This document shows, piece after piece, positions 1 to 64,000 of a stretch of 64,000 nt of DNA. Position 1 is the first letter of the stretch. The number at the start of each line of letters is the position of its first letter. Source of the DNA: Thermobifida halotolerans. GTDB taxonomy: Bacteria; Actinomycetota; Actinomycetes; Streptosporangiales; Streptosporangiaceae. Both the position numbers and the translations under genes were made by a program. The notes under the pieces are model-generated. The model was not told the origin of the DNA and did no database searches. It was given only the letters and a program-made list of their open reading frames with translations. The stretch lies in the NCBI RefSeq assembly GCF_003574835.2, contig NZ_CP063196.1:3348001-3412000 (forward strand), given 5' to 3'.

Positions 1-2010
<2,010 letters not shown>

Positions 2011-2013
2011 GGG

Positions 2014-3657
2014 TTACTTCCCGCCGGTCTTGGCGACCTTGATGGTCTCTTGGCCGACCTCGGACTCGTCCAGCGCCTCGGCCTGGGCCTCGGTGCTGAG
2101 GATGGTGCCGGCGCTGGTCTGGAAGGTCTTCTTGAACTCGCCGATCGCGTCGGTGAGCGCCTCGGCGGTCTCGTCCTCGAACTTGCCGCTCTCACGGATG
2201 CTGTCGAGGATCTTGCCCTGCTCGCGGCGCAGGTAGCCGAGGAACTCCGACTCGAAGCGGCGGATGTCCTCGACCGGGACGTCGTCCAGCTTGCCGGTGG
2301 TGCCGGCCCAGATGGAGACGACCTCCTCCTCCACCGGGAAGGGGGAGTACTGGCCCTGCTTGAGCAGCTCCATGAGGCGGGCGCCCCGCTCCAGCTGCGC
2401 CTTGGAGGCCGCGTCCAGGTCCGAACCGAAGGCGGCGAACGCCTCCAGGTCGCGGTACTGGGCCAGCCCCAGGCGCAGGGTGCCCGAGACCTTCTTCATG
2501 GCCTTGGTCTGCGCGGCGCCACCGACACGGGAGACCGAGATACCGACGTTGATCGCCGGACGCTGACCCTGGTTGAACAGGTCGGACTCCAGGAAGACCT
2601 GGCCGTCGGTGATGGAGATGACGTTGGTCGGGATGTAGGCCGACACGTCGTTGGCCTTGGTCTCGATGATCGGCAGGCCGGTCATCGAACCCGCGCCCAG
2701 CTCGTCGGAGAGCTTCGCGCAGCGCTCCAGCAGACGGGAGTGCAGGTAGAAGACGTCACCGGGGTAGGCCTCGCGGCCCGGCGGGCGACGCAGCAGCAGC
2801 GAGACCGCGCGGTAGGCCTCGGCCTGCTTGGTCAGGTCGTCGAAGACGATGAGGACGTGCTTGCCCTGGTACATCCAGTGCTGGCCGATGGCCGAACCGG
2901 TGTAGGGGGCGATGTACTTGAAGCCCGCGGGGTCGGAGGCGGGAGCCGCCACGATGGTGGTGTACTCCATCGCTCCGGCCTCTTCGAGAGCGCCGCGCAC
3001 ACCGGCGATGGTGGAGCCCTTCTGACCGACCGCGACGTAGATGCAGCGCACCTGCTTGTTCGGGTCGCCGGACTCCCAGTTGGACTTCTGGTTGATGATC
3101 GTGTCGATGCAGACCGCGGTCTTGCCGGTCTGCCGGTCGCCGATGATCAGCTGGCGCTGACCGCGGCCGATCGGGGTCATCGAGTCGATCGCCTTGATGC
3201 CGGTCTGCATCGGCTCGTGGACCGGCTTGCGCTGCATGACCGTGGCCGCCTGGAGTTCGAGCTCGCGACGCTGGGTCGTCTCGATCTCGCCCTTGCCGTC
3301 GATCGGCCGGCCGAGGGGGTCGACCACCCGGCCCAGGTAGGCGTCGCCCACCGGCACCGAGAGGACCTGGCCGGTCCGCCGCACCGTCTGGCCTTCCGCG
3401 ATGTTGGTGAAGTCACCGAGAACGACGACACCGACCTCGCCGATCTCCAGGTTCTGGGCGATGCCCTGGGTGCCGTCCTCGAATTCCAGCAGCTCGTTCG
3501 CCATCGCAGAGGGAAGGCCACTGACGCGGGCGATGCCGTCACCGGAGTAGGTGACGGTTCCGATCTCCTCGCGTGCGGCGGCGTCAGGCTCGTACGACTG
3601 GACGAAGCGCTGCAGCGCGTCCCGGATCTCCTCCGGTCGGATCGTCAGCTCCGCCAT
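2014..3657 (-). CDS. atpA: F1Fo ATP synthase subunit alpha
   Basis: Non-catalytic nucleotide-binding subunit of the F1 hexamer. It is 547 residues, with the Walker A loop GDRQTGKTA near residue 170 and the conserved [26 protein letters not shown] stretch, cited here only by its ends ([14 protein letters not shown], then YLHSRLLER). The C-terminal tail is long (about 40 residues past the core), as in other actinobacteria. It lies between atpH (72-base gap) and atpG (3-base gap) in the standard B-E-F-H-A-G-D order. Confidence 0.98.
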
Positions 3658-3729
3658 CTCACGTATGTCCTTGCTCTCATTGGCGCCGCGGTGCGGCGCC
3701 GTGCGTCTTGCGTTCGGTGCGTCGTCGCG

Positions 3730-4539
3730 TCAGCCGGCCAGGCGTCGCCGAATCTCGGCGATGCGCCCCGCGATGGTGCCGTCGATGACCTCGTCGCCCA
3801 CGCGGATGGAGAGTCCACCCACGACCTCCGGCGCGATCTCGATGTTCAGGTGGATGTCCCGCCCGTACGTCCGGGTGAGCGCGGCCTGCAGTCTGGACTG
3901 CTGCGCCTCGCTCATCGGAACCGCGGTCCGTACCACCGCGATGTAGTGCTTGGCCCGCTCGGCCACCAGCTGACTGAAATGGTCAAGACCCTGCTCCAGA
4001 GTACGTCCCCGCGGCCGGGTCGCGGCCTCGGTGATCAGGGCCAGCGTCGCGGCGCCGACCTTGCCCGAGAGCAGGTTCTCCACCAGGGTCCGCTTGTGTT
4101 CGATGGGGACGCCGTCCGCGGTCAGCGCGACGCGGAGCTCGGGCTGACCCGCGACGATCCGACCGAACCGGAACAGTTCGTCCTCGACTCCCTCGAGCTG
4201 CTGGGCGCTGCCGTGCTCGGCGATCGTCGCGAACACGGCGGCCTGCTCGGCGGCGTCGACCAGGTCGCGCGACGCGGACCACCTGGCCCGGACGACGTCG
4301 TTGGCCACGAGGAGGGTGGCCGGCGACACCTTCGCTTCCAGAAGGTCACTGACGAGGGCGGACTTGCTGTCCGGGGAACCGGCCGGGTCCGCCAGCCACC
4401 GGCGCAGGGAGTGCTCCTGCTCCAGCAGGGCCACGACCTCGAAGAGCTCGTGGCCCAACGTGGCCGTGTTGGCGGACGGCAGGATGTCGTCGAGGCGTCG
4501 GATCACCTCGTCCAGTGAGGTTCGGCTGACACCCTGCAT
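3730..4539 (-). CDS. atpH: F1Fo ATP synthase subunit delta
   Basis: Peripheral-stalk subunit that joins the b subunit to the top of F1. About 269 residues, which is the long form usual in actinobacteria. The C-terminal OSCP-like part is recognisable (VRTAVPMSEAQQSRLQAAL, then GGLSIRVGDEVIDGT). I chose the ATG that overlaps the atpF stop as TGATG. A TTG one codon upstream would give the same protein plus one residue. Translational coupling to atpF is likely. Confidence 0.93.
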   Translation of the reverse strand: MQGVSRTSLDEVIRRLDDILPSANTATLGHELFEVVALLEQEHSLRRWLADPAGSPDSKSALVSDLLEAKVSPATLLVANDVVRARWSASRDLVDAAEQAAVFATIAEHGSAQQLEGVEDELFRFGRIVAGQPELRVALTADGVPIEHKRTLVENLLSGKVGAATLALITEAATRPRGRTLEQGLDHFSQLVAERAKHYIAVVRTAVPMSEAQQSRLQAALTRTYGRDIHLNIEIAPEVVGGLSIRVGDEVIDGTIAGRIAEIRRRLAG

Positions 4540-5078
4540 CAACGCACCTCTGCCTGCTGGCTATTCCCGCTCTCCAGTTCGGCGAGGAACCGGTCGATGA
4601 CCCGGCTCTGCGCGTCACTGTCGGCGAGGGTCTCCCCGACGATCCGAGCCGCCAGGTCGGCGGAGAGGGTCCCGATCTCGGTCCGCAGCTGCTCCATGGC
4701 CTGCTGGCGGTCGGCCTCGATCTGGGCGTGCGCCGCCTCGATGATGCGGCGCGCCTCGGCCTGGGCCTCCTCGCGCGCCTCAGCGATGATGGCCGCGCTC
4801 TGCTCGCTGGCCTTCTGCAGCTCGGCCGCGTAGGACCGGTGCGCCTCCTCCAGCTTCTCCCTGAACTGCTGGCGCAGTTCCTCGGCTTGTGCCTCTGCCT
4901 TCTTCGCCCGCTCGATACCACCTTCGATGGAGTCGGCGCGCTCGTCGAGCATCTTCATGACCCTCGGCACGGCGTAGCGGTACACCAGTGCGAAGATCAC
5001 GGCGAAGGCGATGAGGCCGAAGACGAGTTCGTCGATGTGAATCCGTAGAACGTTCTCTTCGGCGGCCAGGCCCAACAT
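4539..5078 (-). CDS. atpF: F1Fo ATP synthase subunit b
   Basis: Membrane-anchored peripheral stalk of Fo. It is 179 residues: one N-terminal transmembrane helix (about residues 14-32, DELVFGLIAFAVIFALVYRY) followed by a long charged coiled coil rich in Ala, Glu, Lys and Arg, which dimerises and reaches up to the delta subunit. The start ATG is preceded by AAGGGG at good spacing. It sits between atpE and atpH in the usual order. Confidence 0.96.
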   Translation of the reverse strand: MLGLAAEENVLRIHIDELVFGLIAFAVIFALVYRYAVPRVMKMLDERADSIEGGIERAKKAEAQAEELRQQFREKLEEAHRSYAAELQKASEQSAAIIAEAREEAQAEARRIIEAAHAQIEADRQQAMEQLRTEIGTLSADLAARIVGETLADSDAQSRVIDRFLAELESGNSQQAEVR

Positions 5079-5127
5079 GGTCAGCGCCCCTTCACGGTTG
5101 GTTGCCTACTTCCTTCGCCGATCCGCC

Positions 5128-5331
5128 CTAGATGGCGAACGCGAGGACGAAGCCCAGCAGGGCGAGCGCCTCGATCAGGGCGAAGCCGATGTAGATGTTG
5201 GTCTGCAGCGGCCCGCGGGCCTCGGGCTGGCGGGCGATGGCCTGCATGCCCAGGCCGAACACGATGCCCACACCGATACCGGCACCGATGACGCTGATGC
5301 CGTAACCGATGACGTTCAGGCTGCCTTCCAT
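5128..5331 (-). CDS. atpE: F1Fo ATP synthase subunit c
   Basis: Proton-carrying rotor ring subunit. A 67-residue hairpin of two membrane helices. The first carries the glycine repeat (GAGIGVGIVFG), the polar loop reads RQPEARG, and the second helix carries the proton-binding Glu54 in FALIEALALLG. The start ATG has a strong AAGGAGAG site. It lies between atpB and atpF. Confidence 0.97.
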   Translation of the reverse strand: MEGSLNVIGYGISVIGAGIGVGIVFGLGMQAIARQPEARGPLQTNIYIGFALIEALALLGFVLAFAI

Positions 5332-5423
5332 TGTCTCTCCTTGAGGATCGTGACCACAGGGCCAGATGGGTTGTCGCGCCTTCCGGGCGGGAGGCACGGA
5401 GAACGGGGTCGGTTCTGCGCGGC

Positions 5424-6260
5424 CTAGTGCGCTTCCTGGGCCTGCCCGATGTACAGGGCGGCGAGCAGGGTGAACACGAAGGCCTGCAGGAACATGATCA
5501 CCAGCTCGAAGGCGGTGAACACGATGAACGCCAGCAGGGCCGAGCCGGAGAACAGCACCGAGATGGTGCCGAAGAGCGGTCCCGCGCTGGGGTTGAACAT
5601 GTACCAGCCGCCCGCGGCGAACGTGGCGAGCAGCAGGTGTCCGGCGAACATGGTCGCGAACAGACGGATGGCGTGCGTCGCGGGGCGGATGACGAAGTTC
5701 GAGAGCACCTCGATCGGCACCAGCAGCGGCAGGATCCAGACCGGCGCCCCGGAGGGGACGACCCCGCCGTGCGCGCGGATGCCCACCACGATGAAGGTGA
5801 TGTAGACGATCAGCGCGAGGCCGACCGGGTAGGACAGGTTGCTGGGCACCGGCAGCTGCAGGAAGGGGATGATCCCCATGATGTTCATCGCGAAGATGAA
5901 CAGGAACAGCGAGACCAGCAGCGGCAGGTACTTGTCGCCCTTCTTCCCCATCATCGGCCGCGAGATCTGCTCGCGGACGAAGAGGACGACGGTCTCGATG
6001 ATGCTCTGCCCGCGGTTCGGGACGACCGACAGCCTGCGCGTCGTCCACCACAGGAACAGCGCCACCAGCGCGGTGGCCACCAGGAGCAGCACCGCGTACT
6101 TGGTGATGCCGCTGGTGTAGGGAAGCGCCTCGCTGTAGTCGCCCCAGGACCACGGGGACGGGAAGAAGATGTCGACGGAGGGGGCCTCGAAGCCGGGGCC
6201 TCCCGGCGTGAACAGACCACCACCGCCCTCGGCAGCGAGGTTGAGCGTGTCAGCACTCAC
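5424..6260 (-). CDS. atpB: F1Fo ATP synthase subunit a
   Basis: Stator half-channel subunit of Fo, which passes protons to the c ring. It is 278 residues with about six membrane helices. The essential arginine is visible in the helix NFVIRPATHAIRLFATMFAGH, here quoted as NFVIRPATHAIRLFATMF. The GTG start (MSADTLNLA) is preceded by AAGGG. First of the canonical atp genes, following the small AtpI/AtpZ-like proteins. Confidence 0.97.
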   Translation of the reverse strand: MSADTLNLAAEGGGGLFTPGGPGFEAPSVDIFFPSPWSWGDYSEALPYTSGITKYAVLLLVATALVALFLWWTTRRLSVVPNRGQSIIETVVLFVREQISRPMMGKKGDKYLPLLVSLFLFIFAMNIMGIIPFLQLPVPSNLSYPVGLALIVYITFIVVGIRAHGGVVPSGAPVWILPLLVPIEVLSNFVIRPATHAIRLFATMFAGHLLLATFAAGGWYMFNPSAGPLFGTISVLFSGSALLAFIVFTAFELVIMFLQAFVFTLLAALYIGQAQEAH

Positions 6261-6386
6261 GGCGAACCCTTCCGTCGTGAATCAAGAAGATCTGGTCAGT
6301 CTTGAGCGGACCGGCAACGGCGGTCAGCGTGGGCTCCCCCGGCCGTCCCGGCTCGCGCCGTCGGCGGGTGGAGTTGGAGGAGGCGG

Positions 6387-6620
6387 TTACCGGGACCGGG
6401 CGTGGAGCCTGGCGAAGACCATGTACAGCGCCAATCCCAGCCCGAGCAGGATGCCGATGGGCAGGAACAGCGCCTGGTGGTCCGTTAATCGGTCGAGCAG
6501 CCAACCCGCACCGCCCCACACGACCATTCCGGACACGAGCAGGGAGACGATGCCGACTCCGTCGACCGCGGTCTCGGCGGGTTCCTGGGAGGTCTCGTCC
6601 GGTTTCCGCGGCTCGCTCAT
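6387..6620 (-). CDS. Small AtpZ/AtpI-like membrane protein
   Basis: A small protein with two membrane helices (about 77 residues) directly upstream of atpB. The helices (VSLLVSGMVVWGGAGWLLD and ALFLPIGILLGLGLALYMVF) and the spacing match the AtpZ/AtpI family, proposed to help c-ring assembly or divalent-cation movement in the ATP synthase. I chose the ATG starting MSEPRK because GGAG lies seven bases upstream. An ATG six codons earlier (MFRSDE) is possible. Confidence 0.8.
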   Translation of the reverse strand: MSEPRKPDETSQEPAETAVDGVGIVSLLVSGMVVWGGAGWLLDRLTDHQALFLPIGILLGLGLALYMVFARLHARSR

Positions 6621-6704
6621 CTCGTCGCTCCGGAACATAGCAGGTTGTCGCGATTGTCCGTACAGCGGGGGGCGGATACCGGACGTCGTGCCGCACCGCG
6701 CACA

Positions 6705-7148
6705 TCACGTGTTCTCACGCCGGGTCTCCAGACCGGAGGCGGCGCTCGGCTCCGGATCGACGTGCGGGGTCTTGGAGGTCGCCAGCACGCGCACGTGGCC
6801 GCCCAGCCAGGAGACCACGCACAGCAGCGAGGTGACCGCGAACGCGGTCGTGTCCAGCCATGCGGGGTCGACGTTGCGGAGCACGAGCAGCGCGACCGCC
6901 AGGATCACCGCCTTGACGAAGAAGGCGCCCAGCGTGGCCGGCATGAACAGTTCCGGGTTGCGTTTGCTGACCTGGGCCACCACCCACCCGGAGACACCGA
7001 AGAAGGCAAGAACCAGCAGCAGTGCGGACAGCGCGCCGAGAGCACCGGCCGTGCCCGAGATCAGGAAGAAGACGGCGGTACTGCCGCCTCCGACCACCAG
7101 TGTGGGAATCGCGGCGCCGCGGAGAACCTTGGCGTCGTGTTCCTGCAT
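6705..7148 (-). CDS. atpI: AtpI-like ATP synthase accessory membrane protein
   Basis: About 147 residues with four predicted membrane helices, located before atpB at the position of Rv1303 in Mycobacterium. AtpI homologues assist assembly of the c ring; the function here is inferred from position and topology. The ATG start (MQEHDAKV) has GGAG at good spacing. A GTG 17 codons earlier is open but has no clear ribosome site. The C-terminal tail after the fourth helix is short and hydrophilic. Confidence 0.8.
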   Translation of the reverse strand: MQEHDAKVLRGAAIPTLVVGGGSTAVFFLISGTAGALGALSALLLVLAFFGVSGWVVAQVSKRNPELFMPATLGAFFVKAVILAVALLVLRNVDPAWLDTTAFAVTSLLCVVSWLGGHVRVLATSKTPHVDPEPSAASGLETRRENT

Positions 7149-7377
7149 GCGTGAACTCCGGTGTTGTGCTGTGAGGTGCTTGCTCGTGAAAGCTATCACA
7201 AGGTTTCGACACCGTTTCCCACGGGCAGCTTTACGTCCCCCTTATCGGTCCCGGGATCGCCGCCGTGGTCGTGCCTCCCTCCGGGTTGTCTGTTAGGTCA
7301 CCCTGCTGCTTTTTCGAGCGTTAAGGCCTGGTTCACGGGTCTTTACCCGGCTCTGTCCGCTGATCAAGTGCGCTGAA

Positions 7378-8541
7378 TCACTTTTCCCCGAACGCTCCGT
7401 GGCCGTCCGTGACGGCGGTGTCAGCCGTTCGCGCCCTCAGCCGCGCGCGGCGCCGCAGCCGCGGCAGCGTGATCAGACCGACCGCGCAGATCGCTACCAA
7501 TGTGGTAACGCTCAGGACGATCATCGGCGCGTCGAAGATCGACAGTGACACCGCCGCGAACGAGATGATCGCCGCCCACAGGTACATCAGCAGCACCGCC
7601 CGCGCGTGGGAGTGGCCGAGTTCCAGCAGTCGGTGGTGCAGGTGCTTCTTGTCGGGCGCGAACGGCGACTTGCCCGCCAGCGTCCGCCGCGCCACCGCGA
7701 GCACCAGGTCGGCCAGCGGAAGGGCGAGCGCCAGCAGCGGAAGCAGGATCGGCAGGAAGGCGACCAGGCCGCTGGAGTCGAAGTGGGCGACCGCGTTGGC
7801 CTGGAACTCACCGGTCACGGTGATGGTGATGGAGGCCAGGAGCAGGCCGATCAGCATCGAACCGGTGTCCCCCATGAACACCCGCGCCGGGTTGAAGTTG
7901 TGGATGAGGAAGCCCGCGCAGACCCCGACCAGGATGATCGCGATCATGGCGGGGTAGGACTGCCGGTCGAATCCCTGGTCGACGGCGACCACGTAGTAGT
8001 AGGTGAAGAAGGCCGCCGCCGCGATCGCGACGATTCCCGACGCCAGGCCGTCCAGTCCGTCGGCGAAGTTGACCGCGTTGATGGTGACCACGATCAGCAG
8101 CACCGACAGCAGGGTGCCGAGTTCGGGGCCGAGGACGAGCGTGGTGCCCGGCAGCGGCAGCCACAGCAACTGCACGCCCTGCGACACCAGGATGCCCGCG
8201 GCGACGATCTGCCCGGCCAGCTTGGGGACGGGCGCCATGCCCCACCGGTCGTCGATGACCCCGATCACCACGATCAGGGCGCCCGCCACCAGCAGTCCCC
8301 GCCACCAGGTCTGGTCGAAGAACACCTCGCGCAGGTGCGGTAGCTGCGCCGAGATGAGCAGCGCCGCGGCGAACCCGCCGTACATGGCGATCCCGCCCAT
8401 CCGGGGGATGGGCTCGGTGTGCACGTCCCGGTCGCGGACCGGGGGGACCGCGCCGAAGGCGATCGCGGCGTTGCGGACCAGCGGGGTCAGCAGGTGGGTG
8501 ACCGCCACGGCGATGACAAAGGTGAGCGCGTACTCACGCAC
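7378..8541 (-). CDS. wecA: Undecaprenyl-phosphate GlcNAc-1-phosphate transferase (WecA-like)
   Basis: MraY/WecA family sugar-1-phosphate transferase, 387 residues with about ten membrane helices. It transfers a sugar phosphate from a UDP-sugar to polyprenyl phosphate at the cytoplasmic face. Family motifs are present: the VNFADGLDGLASG loop, the NFNPARVFMGDTGSM loop and the HHRLLELGHSHAR loop. It occupies the place of Rv1302 in M. tuberculosis, where WecA starts arabinogalactan linkage-unit synthesis. In this organism it more likely starts a teichoic acid or other wall polymer. This is inference. Confidence 0.9.
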   Translation of the reverse strand: MREYALTFVIAVAVTHLLTPLVRNAAIAFGAVPPVRDRDVHTEPIPRMGGIAMYGGFAAALLISAQLPHLREVFFDQTWWRGLLVAGALIVVIGVIDDRWGMAPVPKLAGQIVAAGILVSQGVQLLWLPLPGTTLVLGPELGTLLSVLLIVVTINAVNFADGLDGLASGIVAIAAAAFFTYYYVVAVDQGFDRQSYPAMIAIILVGVCAGFLIHNFNPARVFMGDTGSMLIGLLLASITITVTGEFQANAVAHFDSSGLVAFLPILLPLLALALPLADLVLAVARRTLAGKSPFAPDKKHLHHRLLELGHSHARAVLLMYLWAAIISFAAVSLSIFDAPMIVLSVTTLVAICAVGLITLPRLRRRARLRARTADTAVTDGHGAFGEK

Positions 8542-8686
8542 GGCGTTGCGGAGCCTTCCGTGGACCGGCCGCGCCGTCTCGGCGGCGCGGCGCGTGTTCT
8601 GGGCTGAGAGGTGACATCGACGCTAGCACTGCGCGGCGGCGCCGGAGACCGCGACTCGCGGCGCCCCTGCCGGCGTCGCCGTTCGG

Positions 8687-9469
8687 TCAGACCGCGCTCG
8701 ACCCGTTCTGCCCGGAGGGGGCGGGTCCGTCCTCCTCCGTCTTCTCCTCCGCCGCCTCCCCGGCCTTCTCAACGGGTTCCGGGGCGCTCGACGCGACGGC
8801 TCCCACCCTGCGGCCGGGACGCTTGAGCTCGTTGACGACGGTGCCGCACACGGCCCGCAGCCGCTCGATGCCGATCGCTCCCGAGCGCAGGACGCGCGGC
8901 ACGGCGTAGGTCAGGTCGATGATGGTCGACGGCGGCGTGTCGACGCAGGGACCGGCGTCGAGGTAGACGCCGACGCTGTCGCCCAACTGCTCCACGGCCT
9001 GCTCGACCGTGGTGGCGACCGGGTTCCCGGTGACGTGGGCCCCGCTGACCGCCATCGGTCCGACCTCCTTGAGCAGTTCCAGCGCCACCGGATGCATCGG
9101 CATGCGCACCGCGACGGTGCCCTTGGTGTCGCCCAGGTCCCAGGAGAGGCTGGGGGTGGCCGCGCACACGAGGGTGAGCGGGCCGGGCCAGAACTCCTCG
9201 ATCAGGTCCTGGCCGTGCCTGCCGAGGTCGTCGACGAGCGCCTGGGCGGCACGGACCGTGCCGACCAGCACCGACGGCGGCGCCTCGCGTCCGCGGCCCC
9301 GGGCCCTGCGCAGAGCCGCCACCGCGCCGGGGCTGAAGGCGTCCGCACCGACCCCGTAGACGGTGTCGGTGGGCAGGACCACCAGTTCGCCGCGGCGCAC
9401 GGTGGAGGCCGCGTCCGCGATCCCGGTCTTGTGTTGTTCCTCGTCCGCACAGTCGTACCTGCGGCTCAC
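8687..9469 (-). CDS. tsaC: L-threonylcarbamoyladenylate synthase (Sua5/TsaC)
   Basis: Makes threonylcarbamoyl-AMP from threonine, bicarbonate and ATP for the t6A37 modification of ANN-reading tRNAs. 260 residues. The YrdC fold is recognisable from VVLPTDTVYGVGADA near the N-terminus, then SVLVGT, and the GTVAVRMPMHPVALELL stretch. The last 35 residues are a Glu/Pro/Ser-rich tail beyond the fold. GTG start with an AGGTGAGG site. It lies between prmC and wecA, as in Mycobacterium (Rv1301). Confidence 0.93.
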   Translation of the reverse strand: MSRRYDCADEEQHKTGIADAASTVRRGELVVLPTDTVYGVGADAFSPGAVAALRRARGRGREAPPSVLVGTVRAAQALVDDLGRHGQDLIEEFWPGPLTLVCAATPSLSWDLGDTKGTVAVRMPMHPVALELLKEVGPMAVSGAHVTGNPVATTVEQAVEQLGDSVGVYLDAGPCVDTPPSTIIDLTYAVPRVLRSGAIGIERLRAVCGTVVNELKRPGRRVGAVASSAPEPVEKAGEAAEEKTEEDGPAPSGQNGSSAV

Positions 9470-9519
9470 AACCTCACCTCGGTCTACTCAGGGGTCGTCG
9501 GGCGTGCCACGCGGCCCGC

Positions 9520-10377
9520 TCAGTCCACGGCGCGCCGGGCCACCACGAACCGGTCCCGGTGCGCGAGGTCCTTGCGGTTGAGCACGTCACGCCAGCCGAG
9601 CGATTCGGGAAAGAGCGGCGGAATGTCGATTCCCTGTCCGTCGCCGTGCTCGATGGCCATGAACCCGCCCGGGCGCAGCAGTCGGCGTCCGACCGACTCC
9701 AGCGCGCGGATCATGTCGAGGCCGTCGGGTCCCGCCCACAGCGCGGGAGCGGGATCGTGGTCGCGGACCTCCGGCGGGATGTCGTCGGCGCCGTCGAGGG
9801 GCACGTAGGGGGGGTTGGTGATGACCAGGTCCACCTGGCCGTCGTAGTCGGGCAGGCAGGTTCTCATGTCGGCGTGGTGGGCGGTGATCCGTCCGGCCAG
9901 GCCGCTGTCCGCGATGTTGCGCCGCGCCCACGACAGCGCGGTCTCGTCCAGTTCGACGGCGTGGACGCGGGAGCGGGGCACCTCCTGGGCCACGGAGATG
10001 GCGATGGCGCCCGATCCGGTTCCCAGGTCCACCACCAGGGGGTCGGCGACGTCCATGGCGCGCAGGACGTCGATCGCCCAGGACACCATCATCTCGGTCT
10101 CGGGGCGCGGGACGAAGACGCCCGGCCCCACCCGCAGTTCCAGGTAACGGAAGTAGGCGCGGCCGGTGATGTGCTGCAGCGGCTCGCGTGCCGCGCGGCG
10201 GGCGACGCACTCCCAGTAGCGGGCGTCGAAGTCGCTGTCGGCGACGGTGTGCAGTTCCCCTCGACGGACGCCGTGCACGAACGCCGCGAGTTCTTCGGCG
10301 TCGGTGCGGGGCGAGGCGACTCCGGCCTCGGCGAGCCGGAGTGTGGCCCGTGCGACCTCGTCGAGCAGGAGGTTCAC
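9520..10377 (-). CDS. prmC: Peptide chain release factor N5-glutamine methyltransferase
   Basis: Methylates the Gln of the GGQ motif in RF1 and RF2, using S-adenosylmethionine. 285 residues. An N-terminal helical domain is followed by the methyltransferase fold with [14 protein letters not shown] (SAM binding) and the catalytic NPPY motif in [11 protein letters not shown]. The GTG start overlaps the prfA stop by four bases (GTGA), so the enzyme is translationally coupled to its own substrate. Confidence 0.96.
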
Positions 10378-11438
10378 TGCTGGGCGGCCTCCAGCCGCTC
10401 CTTGGTGTCGGCGTCCATGAGGGCCTGGATCACCCCGCTCAGGTCTCCGTCGAGCACCTGGTCGAGGTTGTAGGCCTTGTAGCCGACCCGGTGGTCGGAG
10501 ATGCGGTTCTCGGGGAAGTTGTAGGTGCGCACCCGTTCGGAGCGGTCCACGGTGCGGACCTGGCTCTTGCGTTCGGCCTGGGCCTCGGCGTCGGCCGCGG
10601 CCTGCGCCTCGGCCAGCAGGCGGGCCCGCAGCACGCGCAGGGCCTGCTCCCTGTTCTGCAACTGGCTCTTCTCGTTCTGGCAGGAGACCACGATGCCGGT
10701 CGGCAGGTGGGTGATGCGCACCGCCGAGTCGGTGGTGTTGACGCTCTGGCCGCCGGGCCCCGAGGAGCGGTAGACGTCGATGCGCAGCTCGTTCTCGTTG
10801 ATCTCCACCTCGATCTCCTCGGCCTCGGGCGCCACCAGCACGCCGACGGCCGAGGTGTGGATGCGCCCCTGGGACTCGGTGACCGGGACGCGCTGCACGC
10901 GGTGCACCCCGCCCTCGAACTTCAACCGCTGCCACACGCCCTGGCCGGGCTCGGCGCCCCTGCTCTTGACCGCGACGGTGATGTCCTTGTAGCCGCCCAG
11001 GTCGGAGTGGGTGGCGCTGATGACCTCGGTCTTCCAGCCCTGGCGTTCGGAGTAGCGCAGGTACATGCGCACCAGGTCGCTGGCGAACAGCGCGGACTCC
11101 TCACCGCCCTCCCCGGCCTTGACCTCCAGGATGACGTCCTTGTCGTCGTTGGGGTCGCGCGGGACGAGCAGGGTGCGCAGTCGCTCGACCAGTTCCTCGC
11201 GTTGGGCGGTGAGCTGCTTGGCCTCGTCGGCGAAGGCCGGGTCCTCGGCCGCCAACTCCTGGGCGGCCTCGATGTCGCTCTCGACCTGGGTCAGTTCGCG
11301 GTAGGCGGCGATGATGGGGGTGAGCTGGGAATAGCGTTTGGCCAGGTTGCGCGCCTGCGCCTGGTCGGCGTGCACGGCTGGGTCGGCGAGCTGCTGCTCC
11401 AGCTCGTAGTACTCGCCGAGAAGGTCGTCCAGCTTCAC
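10374..11438 (-). CDS. prfA: Peptide chain release factor 1
   Basis: Recognises UAA and UAG and triggers peptide release. 354 residues. Domain 2 carries the PVT tripeptide that defines RF1 ([17 protein letters not shown]). Domain 3 carries the universal GGQ motif ([18 protein letters not shown]). The GTG start has only a weak purine stretch (AAGAAG) upstream. It is followed directly by prmC, which modifies the GGQ glutamine. Confidence 0.97.
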
Positions 11439-11531
11439 TTCTTCTTACATCTCCACACGGCGTCGGATCGGACGGGAGCGGTGGTGCCGGTGGCGCGCCC
11501 CGTGGTTGCGGGCGCGCCACCGCCGACGCGT

Positions 11532-11741
11532 CTACCTGCGCTTGCCGAAGCGCTTCTCGAAGCGGGCGACCCGGCCGCCGGTGTCCAGAATCTTCTGCTT
11601 GCCCGTGTAGAACGGGTGGCAGGAGGAGCAGATCTCGGCCCGGATGGTGCCGCTGGGGGCGGTGCTCCGAGTGACGAAGGTGTTTCCGCAGGTGCAGGTC
11701 ACCTGCGTGACGTGGTATTCGGGGTGGATGCCGGGTTTCAT
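11532..11741 (-). CDS. rpmE: 50S ribosomal protein L31 (zinc-binding form)
   Basis: A 69-residue ribosomal protein with all four zinc ligands: Cys16 and Cys18 (TCTCGN), then Cys38 and Cys41 ([11 protein letters not shown]). It is therefore the C+ paralogue used in zinc-replete cells. The ATG is preceded by a clear GGAG site. It sits between rho and prfA, its usual actinobacterial place. Confidence 0.97.
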
Positions 11742-12001
11742 GTGTTCTCCTCGCTAGTGGCGGTCGCCGGACGCACGCGGCGTTCGCCTCGGAAGTGGGG
11801 CGGGCGTGCGCGAACCGGTACCGCGGCGGTCGCTGTACCAAGTCTGCCAGACCGTGGAACCGCAATCGTCCAGCGCGTATTCCTGGGCGGACGGTGCGTC
11901 GCCGACGGCGCGCGGGGTGAGAGAGCGCGGCGACCCCCGCGTCGCGCGATGGGTCGCCGGGCTGCCGCTCCGCCGGTGCGGGCGCCGCACCGGCGGAGAC
12001 G

Positions 12002-13921
12002 TCAGTCGTTGGGTCCGACCGCGGTCTTCTGGACCTGCAGCAGGAACTCGGCGTTGCTCTTGGTCTTCTTCAGCTTGTCCAGGACGAGCTCCAACGCCTG
12101 CTGGGTCTCCAGGGCGTGCAGCACCCGACGGAGCTTCCAGATGATGTTGAGCTCCTCGGCCGACATCAGGATCTCCTCCTTGCGGGTGCTGGACGCCTCG
12201 ACGTCCACCGCGGGGAAGATGCGCTTGTCGGCGAGGCCCCGGCTGAGCTTGAGCTCCATGTTGCCGGTGCCCTTGAACTCCTCGAAGATGACCTCGTCCA
12301 TCCGCGAGCCGGTCTCGACCAGCGCGGTGGCCAGGATCGTCAGCGAGCCGCCGTTCTCGATGTTGCGGGCCGCGCCGAAGAACCGCTTCGGCGGGTACAG
12401 CGCCGTGGAGTCGACACCACCGGACAGGATGCGCCCGCTCGCCGGTGCGGAGAGGTTGTAGGCGCGTCCCAGACGGGTGATGGAGTCGAGCAGCACCACG
12501 ACGTCGAGCCCCATCTCGACCAGTCGCTTGGCCCGTTCGATGGCGAGTTCGGCGACGGTCGTGTGGTCCTCGGCGGGACGGTCGAAGGTCGAGTGGATGA
12601 CCTCGCCCTTGACCGTGCGCTGCATGTCGGTGACCTCTTCGGGCCGCTCGTCGACGAGGACGACCATGAGGTGGCACTCGGGGTTGTTCTGGGTGATCGC
12701 GTTGGCGATCGCCTGCAGCACCATCGTCTTACCGGCCTTGGGCGGGGAGACGATGAGGCCGCGCTGCCCCTTGCCGATGGGCGAGATGAGGTCGATGATG
12801 CGCGTGGTCAGGATGTTCGGCTCGCTCTCCAGGCGCAGCCGCTCCTGCGGGTACAGCGGCACCAGCTTGGAGAACTCGGGCCGGTTGCGCGCCCGCTCGG
12901 GCGGCATCCCGTTGACGCTGTCCAGACGGACCAGCGCGTTGAACTTCTCGCGCCGCTCGCCCTCGCGCGGCTGGCGCACCGCGCCGGTGATGGCGTCGCC
13001 CTTGCGCAGGCCGTGCTTGCGGACCTGGGCGAGTGAGACGTACACGTCGTTGGAGCCCGGCAGGTAGCCGGTGGTCCGCACGAACGCGTAGTTGTCGAGG
13101 ATGTCGAGGATGCCCGCGACCGGCAGCAGGACGTCGTCCTCGTTGATCACCGGCTCCTGGTCCTGACGGTCGCGGTTGCGGCGGTCACGGCGGTCGCGTC
13201 GGCGGCCCCGGCGGCGTCCGCCGCCCCCGCCGCCGTACTCGTCGTCCTCGCCGCCGTCGCCCTTGTGGTTGTTCTGCTGCTGGGGCTGCTGGTCCCCGCC
13301 GCCGTCCCGGTTGCGGTTGCGGCGGCGCTGGCGCCCCCCGCCCTGGCCGTTCTGGCCGTTCTGGGCGGGCTGTGTGGTCGTGCCCTGCTCGGTGTCGGCG
13401 GGCGACGCCGGGGGCGCGCTCCTGGCGGCCTCGGCGGTGTCGCCGCCCTCCGTCGCCTGCGGCTCCGCGGAGTCGTCGCCCCGTCTGCGGGAGCGGCGGC
13501 TGCGGGTGGCACGTTCGGGACGTTCGGCTTGTTCGGTCTTGTCCCCCGCGTTCGCAGCGGACTCGGCTGCCGCCGGAGCCTCGGTCTCGGCGCTCCCCTT
13601 CGGCGCTTTGGCGCCCGTGTCGGCGCTCTTCGCCGTCTTGGTCTTGGGGGCGCTGACCGGCCCGCCCTGCTTGGCTTCGATCGCTGCGATGATGTCGCTC
13701 TTGCGCATCCGGCCGGTGCCCGTGATTCCGAGGTCGGACGCCAGACGCTGCAGCTCCGTGAGCCTCAGCGCGGCCAGCCCGGTACCTCCGGAGCGGCTAC
13801 GGGACCGCGTTGACGCGCTCTTGCCGGCGGGGGGCGCGGCGTCGCCGACGTCCACTTTGGACGCGGTCGTGTTCTGCGTACCGACCGCCGCGTCCTGGTG
13901 GAGTTCGGTGGTGTCGCTCAC
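12002..13921 (-). CDS. rho: Transcription termination factor Rho with long Arg/Gly/Asn-rich insertion
   Basis: Hexameric RNA helicase that ends transcription. At 639 residues it is about 220 longer than the E. coli protein. Residues about 48-85 form the Rho N-terminal helical domain (LRLTELQRLASDLGI). Residues about 90-260 are a low-complexity insertion: first Ala/Glu/Ser-rich, then Arg/Gly/Asn/Gln-rich. The RNA-binding cold-shock domain follows (VAGILDILDNYAFVRTTGYL), then the ATPase core with Walker A PPKAGKTM. The GTG start has GGAAGGA upstream. Such insertions are known in actinobacterial Rho and are thought to add RNA contacts. Confidence 0.97.
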   Translation of the reverse strand: MSDTTELHQDAAVGTQNTTASKVDVGDAAPPAGKSASTRSRSRSGGTGLAALRLTELQRLASDLGITGTGRMRKSDIIAAIEAKQGGPVSAPKTKTAKSADTGAKAPKGSAETEAPAAAESAANAGDKTEQAERPERATRSRRSRRRGDDSAEPQATEGGDTAEAARSAPPASPADTEQGTTTQPAQNGQNGQGGGRQRRRNRNRDGGGDQQPQQQNNHKGDGGEDDEYGGGGGGRRRGRRRDRRDRRNRDRQDQEPVINEDDVLLPVAGILDILDNYAFVRTTGYLPGSNDVYVSLAQVRKHGLRKGDAITGAVRQPREGERREKFNALVRLDSVNGMPPERARNRPEFSKLVPLYPQERLRLESEPNILTTRIIDLISPIGKGQRGLIVSPPKAGKTMVLQAIANAITQNNPECHLMVVLVDERPEEVTDMQRTVKGEVIHSTFDRPAEDHTTVAELAIERAKRLVEMGLDVVVLLDSITRLGRAYNLSAPASGRILSGGVDSTALYPPKRFFGAARNIENGGSLTILATALVETGSRMDEVIFEEFKGTGNMELKLSRGLADKRIFPAVDVEASSTRKEEILMSAEELNIIWKLRRVLHALETQQALELVLDKLKKTKSNAEFLLQVQKTAVGPND

Positions 13922-14360
13922 TAAGGGTCCTTCCCAAGGAGCGGGCTGGTGCCGTCATGATGAACTGATCGGCCAGCCCGGTGGTGCGAACCGGCTGGGG
14001 CCGGGTCGGGCGTGCCCAACGTGGATGCCGGAACCGCTGCTGAACAACGAGTTTTTCACCCGATCGCGGCAGGCTCTGGACACAGCCAGACACTGGGACG
14101 ATGGGCTGGATGATGCTGCCCTCGGGCCATCCTGTCGTTCCTGCGCCAGGAAGCCGGGACTTCAGTGGGTTGGGCAGAGCCACGGACACGCCGCGGATTC
14201 GACACAGTGGCAACCGTGCGAAGCGCTCGCGGAACAGAGACCACTCGCGCGCAAGACGCGGAAAACACTGCGGCGGATGAGCACAGGCCCCGTGGTGGGG
14301 CATCTGGTGCTTCACCTAGCCTAACATCACCGGAGCCCACAGCTATTCCTCGACACAAGT
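13922..14360 (-). other. rho upstream leader, no supported gene
   Basis: This 439-base gap between thrB and rho has no convincing coding sequence. The minus strand carries a TAGGCT hexamer near 14320 that could be a -10 box. If so, the rho mRNA would have an untranslated leader of almost 400 bases. A long leader would fit autoregulation by Rho, as in other bacteria, but nothing here proves it. Confidence 0.35.
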
Positions 14361-15347
14361 CTATGAACGGGGAGAAGTGGCACGCACCCCTACCAGATTG
14401 ATTGCTAAGGGGCGTATGTGCCATTCAGTACCCGCTCGTCGCCGGATTGAATCAACCATCACGGTCTCGATTTGCGAGGGATCGCCGTGGCGGCCGCCCT
14501 CGGCGCCGGGAAGCCCCTCCCCCGCGTCGTGCCCCAGCACCAGCACGGTCGGTCCCGCTCCGGAGATCACCGCGGCCAGGCCGTCGCCGCGCAGGGACTC
14601 CACGAGCGCGGCGCTGGCGGGCATGGCCTCGGAGCGGTACGACTGGTGCAGCCGGTCCTCGGTCGCCTCGAACAGCAGCTCGGGGTGCTCGTGGACGGCC
14701 GCGACCAGCAGCGCGGCGCGCCCCGCCGAGAACGCGGCGTCGGCGTGCGGCACGGTCCCGGGGAGCAGCCCCCGCGCCCGTTCGGTGGACAGGCTCTGGT
14801 GCGGCACGCACACGACCGGCCGCACCCGCGGCGAGGGAGGCGTCGTCAGCGCCCGCCACGCCTTGGCACCGCGCCAGGCGATGGTGAACCCGCCGTAGAC
14901 GCACGGGGCCACGTTGTCGGGGTGTCCCTCGATGTCGGCCGCGGTCTGGAAGATCCAGTCCCGGTCGAGACGGCCGGTTCCGTCGCCGCCGTGCCCGGCC
15001 AGGACCGCCGCCGCCGTCACGCCCGCGACGATCGCCGACGCCGAGGAGCCGAGCCCGCGGCCGTGCGGGATCGCGTTGCGGCAGCGCAGGTCGACTCCCG
15101 GCATGGTCTGGCCGACGGCCTCGAACGCGGCGCGCATGGCGCGTACCACCAGGTGCGAGTCGTCGAGCGGCAGGGAGTCGGCGCCCTGCCCCTCGACCGC
15201 CACCGTGACGCCGCGGTCGTCGCGGACACGGACCTCGATCTCGTCGGCCAGCTCCAGGGCGAGTCCCAGGGCGTCGAACCCGGGGCCGAGGTTCGCGCTG
15301 GTGGCGGGGGTGCGCACGGTCACCGCGGCGGGATGCGGCTGAGGCAT
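14361..15347 (-). CDS. thrB: Homoserine kinase
   Basis: GHMP-family kinase that phosphorylates homoserine to O-phosphohomoserine, the fourth step of threonine synthesis from aspartate. 328 residues. The N-terminal TPATSANLGPGFDALG and the nucleotide-binding IPHGRGLGSSASAI are the family signatures, and a GAGPTVLVLG motif lies near the C-terminus. It follows thrC by 28 bases. Confidence 0.96.
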   Translation of the reverse strand: MPQPHPAAVTVRTPATSANLGPGFDALGLALELADEIEVRVRDDRGVTVAVEGQGADSLPLDDSHLVVRAMRAAFEAVGQTMPGVDLRCRNAIPHGRGLGSSASAIVAGVTAAAVLAGHGGDGTGRLDRDWIFQTAADIEGHPDNVAPCVYGGFTIAWRGAKAWRALTTPPSPRVRPVVCVPHQSLSTERARGLLPGTVPHADAAFSAGRAALLVAAVHEHPELLFEATEDRLHQSYRSEAMPASAALVESLRGDGLAAVISGAGPTVLVLGHDAGEGLPGAEGGRHGDPSQIETVMVDSIRRRAGTEWHIRPLAINLVGVRATSPRS

Positions 15348-15375
15348 TCAGTGACTCCGAACGGGGGGGGAGGGA

Positions 15376-16440
15376 TCAGGTCAGGCCGAGCGCGGCTGCC
15401 GCGGCCCGGGCGTCGACGGGGACCGTGACGGCCGAGGAGGCTCCGGCCAGCGCCCAGTCCGGGTCCTTGAGTCCGTTTCCGGTGACCGTGCAGACGACGC
15501 GGCTGCCCCGCTCGATCTGCCCGGCCTCGACCGACTGGAGCAGGCCCGCGACGCTGGCCGCGGAGGCGAGTTCGACGAAGACCCCCTCCTCGCCCGCGAG
15601 CATCCGGTAGGCGGCGAGGATCTGCCGGTCGGTGACCGAGTCGATCCTGCCGTCGGAGTCGTCGCGGGCCTTCTCCGCGAACCGCCAGGAGGCCGGGTTG
15701 CCGATCCGGATGGCGGTGGCGATGGTGCGCGGCTGGGCGACCGGGGCGCCGTTGACGATCGGCGCCGCGCCGCTGGCCTGGAACCCGAACATGCGCGGCA
15801 GCCGGGTGGCGGAGCCGTCGGAGTGGTACTCCTGGTAGCCCATCCAGTAGGCGGTGATGTTGCCCGCGTTGCCCACCGGCAGGCAGTGGACGTCGGGGGC
15901 GTCGCCCAGCGCGTCCACGATCTCGAACGACGCGGTCTTCTGCCCCTGGAGCCGGAACGGGTTGACCGAGTTGACCAGCGCCACCGGGTAGTCGATGGAG
16001 AGCTTGCGGGCCAGTTCCAGGCAGTCGTCGAAGTTGCCGTCGACCTGGAGGAGCCGGGCGCCGTGGACGAGCGCCTGGGCGAGCTTGCCCATGGCGATCT
16101 TGCCCTGGGGGACCAGGACCGCGCAGGTCATTCCGGCGCGCACCGCGTAGGCGGCGGCGCTGGCGCTGGTGTTGCCGGTCGAGGCGCAGATGACCGCCTT
16201 GGCCCCGTCCTCGGCCGCCTTGGAGATGGCCATGGTCATCCCGCGGTCCTTGAAGGAGCCCGTGGGGTTGAGGCCCTCGACCTTGAGGTAGACCTCGCAT
16301 CCGGTCAGCTCCGAGACCCGCGTGGCGGGTACCAGCGGCGTGCCGCCCTCAAGCAGGGTGACGACCGGGGTGTTCGCCGTGACGGGAAGGCGATCGCGAT
16401 ATTCCTCGACGATTCCTCGCCACGCCCGTGCCATGCTCAT
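15376..16440 (-). CDS. thrC: Threonine synthase
   Basis: PLP enzyme that converts O-phosphohomoserine to threonine. 354 residues, the short actinobacterial form. The PLP lysine lies in [15 protein letters not shown], and the substrate-loop motif [16 protein letters not shown] follows. A glycine-rich phosphate-binding loop ([12 protein letters not shown]) is also visible. Second of hom-thrC-thrB. Confidence 0.96.
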
Positions 16441-16657
16441 GACAGGGCCCTTTCGAGTGGTGTGACAGAGTGGACGGCCGGACGCCGCCGACGCCTCCGG
16501 CCGGGGTGAACGCCCGTCGGGCGGTCACGCACGATCTCGTGGTCCGCCCCCGATTTTAGGGCCCCCCGCCCCGTGGCGCGTATCGGGAGCCGGGCGTCCT
16601 CGCTGCTCGCACCGGCGGCGGCCGTCGTCCGCGGGCGGGGGCGTCGCTGTCGGCCGC

Positions 16658-17953
16658 TCATCGCGTGTCGCTGAAGGTCTCGACCCGCATGACGCTGGCC
16701 ACCGCGCGGACCTCGCCGTGGCCGCGCAACTGCTCCACGGTCCGGGCGAGCGCGGCGTCGGGCGCGGGGTGGCTGACGAGGACGAGCTGGGCGTCGTCGC
16801 CGAAGCCCTCCTGGCGGACGTTCTTGATGGACACCCCGTTGGCGGCGAACACCTCGGCGACGTTGGCGAGCACGCCGGGCCGGTCGGCGACGTCGAGCGA
16901 GACGTGGTAGCTGGTGACGGTCTCGCCCATGGGGTGCACGGGCAGTCCGGCGTCGGCCTGCCCGTCGGCCACGAAGGTGCGCGCCAGCCGGTTGCGGGCC
17001 ACCGCGACCAGGTCGCCCAGGACCGCGCTGGCGGTGGGGACACCCCCGGCGCCCGCTCCGTAGAACATCAGCCGTCCGGCGGACTCGGCCTCGACGAACA
17101 CCGCGTTGTAGGCCCCCTTGACGCTGGCCAGCGGGTGCTCGCGCGGCAGCATCACCGGGTGCGCCCGCACCCCGACGGAGGAGCCGTCGGCGGAGCGCTG
17201 ACAGATCGCCAGCAGTTTGACCACGCAGCCCATCGCCCTGGCGCTGGCGATGTCGGCGGCGGAGACCTCGGTGATGCCCTCGCGGTGCACGTCGGCGGCG
17301 GTCACGGAGGTGTGGAAGGCCAGGCGGGCCAGGATCGCGGCCTTGGCGGCGGCGTCGAAGCCCTCCACGTCGGCGGTCGGGTCGGCCTCGGCGTATCCCA
17401 GCGCCTGGGCCTCCTCCAGGGACTCGGTGAATCCGGCTCCGAGGGAGTCCATCCGGTCCAGGATGTAGTTGGTGGTGCCGTTGACGATGCCCAGCACCCG
17501 GTGGACGCGGTCCCCGGCGAGGGAGTCGCGCAGCGGGCGCAGCAGCGGGATCGCGCCGGCCACGCTGGCCTCGTAGTAGACGTCGACCTCGGCCGCGCGC
17601 GCGGCGGCGTGGATGGTCGCGCCGTCCTCGGCGAGCAGCGCCTTGTTGGCGGTCACCACGGACTTGCCCGTCTTGATCGCGGCGAGGATGAGCGACCGGG
17701 CGGGTTCGATGCCGCCGATGACCTCGACCACCAGGTCGATGTCGTCCCTGGTCACCAGGCCTATGGCGTCGGTGGTGAGCAGTTCGGGGGCCACGCCCGT
17801 GTCGCGCACGCGGTCCGGGCGGCGCACCGCGATGCCTCCGATCTCCAGAGGCGTCCCGATGCGGTCCGCGAGTTCGCGCGACTGCTCGTCGAGCAGCCGG
17901 ACCACTTCAGAACCCACAACGCCGCAACCCAGCAGCGCCACCTTCAGTGCCAT
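16658..17953 (-). CDS. hom: Homoserine dehydrogenase
   Basis: Reduces aspartate semialdehyde to homoserine, the branch point for threonine and methionine. 431 residues. An N-terminal Rossmann fold (VALLGCGVVGSEVVRLL) is followed by the catalytic domain (GIVNGTTNYILDRM, EAQALGYAEADPTADVEG). A C-terminal ACT domain (about residues 350-431, LDVADRPGVLANVAEVFAAN) is the usual site for threonine feedback. A 217-base gap separates it from thrC. Confidence 0.96.
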   Translation of the reverse strand: MALKVALLGCGVVGSEVVRLLDEQSRELADRIGTPLEIGGIAVRRPDRVRDTGVAPELLTTDAIGLVTRDDIDLVVEVIGGIEPARSLILAAIKTGKSVVTANKALLAEDGATIHAAARAAEVDVYYEASVAGAIPLLRPLRDSLAGDRVHRVLGIVNGTTNYILDRMDSLGAGFTESLEEAQALGYAEADPTADVEGFDAAAKAAILARLAFHTSVTAADVHREGITEVSAADIASARAMGCVVKLLAICQRSADGSSVGVRAHPVMLPREHPLASVKGAYNAVFVEAESAGRLMFYGAGAGGVPTASAVLGDLVAVARNRLARTFVADGQADAGLPVHPMGETVTSYHVSLDVADRPGVLANVAEVFAANGVSIKNVRQEGFGDDAQLVLVSHPAPDAALARTVEQLRGHGEVRAVASVMRVETFSDTR

Positions 17954-18033
17954 GAGGGGGTGACTCCCGTTTCTTCGTCCGTTGTCCGTGTCCGGACCCG
18001 TCCGCGCAGCGACCGGTCCGTTGGCGGCCGGGT

Positions 18034-19419
18034 TCAGCCTACGTCCAGCCGCAGCAGGTCCTCCTCGGTCTCCCGCCGCACCAGCGTGCGCGAGGCGCCT
18101 TCGCGGACCGCGACCACCGCGGGGCGCGGCAGGTGGTTGTAGTTGCTGGCCATGGAGTGGCAGTAGGCGCCGGTCGCGGCGACCGCCACCAGGTCGCCGG
18201 GGCGCAGGTCGGAGGGCAGGTACAGGTCGCGCACCACGATGTCGCCGCTCTCGCAGTGCTTGCCGACCAGGCGGGACAGCATGGGTTCGGCGTCGCTGTG
18301 GCGGGAGGCCAGCACGCAGGTGTACTCCGCACCGTACAGCGCGGTGCGGATGTTGTCGCTCATGCCGCCGTCGACGCTGACGTAGGTGCGGATGCCCTCC
18401 ACGTCCTTGACGGTGCCGACCTCGTACAGGGTGACGCCCGCCGGCCCGGCGACGGCGCGGCCCGGTTCCACGGCGATGCGCGGCATCGGCAGGTTCTGGG
18501 CGGCGCACTCGTGGGCGACGATCGACGTCAGGCTCTCGGCGATGGTCTTGGGCTCCAGCGGGTCGTCCTCGGCCAGGTAGGCGATGCCCAGTCCGCCGCC
18601 GAGGTCCAGTTCCGGCAGGAAGACGCCGTGCTCGGCGTGGATCTTGGTGAGGAAGGTGCTGAGGCGGCGCGCGGCGACCTCGAAGCCCGCGGTGTCGAAG
18701 ATCTGCGATCCGATGTGGGAGTGCAGGCCGACCAGACGGACGTGCTCGGAGGCGAGCAGGCGCCGCACCGCCTCGGAGGCGGCCCCGTTGCTCATGGCCA
18801 GCCCGAACTTCTGGTCGTCGTGCGCGGTGGCGACGAACTCGTGGGTGTGCGCCTCCACGCCCGTGGTGACCCGGACCAGGACCTCGGGGACGCGGCCCCG
18901 TTCGGCGGCCACCCGCTCCAGGCGGTCGATCTCGTCGAAGGAGTCGACGATGATCCGTCCCACGCCCGCCTCGACGGCGCGGGCCAGTTCGGCCTCGGAC
19001 TTGTTGTTGCCGTGCATGCCGATCCGCTCGGGAGGGAAGTCCGCGGCCAGGGCGACGGCGAGTTCGCCGCCGCTGCACACGTCGAGCTTGAGCCCCTCCT
19101 CGGCCACCCAGCGGGCCACGGCCTTGGTGAGCAGGGCCTTGCCCGCGTAGTAGACGTCGGCGTCGTTGAAGGCGAGCCGGTAGTCGCGGGCGCGGGCGCG
19201 GAAGTCCGCCTCGTCGATGACGTAGAGGGGGGTGCCGTGTTCGCGGGCGAGTTCGGTGACTCCGACGCCGCCGATGGTGATCTCGCCGCCGACCCGTGTG
19301 GCGGTGCGCGGCCACACGCGGGGGTTGAGGTCGAGCAGGTTCGCCGGCGGGTTGGGCGGGTGCTCCTCGGGCAGCACGTCCGCGTGGCGCGGTCCGGCGG
19401 GGTGGGCGTAGCGGCTCAT
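18034..19419 (-). CDS. lysA: Diaminopimelate decarboxylase
   Basis: PLP enzyme of the alanine-racemase-like fold that makes lysine from meso-diaminopimelate, the last step of the pathway. 461 residues. The PLP lysine is in [14 protein letters not shown]. Other motifs include [13 protein letters not shown], the glycine-rich [11 protein letters not shown], and the C-terminal Y-containing [12 protein letters not shown]. It begins the lysine/threonine part of the operon and is 78 bases from nrtL. Confidence 0.97.
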
Positions 19420-19497
19420 GGGCGGAACTCTCGGCTGGGTGGTGACAGGGCAGGGTCGACGCGCCGGCCTGGGCCGGGCGCTGCGCGATCGTGGCGT

Positions 19498-20664
19498 CTA
19501 CAGCCTTGTGGGCGCGGACACTCCGACGAGGGCGAGTCCCGCGTGCAGCACACCGGCGACGGCGGCGCAGGCGTCGAGTCGGGCCGCCGTGGTCTCGGCG
19601 CGGGGGCCGTGGGTGTCGGCGGCGCGTCCCGAGAGGACGTCGTGGGACTCCCACCAATCATGGTAGGCAGCGGCGAGGCCCTCCAGGTAACGCACCAGGA
19701 TATGGGGCTGGTTACGTCGCGTGGCGGCCTGGAGCGCGGCGGGGGCGTCGAAGAGTGCTCCCAGCAGTCTCTCGGCGGCCGGGTCGGTGAGGGCGGCCGT
19801 CTCCGCCTCGGTGAGGGTCCGGTGCGCGGGGGCGCGGGTCCGGCCGAGCGCCGCCGCCCACCGTTCGCAGGCGGTGCGGGCGTGGGCGTGGGCGTAGCGG
19901 ACGGCGAAGGCGGGGTTGGCGTGGGTGGCGCGCGCCCAGGCGCCGGGGTGTTCCGGCGTGGGCAGGGCGGGCAGGTCCGGTCCGGTGGTCTCGCCGGGCC
20001 TCACCTGGTCGGCGGCGCTGCGGCAGAAGGCGACGCGGGCTCCGGCGGTGCCGGTCAGGGCGAGCAGTCGGGCGGTCTCGCCCACGGAGGCGTCCTGCGG
20101 CACGTCGCGCCAGCCGGTCTCGGTCGGTTCGGCGAGTGCCGCGGCGACGTCGGCGGCCGTGGCGGTGCCGACGGCCAGCGCGAGGCGGCGGCGCGCGTCG
20201 GCGCGGGCCCAGGCGCGGGCCCCGGCCGGGTCGGGGGCGCGTTCCAGCGAGGACAGCGCCCATCCGGGCGGGAGGTCGGCGCGTCCGCTCCTCCGGTGCC
20301 GCGGGGGCAGGCCCAGCAGGTGGCCGCCGGGGTCGCCGGCCACGGCCGGGGCGAGCGCGGCGCGCGCGGCCGGGCGGAGTGCGACGGTGACGAATCCGGG
20401 GCCGTCGACGCGGGCGTCGACGACCTGCGGGCAGTGCCGCAGGCGCGCGGCGACGTCGGCGGCGAGGTCGCGGGCGTCGCGCCCGGTCGGTCCGGCCAGG
20501 CGCAGCGGCAGGGCGGAGGTGTACTCCCCCGGTGTGTTCGCCGAGCGCCGGGTGGGCGCGTCGGGCAGTTCCCCCGACGGGATTCCGGTCGCGGCCGCGC
20601 AGGCCCGGCGGAGGAGGCCGTCGAGTTCCCGGGGGGCGGCCGCGGCCGGTGCGGGTGCGGCCAC
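19498..20664 (-). CDS. nrtL: ArgS-related anticodon-binding protein without catalytic core (NrtL-like)
   Basis: 388 residues resembling the two ends of arginyl-tRNA synthetase joined together. The N-terminal part (to about residue 110) looks like the ArgS additional domain (VVDARVDGPGFVTVAL). The C-terminal part (from about residue 250) looks like the DALR anticodon-binding domain (NPAFAVRYAHAHARTACERW, then QPHILVRYLEGLAAAYHDWW). The Rossmann core with HIGH and KMSKS motifs is missing, so it should not aminoacylate. It sits directly before lysA, where Mycobacterium has argS. tRNA binding is inferred. Confidence 0.8.
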   Translation of the reverse strand: MAAPAPAAAAPRELDGLLRRACAAATGIPSGELPDAPTRRSANTPGEYTSALPLRLAGPTGRDARDLAADVAARLRHCPQVVDARVDGPGFVTVALRPAARAALAPAVAGDPGGHLLGLPPRHRRSGRADLPPGWALSSLERAPDPAGARAWARADARRRLALAVGTATAADVAAALAEPTETGWRDVPQDASVGETARLLALTGTAGARVAFCRSAADQVRPGETTGPDLPALPTPEHPGAWARATHANPAFAVRYAHAHARTACERWAAALGRTRAPAHRTLTEAETAALTDPAAERLLGALFDAPAALQAATRRNQPHILVRYLEGLAAAYHDWWESHDVLSGRAADTHGPRAETTAARLDACAAVAGVLHAGLALVGVSAPTRL

Positions 20665-20666
20665 GG

Positions 20667-21041
20667 TCAGACGGGGTCGGCGGAGGCCAGGCCGCGGACG
20701 ACGTCGATGAGCTCGGCCGGGTCGAAGGGCTTGGTGACAAACGCGTCCACCCCGATGCTGCTGCCCCGACGCCGGTCCGACTCCTGGGCGCGGGCTGTGA
20801 TGAGCACCACCTTCATCTCCCGCGTCGCGGCGTCCCCCTTGAGCCGTTCGGCGGTGATCCAGCCGTCCAGTCGGGGCATCATGACGTCCAGGGTGATCAC
20901 GTGGGGCGCCACCTGCCGCACGCGGTCCAGGCAGTCCTGCCCGTCCACGGCGGTGTGCACCTCGAATCCCTCCAATCTCAGGTTCAGGGCGATGAGCTGT
21001 CTGATCACCTCATCGTCGTCAACCACCAGCACGCGTCCCAT
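20667..21041 (-). CDS. Single-domain response regulator (CheY-like receiver)
   Basis: 124 residues, a receiver domain with no output domain. The acidic pocket (VLVVDDDEV), the phosphoacceptor Asp in HVITLDVMMPRLDG, the switch Thr (VLITARA) and the Lys of FVTKPFDP are all present, so it should be phosphorylatable. The stop lies two bases before the nrtL start, making it the first gene of the nrtL-lysA run. The start is uncertain: ATG (MGRVLVV) or a GTG four codons upstream. No histidine kinase is nearby. Confidence 0.88.
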   Translation of the reverse strand: MGRVLVVDDDEVIRQLIALNLRLEGFEVHTAVDGQDCLDRVRQVAPHVITLDVMMPRLDGWITAERLKGDAATREMKVVLITARAQESDRRRGSSIGVDAFVTKPFDPAELIDVVRGLASADPV

Positions 21042-21163
21042 CTCTTGTGTCACGGGCGCGACACTAGCGCCCCGCCCCCGTTTCCCGCGGGGAGATCGGC
21101 AAGCCCGATGATTAAGATCGCGCAACCCACTCACCGGCCCTGCTACAGTTGGGAACGCAGCGC

Positions 21164-21235
21164 GCCCCCTTAGCTCAGGGGATAGAGCAACGGCCTCCGG
21201 AGCCGTGTGCGCAGGTTCGAATCCTGCAGGGGGCA
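21164..21235 (+). tRNA. tRNA-Arg (anticodon CCG)
   Basis: A full cloverleaf of 72 bases. The acceptor stem pairs GCCCCCT with AGGGGGC, the D stem pairs GCTC with GAGC, the anticodon stem ACGGC/GCCGT holds the loop CTCCGGA (anticodon CCG, reading CGG), and the T arm is GCAGG-TTCGAAT-CCTGC. CCA is not encoded. A TACAGT hexamer at 21144-21149 is a plausible -10 box. A strong terminator follows 17 bases downstream. Confidence 0.97.
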
Positions 21236-21252
21236 CCCGATCGAACAACGAG

Positions 21253-21284
21253 AACCCCGGTGACCAGTGGTCCCGGGGTTTTGT
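21253..21284 (+). terminator. Rho-independent terminator after tRNA-Arg
   Basis: Inverted repeat AACCCCGG / CCGGGGTT with an 11-base loop, followed by a T-rich stretch (TTTTGTTG). Position and form fit termination of the tRNA-Arg transcript. Confidence 0.85.
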
Positions 21285-21433
21285 TGTGCGCGCGGTCCGC
21301 CACGGGGCGGCGGGGTGGGCAGGCGCGAAGCACCCCGGCCGCCCGCGCCTCCGCCTACGGGGCGATCGGAGGAGCATCCGGCACCACGGGGCCGGGAAGC
21401 CCGTGGTGCACGGCACCTCCCCAGTACAGGCAG

Positions 21434-21540
21434 GTGGAGGCGCGGGCGGGTCGGCGCCCGGGGCTTCTCCCCGCTCCTGCGCCAGCCCACCCCCCCTCCG
21501 GCGGGCCTCTCCTGCAACGCGTCTCGCCCACCCCCACGGG
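21434..21540 (+). repeat. Dispersed intergenic repeat, copy 1
   Basis: About 105 bases that align, with scattered mismatches, to the stretch at 55695-55800. Shared blocks include GGCGCGGG, GGGTCGGCGCC, TGCAACGC/CGCAACGC and CCCACCCC. The core (first 55 bases) also matches the minus strand at 31428-31481. It carries no reading frame of its own. Confidence 0.6.
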
Positions 21541-21632
21541 GCTGAGGTCTCACACCTCCCGGGTCGAGGCCATCCGAAACCCCCTCCCCCTCGGCTTCCC
21601 GGCACGGCCCCACGGCGGTCCCGGCCGGGGTC

Positions 21633-21655
21633 GACCGGGAGTCCTCTTCCCGGTC
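21633..21655 (-). terminator. Hairpin terminator of the esterase gene
   Basis: Perfect 8-bp inverted repeat GACCGGGA / TCCCGGTC with a 7-base loop, lying 14 bases beyond the esterase stop codon on the minus strand. There is no clear U tract, as is common in high-GC actinobacteria. Confidence 0.6.
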
Positions 21656-21668
21656 TTCCGGCTCCGGG

Positions 21669-23588
<1,920 letters not shown>

Positions 23589-24362
23589 ATGCGCATCAGG
23601 CAGGCAAGCCGTCGCGGTGTCGGAGCGAGCAACGAGGACCGGCTCGGCGCCGGAGCGGACTGGGCGTTCGTCCTGGACGGGGCCACCGCTCCGTCCGGTG
23701 TGGCCAGCGGCTGCGTCCACGACGTGAGCTGGCTGGTGGACCGGCTGGCCGAGGCTCTGCGCGTCACCCTGGGCACGCCGATGCCGCTGCCCGACGCGCT
23801 CGCCGTCGCGATCGAGCGGGTCCGCTACGCGCACGGCGGGATCTGCGACCTGGACAATCCCGACAGCCCGTCGGCGACGGTGGCGCTGGCCCGGCGCTGC
23901 GCGGGCGGCTTCGACTACCTGGTCCTGGCCGACACCGCGGTGGTGTTCACCCAGGAGGACGGGACCGTGCGTGCGGTCAGCGACGACCGGGTGGACCGAC
24001 TGCCGGGCGGACGCCCCTACAGCAGACAACTGGTGCGGGAGTCGCGCAACGCCCCCGGGGGGTTCTGGGTGGCCAGCACGGCTCCCGAGGCCGCCTACGA
24101 GGCACTGGTGGGGACCGTGCGGACCAGCGAGTTCGCGTTGATGTCGGACGGCTGCACCCGTCTGGTGGACTACTACGGGCACAGTTGGGAGAAGGTCTGG
24201 AACCACCTGCGCGTGCACGGACCGCACTCGCTGGTCGACTGGGTCCGCGCCGAGGAGGAGCGCAACGGCGTCACGCTGGGCAAGCTGCACGACGACGCCA
24301 CGGTGCTGCACGCGATGTTCGCCCCCGACCAGACCAGGAGGCTGGCCAGGACCGCCCACTGA
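23589..24362 (+). CDS. PP2C-family protein phosphatase-like protein
   Basis: 257 residues with the metal-binding landmarks of the PP2C/PPM fold: GASNEDR near residue 13, VLDGAT near residue 31, LMSDGCT around residue 184, and HDDATV close to the end (about residue 237). These supply the acidic residues that bind two Mg2+ or Mn2+ ions. There is no membrane segment or extra domain, so it should be a soluble Ser/Thr phosphatase. The ATG has a GAGG site. No kinase partner is adjacent. Its substrate is unknown. Confidence 0.82.
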   Translation: MRIRQASRRGVGASNEDRLGAGADWAFVLDGATAPSGVASGCVHDVSWLVDRLAEALRVTLGTPMPLPDALAVAIERVRYAHGGICDLDNPDSPSATVALARRCAGGFDYLVLADTAVVFTQEDGTVRAVSDDRVDRLPGGRPYSRQLVRESRNAPGGFWVASTAPEAAYEALVGTVRTSEFALMSDGCTRLVDYYGHSWEKVWNHLRVHGPHSLVDWVRAEEERNGVTLGKLHDDATVLHAMFAPDQTRRLARTAH

Positions 24363-24387
24363 CCGGGCGCCGGGCCGCGCGCCCGGT

Positions 24388-24484
24388 CCGTGTCCCGCGA
24401 CGGCGGCCGCGGCCGGGGTTCGGGGAGCGGTTCGACGCTTCCCCCGCCGCCTTCGGGCCGCGGGTCCGCCGTCGCGGGACACGG
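24388..24484. terminator. Long structured inverted repeat between convergent genes
   Basis: A perfect 19-bp arm (CCGTGTCCCGCGACGGCGG, 24388-24406) pairs with 24466-24484. A further 8 bp (CCGCGGCC with GGCCGCGG) extend the stem inward past a 2-base bulge. The loop can form another small hairpin. It lies between the plus-strand PP2C-like gene and the minus-strand kinase gene, so it could terminate both. The rest of the 390-base gap holds nothing I can name. Confidence 0.6.
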
Positions 24485-24752
24485 CGCCTCGGTCAGGAGC
24501 GCGGGAGGAGACGACGGCTGCCCGCCCGGAATCGGTGGCCGCCGACGCGGGGATGTGGCTGGTCGCGTCCGCGGAGAGCACGGTCGAACGGCGCGGTCCG
24601 GAGCACCGGTGTTCTCCGGGAGAGGACGGTGTCCGTCCGGGGTCCGCTCACGTGTGGTTCCTCTTTTCCTCGTCCCGACCGTTCATCGGGTTCGGGCGGC
24701 CAAGAGCAGTGCGGATCGGTGTCGGCGCGACCCGGCCGACCGGGGGAGGCGG

Positions 24753-25673
24753 TCAGGCGCTGGACAGCTCCATCGCCACCTTGAACGCCTGGGTGTCGGC
24801 ACGTCCCCGGTTGGCCAGTGCGGTGGCGAAGACGGGGGCGAAGGCGACGCACCATCTGAACAGGCGCTGGCTGGGCACGCCGATCCCGGCGGCCAGGACC
24901 ATGCACCGCTCCTCGATCTCGTTGAGCGACGTGGCCTTCCACACCGCCCAGTCGACCGCGTCGTAGGCGGCGTCGCCCAGGCAGCCGCGCGGGTCGATGG
25001 CGACCAGGCCGCGCCCGGCCCCGCCCTCGAGGATGTTGCCCGGATGCAGGTCTCCGTGGAGCGGCACGGCGTTGTCGCCCTCCCAGGCCAGACCGCGGGC
25101 CAGGGAGTGCCCGTGGTGCATGAGGGGAGCCGGTACGAGTTCGGCGGCGGGTCCCTCGGCCCGCGCGCGTTCCCACAGGTCGAACAGGAAGTTGATCCGG
25201 CTGCCCAGCGGGTGCAGCTCCCAGCGCGTCGAAGCGCCGATCCTGATCTCGTGCAACTCGTTGATGAGGGCGCTGATCCGCTCCATCGGCGGGACCACGC
25301 CGATCTCGGCGATGGTGAACCCCGGTTCGACGGCCTCCATCAGGATGCCGCCGCGCCGCGCGTCCACCTCGTAGACCCGCGGGACCCGACTGGTGGACGC
25401 CCATATGTTCAGGACGCGCCCCTCGGCGCCGATGAGGGCGGGGTCGGGGCTCACCTTCAGCACGGCCGCCGTCCCGTCTGCGCGGCGGCAGCGCAGGACC
25501 ACCGACGTCTGGCCGTGCGGGCCGATTCCCTCGACGGTGAGATTCCAGTCGGCGGCGAGATCTGAGACGAGGCTGGGGAGTCCGTCGAGCCAGTGCAGCG
25601 CTCCGGTACCGAAACGCCGGACCAATCGGTCTCGCTGTTTGTCATCGATCGGTTTCGCTGTGACGTCGTTCAT
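24753..25673 (-). CDS. Aminoglycoside/hydroxyurea phosphotransferase-family kinase (APH(6)-like)
   Basis: About 306 residues of the APH(6)/HUR family, which phosphorylates streptomycin or hydroxyurea. The ATP-binding lysine is in AAVLKVSP. The Brenner motif is intact in PLHGDLHPGNIL, and the metal-binding Asp is in VAIDPRGCLGDAAYD, so it should be active. I chose ATG (MNDVTAKP); a GTG three codons upstream is possible. Many actinomycetes carry such a gene. A role in aminoglycoside resistance is possible but not shown by sequence alone. Confidence 0.85.
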   Translation of the reverse strand: MNDVTAKPIDDKQRDRLVRRFGTGALHWLDGLPSLVSDLAADWNLTVEGIGPHGQTSVVLRCRRADGTAAVLKVSPDPALIGAEGRVLNIWASTSRVPRVYEVDARRGGILMEAVEPGFTIAEIGVVPPMERISALINELHEIRIGASTRWELHPLGSRINFLFDLWERARAEGPAAELVPAPLMHHGHSLARGLAWEGDNAVPLHGDLHPGNILEGGAGRGLVAIDPRGCLGDAAYDAVDWAVWKATSLNEIEERCMVLAAGIGVPSQRLFRWCVAFAPVFATALANRGRADTQAFKVAMELSSA

Positions 25674-25880
25674 GAGAACCACCCTATGGAGATCGTGTTT
25701 CCTCTATCCGTGCTTCCCCCGTCGGCTCCTGTCACTCCTGCCCCACCGGTGTTCCGTGAACCGGAGGGGCGTGCGGACGGCTCCTGTCCGCCCCGGAGCG
25801 GGTTCGGGAGAGCCTCCGATTCCGAAAATCGGGACCGGTTTTTCAGAACTCGGGGATTTTGGCCGGTGAAAAGGGCAACG

Positions 25881-25920
25881 CCCGGGAGACCGGCCTCCGG
25901 GCGGAGGCCGGTCTCCCGGG
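25881..25920 (-). terminator. Perfect 18-bp hairpin downstream of the CbiX-like gene
   Basis: CCCGGGAGACCGGCCTCC and its exact complement are separated by a 4-base loop (GGGC). On the minus strand the stem is followed by CGTTGCCCTTTTC, which includes a short T run. It lies about 80 bases past the stop of the CbiX-like gene and before the kinase gene, both on the minus strand. Confidence 0.8.
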
Positions 25921-26003
25921 CGGAGCGCCGCGGGCCATTCCGGGCAGGGCATTCCCGCGGTCCGCCTTCGGTCGATGTCCCCACAACCGACCGAAGTCCC
26001 GGT

Positions 26004-26693
26004 TCACGCCGCCAGGCGGGCGGTGGCGGCCCGGTGCTGGGCCAGCAGGGTGTCGATGACGACGGGGGAGGGACCGAACGGCGCGGTGACCGCCGTCGCG
26101 CCGATCTCCCGCAGCCGGTGCAGGTCCGCGCCGTCCACGAGCTGCCAGGTGGCCACCGCGACCCGGTCGTGGCCGTTGCGGCGCAGACGTGCCACGGCGT
26201 CGGAGACCGAGGGAGCCCACGCGTGCAGGTAGCCGACCTGGACGGGGGTCTGGACGCGGCGGCTCAGCATGCGGGCCACGTCGATCACCTGGCGGCGTTC
26301 GCTGTTGCCGGGGAGTTCGGGGCCGCCGTCGGCGGCGAGGACGACGCCGTCGCCGGGACGCCACCCCTCGGCGTGCAGTCGGGTGACGAGCTGGGCGACG
26401 ATCGAGGGCACGGCTCCCAGCGGGGCCGTGGCGCAGGCGTCGAACCGGCTGTCGAGGTCGAGTCCGGCCAGAAGTTCGGTGCTGGCGGCGTCGCTTCCCG
26501 CGAGGAAGGCCGGGACCACCACGAGCGGCCCCTCGATGGACTCCACCGCGGCGCGGAGTTCCGTCGGTGAACCGAAGGCCGCCTGTACCGGCGCCTCCCT
26601 GCGGTCGGCCACCGCCTCCGCCAGATCGTGCAGGGCCTCCTTCCGCCGGGTGTCGCGTGTTCCGTCCGCTACGAGGACCATAGTCGGGACCAT
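26004..26693 (-). CDS. Sirohydrochlorin/cobalt chelatase-fold protein lacking catalytic histidines
   Basis: About 229 residues with the CbiX/SirB chelatase layout: an N-terminal half (VLVADGTRDTRRKEAL, then VVVPAFLAGSD) and a second half (GDGVVLAADGGPELP, VATWQLVDGADLHRL). Active family members read AHGSRD and G-x-H at the first two places. Here the His positions are Asp10 and Asp68, so metal insertion as in CbiX is unlikely. I chose the ATG with GGAGG eight bases upstream. It could be a structural or regulatory paralogue. No other cobalamin or siroheme gene is in the window. Confidence 0.7.
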   Translation of the reverse strand: MVPTMVLVADGTRDTRRKEALHDLAEAVADRREAPVQAAFGSPTELRAAVESIEGPLVVVPAFLAGSDAASTELLAGLDLDSRFDACATAPLGAVPSIVAQLVTRLHAEGWRPGDGVVLAADGGPELPGNSERRQVIDVARMLSRRVQTPVQVGYLHAWAPSVSDAVARLRRNGHDRVAVATWQLVDGADLHRLREIGATAVTAPFGPSPVVIDTLLAQHRAATARLAA

Positions 26694-27346
26694 AACCACT
26701 GCCTCCAAAAAGACCCGAGGTAACCCTGCCCGTTAACCCGGAAGCCTAATGAGCATGGGTTTCACACAAATGAAGCCGTGTTACGCGTGCGCTAACAGCG
26801 ACCAATGGTGCCGCCCCGCCCGTCCAAAGACGGGGTAAAGACCGAGTCGGTTGGCTCCGGTGGTGCGCCGCAGGAACAGACCTCCGGCGACCAGCACTGG
26901 TAGCCACACGCCAAACAGAATAATCGATGGGAATTCCTTTTTCCATATCGCAACAATGTTGCGCCCATCACTCGCGATGTCGTTCCGCGGAACGCGGGGG
27001 ATGCGGCCCCGCAGCGGGACTGGGGTGGCGTGTGGCGGTCAAGGGGCAGCCTTCCAGGAGTTTCACCGGAGCGACCGAGCTATTCCGGTCGGCGTGGTAC
27101 TCAGGAAATACCCAGAATCGAACACGGTTTAACATAATTTCCCACACCGGGGGCGCGAATCCCCAGCCCAGAATGGTAGAAATCGAAAAAATCCGACATC
27201 AGGTGATGTGAATTGCCGGTCGGCACCGCTCCCGACCGGCGCCCCACCGGCCGCGCGGCCCCGCGGGCCGCTGACACGGTCGTGCGCCCCCTGCCGCCCG
27301 CCGCTCCCCGCGGTCACAATGGAACAGGCGACCCGAAGGAGGAGCG
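26694..27346. other. Lower-GC intergenic region, no supported gene
   Basis: About 650 bases between the divergent CbiX-like and APH-fold genes, with visibly more A and T than its surroundings. It holds a hairpin CCCGTC-CAAA-GACGGG (26819-26834), the palindrome at 26949-26963, and a 9-bp GCCGGTCGG/CCGACCGGC hairpin near 27213-27240. Short frames occur on both strands, but codon bias is poor and I do not support any of them. Confidence 0.5.
26949..26963. promoter_or_regulatory. Palindrome CGCAAC-AAT-GTTGCG, possible operator
   Basis: Perfect 6-bp arms around three bases, in an A/T-richer stretch. This size fits a dimeric regulator site. No target gene starts close to it (the nearest starts are about 260 and 380 bases away), so its role is open. 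Confidence 0.3.
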
Positions 27347-28639
27347 GTGCACCACAGCGCCGACGAGGAACTGACACGGGCGGACCCCCGTCTTCCGGGA
27401 CTGGGCGTGCTGCTCTCTTCCCGATCCGTCCTGGACCTGCTCGACTCCCTGCTGCCGACCGGCGTCGAACGGCCGCGGCGCGTCGAGGTGGAGCGCGGAC
27501 GCTACCTGCGGGGGACCGGCCTCGCCGCGACGCTGACCCTGCACTACGCGGACGGCCCGCGGCACGCCTTCGCCCGGGCGCTTCCCCCCGACGCGGCCGG
27601 GACCGCCGAGGAGGTCCGCTACGCCCGGCAGTGGACCGGGCGACCGGACGGACGCACCGTCGACCTCGGCGCGCTGGAGGAGCCGCGCCTGCGCGGACCG
27701 CTGTGCGCCGCGGACCTCGGCCTGGTCCTGGGACCCCCCGTGGACGACCGCGCGCTCCCCTCCGTGCGGCGCTTCGCCGCCGTGCCGCAGAGATTCGTCG
27801 ACACCGCCGACGCCTCGGCACACACCCTCTCCTACCTGGCGGGACACCGCTGGGTCGGCCGGATCGACGACGCGGCCGGACACCCCCGCCTCGTGGTCCA
27901 CGCCCGTTCGGGAGGGGTGAACGCGGCCTCCCACCTGGCTCCCGCCGTCGCCGGACTCCCGGTTCCCGACCTGGTCAGGGTGAGCCGCTACGGCCTCCTG
28001 GTGACCCGGTGGCTGCCCGGAGAACCCCTCGACCGACTGGCCGCCCGCGACGGGGCCGCCGGGCGGGCCGCACTGGCGGAGACGGGCCGCCTGCTGGCCC
28101 GACTGCACTCGGTTCCGCCGCCCCGGGAGCTTCCCCCGGCCGATCCGGCCCCACGGGTCGCCCGGGCCGCCGAGGAGGTCGCCGCGCTCCTTCCCGGCCT
28201 GGCCGGCCGGGTCCGGGCGGCGGCACGGGAGTGCGCCGCGGCGCTGGACGACGTCTCGGACGCGCCGCGGGCGCTGGTCCACGGCGGCCTGCACGCCGGA
28301 CGGGTGCTGGTGGGCGACGGCGGTCCCGCGCTGACCTGTCTGGAGGAGGCGCACGTCGCCCACCCGGCGACCGACCTGGCCGACCTGGCCGCGGCCGAGT
28401 ACGCGCGCCGACCGGCCGGCGGAGCCCCGCCCTCCGTGCCCGAAGCGCTGCTCGACGGCTACCTGGACGGACTCGGCTCCCCCGCCGCGGCGGAGCGGAC
28501 ACGCCGCGGCCTGGGCGCGCACTCGGCCGCGGCCCTGCTCCGCCGGGCGACCGTCCCCTTCCGGCTCGGCGCCGCCGACTGGGACGCGCGCGTCACCGAC
28601 CTCGTCGCCGCCGCCGAGACCGCGCTCGCGGCCCGCTGA
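27347..28639 (+). CDS. APH-fold protein with degenerate catalytic motifs (pseudokinase)
   Basis: 430 residues. The C-terminal two-thirds follow the aminoglycoside phosphotransferase fold (GLLVTRWLPGEPLDRL, ETGRLLARLHSV, then VHGGLHAGRVLV and ATDLADLAAAEYA). Active enzymes read HGDLHPGN and then I-D-W/F. Here the catalytic Asp is Gly314, the Asn is Arg319, and the metal-binding Asp is replaced around residues 332-334 (CLEEA). Phosphotransfer is therefore doubtful. The GTG start has a very strong AAGGAGGAG site, so it is well expressed. The partner or ligand is unknown. Confidence 0.72.
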   Translation: MHHSADEELTRADPRLPGLGVLLSSRSVLDLLDSLLPTGVERPRRVEVERGRYLRGTGLAATLTLHYADGPRHAFARALPPDAAGTAEEVRYARQWTGRPDGRTVDLGALEEPRLRGPLCAADLGLVLGPPVDDRALPSVRRFAAVPQRFVDTADASAHTLSYLAGHRWVGRIDDAAGHPRLVVHARSGGVNAASHLAPAVAGLPVPDLVRVSRYGLLVTRWLPGEPLDRLAARDGAAGRAALAETGRLLARLHSVPPPRELPPADPAPRVARAAEEVAALLPGLAGRVRAAARECAAALDDVSDAPRALVHGGLHAGRVLVGDGGPALTCLEEAHVAHPATDLADLAAAEYARRPAGGAPPSVPEALLDGYLDGLGSPAAAERTRRGLGAHSAAALLRRATVPFRLGAADWDARVTDLVAAAETALAAR

Positions 28640-28834
28640 CCGGGAAGCGCCGTCACGGCGGCAGCGGGGTTCTTCGGTACGATCCCCTTGTCCAAGCGAA
28701 TATCGGCTCCCAAACTGGGAAGTGCAGGCACTCAGACCGTCTGCGCCCCGGACGGCCGGACACACGCCGCGGTGCACACCCGCCGGGGAAGGACCGCGGC
28801 CCGTCCCCGAACAACTGGACTGGAGAAGTGACTG

Positions 28835-29644
28835 ATGGCTGTCCATCCACTGGTGCGAACCGTGGCCGAGGCGTTCCTGGGCGGCGCCGACGAGGAGGCC
28901 CCCGGTCTTGTGGAGGGTCTGTACCTCACCGGATCGGTGGCTCTGGGCGACTTCCGGCCGCACACCAGCGACATCGACTTCGTGGTGGTCACCACCGCCC
29001 GACTCGACGACGCCCAGCGCGCCGCGATGCGCCGGGTGCACTCCCGTGTCTGCGCCCGCTTCCCCCGTCCCCACTTCAACGGCATCTACGTCACCTGGGA
29101 CGACCTCGCCGTCGACCCGCAGCACTGCGGTCCGGTGGCCTCCGTGCTGGGCGGCCGGTTCCGCGCCCGGGCCAGCGCCGACGTCAACCCCGTCACCTGG
29201 CGGGTGCTGGCCGAACGCGGGGTGACGGTCCGCGGTCCACTGCCGGTGGAGGTCGACATCTGGGACGAACCCGGCACGCTGCGCGCGTGGTCGCTGGGCA
29301 ACCTGGAGGAGCACTGGCGGCGCTGGCGCGCCAAGGCGGGCCGCCTGGTCACCCCGCGCGGTCTGGCGGTCCTGGGTTCGCTGGCGCCCTCCTGGAGCGT
29401 GCTCAGCGTCAGCCGACTGCACTTCACCCTGCGCACCGGGGAGATCACCTCCAAGTCGGGCGCGGGGTTCTACGCCCTGCACGCCTTCCCCGAACACTGG
29501 GAGCGCATCGTCAACGAGTGCCTGCGCATCCGACGCGACTCGGCGCTGCCCTCGCTGTACCGCAACGCGTTGGAGCGGCGCCGCGCGGCGCTGGACTACA
29601 TCGAGATGGTGCTGGACGACGCGTTGGCGCCGAACCCGGCCTGA
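28835..29644 (+). CDS. Aminoglycoside adenylyltransferase-like nucleotidyltransferase
   Basis: 269 residues of the ANT/Pol-beta nucleotidyltransferase fold with a DUF4111-type C-terminal domain. The catalytic motif is intact: LTGSVALGDFRPHTSDIDFV, with Gly-Ser and the Asp-x-Asp pair that binds Mg2+. Members transfer AMP to small molecules such as spectinomycin or streptomycin, but many are uncharacterised. The ATG has GGAG about ten bases upstream. It follows the APH-fold gene after a 195-base gap and precedes def. Confidence 0.78.
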   Translation: MAVHPLVRTVAEAFLGGADEEAPGLVEGLYLTGSVALGDFRPHTSDIDFVVVTTARLDDAQRAAMRRVHSRVCARFPRPHFNGIYVTWDDLAVDPQHCGPVASVLGGRFRARASADVNPVTWRVLAERGVTVRGPLPVEVDIWDEPGTLRAWSLGNLEEHWRRWRAKAGRLVTPRGLAVLGSLAPSWSVLSVSRLHFTLRTGEITSKSGAGFYALHAFPEHWERIVNECLRIRRDSALPSLYRNALERRRAALDYIEMVLDDALAPNPA

Positions 29645-29715
29645 CCCGCGCCGGGACGGCCGGTCCCACCGCGGCTCGGGGCGGCGGGCCGCCGGGCGAG
29701 GCTACTCTTTGACCC

Positions 29716-30273
29716 ATGAGCAAGCGCGCCATCGTCCTGTTCGGCGACCCGGTACTGACCGCGCCGACGACGCCGGTCACCACGTTCGACCGGCACACCA
29801 AGGCCCTCGTACGCGACCTGCTGGACACCGTGGACGCCCCCGGCCGGGCGGGGGTCGCCGCCACCCAGATCGGGGTCGGGCTACGTGCGTTCAGCTACAA
29901 CGTCGAGGGCGCGATCGGCTACGTCATCAACCCCGAGATCGTCGAGTTGTCGGAGGAGACCCAGGACGACGGCAACGAGGGCTGCCTGTCCGTACCCGGG
30001 CTGTGGTACCCGACCAGGCGCGCCCAGCGCGCGGTGGTCAAGGGGGTCGACCTGCGCAACGAACCGGTCACCGTCGAGGGGACCGGACTGCTGGCCCGCT
30101 GCCTGCAGCATGAGACGGATCACCTCGACGGCCTGCTCTACCTGGACCGACTGGACCGGGACACCCGCCGTGCCGCCATGCGCGAGATCCGCCGCTCCTC
30201 CTGGTTCCTGCGCTCCCAGGAGCCCTCCGAGTCCGCGGCGCCCCTTCCGTCCGCTTTCGGAGGAAAGCCCTAG
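29716..30273 (+). CDS. def: Peptide deformylase
   Basis: Removes the formyl group from the N-terminal methionine of new proteins. 185 residues. All three family motifs are seen: GVAATQIG (residues 46-53, in place of the usual GxGLAAxQ), EGCLSVPG with metal ligand Cys90, and QHETDHLDG with His132, Glu133 and His136. A Ser/Pro-rich tail of about 20 residues follows the fold. The ATG follows the nucleotidyltransferase gene by 71 bases. Confidence 0.95.
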   Translation: MSKRAIVLFGDPVLTAPTTPVTTFDRHTKALVRDLLDTVDAPGRAGVAATQIGVGLRAFSYNVEGAIGYVINPEIVELSEETQDDGNEGCLSVPGLWYPTRRAQRAVVKGVDLRNEPVTVEGTGLLARCLQHETDHLDGLLYLDRLDRDTRRAAMREIRRSSWFLRSQEPSESAAPLPSAFGGKP

Positions 30274-30419
30274 CCCGCGGACTCCTGTCGGTAAAAAGGA
30301 GACATTGACTAGGCATATCACGAGAAGATCTCATAAGGTCTGCTCAGCATCACGTGGCCCCTGGGAAACCCCCGCCCCACCTCTGTCCGGCCACAGGTCC
30401 CTCCCACGGAGCGAATCAA

Positions 30420-31397
30420 GTGAGCAGATCCGTCAATCCTTCCCCTTCACCGGTCCGCCGCCGCGGCGCAGTCGTCTCCGCCGCGCTGGTGGGACTCCTC
30501 CTGGTGTTCACCTCCCCCGGTCACGCGGACCCCGACGACGAGGAGCCGACCCTGGAGGAGCTGAACGAACGGGCCGAAGCCCTCGAGGAGGAGTACGACG
30601 CCGAACTCGTCCAGTACACCAGCGCCAAGGAGGAGGCCGAGAAGGCCTCCGACAGGGTCGAGGAACTCCAGAAGGAACTGGACGAGGCGCGCGGTGACGT
30701 GGCGGTGATCGCGGCCAGCCAGTACAAGGGCGGCGGCATGGACCCCGTCGTCGAGATCGTGATGAGCAGCTCCCCGGAGCAGATGCTCTCCGACGCGGCC
30801 CTGCTCGGCCAGGTCTCCCACATCAGCGGCTCACGGGTGGCCAACCTGATGGAGCTCAAGTCCGAGGCCGAGGAGGCCAAGGAGGAGGCCGACGCCGCGC
30901 TGGCCGACGCCGAGGAACTGGTCGAGGACCTGGAGGAGCAGCGCGACGAGGTTCTCGCCAAGATCGAGGAGTACGAGGCCGAGCAGGTTCCCGTCACCAC
31001 CGGCACCGGTAGCGTCCCCGACAGCGCGCGCGGCTGGGGCTTCGACGGCGCCACCCCGCGCATGGCGGCCATCCGCGACGAGATCATCAGCACGTTCGGC
31101 GCCCCCTACCCGGTCGGCTGCCTGCGTCCGGGCGATTCGGGAGAGCACGGCTCGGGTCGGGCCTGCGACTTCATGATGAGCGCGGGCGGTGCGATGCCCA
31201 GTGCGGCCAACCGGGATCTGGGCTGGCAGATCGCCGAGTACGCCAAGGCCAACGCCGGACGTCTCGGCGTCATGTACGTGATCTGGGAGCAGAAGATCTG
31301 GGACTCCCGCAATCCGGGCGCGGGCTGGAAGCCGATGTCGGACCGCGGCAGCGTCACCCAGAACCACTACGACCACGTGCACATCTCGTCGTACTGA
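30420..31397 (+). CDS. Secreted coiled-coil protein with ARB_07466/VldE-like C-terminal domain
   Basis: About 325 residues. A signal peptide lies in residues about 8-38 (arginines, then VVSAALVGLLLVFTSPGHA). Residues about 45-190 are a charged coiled coil, as in the N-terminal regions of NlpC/P60-type wall hydrolases. The C-terminal domain (GAPYPVGCLRPGDSGEHGSG to NHYDHVHISSY) is the actinobacterial ARB_07466-like domain, related to peptidoglycan-acting VanY-like folds by its His and Asp pattern. GTG start with GGAG upstream. A wall-remodelling role is inferred. Confidence 0.78.
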   Translation: MSRSVNPSPSPVRRRGAVVSAALVGLLLVFTSPGHADPDDEEPTLEELNERAEALEEEYDAELVQYTSAKEEAEKASDRVEELQKELDEARGDVAVIAASQYKGGGMDPVVEIVMSSSPEQMLSDAALLGQVSHISGSRVANLMELKSEAEEAKEEADAALADAEELVEDLEEQRDEVLAKIEEYEAEQVPVTTGTGSVPDSARGWGFDGATPRMAAIRDEIISTFGAPYPVGCLRPGDSGEHGSGRACDFMMSAGGAMPSAANRDLGWQIAEYAKANAGRLGVMYVIWEQKIWDSRNPGAGWKPMSDRGSVTQNHYDHVHISSY

Positions 31398-31874
31398 TCC
31401 GCCGCGGGACCCGGGGCGGACCACCACGGGTTGGCGCTGGAGTGGGGAGGCGCCCCGGCGCCGCCCCACCCGCGCCCCCGCAGACAGGTCACCGGGGAGA
31501 ACACCGGACACCCACCCCGACACCCCCCGGTGCGGGGGCGGGCTCGCCTGAGCGGCACCGAGTCGATCCGCACCCCGCCCGGGGGCCGCAGCCATCGCCG
31601 GACCCGCCGGGGGCGCGCCCCGTGGCCGCGCACAGGGGCATGCGGCCCACCGTGCCGCAGCACGCGCCTCGGCGCGGGGGAGGCTGCCTCTACCGAATTC
31701 CGCGTCACCGTCCCCGGCATGTCGCCCCACGGCACCCGTGTCACGGAAAAAGGCAAAGATCACCGGTTTCCCGGCACAACGGTCTTGTTATATCCGACCA
31801 CACGGGTGACGGTAGAGGTGTTCCGCGTCACATGGGGGAACGCGGTGACGTCACCTCTGGGGGGAGTGGTGAGC
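31398..31874. other. Intergenic region upstream of EF-G2
   Basis: No supported gene in 477 bases. The left part holds one copy of the dispersed GC-rich repeat. The right part is A/T-richer and includes TTATAT at about 31787, a possible -10 element for the EF-G2 gene. A tract of repeated GGTGAC/GTCAC half-sites lies just before the start codon. Confidence 0.5.
31428..31481 (-). repeat. Dispersed intergenic repeat, copy 2 (core only)
   Basis: On the minus strand this reads as the same GC-rich core found at 55695-55747, with only about three to four differences over some 54 bases; the shared string includes CCGGGGCGCCTCCCCACTCC. Flanks are unrelated, so only the core is present. Confidence 0.7.
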
Positions 31875-34025
31875 ATGGCGGACAGATCCGGTTCCGCGAC
31901 CGCCGGCAGGGCGCCCACGGTCGACCGGCCCCACGACATCCGCAACGTGGTCCTGGTCGGCCATTCCGGTGCCGGAAAGACCACCCTGGTCGAATCGCTG
32001 CTGGCCGCGTCGGGAGTGCTCAGCCGGGCCGGTCGGATCGAGGACGGCACGACCGTCAGCGACCACGACGAGGTCGAGGTGCGGCAGCAGCGTTCGGTGA
32101 ACCTCTCCGTGGCGCCGCTGTGGGTGGACGGAACCAAGGTCAACCTGCTGGACACCCCGGGATACGCCGACTTCGTGGGCGAGCTGCGCGCGGGGCTGCG
32201 CGCGGCCGACGCCGCCCTGTTCGTGGTCTCGGCGGTGGACGGGGTCGACGGGACCACGCGGATGCTGTGGGAGGAGTGCGCCGCGCTGGGCATGCCGCGG
32301 GCCGTCGCCGTCACCAAGCTCGACCACCACCGCGCCGACTTCTTCGAGGTGGTCGCCCAGTGCCAGGCCGAGTTCGGGGAGGGCGTCATGCCCGCCTACG
32401 TCCCCGTGTTCGGCGGCGAAGGCGGGACGCGCATGGTGCGGGGGCTGCTGGGACTGCTCTCCCAGCGCTACTACGACTACTCCGGCGACACCCCGGTGGA
32501 GACCGACCCCGACCCGGAACTGCTCCTCGACACCGAGCCGATGCGCGCCGCGCTGATCGAGGGGGTGATCCAGGAGAGCGAGGACGAGACGCTCATGGAC
32601 CGCTACATGGCCGGTGAGCGTCTGGACAACGCGATGCTCGTCGCCGACCTGGAGGCGGCGGTGGCGCGCGGCGGCTTCCACCCGGTGGTGGCGCTGTCGG
32701 CACTGAACGGGGTGGGCGTGCCCGAACTGCTGCGGGAACTGCCGCTGGCCTGCCCGAGCCCGGTCGAACGGCCGCTGCCGCCCGTGGCCACCCCCTCCGG
32801 GGAGGAGGTCACCGGCCTGCGCTGCGATCCCGAGGGGCCGCTGCTGGCCGAGGTGGTCAAGACGGTCGGCGACCCGTACGTGGGCCGGGTGAGCCTGGTC
32901 CGGGTGTTCTCCGGAACGCTGCGTCCCGACCGGGCGGTGCACGTGTGCGGCCGCGGTCTGGCCGACCGGGGCCACCAGGACCACGAGAGCAACGAGCGGG
33001 TCGGTCCGCTGGGCGTCCCGCTGGGTCGGCGGAGCAGCCCGGTCGGGCGGGTCGTCGCCGGTGACATCTGCACGGTGGCGAAGCTGTCCGGGGCGGAGAC
33101 CGGCGACACCCTCTCCGGTGCGGACCGGCCGCTGCGGATGCCGCCGTGGACCTTCCCCGAGCCGCTGCTGCCCACCGCGGTGCGCGCCGAGCACACGGCC
33201 GACGAGGACAAGCTCTCCCAGGCGGTCTCCCGGCTGACCGCCGAGGACCCGACGGTGCGGGTCGAGGTCAACTCCGAGACCCACCAGATGGTGCTGTGGT
33301 GCATGGGCGAGGCCCATCTGGACCTGGTGCTGGACCGGCTCGCCAACCGCTACGGCGTCGCGGTGCGGACCGAGGAGGTCGTCGTCCCGCTGCGGGAGAC
33401 CTTCGCCGTTCCCGCGCAGGGGCTGGGGCGCAACGTCAAGCAGAGCGGCGGACACGGCGAGTACGGCATCTGCCGGATCAGGGTGGAGCCGCTGCCGTCC
33501 GGTTCCGGTCTGGAGTTCGTGGACGAGACCGTCGGCGGAGTGGTGCCGCGCCAGTACGTCCCCTCGGTGGAGAAGGGGGTGCGCGCCCAGATGGAGCAGG
33601 GGGTGCGCTCGGGGTATCCGATGGTGGACCTCCGCGTGACGCTGTACGACGGCAAGGCGCACTCGGTGGACTCCTCCGACATGGCCTTCCAGAAGGCGGG
33701 CAGACTCGCCCTGAAGGACGCGGCGGACAGGACCCGGGTCGCGATGCTGGAGCCCGTGGACCTGGTGGCGGTGCTGGTCCCCGAGGAGTACATGGGCGCG
33801 GTGATGAGCGACCTGTCGGCACGTCGGGGCCGTGTCGTGGGCAGCGACCCGGCGCCTGGCGGACGGATTCTGGTCAGGGCGGAGGTCCCCCAGTTGGAGA
33901 TCGTCCGCTACGCCGTGGAACTGCGTTCGCTGTCGCACGGGACCGGCACGTTCACCCGCAGGTATCTGCGTCACGAACCGTTGCCGCCGCAACTGGCGAA
34001 GGAGTACGCGACCGCCGCGCCGTGA
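31875..34025 (+). CDS. Elongation factor G-like protein EF-G2
   Basis: 716 residues with the EF-G domain order: GTPase (GHSGAGKTT, DTPGYADFVGE, TKLDHHR for the NKxD box), then domains II-V ending in a ribosome-facing region. It is an EF-G paralogue, not the main FusA, since the switch and NKxD motifs diverge and it does not sit in the str operon. The mycobacterial homologue lacks GTPase-dependent translocation activity as far as I recall, so its role is unsettled. I chose the ATG with GGGGAG eight bases upstream; GTG codons two and three codons earlier are possible. Confidence 0.85.
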   Translation: MADRSGSATAGRAPTVDRPHDIRNVVLVGHSGAGKTTLVESLLAASGVLSRAGRIEDGTTVSDHDEVEVRQQRSVNLSVAPLWVDGTKVNLLDTPGYADFVGELRAGLRAADAALFVVSAVDGVDGTTRMLWEECAALGMPRAVAVTKLDHHRADFFEVVAQCQAEFGEGVMPAYVPVFGGEGGTRMVRGLLGLLSQRYYDYSGDTPVETDPDPELLLDTEPMRAALIEGVIQESEDETLMDRYMAGERLDNAMLVADLEAAVARGGFHPVVALSALNGVGVPELLRELPLACPSPVERPLPPVATPSGEEVTGLRCDPEGPLLAEVVKTVGDPYVGRVSLVRVFSGTLRPDRAVHVCGRGLADRGHQDHESNERVGPLGVPLGRRSSPVGRVVAGDICTVAKLSGAETGDTLSGADRPLRMPPWTFPEPLLPTAVRAEHTADEDKLSQAVSRLTAEDPTVRVEVNSETHQMVLWCMGEAHLDLVLDRLANRYGVAVRTEEVVVPLRETFAVPAQGLGRNVKQSGGHGEYGICRIRVEPLPSGSGLEFVDETVGGVVPRQYVPSVEKGVRAQMEQGVRSGYPMVDLRVTLYDGKAHSVDSSDMAFQKAGRLALKDAADRTRVAMLEPVDLVAVLVPEEYMGAVMSDLSARRGRVVGSDPAPGGRILVRAEVPQLEIVRYAVELRSLSHGTGTFTRRYLRHEPLPPQLAKEYATAAP

Positions 34026-34066
34026 GCCGGGGCCGCCCGGGGGCTCTCCTCCCCCGGGTCCCCGGC
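34026..34066. terminator. Bidirectional hairpin terminator
   Basis: Nested stem GCCGGGG ... CCCCGGC with an inner CCCGGGGG ... CCCCCGGG, between the convergent EF-G2 and M48 genes, immediately after the EF-G2 stop. It can act for both strands. Confidence 0.75.
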
Positions 34067-34071
34067 CTCGG

Positions 34072-34866
34072 TCAGAAGATCCGGCCGGGGCGGTCACGGT
34101 CTTTGAGCGCGGCGAACCGCCAGGTGTTGACCGGGTGGGTGGCCAGCACGTTCACCAGCATCACGAAGAAACCCTGGTCGGTGTGGGCCCGGTCGGCGAT
34201 GTCGTCGAAGTCCACCCGGTCGTACAGGTACTTGCCCGCCGCCAGGACGCGCAGGGCGTGCACACCCTCGGGGCAGAAGCGGTGGGCGTGGTTGTCGGCG
34301 GTGTACTCCTGCGCCCGGCTGAGGGAGCTGCCGAGGCCGGGGATGAGGTTGGCGATGGAGACGCCGACCTGCCGCCAGAAGGACGCGTGTCCGGCGGCGA
34401 TGTGCCCCACCTCGTGGCCGATGACGAACCGGAGCGCGTCGGGGTCGCCGCGCAGGGCCCCGATCTCGAACAGGTCGCTGGTGATCGCGACGTAGCGGCG
34501 GAAGCCGTGCCCGGAGGCGAACGCGTTGACCCGCCCGTTGCCCAGGACCACGTAGGCGTCCGGTGTCTTCGGCAGGCCGAAGGCGTGGGCGGCGTCGACC
34601 ACCATCCGGTACGCCTCGGGGAACTGCCGCTCGGTGATGCGCACGCCGTTGACCCGCTGGCGCGCGTACAACTGGCCGCGCGCGAAGAACACCAGGGTCG
34701 GCACGAGCAGGACCAGCAGCGGCTGGCTGCTGTGCTCGGAGATCGCCCGGTCGAGCGTACCGAACACGGTGAGGGCGGTGACGGCCACGCAGGTCCACAG
34801 CAGCCGGTTCTCCTGCGGATGGCGCAGCGACCGGCGCTGCCGACGGTCTCCCCAACCCCGGATCAT
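34072..34866 (-). CDS. M48-family zinc metalloprotease, membrane-anchored
   Basis: 264 residues. Two predicted N-terminal membrane helices (about residues 22-38 and 48-63) are followed by the peptidase domain with the zinc motif HEVGH (151-155) and a third ligand at Glu187 (EYTAD). This is the HtpX/Ste24-like layout, with the active site expected on the cytoplasmic side. Family members degrade or clip misfolded membrane proteins. It is convergent with EF-G2. Confidence 0.87.
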   Translation of the reverse strand: MIRGWGDRRQRRSLRHPQENRLLWTCVAVTALTVFGTLDRAISEHSSQPLLVLLVPTLVFFARGQLYARQRVNGVRITERQFPEAYRMVVDAAHAFGLPKTPDAYVVLGNGRVNAFASGHGFRRYVAITSDLFEIGALRGDPDALRFVIGHEVGHIAAGHASFWRQVGVSIANLIPGLGSSLSRAQEYTADNHAHRFCPEGVHALRVLAAGKYLYDRVDFDDIADRAHTDQGFFVMLVNVLATHPVNTWRFAALKDRDRPGRIF

Positions 34867-34964
34867 GCGGCCGTTCCGTTCGGTTCCTGCGGGCGGCTCC
34901 GGTGCTCGACCGGTGTGTTCGACGGCTGTCCCCCGCGGGAGGCGGTATGGCCGCGTGGTCGCGC

Positions 34965-36941
34965 CTAGTAGTGGTGGGGCGGCTCGTCCTGGTGGGGCTG
35001 GGTGCCGGGGGGAGGGGGCGGCGCGTCGACCGGCGGCCCCGAGGGCGGTGGTGCGGAGAACGCGGGACCGGAGGGCGGACGGAACGAACTCGACGGTCCG
35101 GTCTCGGTGCCCTGGGTCGGTCCCCGCGGGGGCGGCGGGGGGTCGCGCAGGAGTTCGGCCATGTCCGTGTGCTGTGTGGACTCGTCCTCGTCGTCGTCGA
35201 GCAGCGCCCGCATGTCCGTGTTCTGCGTCGACTCCCCCTCGTCGTCGTCGAGCAGCGCCCGCATGTCCGTGTTCTGCGTCGACTCCCCCTCGTCGTCGTC
35301 GAGCAGCGCCCGCATGTCCGTGTTCTGCGTCGACTCCCCCTCGTCGTCGTCGAGCAGCGCCCGCATGTCCGTGTTCTGCGTCGACTCCCCCTCGTCGTCG
35401 TCGAGCAGCGCCCGCATGTCCGTGTTCTGCGTCGACTCCCCCTCGTCGTCGTCGAGCAGCGCCCGCATGTCCGTGTTCTGCGTCGACTCCCCCTCGTCGA
35501 GGGTGAAGGAGCGGCCGTTCCTCGCCAGACCGGAGGTCGCGCGTCCCGGTCCCGCGCTGCGTCCCAGATAGGTCAGGGCGGCGATGGTGAGGGCGGCGAG
35601 TCCGGCGCGCAGCGTGGGCTCACGGTCGGGGGCGAAGTGGGAGGAGTGGGAGCCGGGCACCGAGGCGAGCTTGTCGAACGGGGTGGTGCCGGGGGCGGCG
35701 GCCCACACCTCGTGCGGGGTGGAGCCGATGAGCCACAGGACGTACGGCACCGGGTCCGGATCGCCGGGCAGCCCGAACACGCCGAAGTCCTCTCCGACGG
35801 TGAAGGGCTCGGGCAGGTCGATCACGTAGGCGTCGCCGAAGTAGGCGCGGTGCGCGGCGGTCAGCGCGCGGGTCTGCTCGGCGTCGTTCCGGGTCAGCCC
35901 GGAGGCCCGTACGACGGTGACCTCGGGGTCGCGGGGCGCCGCGGAGGCCGCGGCCTCCGCCCTGACGACGCGCTCGATGGCGGCGTGCAGCCGGTCGGCC
36001 ACCCGTTCGTTGAGGCAGCGCGTGTTGATCTCCAGGTACGCCTCGCTCGGCACGAGGTCGGACCTGACTCCGGCCCGCAGCACACCGACGGTGAGCACGG
36101 CCATCTCGCTGGGGTTGACCTCGCGCGCGACGATGGTCTGCAACCGGGTGACGATGGAGGCCGCGATGACCACCGGGTCGACACCCGTCTGCGGCTGGAA
36201 CCCGCCGTGGCCGGTGCTGCCGAAGACCCGCACCCGCACGGTGCTGGACATGCCCAGAATGACCCCGGCGCGGTGCGCGATCATGCCCGCGGGCTGCGGT
36301 CCGACCCGCTGGGCGAGGGCGATGTCGGGCCGTCCGAAGCGTTCGTAGAGTCCGTCGGCGAGCATGGCCTCGGCGCCGTCGAGGGTCTCCTGGCCCGGTT
36401 GGGCGACCACCATCAGGGTGCCGCTCCAACGGTCCCGGGAACCGGCCAGCAGGTCGGCGGCGCCGACCAGGCAGGCGGTGTGCGCGTCGTGGCCGCAGGC
36501 GTGCATGATCGGCACCTCCTGGCCGTCGGCCGCGGTGCCGCGCGCCGTGCTGGCGTAGGGCAGGCCGGTCTGCTCCTCCAGGGGGAGGGCGTCCATGTCG
36601 CAGCGCAGCAGCACGGTCGGCCCCTCCCCGTTGCGGAGGACGCCGACGACGCCGGTGCCGCCCACGCCCGTGGTGACCTCGTAGCCCGCGCGGGAGAGCC
36701 ATTCGGCCACGGCCCGGGAGGTGCGGTGCTCCTGGTACGACAACTCGGGGTTTCGGTGCAGGTCGACGTAGAACCCCTCGACGAGGGGGAAGATCTCGTC
36801 GACGAGACGCATGACCTCGCTGCCGTGTTCTGCGACACGTCGTGGATCGACCGCCTGCGGCACTGCTGCCACCGCCTTCGTGACTTCGGTTCGATGGGAC
36901 GGACCGTGCTCGGGCCCCGTCGGAATCCACGTGACCCGCAA
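34965..36941 (-). CDS. M20-family amidohydrolase with repeat-containing C-terminal tail
   Basis: 658 residues, about 200 longer than usual for the family. Residues about 50-470 form the M20D (HipO/IAA-amino-acid hydrolase) fold: CDMDALP, the metal-binding HACGHDAHT, GHGGFQPQ, and a final HSSHFAPD. The usual catalytic Glu-Glu pair reads Gln-Glu (QPGQETLDGA). The tail (about 478-594) holds seven copies of a 17-residue unit (EGESTQNTDMRALLDDD), followed by a Pro-rich end. The TTG start is uncertain; a GTG 26 codons later (VPQAVDPRR) with GAAGG upstream is also plausible. Confidence 0.82.
   Translation of the reverse strand: MRVTWIPTGPEHGPSHRTEVTKAVAAVPQAVDPRRVAEHGSEVMRLVDEIFPLVEGFYVDLHRNPELSYQEHRTSRAVAEWLSRAGYEVTTGVGGTGVVGVLRNGEGPTVLLRCDMDALPLEEQTGLPYASTARGTAADGQEVPIMHACGHDAHTACLVGAADLLAGSRDRWSGTLMVVAQPGQETLDGAEAMLADGLYERFGRPDIALAQRVGPQPAGMIAHRAGVILGMSSTVRVRVFGSTGHGGFQPQTGVDPVVIAASIVTRLQTIVAREVNPSEMAVLTVGVLRAGVRSDLVPSEAYLEINTRCLNERVADRLHAAIERVVRAEAAASAAPRDPEVTVVRASGLTRNDAEQTRALTAAHRAYFGDAYVIDLPEPFTVGEDFGVFGLPGDPDPVPYVLWLIGSTPHEVWAAAPGTTPFDKLASVPGSHSSHFAPDREPTLRAGLAALTIAALTYLGRSAGPGRATSGLARNGRSFTLDEGESTQNTDMRALLDDDEGESTQNTDMRALLDDDEGESTQNTDMRALLDDDEGESTQNTDMRALLDDDEGESTQNTDMRALLDDDEGESTQNTDMRALLDDDEDESTQHTDMAELLRDPPPPPRGPTQGTETGPSSSFRPPSGPAFSAPPPSGPPVDAPPPPPGTQPHQDEPPHHY
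35161..35500 (-). repeat. 51-bp tandem repeat array (about 6.7 units)
   Basis: Successive units begin at 35161, 35212, 35263, 35314, 35365, 35416 and 35467, exactly 51 bases apart. The first unit (last in the protein) is diverged, the next five are essentially identical, and the last is cut short. It lies in frame inside the amidohydrolase gene and encodes acidic 17-residue repeats. Such exact copies imply recent expansion or active homogenisation. Confidence 0.97.
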
Positions 36942-37059
36942 TGATTGTCCCGACCCGGGTCCAGAATCTCAACACGGTTCCGGTGGCCGGGGCCCCACGG
37001 AGGTCGTCCGCCGGCCCCTCGCGCACGGGTCCGGTCGGGACCGGACCCGTGCGGCGGGG

Positions 37060-39835
<2,776 letters not shown>

Positions 39836-40007
39836 CCGACCGCGCTTCGCCCGCCGCCTCCGGCGGCCCGCTCCGCCGCGGCCGGGGCGCACCCGCCCCC
39901 GCTTCCCGGAGCCCCGTGCGCGACCGCGCGCACGGGGTCGCGACCTCCTTCGAGGAACCGGCGCCCCGGGAACCGGTCCTGTCCGTCCGACACATCCGGG
40001 ATGGTCC

Positions 40008-40403
40008 GTGGAGCTCTACTACCCCCTCCTGCCCATCGGCATCGGTCTGGTGTCCCTGCTGTGGCTGGTGCACGACATCGTCGCGACGTGGCTGCTGCGG
40101 CTGCGCGGCGACCACGCCGAAGGCAGGATCGTCGGCTACGAGGAGACCAACCGCACCTCGAAGATGGTCGTGCGGTTCCACACCGAGGACGGTGAGGAGG
40201 TGCTCGCCGTCCACGACAACTCCTCCTGGTCGGCCGCACGCCACGGTGACCCCGTCACCGTCTCCTACGATCCGCGCAACCCGCGGCGGGCCCGTGTCGT
40301 CGCCGCGTCGTGGCTGAGCCTGTGGCCGCGCGCGCTGTTCCTGTCGTTGGCGGCGGGCATTCTGCTCATCGGCTGTCTTCTGGGTTTTCTCGCCTGGTTC
40401 TGA
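40008..40403 (+). CDS. Small DUF3592-like membrane protein
   Basis: About 131 residues: an N-terminal membrane helix (YPLLPIGIGLVSLLWLVHDI), a soluble domain with the DUF3592 look (EGRIVGYEETN, VVRFHTEDGEEV, GDPVTVSYDPRNPRRARV), and a C-terminal helix. Family members are widespread but functionally unknown. GTG start, with a partial CGGGATGG site. It follows guaB1 by about 170 bases on the same strand. Confidence 0.75.
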   Translation: MELYYPLLPIGIGLVSLLWLVHDIVATWLLRLRGDHAEGRIVGYEETNRTSKMVVRFHTEDGEEVLAVHDNSSWSAARHGDPVTVSYDPRNPRRARVVAASWLSLWPRALFLSLAAGILLIGCLLGFLAWF

Positions 40404-40673
40404 GATCCGCCGCTCAGGGCCGTGACCACGGATTTCACTGTCGCTGCGGTGTTTTCCGGATGCTCCATGTCCGTCTCGACACGCTGTACGAAGTTGGACA
40501 CGATACGATCCTTGCTGGTTTCCTTACCTTTTGACCGCTTCAGTGCTACAGCACACCCCGGTGCCCCCCTTCTCGCACAGGGGCTACTCCGGGTCTGGCC
40601 GTCATCCTCGGCGCAGTGTTCGCCGGACGTCTCCTCGTGTGCTCAGCGACCCCCCCGGTCCTCTAGGAGAGCA

Positions 40674-43205
40674 GTGCAGGCAGCCAAGAAAAAGCGGGAC
40701 CCCCTGATCAGGACCCGTCTCCGCAGAATCGTCCTCGCCCCCACGTCGGCGCTGATCGTCCTGTGGCTGATCATCAGCGGCTACCTGGCCTACGGCGCGG
40801 TGGTGCACTACGGCTACGTCCAGGCCAACGAGAGGCTGCTGCTTCCCTCCGCCCTGGCGCTGGTCTCGGTCATGGACGAGCGCTCGGTGTCCTCCGCCTA
40901 TGTGGACTCCCCGGAGGAGAACCAGGAGCAGCTCGTCCTCGCCCGCGAGGACGTCGAGCAGCGCATGAACAGCATCCTCGGCGACTTCCGCGAACTGGCG
41001 CCGCTGTCCCCCGAACCGGTCCAGGAGCGCATCGCCGCCCTGGACGAGCAGTTCGACGAGATCGACGAGTTCCGCGCCCGGGTGGACAGCGGACAGGTCG
41101 GCCACGCGGAGATCGAGGAGTACTACGGCGCGCTGATCATGGCCGGGGCGGACCTGTTCGACGAGCAGTCCCGGGTCATCCCGGCCTCGGAGGTCGTCGG
41201 CCCGGCGATCAGCGCCACCTACGTGTTCCGCATCGTCGACCTGCTCGCCCAGGCCGACGCCGCGCTGACCCACGGCTTCGCCACCGACGAGTTCTCCATG
41301 GACGCCCAGCACGTGTTCGTCCAGAGGATCGGCGCCTACCGGGGCATGCTGGAGGCGACCGACGACTACCTCGGCCCCGAGCAGGGGGACATGCTGGTCT
41401 CGCTCCGGGAGAGCGAGGAGTACGCCGAGCTGTCGGAGCTCATCGACCGGATCGCCGGTCGGGAGGTCGAGATGGAGACCGACCCGTTCACCGGTGGACT
41501 CGTCGAGGACCTGAGCATGCCGGTGAGCGAGGAGGAGTGGCAGGCGGTGTACCTGCCCGTCAAGGACTCCCTCACCGAGATCGGCGCCAGCCAGGCCATG
41601 CTGGCGGCGCAACTGCAGGCGGAGGTCGCCAACCAGGCGATCCTGACAGCGGTCCTGGGCAGCCTCGGCGTCGCCGCGGTCACCGCGCTGGCCCTGCTGT
41701 TCGCGGCCCGCTCCTCCCGGCACCTGGTCGAACGGCTGCACCGGCTGCGCGACCAGACCCAGGAACTGGCCGACCGGCGGCTGCCCGAACTGGTGCGCAG
41801 GCTGAAGGACAACGAGGCGGTCGACGTCGAGGCCGAGATCCTCTCGCTGAGCGACTCCGACGACGAGATCGGCCAGGTGAGCCGCTCCTTCAACGCCGCC
41901 CAGCGCACCGCGGTCGAGGCCGCGGTGCAGCAGGCGCAGTTGCGCCAGGGCATCAACCGGGTGTTCCTCAACATCGCGCACCGCAGCCAGACCCTGGTGC
42001 ACCGGCAACTGCGCCTGCTGGACAAGCTGGAGCGCGAGCAGGAGGACCCCGACCAGCTGACCGACCTGTTCAAACTGGACCACCTCGCCACCCGGGCCCG
42101 GCGCAACGCCGAGAACCTGCTCATCCTGGGCGGCCAGAGCCCCGGTCGGACCTGGCACCAGCCGCTGCCGCTGATCGACGTGCTGCGGGGCGCCATCTCG
42201 GAGTCCGGTGACTACTCCAGGGTCAAGCGCCAGCGGATCGCTCCCGTCTCGGTGCAGGGAGGAGCGGTCGCCGACGTCATCCACCTCGTCGCCGAGCTGG
42301 TCGACAACGCGACCTCGTTCTCTCCCCCGCACACCAAGGTCCACCTGCGCGGTGACCGGGTGCCCAACGGGGTGACGATCGAGATCGAGGACCGCGGCCT
42401 GGGCATGAAGGAGGACGAGCTCGCCGCGGCCAACGCGATGCTGGCCAACCCGCCCGAGTTCGACGTGATGCGGTTGAACGAGAAGACGCGGCTCGGTCTC
42501 TTCGTGGTCTCCCACCTGGCTCGCCGCCACAGCATCAAGGTGCAGTTGCGGACCTCCCCCTACGGCGGGGTGCTGGCCATCGTGCTGCTGCCGACGAGCC
42601 TGATCTCCGACGCCGCCTCCTCGCCCGCGGGCGAGGAGGGCGACCTCGACGCGGAGGAGACGGCGTCCCGTCCGCACCCGGTGCGTGCGGCGCGCCCCTT
42701 CCCGGCCGCCGAGGACTCCGCGCCGCCCAGCGGTCCGGTGCCGGCCCTCCCTCCGCGGGACGACCGGGACGTGCTCGCCCCGTCCACCGATTCCGAGCCG
42801 CCCGCTCCGCCGGTGGCCGGGCTGCCGCGCCGGATCCCCGGGGTGAGCGCCTTCACACCTCCAGGCGACGGCAACGGCAACGGCAACGGCAACAACGGTG
42901 CGTCCGGTGGTGCCGTCCACGCGTCGGCCGAGCAGTCTCCTCCCGACACGGCACGGCAGCCCAGGCCCTCCCGCGACGGGCGTCCCCCGCTGCCCCGCCG
43001 TGTTCCCCAGGTGAACCTGGCCCCCCAGTTGTGTGATGACCTCGCCAACGGAGCGGACCCCTCCGACCAGGCGAGGCCGCCCGTCGACGATCCGGAGCGT
43101 CCGTCGCGACTGCGTCAGACCCTGTCAGCGTTCCAGCAGGGCACCCGCAGGGGCCGCGAGGACGGTAGGAAGCGGTTGAACGACACCAAGAAGGATTCAC
43201 AGTGA
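40674..43205 (+). CDS. cvnA: Conservon sensor histidine kinase CvnA
   Basis: 843 residues. Two membrane helices (about residues 22-43 and 325-350) flank a long helical sensor domain of the nitrate/nitrite-sensing type. A HAMP-like linker follows, then the ATPase domain with N box ELVDNATSFSPP and G box EDRGLGMKEDEL. The final 220 residues are disordered and Pro-rich, with a short Gly-Asn run. GTG start with AGGAG. It heads the four-gene conservon that in Streptomyces forms a membrane G-protein-like signalling complex. Confidence 0.93.
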   Translation: MQAAKKKRDPLIRTRLRRIVLAPTSALIVLWLIISGYLAYGAVVHYGYVQANERLLLPSALALVSVMDERSVSSAYVDSPEENQEQLVLAREDVEQRMNSILGDFRELAPLSPEPVQERIAALDEQFDEIDEFRARVDSGQVGHAEIEEYYGALIMAGADLFDEQSRVIPASEVVGPAISATYVFRIVDLLAQADAALTHGFATDEFSMDAQHVFVQRIGAYRGMLEATDDYLGPEQGDMLVSLRESEEYAELSELIDRIAGREVEMETDPFTGGLVEDLSMPVSEEEWQAVYLPVKDSLTEIGASQAMLAAQLQAEVANQAILTAVLGSLGVAAVTALALLFAARSSRHLVERLHRLRDQTQELADRRLPELVRRLKDNEAVDVEAEILSLSDSDDEIGQVSRSFNAAQRTAVEAAVQQAQLRQGINRVFLNIAHRSQTLVHRQLRLLDKLEREQEDPDQLTDLFKLDHLATRARRNAENLLILGGQSPGRTWHQPLPLIDVLRGAISESGDYSRVKRQRIAPVSVQGGAVADVIHLVAELVDNATSFSPPHTKVHLRGDRVPNGVTIEIEDRGLGMKEDELAAANAMLANPPEFDVMRLNEKTRLGLFVVSHLARRHSIKVQLRTSPYGGVLAIVLLPTSLISDAASSPAGEEGDLDAEETASRPHPVRAARPFPAAEDSAPPSGPVPALPPRDDRDVLAPSTDSEPPAPPVAGLPRRIPGVSAFTPPGDGNGNGNGNNGASGGAVHASAEQSPPDTARQPRPSRDGRPPLPRRVPQVNLAPQLCDDLANGADPSDQARPPVDDPERPSRLRQTLSAFQQGTRRGREDGRKRLNDTKKDSQ

Positions 43206-43642
43206 CCGACAACGCCCCCCGAGATCTGGATTGGTTGCTCGACGAACTGGTCGAACGCGCAGTCGGCGCCCAGTACGCGATCGTGCTGTCCTCCGACGGT
43301 CTGCCCATCGGCAAGTCCAGGGAGATGACCGCCGAGGACGCCGAGCACCTGTCCGCGATCGCCTCGGCCTTCCAGAGTCTCGCCCAGGGCACCGGACGCC
43401 AGTTCAGAGGCGGCCGGGTGCTGCAGACCGTGGTCGAGATGGAGAACGCCTACCTGTTCGTCACCGGTGCGGGCAACGGTGCCTGCCTGGCGGTCATCGC
43501 CGGAGAGGAGTCCGATGTGGGTCTCATCGCCTACGAGATGAACGTACTGGTGGAGCAGGTCGGACGGTTCCTGGAGTCCTCTCCCCGGCGCAACGCCCGG
43601 TCAACGGCCAACGGTCAGGCGCCCACCACCCCGACGCGATAG
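43202..43642 (+). CDS. cvnB: Conservon roadblock/LC7 protein CvnB
   Basis: 146 residues of the roadblock/LC7 fold (DWLLDELVERAVGAQYAIVL, GTGRQFRGG). It overlaps the cvnA stop by four bases (GTGA). Roadblock proteins regulate small GTPases, here presumably CvnD. Confidence 0.93.
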   Translation: MTDNAPRDLDWLLDELVERAVGAQYAIVLSSDGLPIGKSREMTAEDAEHLSAIASAFQSLAQGTGRQFRGGRVLQTVVEMENAYLFVTGAGNGACLAVIAGEESDVGLIAYEMNVLVEQVGRFLESSPRRNARSTANGQAPTTPTR

Positions 43643-43654
43643 CGGAGAGCAGCC

Positions 43655-44032
43655 ATGTCCGATCGGCACACGCCGGGCTCGGCTCCTGACAGTCCCGGTT
43701 CCCCGGTCAGGCCCTACGTCATGACAGAGGGGCGTGAGGGGGCGGACACGGTCCAACTGGACATGATCAGCGTGGTCATCGCGGTCCGCGGCGAGGTGGA
43801 CGAGTTCTCCCTGGAGCCCGAACAACTCGCGATCCTCGACCTCTGCCACCGTCCGCTGTCGGTGGCGGAGGTCTCCGCCCGTCTCGACATCCCGGTGGCC
43901 GTGGTCAAAGTGCTGATGGGAGACCTGATAGCGCGTGGCCACATGCTCGCCCGCGCCCCGTACACGATCCAGCACCCGGTGGTTGGCCGGGACGTACTTC
44001 AGGCGGTTCTCGATGGCATCCAACGACTCTGA
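43655..44032 (+). CDS. cvnC: Conservon DUF742 protein CvnC
   Basis: 125 residues of DUF742, a winged-helix-like protein (VRPYVMTEGR, then PLSVAEVSARLDIPVAVVKVL). It lies 12 bases after cvnB and overlaps cvnD by 20 bases, as in other conservons. Its biochemical role is not known. Confidence 0.92.
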   Translation: MSDRHTPGSAPDSPGSPVRPYVMTEGREGADTVQLDMISVVIAVRGEVDEFSLEPEQLAILDLCHRPLSVAEVSARLDIPVAVVKVLMGDLIARGHMLARAPYTIQHPVVGRDVLQAVLDGIQRL

Positions 44033-44600
44033 ACGCGGTCCGGCCCCGCTGCCGGCGGCGCTCAAGATCCTCGTCGCGGGTGGATTCGGCGCGGGCAAGA
44101 CCACCATGGTCGGCTCGGTCAGCGAGATCACCCCGCTCAGCACCGAGGAGGTGATGACCGAGGCCAGTCTCGGCGTGGACGACCTGTCGGGGGTGGAGAG
44201 CAAGACCACCACCACCGTCGCGCTGGACTTCGGGCGGATCACCGTCAGCTCCGAACTGGTGCTCTACCTGTTCGGCACCCCCGGCCAGGAGCGGTTCTGG
44301 TTCATGTGGAACGAACTGGCCTCGGGCGCGCTGGGGGCGGTGGTGATCGCCGACACCCGCCGCCTGGAGTCCTGCTTTCCGTCGGTGGACTTCTTCGAAC
44401 GCCGCGGCATCCCCTTCGTGGTGGCGGTGAACTGCTTCGACGGGGCCGACGTGTACGAACCGGAGGAGGTGCGCGACGCGCTCGGCCTGGGTGCCGACAT
44501 CCCGATCCTGCTGTGTGACGTGCGTCGTCGCGAGTCGAGCAAGGAGGTGCTGATCGCGTTGATCCAGCACATCCAGGGCAGGATCGTGAGCGGAGTGTGA
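44013..44600 (+). CDS. cvnD: Conservon small GTPase CvnD
   Basis: 195 residues. The P loop GGFGAGKTTM, the switch motif FGTPGQERFWF and a diverged NKxD box (NCFD) are present. It resembles Arf/Ras-like GTPases found in conservons. It starts inside the end of cvnC. It would be the switch of the CvnA-B-C-D module. Confidence 0.93.
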   Translation: MASNDSERGPAPLPAALKILVAGGFGAGKTTMVGSVSEITPLSTEEVMTEASLGVDDLSGVESKTTTTVALDFGRITVSSELVLYLFGTPGQERFWFMWNELASGALGAVVIADTRRLESCFPSVDFFERRGIPFVVAVNCFDGADVYEPEEVRDALGLGADIPILLCDVRRRESSKEVLIALIQHIQGRIVSGV

Positions 44601-44778
44601 CCTTGGGTGGTCCGCGGACCACCGCGGGCCACCGGGAACGAATCCCCCGGTGGAAATTCACATCTCAACCGCTTCCCCGCGAGATTTCTTTGGTGTACGA
44701 ATGGGATTCGGCGCCTCCCGCGACAGGAGCGGAGGCGGTGTTGGACACGGCAAGGCGACCGGCTGGAGACATCCCCCC

Positions 44779-45738
44779 GTGAAACGCTTCGACTGGTATG
44801 ACGAGATCCACCGACTCGACGCCGAGGCGGACTGCCGTCGGATCACGGAGATCCTCAGCACGCACGAGTTCCCCTGGGACATCGAGCAGGCGTTGGGGCT
44901 GGCCCTGTACCGGACCTATGCGGTGCCGAGCATCGGACGGCTCCTCGGGGACACCCGCGAGTTCACCGAGCGCACGCAGTACCGCTACGACGACACCGCG
45001 CTGATCCTGAGCGAGATCATGCGGCACGGCTTCGAACCGGGCCGGGGACGGGACGCGCTGCGCCGGATGAACCAGATGCACCGCTCCTACGACATCAGCA
45101 ACGACGACTACCTCTACGTGCTGAGCACCTTCGTGGTCATGCCGGTGCGCTGGCTCAACGACCTCGGCTACGGCTGGCGCAGGCTCACCGAGCACGAGAT
45201 CACCGCCAGCACCAACTACTACCGGATGCTCGGTCGGCACATGGGCATCAAGGAGATCCCCGAGACCTACGCCGAGTTCCACGAGCTGTTCGACTCCTAC
45301 GAGACCGCCCACTTCGACTACAGCGAGGGCGGCCGGGCCGTCTCCGACGCCACCCTGGACCTGATGGTCAGCTTCTACCCGAAGTGGCAGCAGCCCCTCA
45401 TCCGGCCGTTCACCATGGGCCTGCTGGACGACCGGTTGGTCGAGGCGTTCCGGTACGACCCCCCGTCGCGGTTCTGGCGGGCCGCGTCCCGCCTGGCGCT
45501 GCGCACCCGCGCCAGGATCGTGCGGTTCATGCCCCCGCGCGTGGAGCCCTACCGCCAGGAGAAGAACCCGAACATCAGGAGCTACCCGCACGGCTACGAC
45601 CCCAGCCGGATCGGAACCTTCCCCAAGGGCTGCCCCGTACCGCACGACATGGTCACCGTCGAGATCCCCGAGACCGGCGCCCGTGTTCCCGCACCGGGCC
45701 AGGAACTCGCTCCCGAGGAGCACACCGCGCGCTCCTGA
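44779..45738 (+). CDS. MpaB-family (DUF2236) oxygenase-like protein after the conservon
   Basis: About 319 residues. The DUF2236/MpaB fold is recognisable from RYDDTALILSEIM, GRDALRRMNQMHRSYDISN and DDYLYVLSTFVVMPVRWL. Family members bind heme and include latex-clearing oxygenases. In Streptomyces the fifth conservon gene is often a cytochrome P450; here a different heme-type oxygenase takes the place. A heme role is inferred. GTG start with GGAG ten bases upstream; earlier in-frame starts are open. Confidence 0.8.
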   Translation: MKRFDWYDEIHRLDAEADCRRITEILSTHEFPWDIEQALGLALYRTYAVPSIGRLLGDTREFTERTQYRYDDTALILSEIMRHGFEPGRGRDALRRMNQMHRSYDISNDDYLYVLSTFVVMPVRWLNDLGYGWRRLTEHEITASTNYYRMLGRHMGIKEIPETYAEFHELFDSYETAHFDYSEGGRAVSDATLDLMVSFYPKWQQPLIRPFTMGLLDDRLVEAFRYDPPSRFWRAASRLALRTRARIVRFMPPRVEPYRQEKNPNIRSYPHGYDPSRIGTFPKGCPVPHDMVTVEIPETGARVPAPGQELAPEEHTARS

Positions 45739-45821
45739 GGTCCGGTGGCCGGAACCGGTCTGGAGTCGGACCGCCGTTCTGTGCGACTCTGGACCAAGCA
45801 CCCGAGGTTTGGGGAGAGCGT

Positions 45822-46073
45822 ATGGACGAGATCGCCGTCGCGGCCGCCACCGCGGGCAGGACCACCACGGACCTGACCGACGTGTCAGGACGGCCTCCGG
45901 TCCGGCCGCTCGGGAAACCGCTCGTCCGCCGTCCCGGGCGACCGGTGGGCGCGCGGACCCGCGGCGCCGCCGCGGGCCGCACCGGCGCCCCGGTCAGCGG
46001 CGCTCCCCCGGTTCGGGCGATCCACCCGTCGAGCGCCGCCCCTCGATGGCGTGACGGTCACCGTGGTGCCTAA
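45822..46073 (+). CDS. Small hypothetical protein (83 residues)
   Basis: A short frame with a very good GGGGAG site six bases before its ATG, between the MpaB-like gene and the SpoU methyltransferase. The sequence is Ala, Arg and Pro rich and resembles no family I know. It could instead be the leader of the downstream gene. Confidence 0.3.
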   Translation: MDEIAVAAATAGRTTTDLTDVSGRPPVRPLGKPLVRRPGRPVGARTRGAAAGRTGAPVSGAPPVRAIHPSSAAPRWRDGHRGA

Positions 46074-46083
46074 GCTGAGTCGC

Positions 46084-46749
46084 GTGAGCGAACAGGTCGT
46101 CCCCTCCTCGTCCCCCGACTCCGCCCCCCTCACCGACCGGTCGGAGGTGGGTGTGGGCCCCTGGGAGGGCCCCTGGCCCGAAGGTGCTCACTACGACCCC
46201 GAACTGCTGGCCAACGGCGACCGCCGCAACGTCGTGGACCGCTACCGCTACTGGCGACGCGAGGCGATCGTCGCCGACCTGGACACCCGGCGGCACCCCT
46301 TCCACGTGGCCGTGGAGAACTGGGAACACGACTTCAACATCGGCTCGGTGGTCCGCACGGCCAACGCCTTCGGAGCCCGGGCCGTACACATCGTGGGACG
46401 CCGCCGGTGGAACCGGCGCGGCGCGATGGTGACCGACCGCTACCAGCACATCCACCACCACTCCACCGCCGCCGACCTCGTGGCCTGGGCCGACGCCCAC
46501 GACCTGCCCGTGATCGGGATCGACAACCTCCCCGGCTCGGTCCCCCTGGAGACCTGTCCGCTGCCGCGCGACTGCGTCCTGGTGTTCGGTCAGGAGGGCC
46601 CCGGCCTGTCCGAGGAGGTCCGCGAAGCCTGCGTCTCGGTGCTGTCCATCGCCCAGTTCGGTTCCACCCGGTCCATCAACGCGGGAGCCGCCGCCGCGGT
46701 GGCCATGCACGCCTGGGTCCGCGCCCATGTGTTCCACCAGACCGTCTGA
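46084..46749 (+). CDS. SpoU/TrmH-family RNA 2'-O-methyltransferase
   Basis: About 221 residues. The trefoil-knot SPOUT fold is seen from NWEHDFNIGSVVRTANAFGA (motif 1), VFGQEGPGLSEEV (motif 2) and IAQFGSTRSINAGAAAAVAM (motif 3), with the conserved Arg and Asn. It should methylate a ribose in tRNA or rRNA; the target cannot be told. I chose GTG (MSEQVV); a start 11 codons earlier is open. Confidence 0.88.
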   Translation: MSEQVVPSSSPDSAPLTDRSEVGVGPWEGPWPEGAHYDPELLANGDRRNVVDRYRYWRREAIVADLDTRRHPFHVAVENWEHDFNIGSVVRTANAFGARAVHIVGRRRWNRRGAMVTDRYQHIHHHSTAADLVAWADAHDLPVIGIDNLPGSVPLETCPLPRDCVLVFGQEGPGLSEEVREACVSVLSIAQFGSTRSINAGAAAAVAMHAWVRAHVFHQTV

Positions 46750-46868
46750 TGTCCCGTGCCCGCGAACGGCGCCGACTCCGGCCGCCGTTCGCGGAGTCTT
46801 CCGGAAGAGGAAGGGAGGCCGCGTTTCCTCCCCGGCTTGACGGCCAGGGTCGCCACACCACGCACACC

Positions 46869-49739
46869 ATGATGAACAGAGTCGAATCGGCCTACTGGCC
46901 AGGTGAACTGCGGCCCTACCAGCGCCAGGCGCTGGAGGCGCTGGAGGCGCGCTGGGCGTCGGGGGACCGGCGCGCCTGGGTGGTGCTGCCTCCCGGAGCG
47001 GGAAAGACGCTCATCGGCCTGGAGGCCGCACGGCGGATCGGTCGCCGCACCGTCGTCTTCGTCCCCAACACCGCGATCCAGAGCCAGTGGATCGCCCAGT
47101 GGCGCGAGTTCGAGCGCCCCGGGGGCTGCACCGCGGGAAGCCAGCGCTCCCTGGAGCACGACGTCACCGTCCTCACCTACCAGTCGCTCGCGGTGTTCGA
47201 CCCCGACGCCGAAACCGACGAGGAGGGCAACGAACTGTCCCCCCTGGGCCGACTGCACGGCAACGGCAGCGCCCTGGTGGAGACACTGCACTCGGCGGGG
47301 CCGATCACCGTCATCCTGGACGAGTGCCACCACCTGCTGCAGATGTGGGGGCGGCTGCTGGCGGAGGTCCTGAGGGACCTGCCGGACGCCCACGTCCTCG
47401 GGCTGACCGGCACCCCGGCCGAGAGTCTGACGAGCAGCGAGGCCGAACTCGTCGACACCCTGTTCGGCGCGCCCATCCGCGGCGCCTCCATTCCGGCCCT
47501 GGTCCGCGACGGCTACCTCGCCCCGTTCGCCGAGCTGGTCTGGATCACCGAACCCACCCCCGACGAGCAGGACTACATCGTCGAGCAGGGACTGCGCTTC
47601 ACCGAGCTGTGCACCGACCTGCTGTCTCCCGGATTCGCCCGGACCGACTTCCTGGACTGGCTGCGCCACCGTTTCGACGAGCGCCTCACCCGGGACGGGC
47701 AGCGCCTGGGCTGGACGCAACTGGCCGCGCGGGAACCCGGGCTCACCGACGCGGTGCTGCGCCTGCACCACGCGGGACTCTGCCCGCTGCCGACGGACGC
47801 GCGCGTCCTGGAGCGGCACCGCGGCGCCCCGACCGCCGACGACTGGATGGCGCTGCTCAGCGACTACGTCCTCAACTGCCTGCGGGGCGGGGCGAAGGAG
47901 GACGTCGGCGTGCCGACCGCGACCGCCGGCCGCGTCGACGGCCGCGACGCCGAGGCGTTGGAGCGCATCCGCACCGCGCTGCCCGCGATCGGCTACACGC
48001 TCACCCGTTACGGCATCCGCGGCGGCCGCTCCCCGGTGGACCGGGTGCTGGCGCGCAGCGCCGCGAAGTCCCGGAGCACGGTGGAGATCGTCGCCGCCGA
48101 GTCGACGTTCCTGGGGCCGCGCCTGCGCGCACTGGTCCTGTGCGACCACGAACGGGCCAGCGCGCGCCCTTCGGCTCGGCTGCGCGAGGTCCTGGGCGAC
48201 CAGGCGGGCTCGGCGTGGCTGCAACTGGAGTTGCTGGTGGCCGACGAGCGCACCCGGCGACTGTCCCCGATGCTGATCACCGGCCGTACGGTGGCGGCGG
48301 CCCCCGAGACCGCCGAGGCGTTCATCGCCTTCGCCGCGCGGCGCCGCCCCTCACTGGAGCTGACCCTCGTCGAGGTGGGCTCCATCGGCTCCCTGGTCCG
48401 CGTCGAGGGGCGCTGGACCTCGCGCACCTGGGTCCGGCTGGCCACCGAGTACTTCGAGAGCGGCGACTGCCGTGTCCTGGTGGGGACCCGCGGCCTGCTC
48501 GGTGAGGGGTGGAACGCCCAGCGGGTCAACACCGTCGTCGACCTGACCACCGCCACCACCCCGACCGCCGTGGCCCAGGGGCGCGGACGCGCGCTGCGGC
48601 TGGACCCGTCCTGGCCCGACAAGACCGCGCACACCTGGACCGTGGTCTGCGTCAGCGACGCCCACCCCAAGGGCGGGGCCGACTGGGACCGGTTCGTCCG
48701 CAAGCACGAGGGCTACCTGGGGGTCGCCGCCGACGGCGAGGTGATGAGCGGCGTCGCGCACGTGGACCCGGCCCTGTCCCCCTACGAAGCGCCGCCGGTG
48801 GACCAGTTCCACGCGATCAACACCCGGATGCTGCTGCGCGCCGAGGACCGCGCCGACACCCGTGAGCGGTGGCGGATCGGCTCCTCCTACAGCGACGAAC
48901 TCCTGGCGACGGTGCGGGTCCGCCCCCAGCGGCACCGGAGCGTGCTGGCCCCCCGCCCGGTGGGGCAGCGCCCCAGACCGCCGTCCGCGGTCCCCGCCAG
49001 GGTGGGCGTCGACACCTCCGAGCAGTTGTCCCTGCCCCCGCTGTGGCGGACGGCGGTCTCCGTGCCCACGGTCGCGGCGGCCGTGCTGCTGGTGGCCACG
49101 GCGCTGGTCGGCCTCCCCCTGCCGGTGGGCGGCACCGCGGCGCTGGGCGCCGCCGGGGCGGTCGGCGTGCGGCAACTGCTCTCCCGAGGTCCGCGCATCC
49201 AGCGCGCCGCCCAGTTGATCGAGAACGCGGCGGGAGACCCCGACATCCTCCGGTTCGGCTACGCCGTCGCCGACGCGCTGCACGAGGCCGGGCACTCCCC
49301 GGTGGGTGCCGAGGGACTGCGGCTGGACATCGACACCGACGGCACCTTCCGGCTGACGTTCGCCGGTGCCGGTCCCCGGGAGGCCGAGGCGTTCAGTGTC
49401 GCCCTGGACGAGGTGATCTCCCCGCTGGTGGGCAACCCCCGCTACATCGTGAACCGCTACCGGATCGACCGGCCCGCCGACCCGGTCCAGGCCCGCCGTA
49501 TGGGGCTGGACTGGCTGCGGGGCAGGGCCCCGGAGAACCCCGTGGTCTTCCACGCCGTTCCCACCCTGCTGGGCCGCAGCCGCAGGGGTGCCGAGGCGTT
49601 CGCGCGGGCGTGGAACCGGTGGGTCTCGGCGGGGGAACCGGTCTACACCGCCAGTCCGGCGGGCTCGCGCCTGCTGTACACCTACTACGCCACCGACCCC
49701 TACCCGTCGGAGACGGAGTCCCGGCTGACCTGGCTGTGA
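46869..49739 (+). CDS. SF2 DEAD/DEAH-type helicase with C-terminal membrane segment
   Basis: 956 residues. The N-terminal half is an SF2 helicase: Walker A PPGAGKT (41-47), Walker B DECHH (151-155), motif III LTGTP (179-183), and a motif VI-like QGRGRALR. Between the two RecA domains is an insertion of about 250 residues. After the helicase comes a hydrophobic stretch (about 730-770, VAAAVLLVATALVGLPLPVG) predicted to cross the membrane, then a 180-residue C-terminal domain I do not recognise. The ATG pair has no clear ribosome site. Helicases anchored in the membrane are rare. Confidence 0.85.
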   Translation: MMNRVESAYWPGELRPYQRQALEALEARWASGDRRAWVVLPPGAGKTLIGLEAARRIGRRTVVFVPNTAIQSQWIAQWREFERPGGCTAGSQRSLEHDVTVLTYQSLAVFDPDAETDEEGNELSPLGRLHGNGSALVETLHSAGPITVILDECHHLLQMWGRLLAEVLRDLPDAHVLGLTGTPAESLTSSEAELVDTLFGAPIRGASIPALVRDGYLAPFAELVWITEPTPDEQDYIVEQGLRFTELCTDLLSPGFARTDFLDWLRHRFDERLTRDGQRLGWTQLAAREPGLTDAVLRLHHAGLCPLPTDARVLERHRGAPTADDWMALLSDYVLNCLRGGAKEDVGVPTATAGRVDGRDAEALERIRTALPAIGYTLTRYGIRGGRSPVDRVLARSAAKSRSTVEIVAAESTFLGPRLRALVLCDHERASARPSARLREVLGDQAGSAWLQLELLVADERTRRLSPMLITGRTVAAAPETAEAFIAFAARRRPSLELTLVEVGSIGSLVRVEGRWTSRTWVRLATEYFESGDCRVLVGTRGLLGEGWNAQRVNTVVDLTTATTPTAVAQGRGRALRLDPSWPDKTAHTWTVVCVSDAHPKGGADWDRFVRKHEGYLGVAADGEVMSGVAHVDPALSPYEAPPVDQFHAINTRMLLRAEDRADTRERWRIGSSYSDELLATVRVRPQRHRSVLAPRPVGQRPRPPSAVPARVGVDTSEQLSLPPLWRTAVSVPTVAAAVLLVATALVGLPLPVGGTAALGAAGAVGVRQLLSRGPRIQRAAQLIENAAGDPDILRFGYAVADALHEAGHSPVGAEGLRLDIDTDGTFRLTFAGAGPREAEAFSVALDEVISPLVGNPRYIVNRYRIDRPADPVQARRMGLDWLRGRAPENPVVFHAVPTLLGRSRRGAEAFARAWNRWVSAGEPVYTASPAGSRLLYTYYATDPYPSETESRLTWL

Positions 49740-49836
49740 CGCCGGGGGCGGCCCGGGGCCAACGCCGGGAGGCCGGGGAGCGGAGTCTCCGGAATCCCCC
49801 CGCCCACGGGGCCGGGGACTCTCGGGCCAAGACGAA

Positions 49837-49864
49837 GGCCCGCCCCTCCGGGGAGGGACGGGCC
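49837..49864. terminator. Hairpin terminator between helicase and sdhB
   Basis: Stem GGCCCGCCCCT with AGGGACGGGCC (one G-U wobble), between the convergent helicase and sdhB genes. On the minus strand it is followed by TTCGTCTTGG, a weak T-rich tail. A second GC-rich stem lies about 30 bases to its left. Confidence 0.7.
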
Positions 49865-49886
49865 CGGTCCGGGACTTCCCGGCCGC

Positions 49887-50629
49887 CTACAGCCTGCCGG
49901 ACGCCAGGGCGCCCAGCAGGTCGTTGTTGAGCTGGGAGATGGTGTCCAGCGGGATGCCCTTGGGGCAGACCGCGGCGCACTCACCGATGTTGGTGCAGCC
50001 GCCGAAGTCCTCCTCGTCGTGCTGGTTGACCATCTTCACCACGCGGGAGGCCCGCTCGGGCTGCCCCTGCGGGAGCATGCCCAGGTGGGTGACCTTGGCC
50101 GCGGTGAACAGCATCGCCGAGGCGTTCGGGCAGGCCGCCACGCACGCGCCGCAACTGATGCAGGTGGCGGCGTCGAACGCGCGGTCCGCGTCGGCCTTGG
50201 GCACCGGGGTGGCGTGCGCGTCCGGCGCGGTTCCCGTGGGCGCGCTGATGTAGCCGCCCGCCTGGATGATGCGGTCGAAGGCGCTGCGGTCGACCACGAG
50301 GTCCTTGATGACCGGGAACGCCTTGGCCCGCCACGGCTCGACGTCGATGACGTCGCCGTCGGAGAAGCTGCGCATGTGCAGCTGGCAGGTGGTGGTGACC
50401 TCCGGGCCGTGGGCGACACCGTTGATCACCACGCCGCAGGCACCGCAGATGCCCTCACGGCAGTCGTGGTCGAACGCGATCGGCTCCTCACCCTCGAGTG
50501 TGAGCTTCTCGTTGAGGACGTCGAGCATCTCGAGGAAGGACATGTCCTGGTTGACGTCCCTGACCTCGTAGGTGACCATCCGGCCCTCGTCGTCCCTGCT
50601 CTTCTGACGCCAAACGCGCAGGGTGATGT

Positions 50630-50633
<4 letters not shown>
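49887..50633 (-). CDS. sdhB: Succinate dehydrogenase iron-sulfur subunit
   Basis: 248 residues with cysteine motifs for all three clusters: [10 protein letters not shown] for 2Fe-2[13 protein letters not shown] and the later [16 protein letters not shown] for 4Fe-4S and 3Fe-4S. It passes electrons from the flavin of SdhA to the quinone site. Start overlaps the sdhA stop by four bases (ATGA). Confidence 0.96.
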
Positions 50634-52570
<1,937 letters not shown>

Positions 52571-53287
52571 CTAACCCACCAGCCCAAAGAGAACGGAGAA
52601 CGGGGGAATGAGGAACCCGACCGTGATGACCGTCGCGATGATCAACACCACGTAGTTGATGGTCTGCTGCCGCCGCGCCCTGTTCCGGCCGAGGGTCTGC
52701 ATCGCGCTCCACAGTCCGTGGCGCAGGTGGAAGCCGACCGCGAGCATGGCGATCAGGTAGAGGAGGACGACCCACCAGATCTCGAAGCCGTTCACGACGC
52801 GCTCGTAGGGGCTCTCGGAGGCCCCGCCCGGTGCGATGTGGTTGGTGGTCAGGTGGAGCACGTGGTAGATCACGAAGAGCGCGATGACCACGCCGCCCCA
52901 ACGCAGGGTGAAGGAGGCGTAGGTGCGCTGCACGCCCGTCAGGTTCTTGCTGCTGTGGTAGCGCCGCGACCCCTTGCCGCCGGTCGCCCGGCCCGCCCGC
53001 CGCCACAGGGCGAAGGCCGCGACCATGTGGATGATGACGCTCGCCAGCAGGGCGACGCGCATGATCCACAGGAAGCCGTTGGTCGGGAGCATCGGCTCGC
53101 CGAGCACTCTCAGGTGGTGCGAGTAGTTGTCGAAGACCTCCTGGCCTCCGAAGATCATCAGGTTGCCGTACATGTGGGCGATCAGGAACAACACCAGGAT
53201 CGCGCCGGTGACCGCCATCGCGGCCTTGGCTGCCACCGTCGACCTGAATGCCGTCGATCGCTGCTTGGTCAGGGTACTGTTCGCCAC
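52571..53287 (-). CDS. sdhC: Succinate dehydrogenase cytochrome b subunit (type B)
   Basis: 238 residues with five predicted membrane helices, the single-subunit (type B) anchor with two hemes. Heme-ligand histidines are visible in LIAHMYGN, SHHLRVLG, IIHMVAAF, IYHVLHLTTNH and GFHLRHGLW. GTG start with no strong ribosome site. First gene of sdhCAB, divergent from a LysR regulator. Confidence 0.94.
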   Translation of the reverse strand: MANSTLTKQRSTAFRSTVAAKAAMAVTGAILVLFLIAHMYGNLMIFGGQEVFDNYSHHLRVLGEPMLPTNGFLWIMRVALLASVIIHMVAAFALWRRAGRATGGKGSRRYHSSKNLTGVQRTYASFTLRWGGVVIALFVIYHVLHLTTNHIAPGGASESPYERVVNGFEIWWVVLLYLIAMLAVGFHLRHGLWSAMQTLGRNRARRQQTINYVVLIIATVITVGFLIPPFSVLFGLVG

Positions 53288-53345
53288 AATGTGAACTTTA
53301 GATCTTTCTTAACAGGTTCGTCTAAGTCATGGGAATGCTGGTGAC

Positions 53346-53362
53346 CATAGCCGTAGGCTATG
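53346..53362. promoter_or_regulatory. LysR-type operator (T-N11-A palindrome)
   Basis: CATAGCC-GTA-GGCTATG, perfect 7-bp arms, containing the T-N11-A pattern typical of LysR sites. It ends four bases before the LysR start codon and lies about 60 bases upstream of the sdhC start, in the shared intergenic region. Confidence 0.75.
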
Positions 53363-53366
53363 GAGC

Positions 53367-54320
53367 GTGCAGTTCCAGCAACTCGCCTACTTCGTCGCGG
53401 TCGCCGAAACCCGGCATTTCACCCGCGCAGCCGAGATCTCCCGGGTCGCCCAGCCCAGTCTGAGCAAGCAGATCAGGGCCCTGGAGGAGGAACTCGGTGC
53501 GCCGTTATTCATTCGAGCCCGGGGAAATATCACACTCACTCCGGCCGGTGAGGCGCTGCTCCCCCTTGCGCAACGGATGCTCGCCGACCTGGAGACGGCC
53601 CGACGCGAGGTCCAGGAACTCGCCGGGATGCGTCGCGGCCGGGTGCGGCTGGGCGCGACCCCGTCGCTGTGCGCCGGACTGCTCGCCGACGCGCTGGCCC
53701 GGTTCCACGACCGCTTCCCCGGAATCGAACTGCACGTCGAGGAGGGGGGATCGCGCGACCTCATCCGCGCCCTGGGCCGGGGGGAGTTGGACCTGGCCCT
53801 GATCATCCTGCCCCTGCACAGCAGCGACCCCGAGTTCGTGACCCTGCCGATCCTGCGGGAGAGCCTGGTCGTGGTCAGCTCGAAGGCCCGCCCCTCCCCC
53901 ACCGACCGCGCCTCGATGCGCATCACCGACCTGCGCGACCGGCCGCTCGTGATGTTCCGGCGGGGCTACGACGTGCGCGAGGCGACCCTGAACGCCTGCC
54001 GCGCCGCGGGCTTCGAGCCCCGCCTGGCGGTGGAGGGCGGGGAGATGGACGCCGTCCTGCGGTTCGTCGAGGCGGGCCTGGGTGTGGCGGTGGTGCCCAG
54101 CATGGTGCTGCGCAACCGCCCCGGCCTGCGCGGCACCCCGCTGGCCAGGCCGCGGCTGCTGCGCACCATCGCGCTGGCGCACCGCAAGGACGTCTCCCCC
54201 TCGCGCACCGCCCTGGCCTTCTGGCGGGTGCTGATGGCCTATCTCGGCACCCTCACCAGGGCCGAACTGGGCGAGGACCTGGAGGTCATCGCCCCGACCG
54301 AGGAGCTGGACGAGGTGTGA
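53367..54320 (+). CDS. LysR-family transcriptional regulator
   Basis: 317 residues. N-terminal helix-turn-helix (AAEISRVAQPSLSKQIRALE) and a periplasmic-binding-like effector domain (about residues 90-300). Divergent from sdhCAB, with the palindrome between them. It most likely controls sdhCAB and itself; the effector is unknown. GTG start with TGGAG upstream, overlapping the palindrome. Confidence 0.92.
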   Translation: MQFQQLAYFVAVAETRHFTRAAEISRVAQPSLSKQIRALEEELGAPLFIRARGNITLTPAGEALLPLAQRMLADLETARREVQELAGMRRGRVRLGATPSLCAGLLADALARFHDRFPGIELHVEEGGSRDLIRALGRGELDLALIILPLHSSDPEFVTLPILRESLVVVSSKARPSPTDRASMRITDLRDRPLVMFRRGYDVREATLNACRAAGFEPRLAVEGGEMDAVLRFVEAGLGVAVVPSMVLRNRPGLRGTPLARPRLLRTIALAHRKDVSPSRTALAFWRVLMAYLGTLTRAELGEDLEVIAPTEELDEV

Positions 54321-54329
54321 GGCGGGCGG

Positions 54330-55511
54330 TCACAGCAGCGCGGTCCGCGCCGGCGGCTGCCAGTCCAGGATCGAGCCCAGGTAGCGCGACACCGACCTGC
54401 GGGGGGCCAGCAGGCTCATGGTCCTGACGCCGATGTCACGCATCCGGCTCATCGTCGGCGACTCCGCCTGCACGAGTTCGGCGAGCTGCGCGATCCGCTG
54501 TACGACATGGCTGGTCCGGGCCAGCCGGGCGTCGGTGTAGGAGGCCAGCGCGGTCGGCAGGTAGGCGGCGGAACTGCTGGCGCGGTGGGCCAGCACCGCG
54601 GCGTCCTCCATCGCCTGGCAGACGCCCTGGTCCAGGTTGGGGGGCATGGCGTGCGCGGCGTCGCCCACCAGCGCGATCCGTCCCCGGTGGTAGGCGGGCA
54701 GCGGGGTGTCGAGGAGCCAGGCGTCGGCGCGCACCAGCGCCCGCGGCGCCACCGAGCGCAGCAGCGAGGGGACGGGATCGTGCCACTCGCCCATGAGGCG
54801 CAGCAGCTCGGCCCGCTCGTCCGCGCCGCGCCGCCCGGCCGGGGCGTTGGCGGTGGCGTAGCAGTACACCCTGCCGCCCGGCAGCGGCAGTACCCCGAAC
54901 GCCGCGCCGCGTCCCCACGTCTCCCCGTGGGAGAACGGCCGGTCGGGGGCGGGGGCGACGAAGCGCCAGGTGGTGAACCCCGCGTAGACGGGACCGGGGT
55001 GGTCGGGGAAGAGCGCGTCGCGGACCGCGGACCGCAGGCCGTCCGCGGCGACCACGAGGTCGGCGGCGAGCTCCCCCGCGTTCGTGCGGACCCTGGCGAG
55101 TCCGTGGATGTCGCCCGCCTCCACATCGGTGACGGTGACACCGGTGTGGACCGTGGTGGCGGGCAGCCTGCCGAGCAGCGCCTCGACCAGCGCCGCGCGG
55201 GAGACCACCATCCCCTCCGCGCCGAACCGCCTGCGCAGGTCGGCCTCGTCGAAGCGGAGGAGCCTGCGGCCGTCGACGCGGCGCAGCTCGGTCCGGCCCT
55301 GCGGCACGGCCCTCGCGCGCAGGAGGTCGCCCAGACCGACCGAGTCGAGTGCGCGCAGTCCGTTGGGGGCGATCGCCAGGCCCACGTCGACCGCGGCGAA
55401 CGACGGCGCCCGCTCGCAGACGGTCACGGTCCACCCCCTGTCGTGCAGAGCCGCGGCAGAGGTGAGCCCGCCGACGCCGCCACCGATGATGACCGCGTGA
55501 GGCTGCGCCAT
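54330..55511 (-). CDS. FAD-dependent monooxygenase (group A, salicylate hydroxylase-like)
   Basis: 393 residues. N-terminal FAD-binding GGGVGGLTSAAAL, the middle VVAADGLRSAVRDALF (DG motif), and GDAAHAMPPNLDQGVCQAMED (GD motif), cited here by its ends, GDAAHAMPPN and GVCQAMED. Uses NAD(P)H and O2 to hydroxylate an aromatic or similar substrate. It is convergent with the LysR gene (9 bases between the stops). The substrate is unknown. Confidence 0.9.
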   Translation of the reverse strand: MAQPHAVIIGGGVGGLTSAAALHDRGWTVTVCERAPSFAAVDVGLAIAPNGLRALDSVGLGDLLRARAVPQGRTELRRVDGRRLLRFDEADLRRRFGAEGMVVSRAALVEALLGRLPATTVHTGVTVTDVEAGDIHGLARVRTNAGELAADLVVAADGLRSAVRDALFPDHPGPVYAGFTTWRFVAPAPDRPFSHGETWGRGAAFGVLPLPGGRVYCYATANAPAGRRGADERAELLRLMGEWHDPVPSLLRSVAPRALVRADAWLLDTPLPAYHRGRIALVGDAAHAMPPNLDQGVCQAMEDAAVLAHRASSSAAYLPTALASYTDARLARTSHVVQRIAQLAELVQAESPTMSRMRDIGVRTMSLLAPRRSVSRYLGSILDWQPPARTALL

Positions 55512-55840
55512 GGGATGTCCTTAATACTCGGCCACGTCGAAGTGGTGTCCCGCAGGCTGGTGGCGGGAAGGGAGTGTCGACCCACCAGGCTACGGCCGCG
55601 GCCGTGAGAAAGCCATGCGCCGTGGGGGATTTGGTGTTCTTCCGTTTTGTCCGTCCCGTCCGTCCGGAATGCGGTCGCAGGACCGGTGTCGGACGTGGGG
55701 GCGCGGGTGGGTCGGCGCCGGGGCGCCTCCCCACTCCAGCGCCGACCCACCCCCTCGGGCGGAGGTCTCCCGCAACGCTTCCCCCCACCCCGGGGATCGA
55801 GGTTCCACGACCCCTGGAGTGGGGGCGTCTCAGGCTCCCG
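55512..55840. other. Intergenic region holding the fullest repeat copy
   Basis: No supported gene in about 330 bases between the minus-strand typA and monooxygenase genes. It contains repeat copy 3. An 11-bp inverted repeat CCCCACTCCAG/CTGGAGTGGGG (one arm inside the repeat, the other at about 55815) could fold and end the typA transcript. Confidence 0.5.
55695..55800 (+). repeat. Dispersed intergenic repeat, copy 3 (reference copy)
   Basis: Contains the 54-base core shared with 31428-31481 (minus strand) and the longer homology with 21434-21540. The core itself is partly palindromic (GGGTCGGCGC ... GCGCCGACCC), giving an imperfect hairpin of about 50 bases. Confidence 0.7.
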
Positions 55841-57730
<1,890 letters not shown>

Positions 57731-57854
57731 GCGAAAGTCTCGATCTTTTCTGTTGGGGAAACACCGCGACTTCCGCGGCCATCCACCATTTTATGCGGCG
57801 ATCGCCCCCGGACGGGAAAACGCACAGGTCAAGTGATGTGTACCGGGTCTCTTC

Positions 57855-58298
57855 TCATCTGTTGCCGAGCGGGCCGGCAACACCGTCCGGTTTCAGGGCG
57901 ATCCGGACGTCGTCGAGGAACGGCAGGTCGGCGGGGAGCCAGTCGACCTCGGTGAGGGTGTCGGCGGTGAGCCAGCGCAGCGCCATGTGCTCCAGCGGCC
58001 GGGGCTCGCCGTCGTGCAGTTCGGCGGTCCACAGCCGCAGCACGGCCCGCGGGGCGCCGGGGCGCGCGGGGAAGTCGACCTCGCGGTCGAAGCGCCCCAG
58101 GGGTCGGACGTCGACGCCGAGTTCCTCCCGGCACTCGCGGACCAGGGCGATCTCCTCGGTCTCACCGGGATCGACCTTGCCTCCGGGAAACTCCCAGCGC
58201 CCGCGCATGTGTGCGGGCTCGGCCCGCTGGGCGGCCAGGACCGCGCCGCCCCGAATGATCGCGGCGCCGACGACGATCAGGGTCTCCGAGTCTGTCAT
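57855..58298 (-). CDS. Nudix hydrolase (MutT-like)
   Basis: 147 residues. The full Nudix box GGKVDPGETEEIALVRECRE-ELGV has all the conserved Gly and Glu residues (GX5EX7REUXEEXGU). The length and RWEFPGGK motif point to an (8-oxo-)dNTP-diphosphatase-type MutT, but the substrate is not certain. No good ribosome site before the ATG. It ends 125 bases before the typA start. Confidence 0.88.
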   Translation of the reverse strand: MTDSETLIVVGAAIIRGGAVLAAQRAEPAHMRGRWEFPGGKVDPGETEEIALVRECREELGVDVRPLGRFDREVDFPARPGAPRAVLRLWTAELHDGEPRPLEHMALRWLTADTLTEVDWLPADLPFLDDVRIALKPDGVAGPLGNR

Positions 58299-58344
58299 GG
58301 GGGGACACTACCGCCCGTGGGGGACAGCCGGTCCGCCCGCGGGT

Positions 58345-58641
58345 TCAGGCCGCGCTGCGCAGTCCCCGGCCGCCCCGGACAGCGTCGCAGATCCGGCGGG
58401 ACGCGCCCTCGGGGTCCCCTGCCGGGTGGGTCAGCCTGGCTCCCCGCTCGTCCGTCCAGCGGAAGAGTCCGTTCACGCACCAGACGGTCAGTCCCCTGCG
58501 GATCGACAGCACCGCGACGCCGCGGTGGCTGGCCCGGTAGAGGCGGTTCAGCCCGGCTGCCGAGAGGTGGTCGTGCAGCGCGGCGACCGCCTGCGCCGGG
58601 GTGGTCGGGGCATGGGGGGTGATCCAGGAGAGTGTGCCCAC
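58345..58641 (-). CDS. Small hypothetical protein (98 residues)
   Basis: A conserved-looking frame with GTG start and GGAAAGG nine bases upstream. The sequence has a compact, mixed composition (LYRASHRGVAVLSIRRGLTV, VNGLFRWTDERG), with no membrane segment. I do not recognise a family. Confidence 0.6.
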   Translation of the reverse strand: MGTLSWITPHAPTTPAQAVAALHDHLSAAGLNRLYRASHRGVAVLSIRRGLTVWCVNGLFRWTDERGARLTHPAGDPEGASRRICDAVRGGRGLRSAA

Positions 58642-58776
58642 GTACGGATGCCTTTCCGGGTTGAGTCACAGAACGGTCACGACTCGCGTGCCGGACTGGT
58701 GATACCCCCGTGGTCCACTGCGGCAAACATCCCGGATTCTGGTGGTTTTTCCGAAAGGGCGCGCCCGCCCGTACCC

Positions 58777-59295
58777 TCAGACGGCCACCGCGAGGGCCTG
58801 GCGCAGAGCGGGGGCGGCGACCTCGGCCCACGCGTCGATGACGCTCAGCGGCTGGGCGAGTTCGGCGCCGGACAGCAGCAGTCCCGGCTCGGCCACCCAC
58901 GCGCCCAGGTCCGACAGCAGCACCCGCAGGTCGCCCTCGATGTTGTGCCCGTTGCGCAGGTCGTCCACCACCGCGAACGGCAGCGCGATGACGTGGGAGA
59001 GCCCCAGCTCCGGAAGGCGGTCCAGGAAGACCTTGAGCAGTCCGGTGTAGCTGCCGTGCACCTGCGGGGTGGCCACGATCAGCACGTCGCTGCCGGCGAT
59101 CGCGGCGAGCGCGTCCGCGACGCCGTCCTCGACCGTGTCGGCGAGCAGTGCCGGCCCCAGTTCGGCGAGGTCGATGACGTCGATGTGCGCGGTGACAGCG
59201 GTGTGCGCGGCGATGGCGTCGGCGGTGTGGACGGCCGCGGCGCGCAGGGCGGAACGGGTCCGGGGGGCGGCGACGAGCACGGTGAAGCGGGTCAT
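58777..59295 (-). CDS. NADPH-dependent FMN reductase-like flavoprotein
   Basis: 172 residues of the flavodoxin-like NAD(P)H:FMN reductase family (SsuE/MsuE type): LVAAPRTRSALR near the N-terminus, VLIVATPQVHGSYTGLLKVF for flavin binding, then LPFAVVDDLRNG. It would supply reduced FMN to a monooxygenase, often for sulfonate sulfur release. The ATG has GGAG six bases upstream. A leader peptide and hairpin lie about 180-290 bases upstream on the same strand, hinting at control by sulfur supply. Confidence 0.85.
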   Translation of the reverse strand: MTRFTVLVAAPRTRSALRAAAVHTADAIAAHTAVTAHIDVIDLAELGPALLADTVEDGVADALAAIAGSDVLIVATPQVHGSYTGLLKVFLDRLPELGLSHVIALPFAVVDDLRNGHNIEGDLRVLLSDLGAWVAEPGLLLSGAELAQPLSVIDAWAEVAAPALRQALAVAV

Positions 59296-59476
59296 GGTGA
59301 TCTCCAGGTGGATGCGGCCGCGGGGCCGCGGGGGACGTAGCGCGAAGGAATCGTCGGAAAAACAGCAGCGGAAGGCGGTTCTCCCAGACACGGCGGGACA
59401 CGCACGTTCCTGATCACCGGGGATCGACGTGGGCGTGGGCCGGGGGCTCTGGCGCGCGCAGGGAAACCGCGACGAC

Positions 59477-59497
59477 GGCGGGGGCGACGGCCCCGCC
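59477..59497 (-). terminator. Attenuator-like hairpin after the leader peptide
   Basis: GGCGGGG ... CCCCGCC with a 7-base loop, starting 8 bases past the leader peptide stop on the minus strand. Position fits an attenuator that responds to translation of the leader. No clear U tract follows. Confidence 0.5.
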
Positions 59498-59504
59498 ACT
59501 GGCG

Positions 59505-59582
59505 CTAACTACGACAGAGCGCGCTCGCCTGCTGTCGCAGATCGACGTGCAGGCGCTGGACGAGCAGCTCACCGGCGGACAT
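59505..59582 (-). CDS. Short leader peptide (25 residues) with SALC motif
   Basis: Encodes MSAGELLVQRLHVDLRQQ-ASALCRS. The R-x-HVDL-x-x-x-x-SALC pattern matches the short leader peptides found upstream of sulfur and cysteine-related operons in Streptomyces and relatives. A cysteine codon near the end would stall ribosomes when cysteine is scarce. An ATG three codons earlier (MVYMSAG) is also possible. It lies 209 bases before the FMN reductase start. Confidence 0.8.
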   Translation of the reverse strand: MSAGELLVQRLHVDLRQQASALCRS

Positions 59583-59681
59583 GTACACCATGATGAGTGG
59601 ACACGGGGATCGCGTCAATGCGTGATCGACGGTTTTGTCAGGGTTATCAGGTGACGAAGGACACAGGAGATTCCCCGTCTG

Positions 59682-60815
59682 ATGAGCACATTGACAAACG
59701 CGCAGATGGTGACCGCTGACGGGATTCTCGACGGCTGGCTGCGCGTCGAGGACGGGCGGATCGCCGAGATCGGTTCGGGTCCCGCGCCGCACGGCGCGGC
59801 GGAGACCGTCGACCTGGGCGGCCGCCTGCTCGCCCCCGGCTACGTCGACATCCACGTCCACGGCGGCGCCGGAGCGTCCTTCGGTGACGGCGACCCCGAA
59901 CGGGCGCTGGCCGTCGTCGAGTCCCACCGGAGGCACGGCGTGACGACCCTGGTGGGCAGCCTGGTGACCGCCGCCCCCGAGGAGACGCTGCGCCAGGTGG
60001 CGGCACTGGCCGAACTGTGCGAATCCGGTGATCTGGCCGGAATCCACCTGGAGGGCCCGTACCTGGCTCCCGGCAGGTGCGGGGCGCACGACCCGGCGCT
60101 CCTGCGCCGCCCGGACCCGGCCGAGTTCCGGCGGATCCTCGCGGCCGGCCGGGGACACGTCGCGATGATCACGCTCGCGCCCGAACTCCCGGGCGCGCTC
60201 GACCTGGTCCGCGCGGCCGTGGCCGAAGGCGTGGTCGCGGCCGTGGGCCACACCGACGCCGACTACGACCGGACCCGCGCCGCCTTCGACGCCGGAGCCA
60301 CCGTGGCCACGCACCTGTTCAACCAGATGCGCCCGGTCCACCACCGGGACCCCGGGCCGGTGGTGGCGGCGCTCACCGACGACCGGGTGGTGGTGGAGTT
60401 GGTCAACGACGGCGTGCACGTCCACCCGGGGGCCGCCCGGATGGCCTGGAACGCCGCCGGAGCCTCCCGGGTGGCCCTCGTCACCGACGCCATGTCGGCG
60501 ACCGGGCTCGGGGACGGCGAGTACACCCTGGGCCGCCTGCGGGTCCGCGTCGTGGGCGGCACGGCCCGCCTGGCCACCACCGGAGCGATCGCCGGCAGCA
60601 CCATCACGCTCACCGACGCGGTCCGCCGGGCGGTCCGCGAACTGCGGGTCCCTCCGGTCGAGGCGGTCCGCGCGGCCGGCGCGGTCCCCGCCGCCGCACT
60701 CCGCCTCACCGACGTGGGCGTTCTCGCGCCGGGGTGCCGCGCCGACCTCCTGGTGCTGGAGGAGGACCTGTCCGTCCGGACCGTCTACCACCGCGGGCGC
60801 CCCCTTCCTCCGTGA
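59682..60815 (+). CDS. nagA: N-acetylglucosamine-6-phosphate deacetylase
   Basis: 377 residues of the amidohydrolase fold: metal-binding DIHVHGG near residue 57, the catalytic HLEGPYLAPGRCGAH, the metal His in AVGHTDADY, and VTDAMSATG with the catalytic Asp. Hydrolyses GlcNAc-6-P to GlcN-6-P in chitin and cell-wall sugar use. No other nag gene is adjacent. The ATG is 14 bases from GGAG, longer than usual. Confidence 0.92.
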   Translation: MSTLTNAQMVTADGILDGWLRVEDGRIAEIGSGPAPHGAAETVDLGGRLLAPGYVDIHVHGGAGASFGDGDPERALAVVESHRRHGVTTLVGSLVTAAPEETLRQVAALAELCESGDLAGIHLEGPYLAPGRCGAHDPALLRRPDPAEFRRILAAGRGHVAMITLAPELPGALDLVRAAVAEGVVAAVGHTDADYDRTRAAFDAGATVATHLFNQMRPVHHRDPGPVVAALTDDRVVVELVNDGVHVHPGAARMAWNAAGASRVALVTDAMSATGLGDGEYTLGRLRVRVVGGTARLATTGAIAGSTITLTDAVRRAVRELRVPPVEAVRAAGAVPAAALRLTDVGVLAPGCRADLLVLEEDLSVRTVYHRGRPLPP

Positions 60816-60943
60816 GACGGCACCGCACGACCCCCGTCGGTTACCCAACGGCGTGTCGCGATTACTTTCCGCGACATCACGGGCGTCAGAGGCAACAATG
60901 CGGAGAGGAATCAGTCCGGTCCGCCCGTGAGGACAGAAACACG

Positions 60944-61261
60944 ATGGTCTACACCCGACGCAGCGCCCGTACCGTAGTCCCCGCGATGGTGCTCGCCCGT
61001 TCCAGCCAGCGACGGCACCTCGCCCGCCTGGCCGAGGCACTCGCCCCGCACGGGATCTGGGCGCGGGTGTTCGAGGACGGCCGCCCCTTCCTGCGGGTGA
61101 GCAATCCCGAGTCCGAGTTCGCCGTCGAGGACGTCACCTGTGAGCGGCGCGAGAACGGCCACGTCTTCGTGACGTCGTTCGGCATGTACCTGGGCGACTG
61201 CGACGATCTCGACCGAAGCGTCGAACGGACCGCCCGCCTGCTCGGCGTGACCCCGGTCTGA
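60944..61261 (+). CDS. Small hypothetical protein (105 residues)
   Basis: A frame with ATG and a GAGGA site about eleven bases upstream, following nagA by 128 bases. Sequence: an Arg-rich N-terminus (VYTRRSARTVVPAMVLARSS), then FEDGRPFLRVSNPESEFAVE and FVTSFGMYLGDC. It looks like a conserved actinobacterial protein, but I do not recognise a family. Confidence 0.6.
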   Translation: MVYTRRSARTVVPAMVLARSSQRRHLARLAEALAPHGIWARVFEDGRPFLRVSNPESEFAVEDVTCERRENGHVFVTSFGMYLGDCDDLDRSVERTARLLGVTPV

Positions 61262-61280
61262 CCGGCGGAGCCGGGTCAGG

Positions 61281-61577
61281 TCACTGTTCGCGCAGTTCGG
61301 CCTCGACAGCCTCGACCTTGCGGGTCAGGCCGTCGGTGACACCCTCGCGGATGTCGGCCTTGAGCACCAGGCTGATCCGCGACGCGCCCTCGCCAGCGGC
61401 TTCGACCGCGCGCCTGACCACGTCCATGACCTCCTCCCAGTCACCCTCGACGCTGGTGAACATCGCGTCGGTGCGGTTGGGCAGTCCGCTGTCGCGGACC
61501 ACCTTCACGGCACGGGCGACAGCGGGCGCCACCGAATCACCGACACCTATCGGAGTCACAGAGAACGCGACGATCAT
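61281..61577 (-). CDS. Thiamine-binding protein, MTH1187/YkoF family
   Basis: 98 residues of the ferredoxin-like MTH1187/DUF77 fold: [20 protein letters not shown], then [21 protein letters not shown]. Members bind thiamine or its precursors. It is a single-domain form. The start GGAG lies close to the ATG. Confidence 0.85.
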
Positions 61578-61745
61578 GTCTCCAGTCTAGGGTCCGACGC
61601 CGGGAGATCGGGGGCGGACGGGCCGCCGAGTCGCCCCGGGACTTCCCGGGGCCGGTCGGGGGAGAACTGTCCGGGGGCGGGCCCCGGCACCTGGAAGAAC
61701 GACGCGACGGCCGGTGCGGAACGCACCGACCGTCGCGGTCGAGAG

Positions 61746-62112
61746 TGGAGGTGGCGGGAATCGAACCCGCGTCCTTCAGTGCTGCAGCAGGGCTTCTCCG
61801 GGCGCAGTCTGCTCAGCGTTCTACTCGGCCCCGGCGCTCACGCAGACAAGTCGCCGACAGGCCCAGCCACATGAATGTCCCGATCAGACCCTGTGGCCTG
61901 ATCTGACCGGTGAGTCTCCTCAACGATGCCGGACACTGGGGCGGAGACTCCCCCAGGCCGACAGAGTCGCTATCGCTTAGGCAGCGAGAGCGAGCTCAGT
62001 GCGCTTGGAATTGGCACTTATTGTTTTGCGGTCGCGGTTTAACGAGGTTGCGTCCGCCATCCTCGGCCCGCTTCCCCTACAACAACCACCGAAGTCGAAA
62101 CCGATCACCCCC
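61746..62112 (-). ncRNA. ssrA: Transfer-messenger RNA (tmRNA)
   Basis: Rescues stalled ribosomes and tags their products for degradation. The ends form a tRNA-like acceptor: 5' GGGGGTG pairs with CACCTCC at the 3' end, next to a GGTTCGATTCC T arm. The tag frame reads (A)NSKRTELALAA followed by TAA, preceded by the usual resume region. CCA is not encoded. smpB is not adjacent in the window. Confidence 0.97.
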
Positions 62113-62455
62113 TGTGCAGTTGTCAACGGGCCCGTGAGCCCGCGAGTGGGACCAGCGTGATGATCCCCGCTGTTTCCCAGGCTACTGGTTCAACAGTCCG
62201 GGAGCCAACATGATTCCCGCCGTCCGGGATCTCCCGGCCGGATTCCTCCGGCCCGAAAAAGCCCCCGCGGGCGCGGACGAGATCCATCAACGCTGCCCGC
62301 GAGGGCGGCCGGCAGGGTCGGGCCGGCCTCGGACGACAGGGCCTCCCCCGAGACGAGGTCCTGTCTCGGACTGCAATCCGCGACCCCCCATCACGGACCA
62401 GTCACTGTAGAAGACGCAGGTGGGGGCGGGTAAGGTTGCTCGTCCGGGAGAAAAT
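62113..62455. other. Intergenic region between ssrA and the PBP-like gene
   Basis: No supported gene in about 340 bases. It should hold the ssrA promoter. A TTGACA hexamer at about 62120-62125 on the minus strand is too near the 5' end to be a -35 box, so I do not assign one. Two related motifs (GATGATCCCCGCTGT and ATGATTCCCGCCGT) lie about 50 bases apart. Confidence 0.4.
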
Positions 62456-62514
62456 CCCCGACGCCGGAGGGCCGCCCTCCGCGGCTCCGCGGGGACGGCC
62501 CTCCGGCGTCGGGG
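62456..62514 (-). terminator. Perfect 19-bp terminator of the PBP-like gene
   Basis: CCCCGACGCCGGAGGGCCG and its exact complement around a 21-base loop, six bases past the stop codon. On the minus strand the stem is followed by ATTTTC. Confidence 0.88.
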
Positions 62515-62520
62515 CGGCGG

Positions 62521-64000
62521 TCAGGCGTTCCCCTGGCTCCCCTCGGCGGGCTGGGTGTAGTCGGCGGGCAGCAACTGCACGAACGACAGTGCGGAGTTCA
62601 CCGCGAACTGGTAGGTGTGCGAGGGGTCGGTCTCCACGACCACCGCGAAGGCCACGTGCCCCTGGTAGCCGACGAACCACTGGACGGTCCTCTCCGAGCC
62701 ACCGATCTCCTGCCGGGCCACCCCGGTCTGGCCGTGCACCGGGTTGGTGTAGTTGATGTTGAGCGGGGCGGCGCTGCCCTCCTGTACCGAGGCGAGCATC
62801 ATGTCGCGCAGCGGCTCCAGCACCTCGGGGTCCACGGCGACGCTGGCGGCCTCGTCGTCCTGGTCCTCCTCCTGGCGGACCAGTCGGGGCGCGTGCCACT
62901 CACCGTCGGCCACCGCCCCGGCCACCAGGGCCATGCCCAGCGGGCTGACCGTGACCCCGTCGGCGCCCACGACCGCGGCGGCGATGGACGCCTCGTCCCC
63001 CGACGCGGTGAACTCACCGGGGAAGGCCGCGACCGGCAGTTGCCAGGGCTGGCCGATGCCGAACTTCTCCGCGGTCTCGGCCAGAGCGCCGACGCTCACC
63101 CTGCCCGCCAGTTCGGCGAACGCCGTGGTGCAACTGTAGGCGAAGTTCGTCCGCAGGTCCGGGGCCCCCAGCAGCATGCTGCCGTTGGGGTTGGTGAAGG
63201 TCCGGTCGCCGACCGTCGCCTCCTGCGCGCACGTGGCGGTGGTGTCGGCGGTGATGTCGCCCCCGCCCAGCATCGCCGCCGCCGAGACGATCGTGAACGC
63301 CTCACCCGGCCGGTACTGCTTGGTGAACGCGCCGTCGTTGGCGGTCCCGCGGGGCTGCTCGGCCGAGGCGAGGATCTCACCGGAGCGCGCGTCCACCGCC
63401 ACCAGGTAGGCGGTGCCGTTGATCGTGGCCAGGGACTGCTCCGCGACCTCCTGTACCGTGCTGTCGATGGTGGTGGTCAGCGAGCCGCTCTCGACCCCCG
63501 TCCAGGTCTCCAGGACCCCGGTCTCCTCGCCACCGGCGTCGAGCGTGACGATCCTGGTGGTGGCGGTACCCGCGAGCCGCTGCTGGAAGCTGCTCTGCAG
63601 TCCGCTCAACCCCACGGTGTCACCCGCCTGGTAGGGGCCCGAGACGCGGTTGGAGACCTTGTGCTCGGCGGTTCCGGCGACCTCGCCGACGACCGCGGCG
63701 GCCATGCCCGGGGTGAGCGGCATCCTGCGCTGCTCGGTCTGCGCCCCGGGGATCTCGGCGACCTCGTCCAGGAGCGCGTCGGAGACGTCCTCCGTGCGTT
63801 TGAGGACCAGCGGCTGGAACTCCTCGGGCGGCGCCGAGCGGACCCGGTTGAGCAGCGGCTCGGGGTCCTCCTCGAGCAGTTCGGCGAGGCTGCTGACTCC
63901 CTCGGTCATGTCCCGCATGTCGGCGGGGCGCACCCCGAACGCGGTGACCTCGGTCTCGCCGACCAGCGGGGCGCCGTCGCGGTCGTAGATCTGACCGCGG
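62521..64000 (-). CDS. Penicillin-binding-protein-like transpeptidase fold, catalytic residues lost (5' end beyond window)
   Basis: The visible part is the last 490 or so residues of a class B PBP-like protein. It begins in the dimer domain (RGQIYDRDGAPL) and continues into the transpeptidase fold (TTTIDSTVQEVAE, RPGEAFTIVSAAAML, TNFAYSCTTAFAELAG, VHGQTGVARQ). All three active-site motifs are altered: Ser and Lys of SxxK are Glu and Thr (codons at 63301 and 63292), the Asn of SxN is Thr (63127), and KTG is QTG (62728). It should not form a penicilloyl enzyme. A structural or regulatory role in the divisome is possible. Confidence 0.85.
   Translation of the reverse strand, partial: RGQIYDRDGAPLVGETEVTAFGVRPADMRDMTEGVSSLAELLEEDPEPLLNRVRSAPPEEFQPLVLKRTEDVSDALLDEVAEIPGAQTEQRRMPLTPGMAAAVVGEVAGTAEHKVSNRVSGPYQAGDTVGLSGLQSSFQQRLAGTATTRIVTLDAGGEETGVLETWTGVESGSLTTTIDSTVQEVAEQSLATINGTAYLVAVDARSGEILASAEQPRGTANDGAFTKQYRPGEAFTIVSAAAMLGGGDITADTTATCAQEATVGDRTFTNPNGSMLLGAPDLRTNFAYSCTTAFAELAGRVSVGALAETAEKFGIGQPWQLPVAAFPGEFTASGDEASIAAAVVGADGVTVSPLGMALVAGAVADGEWHAPRLVRQEEDQDDEAASVAVDPEVLEPLRDMMLASVQEGSAAPLNINYTNPVHGQTGVARQEIGGSERTVQWFVGYQGHVAFAVVVETDPSHTYQFAVNSALSFVQLLPADYTQPAEGSQGNA

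Follow-up and report, generated by a model that had tools for sequence, protein, structure and literature searches.

Organization of the locus and identity of the reductase

The window examined here, a stretch of 64,000 nucleotides from Thermobifida halotolerans, carries on its minus strand a short open reading frame (ORF) followed by a reductase gene. The ORF, MSAGELLVQRLHVDLRQQASALCRS (59505 to 59582), comprises 25 codons and a stop, with its ATG at 59582 and its TAG at 59507 to 59505, and the UGU codon of Cys23 (59514 to 59516) is the presumed stall codon. Directly 3' of the stop lies a GC hairpin, H1 (59477 to 59504, minus strand), without a U-tract right behind it; it opens a C-rich and G-poor untranslated region (UTR) of 209 nt (59296 to 59504) which separates the leader stop from the start of the reductase. 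The latter, a 172-residue NAD(P)H:flavin reductase of the FMN_red family (58777 to 59295, minus strand), is preceded by a Shine-Dalgarno (SD) sequence GGAG (59302 to 59305), and a GGAG occurs between -30 and -4 in 62 of the 63 orthologous sequences described below.

A nagA-type gene (59682 to 60815) is divergent from the leader and the reductase, and the minus-strand neighbours comprise a frame of 98 aa that matches no family, a gene of the MutT/Nudix type and one that is TypA/BipA-like by its sequence. There is no sulfur gene among these neighbours, which makes it probable that the regulated unit is the single reductase gene, as the first-pass annotation had suggested. The leader frame also forms the end of a longer open frame, 511 codons in all (59505 to 61040, minus strand), which is antisense to the nagA-type gene and could mislead gene callers. 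An Rfam scan of 58000 to 61000 returned two chance-level matches and none at gathering score.

The sole promoter-like site found between 58500 and 60000 is TTGACG-17-CATCAT (59618 to 59590, minus strand), with its -35 hexamer at 59613 to 59618 and its -10 hexamer at 59590 to 59595, 17 nt apart. At all 63 orthologous loci a TTGAC is located 33 to 37 nt ahead of the leader start (36 nt in 51 of them), and an SD-like motif ahead of this start is absent from all 63. Because of this spacing and of the missing SD, we predict that the transcript starts at the A of the leader ATG, at about 59582, and is leaderless. A transcript start upstream of 59591, as anticipated earlier, does not agree with this geometry.

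The reductase had been labelled as SsuE type, a label that its score does not support: while the protein matches PF03358 (FMN_red) with 70.3 bits for a gathering score of 24, it reaches 53.4 bits against NCBI's SsuE model TIGR03567, whose curated cut-off is 164.05. Among solved structures, those closest to it in sequence belong for the most part to FMN reductases, e.g., 4ltd and 7qw4. No SsuD over the cut-off was found in the host (best 53.7 against 518.2 bits). Since the reductase is far below the SsuE cut-off and the host lacks an SsuD over the cut-off, its role in sulfur metabolism is only putative. In another genus (G365), a homologue located behind a related leader passes the SsuE cut-off with 189.2 bits, and in G040 a related leader (L073, G040:C8:21000-36000) is followed by what looks like an ssu operon, which includes an LLM monooxygenase, and then by a reductase homologue (names given by eye). 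Near this ssu operon, a second leader-like frame stands before a gene that by eye is cupin/cysteine-dioxygenase-like.

Conservation of the leader peptide and of its Cys codon

Searching upstream of orthologous reductases, as proposed in the first-pass annotation, bears out the 25-codon leader frame. A reductase homologue is present in 119 of 150 genomes sampled from the family, and the leader precedes it at all 30 of the best-matching reductase loci of this sample, one of them (G021) having a leader with a GTG start. Among 40 further reductase homologues, paralogues included, a leader lies within 600 nt in the four with 52 to 66% identity and in 5 of the 36 with at most 48% identity, and the sensor codon is TGT in the nine leaders found in this way. 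From a total of 103 loci, removal of 38 duplicate leader plus UTR sequences and of two loci (L118 and L119) that end 421 and 147 nt past the leader, and where the reductase was not found, leaves 63 distinct sequences, all with the reductase downstream of the leader. The ALC end is kept in each of the 63, whereas the loss of SALC had been put forward as an observation that would speak against the proposal.

Within the genus, the leader is 100% identical over 24 or 25 aligned residues in the four genomes. A degenerate DNA pattern retrieved 53 named stretches, mostly from Nocardiopsis and for the rest mainly from Streptomonospora, Thermobifida and neighbouring genera, and in a sample of 394 genomes of the class, 88 contain a leader match at E ≤ 0.01, of which 23 are near-identical (counted by hand). 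Throughout the Nocardiopsis-Thermobifida group the entire leader peptide is fixed, and not its core alone. An in-frame TGA seemingly inside some leaders (L077 to L080) turned out to be the stop codon directly after the Cys. One record, L117, is titled Glycomyces fuscus TRM 49117, yet its leader and reductase are of the Nocardiopsis type, so that a problem with its name or classification is suggested.

Over leader codons 4 to 23, pN is 0.006 and pS 0.27 (pN/pS 0.022), as compared with 0.20 and 0.36 (0.55) for 400 random pairs of the reductase, these figures being descriptive since the sequences compared share ancestry. The lowest pN among the scanned 20-codon windows of the reductase is 0.035 (100 pairs). 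Arg16 is encoded by CGA, CGG, CGC, AGA or AGG across orthologues and the residue is kept, with one Lys, and the codon of Leu11 alternates between CTG and TTG with the residue unchanged. As the Arg16 residue stays while its codons switch, selection acts on the peptide. The N-terminal MSAGELLVQ of the leader is conserved as well. Gly4 (59571 to 59573, minus strand, in the window) is encoded by GGT in every one of the 63 orthologues, against 12% of the Gly codons in flanking genes, and we found no reason for this invariance; a pairing of this codon with a CTCACC beside the SD was considered and dropped, since CTCACC is present in only 8 of the 63.

The window peptide matches the NCBIfam model NF042934 ('putative leader peptide', cis_reg_atten) with 23.9 bits (E 2.2e-5, profile positions 2 to 19 of 19), or 22.4 bits in the genome-wide search, the cut-off being 27 bits. 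With HVDL, a Cys 11 residues further on (H12 to C23) and a stop after codon 25, it has the core spacing of the family. The earlier claim that it fits the actinobacterial pattern of cysteine leaders is supported, at a score below the cut-off. Under a lax threshold, the host genome gives five matches, namely one over the cut-off, the window's leader and three at E 0.001 to 0.006; the same threshold yields matches in 10 of 14 control genomes, none over the cut-off. The other host leaders, L011, L013, L014 and L015 (G000:C1:3739547, 3979331, 3682110 and 2608198), have xVD...C ends. The genes behind these four leaders code for a sulfurtransferase of the 3-mercaptopyruvate type, an O-acetylhomoserine/serine sulfhydrylase, the alpha subunit of a 2-oxoacid:acceptor oxidoreductase and a NirA/sulfite-reductase-like protein. 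In host and class together, 42 downstream genes were extracted (two leaders yielded none) and ten were scanned against profiles. Beyond the host four, a phosphoadenylyl-sulfate reductase and an SsuE pass the cut-offs, and SsuC-like, TauD-like, dicarboxylate-symporter-like and MoaD/ubiquitin-like products, several of them cut proteins, fall below. Other downstream genes, named by eye, include non-sulfur ones (carbonic-anhydrase-like, regulator-like). Leaders of the NF042934 type often precede sulfur genes.

The sensor Cys codon is TGT in all 63 orthologues, 11 of which have Cys-Cys in place of the single Cys codon of the window leader. It is likewise TGT in 41 of 42 class-wide leaders picked by similarity and in all 108 leaders of the NF042934 type that could be parsed. 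Each of these 108 has the Cys 11 residues past the residue that opens xVD; in parsing, preference was given to frames carrying a Cys near the expected place. This second set stems from the 110 top-scoring places found in a search of 197 class genomes, with a match in 131 of them, and partly overlaps the 42 leaders picked by similarity; two places were left unparsed, L182 and L266. The NF042934 model does not select for the codon because it is built on protein. In flanking genes TGT represents 12% of Cys codons at the class-wide loci and 16% at the orthologue loci, redundant loci included. Inside the NF042934-type leaders, Cys codons upstream of the sensor (n = 118) are 106 TGC and 12 TGT, and those downstream 36 TGC and 16 TGT. 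Over 107 distinct sequences, a third-position T is found in 100% at the sensor against 1 to 21% in adjacent codons, and the base that follows the sensor codon is C (80%), T (17%) or A (3%) and never G; G follows the sensor codon in a few of the 42 leaders picked by similarity. Since the bases around the codon vary, the sensor U is not part of an obvious longer motif. Our literature search found no description of a TGT bias at the sensor codon for actinobacteria. At L266 (G300:C12:120530-120983), the leader-like frame HIDLLRVSSAIS has a Ser in place of the sensor Cys and is possibly decayed or tuned to a different signal.

The hairpin and the untranslated RNA

H1, whose stem arms are GGCGGGGC and GCCCCCGCC (within 59504 to 59477), had been noted as a GC-rich hairpin that follows the leader at once. 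It holds as a conserved feature over the 63 sequences but not by the window alone, where the hairpin by itself is not significant (z -1.0, p 0.14). When compared with shuffles, the 42 nt past the leader stop have a mean z of -1.36, with 63% of the 63 sequences at z < -1, while 275 control windows further along the same UTRs have a mean z of 0.00, with 16% at z < -1. The stem sequences vary between loci with pairing kept (e.g., L020, L021, L032 and L038), and because stems differ while pairing persists, H1 is probably under selection. The fold of the whole leader and UTR of the window is uninformative (z -0.46).

Excluding its last 20 nt, the UTR of the window contains 43% C and 31% G over its first 189 nt. 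C exceeds G in 63 of 63 orthologous UTRs, likewise without the last 20 nt, and on average in 97% of their 78-nt windows; given this C-richness throughout, a contribution of Rho is possible. The window has a weak terminator-like site (59386 to 59369), with six pairs, three of them G-C, and a T-run a few bases on. A conserved intrinsic terminator was rejected since H1 has no U-tract and T-runs of at least five occur in only 2 of the 63 UTRs (the window and L017), at unlike places.

UTRs of the Nocardiopsis clade have a helix, GACACCGG(A):(T)CCGGTGTC, between the sequence that follows H1 and a region about 70 to 117 nt before the reductase; one analysis recovers it in 34 of 35 UTRs and a separate one in the other, L116. 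This helix (GACACCGGA/TCCGGTGTC) is conserved in the 35 UTRs of the clade (e.g., L034, L114 and L151). By eye, 27 of the 35 have an anti-SD segment that pairs with ACCCAGG at the SD, and this pairing reaches p < 0.05 in 10 of 35, against 0 of 35 for a control target. The helix after H1 and the anti-SD:SD pairing cross, which implies a pseudoknot or mutual exclusion, and a pseudoknot switch is possible in this clade. The test of anti-SD pairing used 60 UTRs, leaving out three of less than 190 nt; in the 25 sequences outside the clade, the window included, neither helix signal is above chance (mean z 0.03 for the anti-SD and -0.12 for the other). A switch that masks the SD is therefore plausible for Nocardiopsis and hypothetical at this locus.

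Folding models of the stalled and free states at 30 loci show no consistent release of the SD. With the Cys region blocked, pairing of the SD falls by more than 0.15 at only three loci (L017, L041 and L045), and one of the two SD candidates of L039 is also freed to this extent; in this set the start of L020 was placed 3 nt off. In the window, SD pairing goes from 0.87 to 0.89 when the Cys region is blocked, so that the SD is not freed. Pairing of the Cys region with a GACGA..GCGCT element, 38 to 54 nt before the reductase, dominates single folds (e.g., L023, L029 and L033) and was dropped as a candidate, since p against shuffles is below 0.05 at only 2 of 30 loci.

Proposed control of the reductase and alternative explanations

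The ORF, the conservation of its peptide, the promoter geometry, the invariant UGU, the conserved hairpin, the association with the reductase and, for the family, a frequent association with sulfur genes are directly supported, and it is probable, in our opinion, that the frame is a cysteine-responsive, leaderless leader peptide which controls the single flavin reductase gene. The mRNA would begin at the leader ATG, and ribosomes entering at this 5' AUG would read 22 residues until they reach the UGU of Cys23, located three codons ahead of the stop. A shortage of Cys-tRNA would make the ribosome pause at this UGU with the conserved HVDLRQQASAL chain in its exit tunnel. Held at the end of the leader, it would block the OFF state of the downstream RNA, be it a masked reductase start, premature termination or both, and the flavin reductase would be made when sulfur or cysteine is short. 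We infer the stall, its cause, the sign of the regulation and the downstream step. More tentatively, we propose that the leader may be an arrest peptide that senses cysteine with the help of its nascent chain: HVDLRQQASAL, while in the tunnel, may slow the wobble-read UGU enough that a single Cys codon reports the supply of Cys-tRNA, or the state of tRNA-Cys.

The contrast in pN/pS between peptide and reductase, the invariant sensor UGU, the host leader-like frames ahead of the four genes named above and the anti-SD segment enriched in 35 Nocardiopsis-clade UTRs argue for a cysteine leader with translational attenuation, for which the cysteine-codon leaderless ORFs of Mycobacterium smegmatis offer a precedent, as these are described to attenuate translation in the excerpts of PMC9031893 and PMC13236596 that cite them. 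Against it stand the single Cys codon, where published mycobacterial leaders have runs, the failure of stalled folding to free the SD at more than 3 of 30 loci, the window not among them, the duplexes between the leader end and the UTR, which beat shuffles in 2 of 30, and the lack of an anti-SD signal outside the Nocardiopsis clade. As to the link with cysteine, only one of the other four leaders in the host exceeds the cut-off, the lax E-value at which the remaining three were found yields matches in 10 of 14 control genomes as well, some downstream genes are not sulfur genes, and the host has no SsuD over the cut-off. A variant in the downstream step, possible though in our view doubtful, is Rho-dependent attenuation, proposed for mycobacterial cys leaders by Seliverstov et al. 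(PMC1262725, as far as its excerpt goes): with ample cysteine, the ribosome would leave after codon 25 and Rho would load on the C-rich UTR and end the transcript, which a pause at UGU23 would prevent. The C-rich, G-poor composition of all 63 UTRs agrees with this, but C>G composition has little predictive power, only three codons separate a ribosome paused at UGU23 from one that has reached the stop, and the 35 sequences of the Nocardiopsis clade display complementarity directed to the SD instead. We favour translational attenuation over Rho-dependent termination, the evidence for this locus being not decisive.

Conservation of the whole peptide around a single Cys would also suit an arrest peptide that responds to something else (thiol redox state, flavin or an antibiotic), the cysteine being merely part of the arrest motif, and a flavin enzyme as target in a host without an SsuD over the cut-off points the same way; we nevertheless regard this as improbable, as neither flavin nor an antibiotic explains why the motif precedes many sulfur and cysteine genes class-wide. 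Still less probable is a small protein acting in trans by binding a partner or an RNA: the conserved N-terminal MSAGELLVQ would be accounted for, but the reductase stands in cis behind the leader at 63 distinct loci and is absent only from the two end-cut ones, and constraint at the codon level (UGU of Cys23, GGT of Gly4) and a hairpin at the stop would be unexpected. That the frame is a chance ORF in GC-rich intergenic DNA can practically be dismissed. Frames of at least 20 codons are indeed numerous and overlapping between 57000 and 62500 (61 in all, genes included), many of them spurious, and the leader frame runs on into the long antisense frame; 63 distinct conserved loci and a pN/pS of 0.022 contradict it.

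Polycysteine leaderless short ORFs located upstream of sulfur genes of mycobacteria reportedly confer cysteine-responsive attenuation (Canestrari, 2020, is said to describe them). The present leader shares with these mycobacterial leaders a short ORF, here predicted to be leaderless, with Cys codon(s) near the stop, and differs in having one Cys instead of a run, another peptide and a stand-alone flavin reductase as target. With NF042934 it shares the HVDL element, a UGU Cys 11 residues later just before the stop, and a place before sulfur-related or other genes, whereas its score is below 27 bits and the whole peptide, not the core only, is fixed. Cysteine-rich leaderless uORFs of mycobacteria appear in the excerpt of Shell 2015 (PMC4633059). 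In the excerpt of Seliverstov et al. 2005 (PMC1262725), terminator-less cys leader peptides are predicted, in mycobacteria and Propionibacterium acnes ahead of cys operons and in Bifidobacterium ahead of cbs. The present leader and theirs have in common a Cys codon close to the stop and no conserved intrinsic terminator, while those leaders have runs of Cys codons and cys or cbs targets, with no flavin reductase among the targets reported in that excerpt. The portion at hand of a Streptomyces lividans reannotation (PMC8079986) lists eight leader peptides, none termed cysteine-dependent. The uORFC-8-2 motif of Rhodobacterales cysS, in the excerpt of PMC8632094, is similarly an attenuator with a Cys codon in a uORF, but its Cys codons are in tandem and mostly UGC, and it has an intrinsic terminator.

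This kind of leader is already known, and what is striking here is the conservation of the whole peptide together with the invariant UGU. A stand-alone flavin reductase joins the genes found behind actinobacterial cysteine-type leaders, across the Nocardiopsis-Thermobifida group, and the two conserved features provide a sharp, testable handle on leaders that have a single sensing Cys codon. If true, nascent-chain-assisted sensing would be the general principle by which actinobacterial xVD...C leaders work, and the invariant UGU of the stall codon would be its hallmark.
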